From an uncultured Ruminococcus sp. (lineage in GTDB: Bacteria; Bacillota; Clostridia; Oscillospirales; Acutalibacteraceae), in contig CACYBZ010000278.1 in assembly GCA_902772795.1 (NCBI GenBank), forward strand, positions 1 through 12,887: DNA of 12,887 nucleotides. The letters run 5' to 3'. Within the stretch, counting starts at the first letter, position 1. The number at the start of each line of letters is the position of its first letter. This document shows, piece by piece, positions 1 to 12,887 of this stretch. The notes below the pieces were generated by a model. It was not told the DNA's origin. It saw only the letters and a list, made by a program, of their open reading frames with translations, and made no database searches. Position numbers and translations under genes: made by a program.

Positions 1-32
1 CGGCATCTGCTCCACCACCTTTCCCTACTTGA

Positions 33-61
33 ATTATACCATATGCAGTGGATTTTGGCTA
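33..61 (-). promoter_or_regulatory. Candidate sigma-A promoter reading left out of the window
   Basis: On the minus strand there is a perfect -10 box TATAAT (33-38) with the extended element TGG directly before it. A 17-base spacer separates it from TAGCCA (56-61), which matches TTGACA at four of six positions. About 12 bases downstream comes AGGTGG (15-20), then 8 bases, then ATG (4-6), so the promoter probably serves a gene whose start codon lies at the very edge of the window and whose body is outside it. Only two codons of that gene are visible, so I do not annotate it as a CDS. Confidence 0.5.
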
Positions 62-360
62 ATATTTTTTTGAGACTGAACAGTTACTATTATTTTAATT
101 TTTCATCGAACTCACGTTAATACAATACCCATTTCGTTTCGTCAACTATATTGCGGCACTACCTGAAAAATATCGTCGCTTATAGAAAAACTGTGAAAGA
201 AAGCTTTCTGTCTCTTTGCAAGTGACCGTTTTGGCTTTCATATCCTTGCTTATCAGAAGATTTTAAACAAGCTCTTACAAAAGAATCAGAAAAGCCCTAC
301 ATAACCCTACATACTTGATTTTCTATAAGTGAAGTTCCCGCTTTTTTCTCTGATTTCCTG
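62..360. other. Intergenic stretch without a supported gene
   Basis: No reading frame of useful length with a credible ribosome binding site was found on either strand, and no tRNA or other RNA gene was recognised. The stretch is AT-rich. Two small patterns stand out: a 9-base direct repeat CCCTACATA at 295-303 and 305-313, and an 11-base inverted repeat, CTTATAGAAAA at 179-189 and its reverse complement at 319-329. A 31-codon minus-strand frame around 150-240 shows no family resemblance and was not called. The stretch separates the operon terminator from the promoter at 33-61. Confidence 0.6.
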
Positions 361-400
361 AAAAATCCAAAAATAAGCGGTGTATCAAAACACCGCTTAT
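361..400 (-). terminator. Intrinsic terminator of the polysaccharide/Kdo operon
   Basis: An 11-bp perfect stem pairs 373-383 with 390-400 around a 6-base loop (384-389). On the minus strand the stem is followed by a T-rich tract, TTTT, then GGA, then TTTTT (361-372). It lies about 33 bases past the kdsC stop codon. This is a textbook Rho-independent terminator for the minus-strand operon, and no plus-strand gene ends here. Confidence 0.9.
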
Positions 401-432
401 ATACTCAAAAATACTGTTCTGTTTTTTACTGC

Positions 433-927
433 TTATTGTTGTTGCTTGTTATCATTTTTCTCGAAAACTTTGTCCAGTATTTCCCTTACAGCACCATTGC
501 CACCTTTATGTGTACACACATAGTCTGCTGTTTCAATGACACTCTTGACGGCATCATATGGACACGCTGAATATCCGCACTTTTTCATACATTCGATGTC
601 ATTTTCATCATCACCGATATATACCACTTCTGACCAGTCACAGCCGTATTTTTTTACAAGACTTTCCAGAACAACTACTTTATCTTTCACGCCTTGAAAA
701 ACTTCATCAATCGCTAAAACTTCCGCACGCTTTTCTACGATTCGGGAGTATCTTCCTGTAATGATGGCTGTTTTTATCCCATACATATGACATCTTGCCA
801 GAGCGTAACCGTCCTTTACATCGAATGCTTTCATCAGTTCACCGTCTGCCCCGACATATATCTTTCCGTCCGTCATTGTACCATCTACGTCCATGACGAA
901 AAGCTTTACCTCTTTCAATTCTGACAT
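433..927 (-). CDS. kdsC: 3-deoxy-D-manno-octulosonate 8-phosphate phosphatase (HAD family)
   Basis: Predicted to hydrolyse Kdo-8-phosphate to Kdo in the cytoplasm, the third step of CMP-Kdo synthesis. The 164-residue length is normal for KdsC, a small HAD phosphatase with no large cap domain. Visible motifs are DVDGT at 13-17 (nucleophile Asp13 and acid Asp15), the TGR motif at 57-59, GDDEND at 105-110, and a C-terminal GGNGAVRE (142-149) characteristic of Kdo8P phosphatases. I chose the ATG at 927 because AGGA lies 9 bases upstream; the ATG at 936 (three codons longer) has GAGG almost touching it. It follows the kdsD stop by about a dozen bases and is the last gene before the terminator. The Lys/Asn/Gln-rich tail after residue 155 is probably disordered. 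The context with kdsA, kdsB and kdsD makes the Kdo8P substrate likely. Confidence 0.93.
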   Translation of the reverse strand: MSELKEVKLFVMDVDGTMTDGKIYVGADGELMKAFDVKDGYALARCHMYGIKTAIITGRYSRIVEKRAEVLAIDEVFQGVKDKVVVLESLVKKYGCDWSEVVYIGDDENDIECMKKCGYSACPYDAVKSVIETADYVCTHKGGNGAVREILDKVFEKNDNKQQQ

Positions 928-939
928 AGTTATCATTCC

Positions 940-1917
940 TCACAAGACAATTCCCGCACTTGTAATATCATTAATTCTTATCGTACCTCTTAATATACCG
1001 TCATCTACCACGGGCAATGCAGAAATGTTATTGTCATTCATCTTTTTCAGTGCCTCTACCGCCAGAACACTGCTCTGAATCGTCATAGGTTTATTACTCA
1101 TCAGAGAATCAATATCTGCTGTATACACATCTATTTTTTCATTGCTCAATGCTCTTCGCAAATCGCCGTCCGTAAATACCCCTTTAAGTGTATCCCCGTC
1201 AATGATATTGACAATTCCCAGTGCCTTTTTACTCATTACCAGAATTGCATCACGCAACGAAGCTCCCGAACAGACTGTCGGATTTTCCTCTCCCTTGTGC
1301 ATGATATCGCTCACCGTGTATAGCAGTTTCTTTCCCAGTGCCCCCGCAGGGTGAAACAAGGCAAAATTTTCCTTGTTGAATCCGTAAATCCTGGAAGCAC
1401 ACACCGCCAGAGCATCACCGAACGCCAGTGCAACGGTTGTACTGGAAGTCGGAGCGAGGTTCATTGCACAGGCCTCTTTGAAAGGCGGAAACACAAAGTG
1501 ATAATCGCTGTTCTGAATCAATGTCGATGTCGGATTACCCGATATTCCTACCAGTGTTGCTCCGATAATTTTCAGGCTGGGAATCAGTCTGGTTACTTCC
1601 TCACTCTCTCCCGAAAAAGAAATCGCAATAACGACATCATCATTTCTTACCATACCCAAATCGCCATGCTGTGCCTCAGCAGGGTGCAGGAAAAAGGACG
1701 GTGTTCCCAGACTCGACATTGTTGCTGAAATCTTTGTACCGATATGTCCCGGCTTTCCCATGCCTGTAAGGATAACCTTTCCTTTACAGTTGACTATCAG
1801 TTCTACAATTCTGACAAAGTTCTCATCAAGAGCGTTCTTCGTGATTTCCAACGCTCTGATTTCCGTATCAAATAACTGTTTTCCTTCGGCTATAATGTCG
1901 ATATCATTCATCGTCAT
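940..1917 (-). CDS. kdsD: D-arabinose-5-phosphate isomerase (KpsF/GutQ family)
   Basis: Interconverts D-ribulose-5-phosphate and D-arabinose-5-phosphate, the first step of Kdo synthesis. The N-terminal SIS domain (about 35-175) holds GMGKPGHIG (52-60), EAQHGDLGM (81-89), the sugar-phosphate loop SFSGESEE (100-107) and FHPAGALG (188-195), with His84 and His189 as expected catalytic or ligand positions. Two CBS domains follow, about 204-260 and 271-325, as in full-length KdsD/KpsF. The 325-residue length fits the family. The reading frame is open further upstream (to 2043), but that part is the antisense-like overlap with kdsA and is not family sequence. Starts at 1917 (AGGG 6 bases upstream) and 1911 (GGCGG 9 bases upstream) are both possible; either overlaps the end of kdsA, which implies translational coupling. 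Confidence 0.93.
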   Translation of the reverse strand: MTMNDIDIIAEGKQLFDTEIRALEITKNALDENFVRIVELIVNCKGKVILTGMGKPGHIGTKISATMSSLGTPSFFLHPAEAQHGDLGMVRNDDVVIAISFSGESEEVTRLIPSLKIIGATLVGISGNPTSTLIQNSDYHFVFPPFKEACAMNLAPTSSTTVALAFGDALAVCASRIYGFNKENFALFHPAGALGKKLLYTVSDIMHKGEENPTVCSGASLRDAILVMSKKALGIVNIIDGDTLKGVFTDGDLRRALSNEKIDVYTADIDSLMSNKPMTIQSSVLAVEALKKMNDNNISALPVVDDGILRGTIRINDITSAGIVL

Positions 1918-2680
1918 GCACCGCCCTGTAAATTTTGATAAGTCGGATAAGCATTTCTTCCACCTTGTCAAGGTAGACCATGTTGGCACCGTCCGAAAGT
2001 GCATTTTCAGGGTCAGGGTGCGTTTCCATGAATATGCCGTCAACGCCTATGGCAATGGCGGATTTGGCAAGCGGTTCGGCAAAATCCCTGTTACCACCCG
2101 TGGCGTTGCCCTTACCACCCGGTTTCTGTACACTGTGGGTAGCGTCAAAGATAACGGGAAAACCAAATTTTTTCATTTCCACAAGACCTGTCATATCCAC
2201 CACAAGATTATTATACCCGAAACACGTTCCTCTTTCACACAACATCAGATTGCTGTTGATATCTTTGATTTTGTTGATACAGTTGACCATATCCCACGGG
2301 GCAAGAAACTGTGCTTTTTTGATGTTGATGGCTTTTCCTGTTTTTGCCGCTGCCACAAGCAAATCTGTCTGTCGGCAAAGAAAAGCAGGTATCTGCACGA
2401 TATCGGCTACCTGTCCCACCAGTTCCGCCTGACTGGGTTCGTGAATATCCGTAGCGATTTTTACCCCTACTTCTTCTTTGATATCGGCTAAAATCTGTAA
2501 TCCCTTTTCAAGACCGGGCCCTCTGTAACTTTTTATTGATGTTCTGTTTGCCTTGTCATAGGACGCTTTGAACGTAAAGGGTATACCTAATCTTTCTGTA
2601 ATATCTTTCAGATATTGGGCTATCATCTTGGCATTTTCTTTGGATTCGATGACGCAAGGCCCTGCTATCAGCTTGAACAT
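1904..2680 (-). CDS. kdsA: Kdo-8-phosphate synthase, metal-dependent (Cys) type
   Basis: Condenses phosphoenolpyruvate with D-arabinose-5-phosphate to Kdo-8-phosphate; a cytosolic TIM-barrel enzyme of the DAHP/Kdo8P synthase superfamily. At 258 residues it is near the short Aquifex-type length. Conserved blocks are IAGPC (5-9), FKASYDKANR (37-46), RGPGLE (53-58), QIPAFLCRQTDLL (96-108), FGYNNLVVDM (154-163), DATHSVQ (179-185) and FMETHPDPE (217-225). Metal-dependent enzymes carry Cys where E. coli KdsA has Asn. Here Cys9, His182, Glu219 and Asp230 match the metal ligands Cys11, His185, Glu222 and Asp233 known from Aquifex aeolicus, so this is a metalloenzyme. The ATG has GGAGAG 7 bases upstream, inside the end of kdsB. 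The stop of kdsB is one base away and the gene's own end overlaps kdsD. Confidence 0.96.
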   Translation of the reverse strand: MFKLIAGPCVIESKENAKMIAQYLKDITERLGIPFTFKASYDKANRTSIKSYRGPGLEKGLQILADIKEEVGVKIATDIHEPSQAELVGQVADIVQIPAFLCRQTDLLVAAAKTGKAINIKKAQFLAPWDMVNCINKIKDINSNLMLCERGTCFGYNNLVVDMTGLVEMKKFGFPVIFDATHSVQKPGGKGNATGGNRDFAEPLAKSAIAIGVDGIFMETHPDPENALSDGANMVYLDKVEEMLIRLIKIYRAVHDDE

Positions 2681-2681
2681 T

Positions 2682-3416
2682 TTAAATCTCTCCGTTCTTT
2701 CTGAGATATTCTTCTACCTTGGCAATATCTTTAGGGGTATCCACCGAAATAGTCTTGCAATGGGCATTGATATAGTAGATGTCTTTTCTGTTTTCGATAA
2801 AACGGAAAGAGTCATTTTCTTCTATTTTTTCGATAGGCCCTCTGGGGGTATCGTGATAGTACTGCAATGCTTTTTTCGTGAACGCTCCCACACCGACAAA
2901 TTTATGATAGGTATAGTTCATCGCCCCTTTTGGAAAAGGTATGGGACTTCTGGAAATGAACAGACAGATACCGTCCTTGTTGGTCACGATTTTCAGATTA
3001 GTGCTGTCAACCACTTCGACAGGGTCGCTGAAATCCGTCATCAGATTGGATACATAGAAATCGTTGGTATCAAGATTTTCGGGAATACACTGTACAATGG
3101 ATTCTTTTGTGATACAGGGCTCATCACCGTTGACCATGACATACAAATCCGCATCAATTTTCTGTGAAAACTCATACAGTCTTTCGGTAGCGGTTTCGTT
3201 ATCTTTTGATGTCATAACAACTTTGGCTCCGAACTGTTCAGCCATTGTCTGAATTTCTTCGCTGTCTGTTGCCACATAGACTTCTTCAAAACATTCTACT
3301 TCTTTGGCGTGTTTCCATACCCACCACAACATTGGTTTGTCAAAAATCATTTTGGTAGGTTTGTTGTAAAATCTTGTTGAACCGCCTCTGGCAGGTATCA
3401 TTCCGATGATTTTCAT
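2682..3416 (-). CDS. kdsB: CMP-Kdo synthetase (3-deoxy-manno-octulosonate cytidylyltransferase), divergent
   Basis: Predicted to activate Kdo with CTP to give CMP-Kdo, the donor for Kdo transfer. The 244-residue length matches KdsB, and the fold is a GT-A-like nucleotidyltransferase. Family blocks seen are IPARGGSTRF (7-16) with KP at 19-20, VYVATD (46-51), TATERL (75-80), NGDEP (96-100, canonical QGDEP), SRSPIPFP (155-162), HKFVGVGAF (171-179) and SVDTPKD (224-230). The segment after GPIEKIE (193-199) reads NDSFRFIE, where typical KdsB has a LEQLRxLE-like stretch, so this is a divergent subfamily. A related CMP-sugar synthetase cannot be excluded, but adjacency to kdsA strongly favours Kdo. 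The ribosome binding site is weak or long-spaced (AAGGA 14 bases upstream; GAG at 9). The hairpin repeat at 3442-3553 lies directly upstream. Confidence 0.85.
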   Translation of the reverse strand: MKIIGMIPARGGSTRFYNKPTKMIFDKPMLWWVWKHAKEVECFEEVYVATDSEEIQTMAEQFGAKVVMTSKDNETATERLYEFSQKIDADLYVMVNGDEPCITKESIVQCIPENLDTNDFYVSNLMTDFSDPVEVVDSTNLKIVTNKDGICLFISRSPIPFPKGAMNYTYHKFVGVGAFTKKALQYYHDTPRGPIEKIEENDSFRFIENRKDIYYINAHCKTISVDTPKDIAKVEEYLRKNGEI

Positions 3417-3441
3417 GTCTTTTCACTCTTTCCTTTAATAG

Positions 3442-3553
3442 TTTAAGGGCTCCGCCCTTAAAAATCCCACAAGGGGCTTTGCCCCTTGACCCCACAAGCC
3501 TTTGAAAAGGCTTGACCGAAACTTTAAGGCAGAATTCGCTGTCACAAATTCCA
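3442..3553. repeat. Multi-hairpin interspersed repeat, copy 1
   Basis: Three perfect hairpins follow one another: a 9-bp stem at 3442-3450/3454-3462, an 8-bp stem at 3470-3477/3481-3488 and a 9-bp stem at 3495-3503/3506-3514. A degenerate fourth palindrome spans about 3532-3551. The 84 bases at 3442-3525 match the reverse complement of 5290-5373 with two differences and no gaps, so this is a dispersed repeat in inverted orientation relative to copy 2. It fills the gap between the stop codon at 3561 and the kdsB ribosome binding region. No open reading frame lies in it. It is neither a CRISPR (only two copies, no spacers) nor a clean terminator, since no T tract follows any stem on the minus strand. 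Confidence 0.9.
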
Positions 3554-3560
3554 CACCATT

Positions 3561-4343
3561 CTATTTTATCAGCGTATCAAGGTCGACTCTGGGAAATACC
3601 TCCAGCTTTCCTCCCCTTGTCGCATTATAGACTTTCATTCCTGCTTTGTCACAGGCTTCTTTCGCCTTTTCATATGACAGCGTGGAATAATAAAGATTGT
3701 GCACAACCTTATCGGCTACATCTTTATCATAATCTTCACAGAAATAATTCTTTACGGTGTTGTCAACTACCTTGTTACCGTCTTTGTCCGTCATGTTGCT
3801 GAAATTATGGTCGACACCTATCAGATACACTTCCGAAAATCCCATATAATAAGCAAGCTGTATACAGGTAATGGTAACTGTTCCCACACATTCCAGACAC
3901 TTTGAAGCGTCATAGGAAAAATCATGGTTGTTTTCTTTGAAATGAATGTTGAAATAATATGCATTGTCTATATTGACGCCATAGTACCATTTGAATACGG
4001 ACGGAATAAATTTGTATGCACATTCTATTGCATTGACATCATCTTCAATGTTTTCCATAATCACATTATCTTCGCAGATGTAAAATGTCGGTCGCCATTC
4101 TGTCTGTGGAAAAATCTTGAAAATTCGGTTCATACCGAAAGTATATTCCCCTCTTCGGTGAAGTATTGTCAAATCCTCCGCTTTCAGACTCGGCCCGTTA
4201 CCACAGATAAAACATCGTTTTCCCTGATATTTATTTTTCAGACCTGCCATTTTCTTTCCGTCTGCGAAATGTTCAAAATGTTCCTGCACAAAAGGTCTTG
4301 TTCTTGCATACAAAGAATCCTTTGCTCTGTTGACAATACTCAT
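3561..4343 (-). CDS. DUF115/GT42-like protein, candidate CMP-Kdo-using glycosyltransferase
   Basis: 260 residues, with no signal peptide or membrane segment. The N-terminal half has FICGNGPSL (45-53), then MNRIF (71-75); the middle has VGTVTITC (153-160) followed by MGFSEVYLIGVDHNF (167-181); the end has NATRGGKLEVFPRV (240-253). This order (GNGPSL, an Asn-Arg/Asn-Gln loop, a small helix, then G-V/I-D) is seen in DUF115 (MptE-like, PF01973) proteins and resembles the GT42 sialyltransferases such as CstII. DUF115 proteins of the Maf type are linked to transfer of nonulosonic acids from CMP donors. The ATG overlaps the preceding stop by 4 bases, with AAGGGG 8 bases upstream. Lying just upstream of kdsB, it is a reasonable candidate for the Kdo transferase, but that activity is inference. 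MptE-type pterin chemistry looks unlikely in this context. Confidence 0.75.
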   Translation of the reverse strand: MSIVNRAKDSLYARTRPFVQEHFEHFADGKKMAGLKNKYQGKRCFICGNGPSLKAEDLTILHRRGEYTFGMNRIFKIFPQTEWRPTFYICEDNVIMENIEDDVNAIECAYKFIPSVFKWYYGVNIDNAYYFNIHFKENNHDFSYDASKCLECVGTVTITCIQLAYYMGFSEVYLIGVDHNFSNMTDKDGNKVVDNTVKNYFCEDYDKDVADKVVHNLYYSTLSYEKAKEACDKAGMKVYNATRGGKLEVFPRVDLDTLIK

Positions 4344-5245
4344 ACTTTTTTCCCCTTGTTCTTTTTGAATATATTGTACAGCAGTTGCTTACTGTCCATT
4401 TTCAGTGCTTTGAGTCCCAGAATCACTGCCGATGTATGTAATAGTTTCGCTGTTCTGAAAAGTCCCAGCGTATGCTTTAAATCATGGTAACAGTAGTAGT
4501 AATAATGATAACGCTCTTTACGGTTCATCTGTCTGAATTCGGCAATCTGCCGTACATACATCGTATAGCCTACGGGATTCCGGATAAAAATATTCCGTCC
4601 CTGCATGGTAAGTCCGCCGTCGAGATAATCTCCAAGATAAATTTCCTCGTTCGTCCAGCGGATTTTGTACCCGTCATGTGCCATTCTTGACCACACGATA
4701 TCTTCTGTAATAAAATTCTCGTTTTCTATTTCGGGAAACGGATATTTCTTCAGCACTTCAAGATAAAATACCTCCGATTTATCCCCCGTTATGCCGACTG
4801 TATCCCTTTCCAGAGAACTGATATCCACATAATCTCCTGAAAACGTGGTTCCGATTAACTTTCCCTGCGGTGTCTTTCGTATTCCCGAAAATCCCGCAAA
4901 GCCTGACTTGTCTTGTATACCTTTGTCAATGGCATATATTTTCTCCACTGCATCTTCGGGCAACCAGTCATCTGAATCCACAATAAAAAACATTCTTCCG
5001 CTTGCCATTTTCACCGCTTTATTGATGGCACGATGTTTTCCACCGTTTTCTGTTCTCAGATATCTCACAGCAAAATCCTGCGTCTGTTCCTGCCACTGCT
5101 GAAATTCCTGTTCTGCATTGTCCGTAGAACCGTCATCAATTACCAGCCATTCAAAATTTTTGACTGTCTGTTGCTGTAATGAACGGTAAAGCCTTCCGAC
5201 AATATCCGCTCTGTTGTATAAAGGGGTGAAAATGGTAAGTTCCAT
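4340..5245 (-). CDS. Family 2 glycosyltransferase (GT-A)
   Basis: Probably adds one sugar to the lipid-linked repeat unit on the cytoplasmic face of the membrane. Of 301 residues, the first about 100 form the GT-A core: FTPLYNR (6-12), VIDDGSTD (35-42), NGGKHRAIN (67-75) and the metal-binding DSDDW (90-94). The likely catalytic acidic motif TED lies at 180-182. The C-terminal part carries a run rich in tyrosine, six Tyr within 246-253, encoded by a TAC/TAT triplet run. I chose the ATG at 5245; the frame is open to a TTG at 5263, but the ATG gives the exact family N-terminus, with AAGG about 11 bases upstream. Its last codons overlap the DUF115-like gene by 4 bases, so the two are translationally coupled. 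Acceptor and donor cannot be read from the sequence. Confidence 0.88.
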   Translation of the reverse strand: MELTIFTPLYNRADIVGRLYRSLQQQTVKNFEWLVIDDGSTDNAEQEFQQWQEQTQDFAVRYLRTENGGKHRAINKAVKMASGRMFFIVDSDDWLPEDAVEKIYAIDKGIQDKSGFAGFSGIRKTPQGKLIGTTFSGDYVDISSLERDTVGITGDKSEVFYLEVLKKYPFPEIENENFITEDIVWSRMAHDGYKIRWTNEEIYLGDYLDGGLTMQGRNIFIRNPVGYTMYVRQIAEFRQMNRKERYHYYYYCYHDLKHTLGLFRTAKLLHTSAVILGLKALKMDSKQLLYNIFKKNKGKKV

Positions 5246-5261
5246 ACAATAACCAACCTTC

Positions 5262-5374
5262 AAAAATTTGCTGTCGCAAATTTTTCTTAAAAGTTTCGGT
5301 CAAGCCTTTTCAAAGGCTTGTGGGGTCAAGGGGCAAAGCCCCTTGCGGGATTTTTAAGGGCAGAGCCCTTAAAA
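5262..5374. repeat. Multi-hairpin interspersed repeat, copy 2
   Basis: Four perfect hairpins: 10-bp stem 5262-5271/5276-5285, 9-bp stem 5301-5309/5312-5320, 8-bp stem 5327-5334/5338-5345 and 10-bp stem 5352-5361/5365-5374. Its 5290-5373 part is the reverse complement of 3442-3525 with 82 of 84 bases identical. It starts one base after the stop codon of the gene ending at 5376 and ends 16 bases before the ATG of the next gene, so it fills the whole gap between them. The compact palindromic make-up resembles non-coding interspersed (MITE-like or REP-like) elements. No transposase gene or obvious target-site duplication was seen. Confidence 0.9.
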
Positions 5375-5375
5375 T

Positions 5376-6344
5376 TTAACTCTCGTCAGTAAAATGACCA
5401 AAAAATGTCTTTTCACCGTCCGAGGACGTTTTCCTGAACTTCATTCGCCACGACAGCTTGTAAAAAAATGTGTCTTTTGCACCGATAATTTCGTTGTACT
5501 TCTCTTTCTTATAGGTGTCGTTCATCACGTTCTGAAAATCATCTACCTTTGAATTGTTGAACGGCAAACTGTCAATCAGATCCTTTGCCTGCGGAATATT
5601 ATCATACACCATACACATGAAATAATCAACCAGAAGATAATCAATCAGATAATTTTTCTTCTTCCAATATGCCGAAAACAATTCATTCATACATTCCTGT
5701 ATGACACACCCTTTCTGACAACCGTTAATAAATGATGTCCATCTGTATCCCGAAATATAAGACGTTTCCTTTATCGCTCTCTTACAGGTGTAGAATTTTT
5801 CCTCAAATATGCTCTCGGGAATTCCCCCGGGTACAAATACCGTTGCGTCTATCCACAGTCCGCCGTGTCGGGAAAGCAGATTCATTCGCAGTATGTCCGA
5901 AAACTGGGCATTGGTGATAATCTTCTTTTCGTATTTCTCCATAATATAATCGGGTATGTCTGTATACTCTTTCAGATTATTACTCTCTATCAGATATACG
6001 GGGTGCTTCGTGGATTCCTTGATACTGTCTATACATTTCTGCACCAGTTCGGGGGCTTCATCATATCCCTGCATCCAGCTTACCCATATCGGTGCGGTTC
6101 CGTTATACTCACAGTTATCTTCATAATCCCTGTATCTGTCGATAATATAACCGAATTCCTTGTTCAGCTTTTTCAGAACAATTTTATGTTTCCTCTTGAA
6201 CAGGACAAGGGCAATTTTACTGCCGTTGAGCATCGTTGCCACTGCCGTTATCAGTCCGATAGCTACTTCTCCATGAGAAACATTTTCTTTCAGTACTTTA
6301 CACGGAAGTACTACTCTGTTTTTAAACAAAGATACGACTTTCAT
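5376..6344 (-). CDS. Capsular polysaccharide synthesis (Caps_synth, GT32-like) glycosyltransferase
   Basis: 322 residues of the capsular polysaccharide synthesis protein type (PF05704-like, related to the GT32 DXD sugar transferases). Signature parts are IWVSWMQG (86-93), a block of FSDILR (148-153), RHGGLWIDATVF (159-170) with the D-x-x-like metal and nucleotide site at Asp166, and FFYKLSWR (293-300). The conserved spacing of D-x-x-R, GG and W-x-D is the hallmark of these enzymes. It probably transfers a hexose during repeat-unit assembly. The N-terminal hydrophobic stretch about 26-49 may associate with the membrane. The start has AGAGG about 5 bases upstream and lies 15 bases after the preceding stop. 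Repeat copy 2 starts immediately after its stop codon, which would be consistent with insertion at the gene end. Confidence 0.82.
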   Translation of the reverse strand: MKVVSLFKNRVVLPCKVLKENVSHGEVAIGLITAVATMLNGSKIALVLFKRKHKIVLKKLNKEFGYIIDRYRDYEDNCEYNGTAPIWVSWMQGYDEAPELVQKCIDSIKESTKHPVYLIESNNLKEYTDIPDYIMEKYEKKIITNAQFSDILRMNLLSRHGGLWIDATVFVPGGIPESIFEEKFYTCKRAIKETSYISGYRWTSFINGCQKGCVIQECMNELFSAYWKKKNYLIDYLLVDYFMCMVYDNIPQAKDLIDSLPFNNSKVDDFQNVMNDTYKKEKYNEIIGAKDTFFYKLSWRMKFRKTSSDGEKTFFGHFTDES

Positions 6345-6359
6345 ATATACCTCTTGCCT

Positions 6360-7340
6360 CTACATACCGTATTTCAGGATATTTCTGATATATGCCGTCA
6401 GCGACAATCCCCAGCCACTGTTGGACATCAGAAAACTCACTCTGTTCAACAGTGTCATACCGACAACATCTTTCCTGCAAAGATGTACTTCGCTTCGGTA
6501 CTGTCTGAGTTTTTTTCTGCCCTGTCCGTCTTTATCAATATTCTTATTTTTTAATATCATCTGATAATGATACAGACAGACTTCACAAAACGATAACTTC
6601 GTTTCCTGATAAATAGACGGATATTTTCTTTGGGTAAGCAACATTCTTTCCCGTACACCGTCTACCATGTCCAGTCTTCGCAAAGTGTACTTTCCCATAA
6701 TACTACCGCTTCTCTGGAAATAATAATAACATTCCCTGTGCAGATAAACAATGGTATCGGCTTTGTCCAGTATGCGGAACGTAAAAAATTCATCTTCGTT
6801 CAGCTTCCCTTTCAGAAAACGAAAACTGCCGATTAACTCTGCCCTATATAATTTATTCCATGCTGTGGTGCGTACCTTGGTATTCCCCACTGTGGTGAGT
6901 ATCGCCTGTTCAGCGTTCATTATCTCATAGTCTTCCGACAAGTTCGGGGTGAAGTCCTTTCCTTCGTAAACCCGAAGTACATTGAATGCCACTATCTGTG
7001 CATTACACGTCAGCATTTTCTCCATGGAAATTTCATATGTCTGCAGGTCTATCCAGTCATCACTGTCAATAAAACTGATATACGCTCCTGTCGCTATGTC
7101 AAGTCCCTTGTTTCTGGCATCGGATAACCCGCCGTTTTCTTTATGAATGACCTTTATTCTGCTGTCCTTTTTCTGAAAATCATCGCATATTTTCGGACAC
7201 CCGTCTGTTGAACCGTCATCTACAAGAATAATTTCCAGATGCGTATAAGTCTGACGGAGAATACTTTCCAGACATCTTTCCAGATAGTCTTCCACATTGT
7301 ACACAGGGATAATCACACTGATAAGCGGAGCGTTTTCCAT
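6360..7340 (-). CDS. Family 2 glycosyltransferase (GT-A)
   Basis: 326 residues, with a standard GT2 N-terminal domain: ISVIIPVYNVEDYLERCL (7-24), VDDGSTD (40-46), ENGGLSDARNKG (68-79) and DSDDW (92-96). Further on come AWNKLYRAEL, NEDEFF (probable general-base region) and RSGSIM, all usual for surface-glycan GT2 enzymes. The C-terminal part after about 240 is helical and of unknown role. It starts 3 bases after the previous stop; the GAGG likely used for initiation lies inside the end of the upstream gene, about 11 bases from the ATG. It shares layout and several motifs (NKLY, NED) with the next upstream gene, so the pair may be an old tandem duplication. Donor and acceptor are unknown. Confidence 0.9.
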   Translation of the reverse strand: MENAPLISVIIPVYNVEDYLERCLESILRQTYTHLEIILVDDGSTDGCPKICDDFQKKDSRIKVIHKENGGLSDARNKGLDIATGAYISFIDSDDWIDLQTYEISMEKMLTCNAQIVAFNVLRVYEGKDFTPNLSEDYEIMNAEQAILTTVGNTKVRTTAWNKLYRAELIGSFRFLKGKLNEDEFFTFRILDKADTIVYLHRECYYYFQRSGSIMGKYTLRRLDMVDGVRERMLLTQRKYPSIYQETKLSFCEVCLYHYQMILKNKNIDKDGQGRKKLRQYRSEVHLCRKDVVGMTLLNRVSFLMSNSGWGLSLTAYIRNILKYGM

Positions 7341-7343
7341 AAC

Positions 7344-8363
7344 TTATTTTACCTCATATTTTCTGTCGCTTTTGGTAACGGCAAAGTAACATTTATACAA
7401 CAGTCTGTAAACCAGCGGAATGTAAAAAATAAGAAAACAATCCATTTTCATTCTTTTGGTAAGTATTCCCAGTTGCTTTGCCTTTGTATAGTGCTTTCGG
7501 ATACTGGCTTTCACTTTGCCTTTTCTGTCCCCGAATTTTTTCGCTGACGGATTCGTCACCAGCGTGCGGTACAGACTGATGTTGTTCATCAGCAGTCCCG
7601 ATAATGCCATCTGATACAATTCTTCATCATTGTTTTCAAACAGATGCATGATCCTTTCTCTTACCGTAATGCCGTCAAACAACTTTTTTTCTGAAATCTC
7701 TGACGTTGCTGCTGAATTCTTACGCAGTATGTAATGATACAGCGGTTTGTCCTCAAAAACAGACTTTCGGGCATTGCGGAAAACTTCTACATTGAACAGA
7801 TAATCTTCGTTGATTTTAATATCCGATGCCATTCTTGTTTTTCCGATAACTTCACGGGTATAAAGCTTGTTCCATATTCCCGGTTCGACAAGATTGTTTC
7901 CTGACATCAGGTCTGTAAGTCCTCTGCGGTTGTCCTGTTCCCTGACCGTGCCTGTATTGAAATAATAGTCTACCCTCGACGGAAATACCATCTGATATCC
8001 GCAGTGGGAAATATCAGCGTTATACTGTAAAGCGTTGTCCAGCAGTATTTCAAACATATTCGGTTCGATATAGTCATCACCGTCTACAAATCCGACATAG
8101 TCCCCTTTCGCCCTGTCCAGTGCCTTGTTTCGGGTATCCGATACTCCCGAATTCCTCTTGAATATCGGTACAATCCTTTTGTCTTTCTTGGCGTATCTTC
8201 GGATAACATAGGCGGAATTGTCTGTTGAACCGTCATCAACCACGATGATTTCCAGATTTCTGTGCGTCTGGCTCAGTATACTGTCCAGACATCTCGGCAG
8301 ATACTGTTCGATATTATAAACGGGAACTATCACTGAAATTTTATAATCATTCTTATCTGACAT
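7344..8363 (-). CDS. Family 2 glycosyltransferase (GT-A)
   Basis: 339 residues. The GT2 core is seen in ISVIVPVYNIEQYLPRCL (9-26), VVDDGSTDNS (41-50), NSGVSDTRNK (71-80) and DGDDY (94-98), followed by IWNKLYTREVIG and KINEDYLF. The closing region after about 275 is basic and includes a hydrophobic stretch, FLIFYIPLVYRLLY, that may touch the membrane. The start overlaps the acyltransferase gene by 11 bases; the nearest purine-rich signal, GGTG about 6 bases upstream, is weak, so coupling to the upstream gene is likely. It is probably one of the enzymes building the oligosaccharide unit; the specific sugar is not predictable. Confidence 0.9.
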   Translation of the reverse strand: MSDKNDYKISVIVPVYNIEQYLPRCLDSILSQTHRNLEIIVVDDGSTDNSAYVIRRYAKKDKRIVPIFKRNSGVSDTRNKALDRAKGDYVGFVDGDDYIEPNMFEILLDNALQYNADISHCGYQMVFPSRVDYYFNTGTVREQDNRRGLTDLMSGNNLVEPGIWNKLYTREVIGKTRMASDIKINEDYLFNVEVFRNARKSVFEDKPLYHYILRKNSAATSEISEKKLFDGITVRERIMHLFENNDEELYQMALSGLLMNNISLYRTLVTNPSAKKFGDRKGKVKASIRKHYTKAKQLGILTKRMKMDCFLIFYIPLVYRLLYKCYFAVTKSDRKYEVK

Positions 8364-8910
8364 AGCCTACACCGTTGTTTTCTCTGAGTTTCGCCAGCAT
8401 TTCCTGCTTCTTGCTGTCGTCAAATCCGCTGTCCCTCATCGTATAGGTTTCATCAAATCTGACGGTATGTTCCATTTCCTGCTGTCTTTTTTTCATGAAT
8501 TCCTCATAGGTACTGATTACCCTCGCCGGATTGCCTGCCACTACACGATTATCGGGTATACTTTTTGTTACAACACTTCCTGCCCCTATCACTACCTTAC
8601 TGCCTATGGAAACCCCCGGCAAAATCACACTTTCTGCACCTACAAATACATCACTGCCTATACTGACCATACCTATTCTGGTATAACCTGTTTCGTTTTT
8701 TGTACTCGCATCGTGAGCCAGTACATGAGCCCTCGGGGCAATCGTTACATTGTCTCCTATTGTGATGAGCCAGCAATGCGAATCATCAATAATCACTCCG
8801 CTGAAACGATTGAAATTCTTTCCTACTTTCAGCCCGTTCCGTATCAGAACCTCTGTCGGAACTTCTCCCCTTAATTTATACAACAAGGATTTTATACCCA
8901 ATCTTTTCAA
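8353..8910 (-). CDS. Hexapeptide-repeat (left-handed beta helix) O-acetyltransferase-like
   Basis: 185 residues of the acyltransferase hexapeptide type, likely using acetyl-CoA to acetylate a sugar of the glycan in the cytoplasm. The repeats are visible as IGDNVTIAP (51-59), IGSDVFVG (84-91), ILPGVSIGSKVVIGAGSVV (96-114) and the closing GNPARVI (126-132); the presumed catalytic His66 sits in LAHDAS (64-69). WcaF/maltose-acetyltransferase-like proteins share this arrangement. The start codon appears to be TTG at 8910, overlapping the GT4 stop TGA by 4 bases (TTGA), with GGAAAGGA just upstream. A second TTG at codon 4 has AAGGA about 10 bases upstream and is a possible alternative. No ATG gives a proper N-terminus. 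The last ~40 residues are charged and helical, outside the beta helix. Confidence 0.88.
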   Translation of the reverse strand: MKRLGIKSLLYKLRGEVPTEVLIRNGLKVGKNFNRFSGVIIDDSHCWLITIGDNVTIAPRAHVLAHDASTKNETGYTRIGMVSIGSDVFVGAESVILPGVSIGSKVVIGAGSVVTKSIPDNRVVAGNPARVISTYEEFMKKRQQEMEHTVRFDETYTMRDSGFDDSKKQEMLAKLRENNGVGYVR

Positions 8911-10019
8911 ATCCTTTCCAGCATATCTTCTACCGCCCTGACGGTAATTGCCTTTTCAAAGTTCTTTCCCCGCTGTGCCGACTTTATACGGTAATTTTTC
9001 AGTAAATCTTTTTCCGTCAGTATCTTCTTTATCCCCTCATACAGCGAATCTTCATCATTCTGCGTCACAATGCCGTATTCATTATGATATCCCAACTGTT
9101 CCTGCATACCTGAACACATCGTCGTGACAACGGGTGTACCCACAATCAAAGCTTCCGTAACTGATGTACTGAATCCCTCCGAATGAGAAGAACAAACATA
9201 CAAATCCGCTTTTCGGACGTATTTATAAGGATTTACCCTGTATCCCATAAACCGAAATGTCTTTTCCAGATGGTTCTTTCTGAGATAATCTTCTATTTTT
9301 TTCTGCTCGTCACCGACTCCGAAAATATAGACCTTATTCTTTATTCCGTCTTCACACAGCCTTTTATGAATCCTCGCCAGTCTGTCAAATCCCTTGACTT
9401 CCGTTATTTTTCCCACCGAACAGAGATTGAAACAATCGTCCGAAAATTCCATATCCTCTATCGCTTCCTGCGACAACTGTCGTATCTGTTCACTTTCGAT
9501 GGTGTTGTACAGTACCTCTATCGGCTTGCGGAAAGAAAGCGTTTCGGTAAAATAGTCTTTCGTCATTCTGGAAACACACACGGTATTGTCAAAACTGCTA
9601 TAACACCGCTCTGCCTCCGCATAATTCCGAAAACCCAGTTCTGCCACCGCCTTGCTGTCAATACGACAGTGTATCCAGCTGACTTTCCTCACGTTCGGGT
9701 CATGACACCCTCCCAGAATTCTGGCAGGTACACCCTCCAGATACGATATGACGATATCATATCTGTCTTTGACAAAATGCCTGTACAGCGTTTCAGGTCG
9801 GAACAGCTTGAAAATCTGTGTACTGCCTCTGAACTGCTTTCTGAAAATAAATTTGTAACCGATATTTTCATGCAGTGACTCTTTATGCACACCCGTGTCA
9901 AAAATACACATTACCGTAATCTCGTACTTCGTTGTATCCATGTTGTTGACAAGATTGACCAGTACCTTTTCTGCTCCGCCGTTCCCCAGTGTGGGAATTA
10001 AAAACATTATTTTCTTCAT
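8907..10019 (-). CDS. Family 4 glycosyltransferase (GT-B)
   Basis: 370 residues with the two Rossmann-like domains of GT4 enzymes. The N-terminal domain starts MKKIMFLIPT and has GGAEKV (14-19); the C-terminal domain has SVGKITEVKGFDRL (201-214), YIFGVGDE (231-238), and the retaining-enzyme motif SHSEGFSTSVTEAL (278-291), with the E-x7-E pair at Glu281 and Glu289, then GTPVVTT (294-300). It transfers a sugar from a nucleotide donor, keeping the anomeric configuration; the donor is not readable. The start is the ATG at 10019, with AGGTGG 8 bases upstream; the frame extends to a GTG at 10031 but adds only four residues and overlaps that site. It is preceded by an 84-base gap with its own candidate promoter. 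Confidence 0.93.
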   Translation of the reverse strand: MKKIMFLIPTLGNGGAEKVLVNLVNNMDTTKYEITVMCIFDTGVHKESLHENIGYKFIFRKQFRGSTQIFKLFRPETLYRHFVKDRYDIVISYLEGVPARILGGCHDPNVRKVSWIHCRIDSKAVAELGFRNYAEAERCYSSFDNTVCVSRMTKDYFTETLSFRKPIEVLYNTIESEQIRQLSQEAIEDMEFSDDCFNLCSVGKITEVKGFDRLARIHKRLCEDGIKNKVYIFGVGDEQKKIEDYLRKNHLEKTFRFMGYRVNPYKYVRKADLYVCSSHSEGFSTSVTEALIVGTPVVTTMCSGMQEQLGYHNEYGIVTQNDEDSLYEGIKKILTEKDLLKNYRIKSAQRGKNFEKAITVRAVEDMLERI

Positions 10020-10057
10020 TGTCACACCCACCTGCGAATTTACCTTATATCCCGTTT

Positions 10058-10085
10058 ATTATATCACATACTCCGACAAAAACAA
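10058..10085 (-). promoter_or_regulatory. Candidate internal promoter before the GT4 gene
   Basis: On the minus strand there is a perfect TATAAT (10058-10063) with TGA directly before it, which fits the extended -10 pattern TGN. Sixteen bases upstream lies TTGTTT (10080-10085), matching the first three bases of TTGACA. Transcription would start about 30 bases before the ATG at 10019. The site lies in the longest gap (84 bases) of the upstream half of the operon, so it may add transcription for the glycosyltransferase and downstream Kdo genes. Confidence 0.4.
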
Positions 10086-10103
10086 CATTTCATCGGCAAA
10101 AAA

Positions 10104-11534
10104 TCACTTGTTTTTTGGGGAAACTTTATTTTTCTTTCCTTTTTTGCCTATCTTTCTTACCAGTACCATCATCAGTTTACCGTTCAGTACGATAAACATT
10201 ATGATGCCCAGTACCGCATTGACTATATCCGTTATCGGATTCTTCAGATAACATAATCCGCTCATGACAAGCAAAATCACACCTATGAAAACAACCCGTG
10301 GAATATCATATTTTATTTTGACAAACTTTCTGACATCTATCATTCGGTATACAAAAAGAATAAAATAACTGATAAGGGTAGACCCCGACGCTGCATACAG
10401 ACCGATAAAATGAATGGTCGTCAGGTCAATAATCAGGTTACATACTGCGGCAAAAGTGGTTGTCACACCGATACTCTTCGTCTTTTTATATGCCACATAG
10501 ATTCCGCCCAGATATCCTGTCAGACTACAGAAAAACATTCCCAGAAACAACAACGGCATCTGATAATAAGCTTCCTCATAATCACCTCTTATCAGTATCC
10601 TGAACAGCAACGGTGTCATCGCTATCAGTATACCGAAAGCCCCTGCCATAAAGTCATAAATGGCTTTGAACATATCGCTGTAATATTTCGGAGCGTCCTC
10701 ATCTTTGGATACAATGGACGCATTTTCCTGCCATGCCATTGTAAAAGTGTTCTGGGCAACGGTGAGCAGTGACGGAATTTTATTCGCTACCGAATAGACC
10801 GCATTGGCAGGGATTCCCATAAAATGAGTGACTACCAGTCTGTCAGACACCCGCATTACCCATATGGAAAGACTGTTCGGAACCATCGGCCACGAATACT
10901 GTATCATCTCTTTTAACAGCTGCTTGTCAAACAATGACGGCTGTATCATCGAAATCAGATTCGTCCTGAACAACAGATACATTGCGTGTACTCCTGTGGC
11001 AGCAATCAGACAAAGCGTTGCTCCCTCCAGTCCGAAACGGAAATACCACACGAAAACTATTGAAAATATCAGCCGTCCCAGAGAACCTAAAATCGCACTG
11101 ACAGAATAATCTTTGTTCTTTGCCATTCCCCTGGCTATCTGACTTGACGTTTTTTCCAGAATATCTGTCAGAAAGTAAATACAAATCAGTATCCTTTCCA
11201 CTATGGATATCGTATAAAGACTGAAAAACAGAACAAGCAACACCACAATGCATATCGGAAATGTGAACAGATAAATATTGGTCACAATCCGTTTTTCCTG
11301 TTGTGTGTCGCCACGGTGTTCTATCAGAAAACGGAATGCGGCGGTCTGTATCTGCAGTGTCACCGCAGGCAGAAGCAATGATACCAGTACCGTAATCAAA
11401 TCATATGTTCCGTATTCTTTCTTTGTCATACACCCTGTGAGTATCGGCAATATGACCGTTGACGCTAATCTCGGTAAAAAATTTCCCAGTGACAAAATCG
11501 CCGTATTCTTTACCAGCTTTCCTTCTCTGCTCAT
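10104..11534 (-). CDS. Wzx-like oligosaccharide flippase (MOP superfamily)
   Basis: 476 residues, a polytopic membrane protein of the polysaccharide biosynthesis/MATE-like type. It begins with an amphipathic stretch, then LVKNTAILSLGNFLPRLAS and about 12-14 hydrophobic segments, the usual number for Wzx. Other family-like parts are the ARGMAKNKDY loop, YSWPMVPNSLSIWVM and SDRLVV, and the positively charged end GKKGKKNK. It would flip the lipid-linked repeat unit across the cytoplasmic membrane for polymerisation outside, which implies Wzx/Wzy-type rather than ABC-transporter export. The ATG at 11534 has only AGGA about 13 bases upstream, a long spacing, and an in-frame stop precludes a longer ATG start. 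The gap to the pyruvyl transferase gene is 66 bases and contains a 9-bp hairpin. Substrate specificity is unknown; a generic wzx label is deliberate. Confidence 0.9.
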   Translation of the reverse strand: MSREGKLVKNTAILSLGNFLPRLASTVILPILTGCMTKKEYGTYDLITVLVSLLLPAVTLQIQTAAFRFLIEHRGDTQQEKRIVTNIYLFTFPICIVVLLVLFFSLYTISIVERILICIYFLTDILEKTSSQIARGMAKNKDYSVSAILGSLGRLIFSIVFVWYFRFGLEGATLCLIAATGVHAMYLLFRTNLISMIQPSLFDKQLLKEMIQYSWPMVPNSLSIWVMRVSDRLVVTHFMGIPANAVYSVANKIPSLLTVAQNTFTMAWQENASIVSKDEDAPKYYSDMFKAIYDFMAGAFGILIAMTPLLFRILIRGDYEEAYYQMPLLFLGMFFCSLTGYLGGIYVAYKKTKSIGVTTTFAAVCNLIIDLTTIHFIGLYAASGSTLISYFILFVYRMIDVRKFVKIKYDIPRVVFIGVILLVMSGLCYLKNPITDIVNAVLGIIMFIVLNGKLMMVLVRKIGKKGKKNKVSPKNK

Positions 11535-11560
11535 TCTGTCGTTCAGATCCTTTCACCCTT

Positions 11561-11582
11561 TCTGACTTTCCCAAAAGTCAGA
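11561..11582. other. Intergenic hairpin upstream of the flippase gene
   Basis: A perfect 9-bp stem, TCTGACTTT (11561-11569) with AAAGTCAGA (11574-11582) around a 4-base loop. It sits in the gap between the pyruvyl transferase stop and the flippase start. On the plus strand a TTATTTTT tract follows it, giving a terminator-like look, but no plus-strand gene ends here. On the minus strand the A-rich run precedes the stem, so it is not a terminator of the operon. A role in mRNA processing or stability is possible. Confidence 0.45.
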
Positions 11583-11600
11583 TTATTTTTCATGTTCCTG

Positions 11601-12695
11601 TTACCCGTACAATACGTTATCCAGATAGTCAAACGCCGTCTGTCTGTATCTTTCAATATCCGCCCTGACTTCGTCCCACGGTGCAGATACCTCTTTTGAC
11701 GGCACTCCGTCCAGCATAATATGGGAAGATAAACGGTATAAATGCAGAATTTCCGTTATTCTTGTTCCTCTGGATACATTCGCTTCGGAATAAAAATTTT
11801 TTTCAAACAAAACAGAAAATGCTGTTCCGTGAAAAGAATTGGTCACCACAAGATGAGCATGGTCTATCAGCCATAAAAACTGATTCGGTGAAGCATTTCT
11901 GATAATCATAGCGTCCTTATAATTTTTCAGCGAACTCTGGACAATCACCAACGGTTTATGATGTTCTTTGGCATACCGATAAGCAAACTCTGTCAGGGGT
12001 TTTTCGTTGTCCGAAAATTTGTACACCAGTACATAATCTTCGGGAACTGACGGATATTTTTCTTCTTTTTTCCGCCAGTCCTCGGCTGTCAGCAGAAATA
12101 CAGGGTCAGGCACCAGTACAGGTGTTCTGCCGTCTATCGCCTCGATAAGTCTGACCGCTGTTTCTTCTCTTGCCGACAGATAGCCGAATCCCTTTATTGC
12201 CTGTAATTTTGCTGTTTCCTCTGCGGTGAGTTCCGTCTTGCCGATACTGGGGGCATATGTGCCCTTTTTCTTTCTTTCGCTGACGAATTTCAGCAGATAC
12301 GTTTCATCATTACCCGACAAATCAAAATTCCATATCTGGTCACTGCCGACGATATATTTATCAATCGTGGACTTCGCATCGGATTTTTCGTTTTCGGTTG
12401 TGTACGGAAACAATGTCACGTTATCCTTTAAAAACCTGACAAAGTGTGCTTTCTTCTGCGAACGCACAGAGTATGCCATGACTGCGTGTATCAGGGATTT
12501 TATCTTCTTACTGAACCCTTTCGTTTTCTTACAGTAAAACGGTCTGAACTTCTTTTCTATTTTTTCATTGCGGTAATCCAGAATCCCCACTTCCGCATCG
12601 GGATACCGTTGCTGAATTGCCTGTGGCAGGGCTACCGCCTGCAATACTGCCCCGTAATTGACCGCATTATGAAATGTCAATGTTGCTATTTTCAT
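11601..12695 (-). CDS. Polysaccharide pyruvyl transferase family protein
   Basis: 364 residues, probably transferring pyruvate from phosphoenolpyruvate to make a ketal on a sugar of the glycan (PF04230 family). The N-terminus MKIATLTFHNAVNYGAVLQ (1-19) is typical, followed by VGSDQIWN (117-124), YAPSIGK (147-153), LVPDPVFLL (194-202) and TNSFHGTAFS (285-294), the conserved NSFHG block being a hallmark. I chose the ATG at 12695 because AGGGAG lies about 6 bases upstream and the protein then begins with the family motif. The frame is open to 12839, but those 48 codons overlap the preceding gene in another frame. It overlaps the upstream polymerase-like gene by 29 bases. Some family members act as glycosyltransferases, so the pyruvyl role is an inference. 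The added carboxylate would make the glycan more acidic, as Kdo would. Confidence 0.9.
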   Translation of the reverse strand: MKIATLTFHNAVNYGAVLQAVALPQAIQQRYPDAEVGILDYRNEKIEKKFRPFYCKKTKGFSKKIKSLIHAVMAYSVRSQKKAHFVRFLKDNVTLFPYTTENEKSDAKSTIDKYIVGSDQIWNFDLSGNDETYLLKFVSERKKKGTYAPSIGKTELTAEETAKLQAIKGFGYLSAREETAVRLIEAIDGRTPVLVPDPVFLLTAEDWRKKEEKYPSVPEDYVLVYKFSDNEKPLTEFAYRYAKEHHKPLVIVQSSLKNYKDAMIIRNASPNQFLWLIDHAHLVVTNSFHGTAFSVLFEKNFYSEANVSRGTRITEILHLYRLSSHIMLDGVPSKEVSAPWDEVRADIERYRQTAFDYLDNVLYG

Positions 12696-12887
12696 GATAA
12701 ATCTCCCTGACTGTTTCGGCAATATTCTCATCTCGGTAAAGTTCCCTAACCGTTCCCGATTTGGCATTCTGTGCTTTCTGTCTGTCCTCATTCTTTCGTT
12801 TGTTTTCAACGGAATAGGTGATTCCCATCGCCATAGCATAATAGAAAAATGTCATATCGTACAGACAGTTACCGCTGAAACTGTAAA
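12667..12887 (-). CDS. C-terminal part of a membrane protein, probably Wzy-like O-antigen polymerase
   Basis: Only the last 72 codons are visible; the start lies beyond the right edge of the window. The first visible residues, YSFSGNCLYDMTFFYYAM followed by AMGITYS, end a transmembrane segment, and then a charged, hydrophilic tail of about 45 residues closes the protein. A final membrane helix followed by a cytoplasmic tail is common in Wzy-type polymerases, and its place beside a Wzx flippase supports this. An ATG at 12855 gives a 62-residue frame, but the frame continues upstream without a stop, so I treat this as a partial gene. The identity is a guess from context; other polytopic proteins fit as well. 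Confidence 0.5.
   Translation of the reverse strand, partial: YSFSGNCLYDMTFFYYAMAMGITYSVENKRKNEDRQKAQNAKSGTVRELYRDENIAETVREIYHENSNIDIS

Follow-up and report, generated by a model that had tools for sequence, protein, structure and literature searches.

A Kdo gene set within a polysaccharide operon

The window studied here, meaning the whole 12,887-nt stretch of DNA, is one contig (CACYBZ010000278.1) of the 2.24-Mb metagenome-assembled genome (MAG) GCA_902772795.1, which is 84.6% complete with 6.6% contamination in 480 contigs. It carries a minus-strand operon in the order pyruvyl transferase, Wzx, GT4, hexapeptide acyltransferase, GT2, GT2, PF05704, GT2, DUF115, kdsB, kdsA, kdsD, and kdsC. 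Pfam matches identified a polysaccharide pyruvyl transferase (PF04230; 11601-12695, with a guessed start, the listed open reading frame (ORF) reaching 12839), a Wzx-type flippase (PF01943; 10104-11534), a GT4-type glycosyltransferase (PF00534; 8907-10031), a hexapeptide acyltransferase (8353-8910), two GT2 glycosyltransferases (7344-8363 and 6360-7340), a glycosyltransferase-like capsular polysaccharide synthesis protein (PF05704; 5376-6344), and a third GT2 glycosyltransferase (PF00535; 4340-5245), with a 4-bp overlap between its stop and the DUF115 start. The DUF115 gene (3561-4343, minus strand, ATG start) encodes the 260-aa PF01973 protein proposed here as a CMP-Kdo transferase; as the first-pass annotation had described, it lies directly upstream of kdsB and contains GNGPSL (residues 48-53) and GVDHNF (residues 176-181).

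The CMP-Kdo synthetase gene kdsB (2682-3416) sits 144 bp downstream of the DUF115 gene and is followed by kdsA (Kdo-8-phosphate synthase; 1904-2680), kdsD/kpsF (arabinose-5-phosphate isomerase; 940-1917), and kdsC (Kdo-8-phosphate phosphatase; 433-936), all on the minus strand. With NCBIfam profiles, KdsA scored 397.3 bits (TIGR01362, equivalog cut-off 314), KdsD 308.9 (TIGR00393, subfamily cut-off 203.7), KdsC 161.9 (TIGR01670, subfamily cut-off 106.95), and KdsB 216.8 (PRK05450.1-5, subfamily cut-off 193), the last being below the equivalog cut-off of TIGR00466 (122.1 vs 155.2). Because these KdsA, KdsD, KdsC, and KdsB profile cut-offs were passed, the CMP-Kdo pathway in the operon is, on paper, complete. 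None of the 13 operon proteins matched GT30 (PF04413) or KpsC/KpsS (PF05159) in Pfam, in agreement with the earlier reading of the window.

The gap between the DUF115 gene and kdsB contains three perfect short inverted repeats (3442-3514). The repeat core GGGCAAAGCCCCTT occurs again at 5331-5344 on the opposite strand (2 matches vs 0.01 expected), and these copies are possibly a dispersed palindromic repeat.

Sequence and predicted fold of the DUF115 protein

PF01973 was the sole Pfam family matched by the DUF115 protein at E ≤ 0.001 (60.7 bits vs a curated cut-off of 34.6), so the family placement first drawn from motifs is borne out by a profile search. At the same threshold there was no Pfam match to GT42 and no match to any NCBIfam family, and the PF04413 (GT30) and PF05159 (GT107) domains were both absent by Pfam. 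At least 3865 related proteins were found in a large protein collection, with the 120 listed being 49-88% identical to the DUF115 protein. The conserved blocks in 54 aligned near relatives (the A1 alignment) are GNGPSL, ED, GTVT, YLxGVDHN, and NATRGGKLE, with N49 to L53, G176, and D178 invariant. In a wider set of 71 proteins, from which those of L043, L076, and L078 plus five more of ≥ 320 aa were left out, G50, P51, S52, G176, and D178 were each conserved in 71/71 and N49 in 69/71; D92, N240, and R243 were, like D178, invariant. Towards the C-terminus, H215 is a tempting match to what is presumably the catalytic His of GT42/CstII, and it is invariant in the 54 near relatives. It was dropped as a candidate because the wider group does not conserve it (His in 21/71; Pro in 31/71, these including Kdo loci L034 and L020).

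The structure model of the DUF115 protein was confident (pLDDT 90.2, pTM 0.89), and its top Foldseek match was CstII (E 1.8e-4). Structure comparison gave it the fold of CstI/CstII and of the Maf central domain, with VIA-align scores of 13.7 for Maf, 12.4 for CstI, 12.3 for CstII, 10.9 for HPPK, 10.2 for a Pasteurella sialyltransferase, and 8.8 for human ST8SiaIII; the matches listed included no GT99 or KpsC structure, from which nothing can be excluded. CstI and CstII are 14-16% identical to the protein in the structural alignment. A single-sequence search of the PDB returned no match, and a profile search of the PDB returned just two chains, Maf (E 0.0047) and one that is unrelated (E 0.5). 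The predicted fold is thus that of CMP-ulosonate transferases, the CMP-dependent type that the first-pass annotation had anticipated from CstII and Maf, but it is not proof of transferase function, because HPPK has the same fold.

Gene neighborhoods of DUF115 relatives

The best 80 of 565 relatives in a genome collection were kept, and 78 of these loci had a readable gene (L023 and L058, with no ORF, were dropped). A PF02348 cytidylyltransferase was the immediate same-strand downstream ORF in 40 of 74 cases; by BLAST labels, a cytidylyltransferase was the next gene in 35/76, against 5.4 (sd 2.2) expected under random gene order with kinship among loci ignored. Among the glycosyltransferases of these clusters, adjacency to the synthetase was counted for the DUF115 gene only. 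At 13 of the 78 loci, the gene directly downstream encodes KdsB (77-96% identical to the window KdsB) and is followed by those for KdsA, KdsD, and KdsC; these loci range from Oscillospiraceae to Bacillaceae/Paenibacillaceae, the latter with nine. KdsA was encoded within 9 kb at 21/78 loci and absent from this range at 57/78, some of them cut by contig ends, so most DUF115 relatives are not linked to Kdo.

An HMGL-like protein was found at 30/78 loci, beside KdsA at L036 and without KdsA at the other 29, and BLAST labels placed a KdsC-like or HAD phosphatase at 21 of these 29 as well. These aldolase-type clusters (L010:10777-13952, L019:10771-13641, L046:10783-13821, L056:10793-13030, and 25 more loci) encode DUF115, a cytidylyltransferase, an HMGL-like protein (342 or ~540 aa), and in many cases a HAD phosphatase. 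Four of the HMGL-like proteins were scanned (L010, L019, L046, L056); they pass PF00682 and score as 4-hydroxy-2-oxovalerate-aldolase-like, far below the cut-off of that family. For the 541-aa protein of L019, the protein collection contains at least 4420 related sequences. Our literature search found no paper on such a cluster, and its gene content suggests a candidate, undescribed CMP-ulosonate pathway. The first-pass annotation had held that homologs common without kds genes would speak against a Kdo transferase; such homologs are indeed common, but the 29 loci with another CMP-sugar-type module are among them. Because the transferase remains paired with the synthetase even where the sugar-making enzymes differ, we argue that DUF115 proteins use CMP-sugars.

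In a tree of 76 proteins (those of L043, L076, and L078, > 420 aa, left out), the Kdo label changed 8 times vs 17.2 when shuffled, and the aldolase label 15 vs 23.5. The window protein falls in a starred group of five with Kdo loci L003-L005 and with L002, where the contig ends after the DUF115 gene. Position 181 is Phe in 18/19 Kdo-labelled proteins and Tyr in 24/28 aldolase-labelled ones. As a reader of the donor this residue was dropped: with the tree allowed for, the test was not significant (3 independent pairs on supported branches), so the association is not separable from shared descent.

Several loci show further arrangements. At L035, L036, L037, L039, and L072, two more DUF115 genes stand in tandem behind kdsC (at L035 with an intervening unlabelled ORF), so that each of these Bacillaceae loci has three. 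A short PseF-like cytidylyltransferase replaces KdsB ahead of KdsA-KdsD-KdsC at L031:9989-14595 and L086:8425-12670, where synthetase type and sugar-making genes seem to have been recombined. Four Bacteroidota loci (L017, L021, L025, L029) have DUF115 less than 5 kb from KdsB (74-75% identical to that of the window) and KdsD (39-43%), which suggests, as judged from these identities, transfer between phyla.

Canonical Kdo transferases across genomes

Neither GT30 nor PF05159 matched anywhere in the MAG, which at 84.6% completeness may lack a canonical transferase in its assembly; within this scope, the first-pass concern that one might lie just outside the window was not borne out. Among 49 genomes chosen for DUF115 (the window MAG plus those that carry 48 of the 80 related loci), KdsA scored above its cut-off in 26, GT30 was found in one (L068, Phascolarctobacterium, a diderm), and PF05159 in none. 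PF02348 was tried as a genome-wide marker and proved uninformative (48/48 genomes). Twelve further genomes behind DUF115 loci included six with GT30 (L025, L029, L043, L067, L070, L078), from Bacteroidota, Synergistota, and Alphaproteobacteria, and PF05159 was present in one (L076) of the nine searched; DUF115 relatives therefore coexist with canonical Kdo transferases in other phyla.

Because these first sets had been picked for DUF115, evenly drawn phylum and class samples were added. KdsA was present in 37 of the 398 phylum-sample genomes, and 34 of these 37 had GT30, leaving the window MAG, G316, and G355. The latter two both have PF05159 and no match to the A1 profile at E ≤ 1e-25. In G316, the PF05159 gene lies directly upstream of kdsB (X-kdsB-kdsA-kdsD-kdsC), the same slot as DUF115; in G355, it is ~10 kb from kdsA, and five non-kds ORFs scanned in an 18-kb stretch of that genome included no transferase. 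The G316 locus (L082:3013-11413) has three PF05159 proteins flanking kdsB-kdsA-kdsD-kdsC, GT30 did not match in this genome, and by gene content the locus is a predicted Kdo system of the KpsC type from the phylum to which the window genome belongs.

At E ≤ 1e-25 the A1 profile matched only 1/398 phylum-sample genomes, which tells little about how DUF115 and KdsA co-occur, and the class sample was used. There, KdsA was found in 3/391 genomes and a DUF115 relative (E ≤ 1e-8) in 19/391. All three KdsA genomes have a DUF115 relative, with kdsA and DUF115 within 6 kb, and without the window's genome the comparison is 2/2 vs 18/390 (chance ~0.002, by hand arithmetic, the comparison resting on three DUF115-type genomes). 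Neither GT30 nor PF05159 matched in G633 or G674; the former has two longer DUF115 genes (436 and 438 aa, the first scoring 43.9 bits with PF01973), and in the latter the DUF115 gene is several genes away from the synthetase gene. Of the 19 class-sample genomes with a DUF115 relative, 16 lack KdsA. Across 39 distinct KdsA genomes, each has a candidate transferase: GT30 in 34 (counted on GT30, the PF05159 search being limited to the others), PF05159 in two, and DUF115 in three.

Comparison with known CMP-ulosonate transferases

The best structural match, Maf (Magnetospirillum 5mu5; C. botulinum, Geobacillus), has PF01973 as its central domain in common with the window protein. Maf is a three-domain protein (666-residue PDB chain) that modifies flagellin Ser/Thr with nonulosonic acids from a flagellin locus, whereas the window protein consists of one 260-aa domain and is encoded in a polysaccharide operon that brings its own set of Kdo genes. 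C. botulinum Maf is reported to glycosylate flagellin in E. coli with Kdo, a non-native donor, as well as with Neu5Ac, and Geobacillus Maf is cited there as accepting both (PMC11339370).

ORF4 of the E. coli K15 capsule cluster shares predicted fold and predicted donor with the window protein. It differs in length (212 aa), at 22% identity, and in its setting, an ABC-transporter capsule cluster with KpsC/KpsS, and for both proteins Kdo transfer is a prediction. In E. coli 536, which we take to be a K15 strain, the 212-aa ORF at the same position matched the A1 profile (98%, E 2e-13, 196 columns) with a PF01973 score below the cut-off; N49, D92, D178, and N240 are found again in K15 ORF4. A 2020 study assigned an alpha-Kdo repeat to the K15 capsule and predicted ORF4, by fold recognition, to be a Maf/CstII-like alpha-Kdo transferase (PMC7387560). 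The work describing GT140 lists K15 among beta-Kdo capsules (PMC12887879), so the anomer of K15 Kdo is in dispute. With these two precedents of Maf and K15 in print, the "new type" of the first-pass annotation was overstated.

GT30 WaaA, GT107 KpsC/KpsS, GT99, and GT140 use the CMP-Kdo donor proposed for DUF115 but belong to different protein families; GT99, GT107, and GT140 are described as retaining, beta-Kdo-forming, and structurally alike (PMC12887879). CstI/CstII of GT42 match the window protein in fold but not in sequence (14-16% identity, no Pfam GT42 match, H215 not widely kept). Among other sialyltransferase-type proteins, gonococcal Lst is reported to transfer Kdo in place of Neu5Ac (PMC8092323), and plant GT29 RCKT1/MGP2 is reviewed as a likely Kdo transferase, with a call for bioassays (PMC12168206); both pair this type with CMP-Kdo, as proposed for the window protein, but differ from it in sequence family and organism. 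In the parts of the sources available to us, Kdo genes in B. coahuilensis are noted as unexpected, there with a gene called kpsC (PMC4744853), the transferase for CMP-legionaminate in B. subtilis is given as unknown (PMC7439481), and the fold of Acinetobacter KdoT is not named (PMC12856342). Searches under DUF115, MptE-like, PF01973, or Maf, with most subscription journals outside their reach, found no other Kdo-transferase paper.

Proposed function and alternatives

The DUF115 protein is likely, in our view, to serve as CMP-Kdo transferase for a Wzx-dependent surface polysaccharide of this member of the Clostridia. The GT42/Maf-like CMP-Kdo transferase of the first-pass annotation thus stands as a prediction for the window protein, in view of its modeled fold, the negative GT30 and PF05159 searches, the operon conserved in Oscillospiraceae, Bacillaceae, and Paenibacillaceae, and the KpsC-like gene in the same slot of G316, but it does not extend to most relatives, which show no KdsA nearby. 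We infer CMP-Kdo as donor, a CMP pocket, the acceptor, and inversion as follows. KdsD, KdsA, KdsC, and KdsB would yield CMP-beta-Kdo; GNGPSL and GVDHNF would line a Rossmann-type pocket holding the CMP moiety; the protein would move Kdo onto a lipid-linked oligosaccharide built by the GT2, GT4, and PF05704 enzymes; and Wzx would export the Kdo-bearing product. By analogy with GT42, a single inverting displacement would give an alpha-Kdo linkage, in contrast to the retaining beta-Kdo enzymes of GT99, GT107, and GT140, and the protein is probably an alpha-Kdo-forming, single-domain relative of Maf and GT42.

The operon holds five other glycosyltransferase-type genes, and the GT4, PF05704, or one of the three GT2 enzymes could transfer Kdo instead, with DUF115 acting on another nucleotide-activated group. 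We regard this as improbable, since the DUF115 gene accompanies the CMP-sugar synthetase from one family to the next (40/74 next-gene positions, counted for DUF115 only), even where the sugar-making genes differ greatly, and we know of no CMP-Kdo transferase in GT2, GT4, or PF05704. Less probable still is an MptE-like pterin diphosphokinase, or other non-glycosyltransferase PF01973 protein, in the operon by chance: Maf (13.7) and CstI (12.4) outscore HPPK (10.9) in VIA-align, and the synthetase association is far above random gene order (35/76 vs 5.4).

A further alternative concerns stereochemistry, in that the DUF115 protein could be retaining and form beta-Kdo via a covalent adduct, as GT99, GT107, and GT140. 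The invariance of D92 and D178 in 71/71 relatives would fit such an enzyme, but the best fold matches of the model are Maf and GT42, and GT42 is inverting. The CMP-binding motif that GT99, GT107, and GT140 have in common with sialyltransferase families also speaks for retention, as does the listing of K15 as beta-Kdo (PMC12887879), although the product of this K15 relative was assigned as alpha-Kdo (PMC7387560). On balance we give retention a small chance and favor the inverting, alpha-Kdo-forming transferase.

Because 57/78 loci lack KdsA nearby and 29 of these have another CMP-sugar-type module, the name CMP-ulosonate transferases suits the PF01973 group better, some of its members being dedicated to Kdo. 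More tentatively, and with somewhat less than even confidence, we hypothesize that this small PF01973 family provides a general CMP-ulosonate transferase for the surface polysaccharides of bacteria, chiefly Bacillota, and travels in a cassette together with the donor pathway at hand. The donor set would be either kdsB-A-D-C for Kdo or the undescribed set of cytidylyltransferase, HMGL/4-hydroxy-2-oxovalerate-aldolase-like protein, and HAD phosphatase, which would start from pyruvate instead of PEP and make a different 3-deoxy-ulosonic acid; in this view the window protein would be a Kdo-dedicated member, founding a new inverting alpha-Kdo transferase family.

Kdo usually counts as a hallmark of outer membranes in Gram-negative bacteria. 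If the assignment is true, Gram-positive surface polysaccharides can contain Kdo, complete Kdo operons with a built-in transferase gene being found in Oscillospiraceae and Bacillaceae, and a sialyltransferase-like type of transferase would have Kdo as its own donor, which was not shown before for that type. The DUF115 group also offers candidates for those capsule alpha-Kdo transferases that have yet to be assigned to a family, and the aldolase-type clusters hint at another CMP-activated sugar acid among bacteria of gut and soil.
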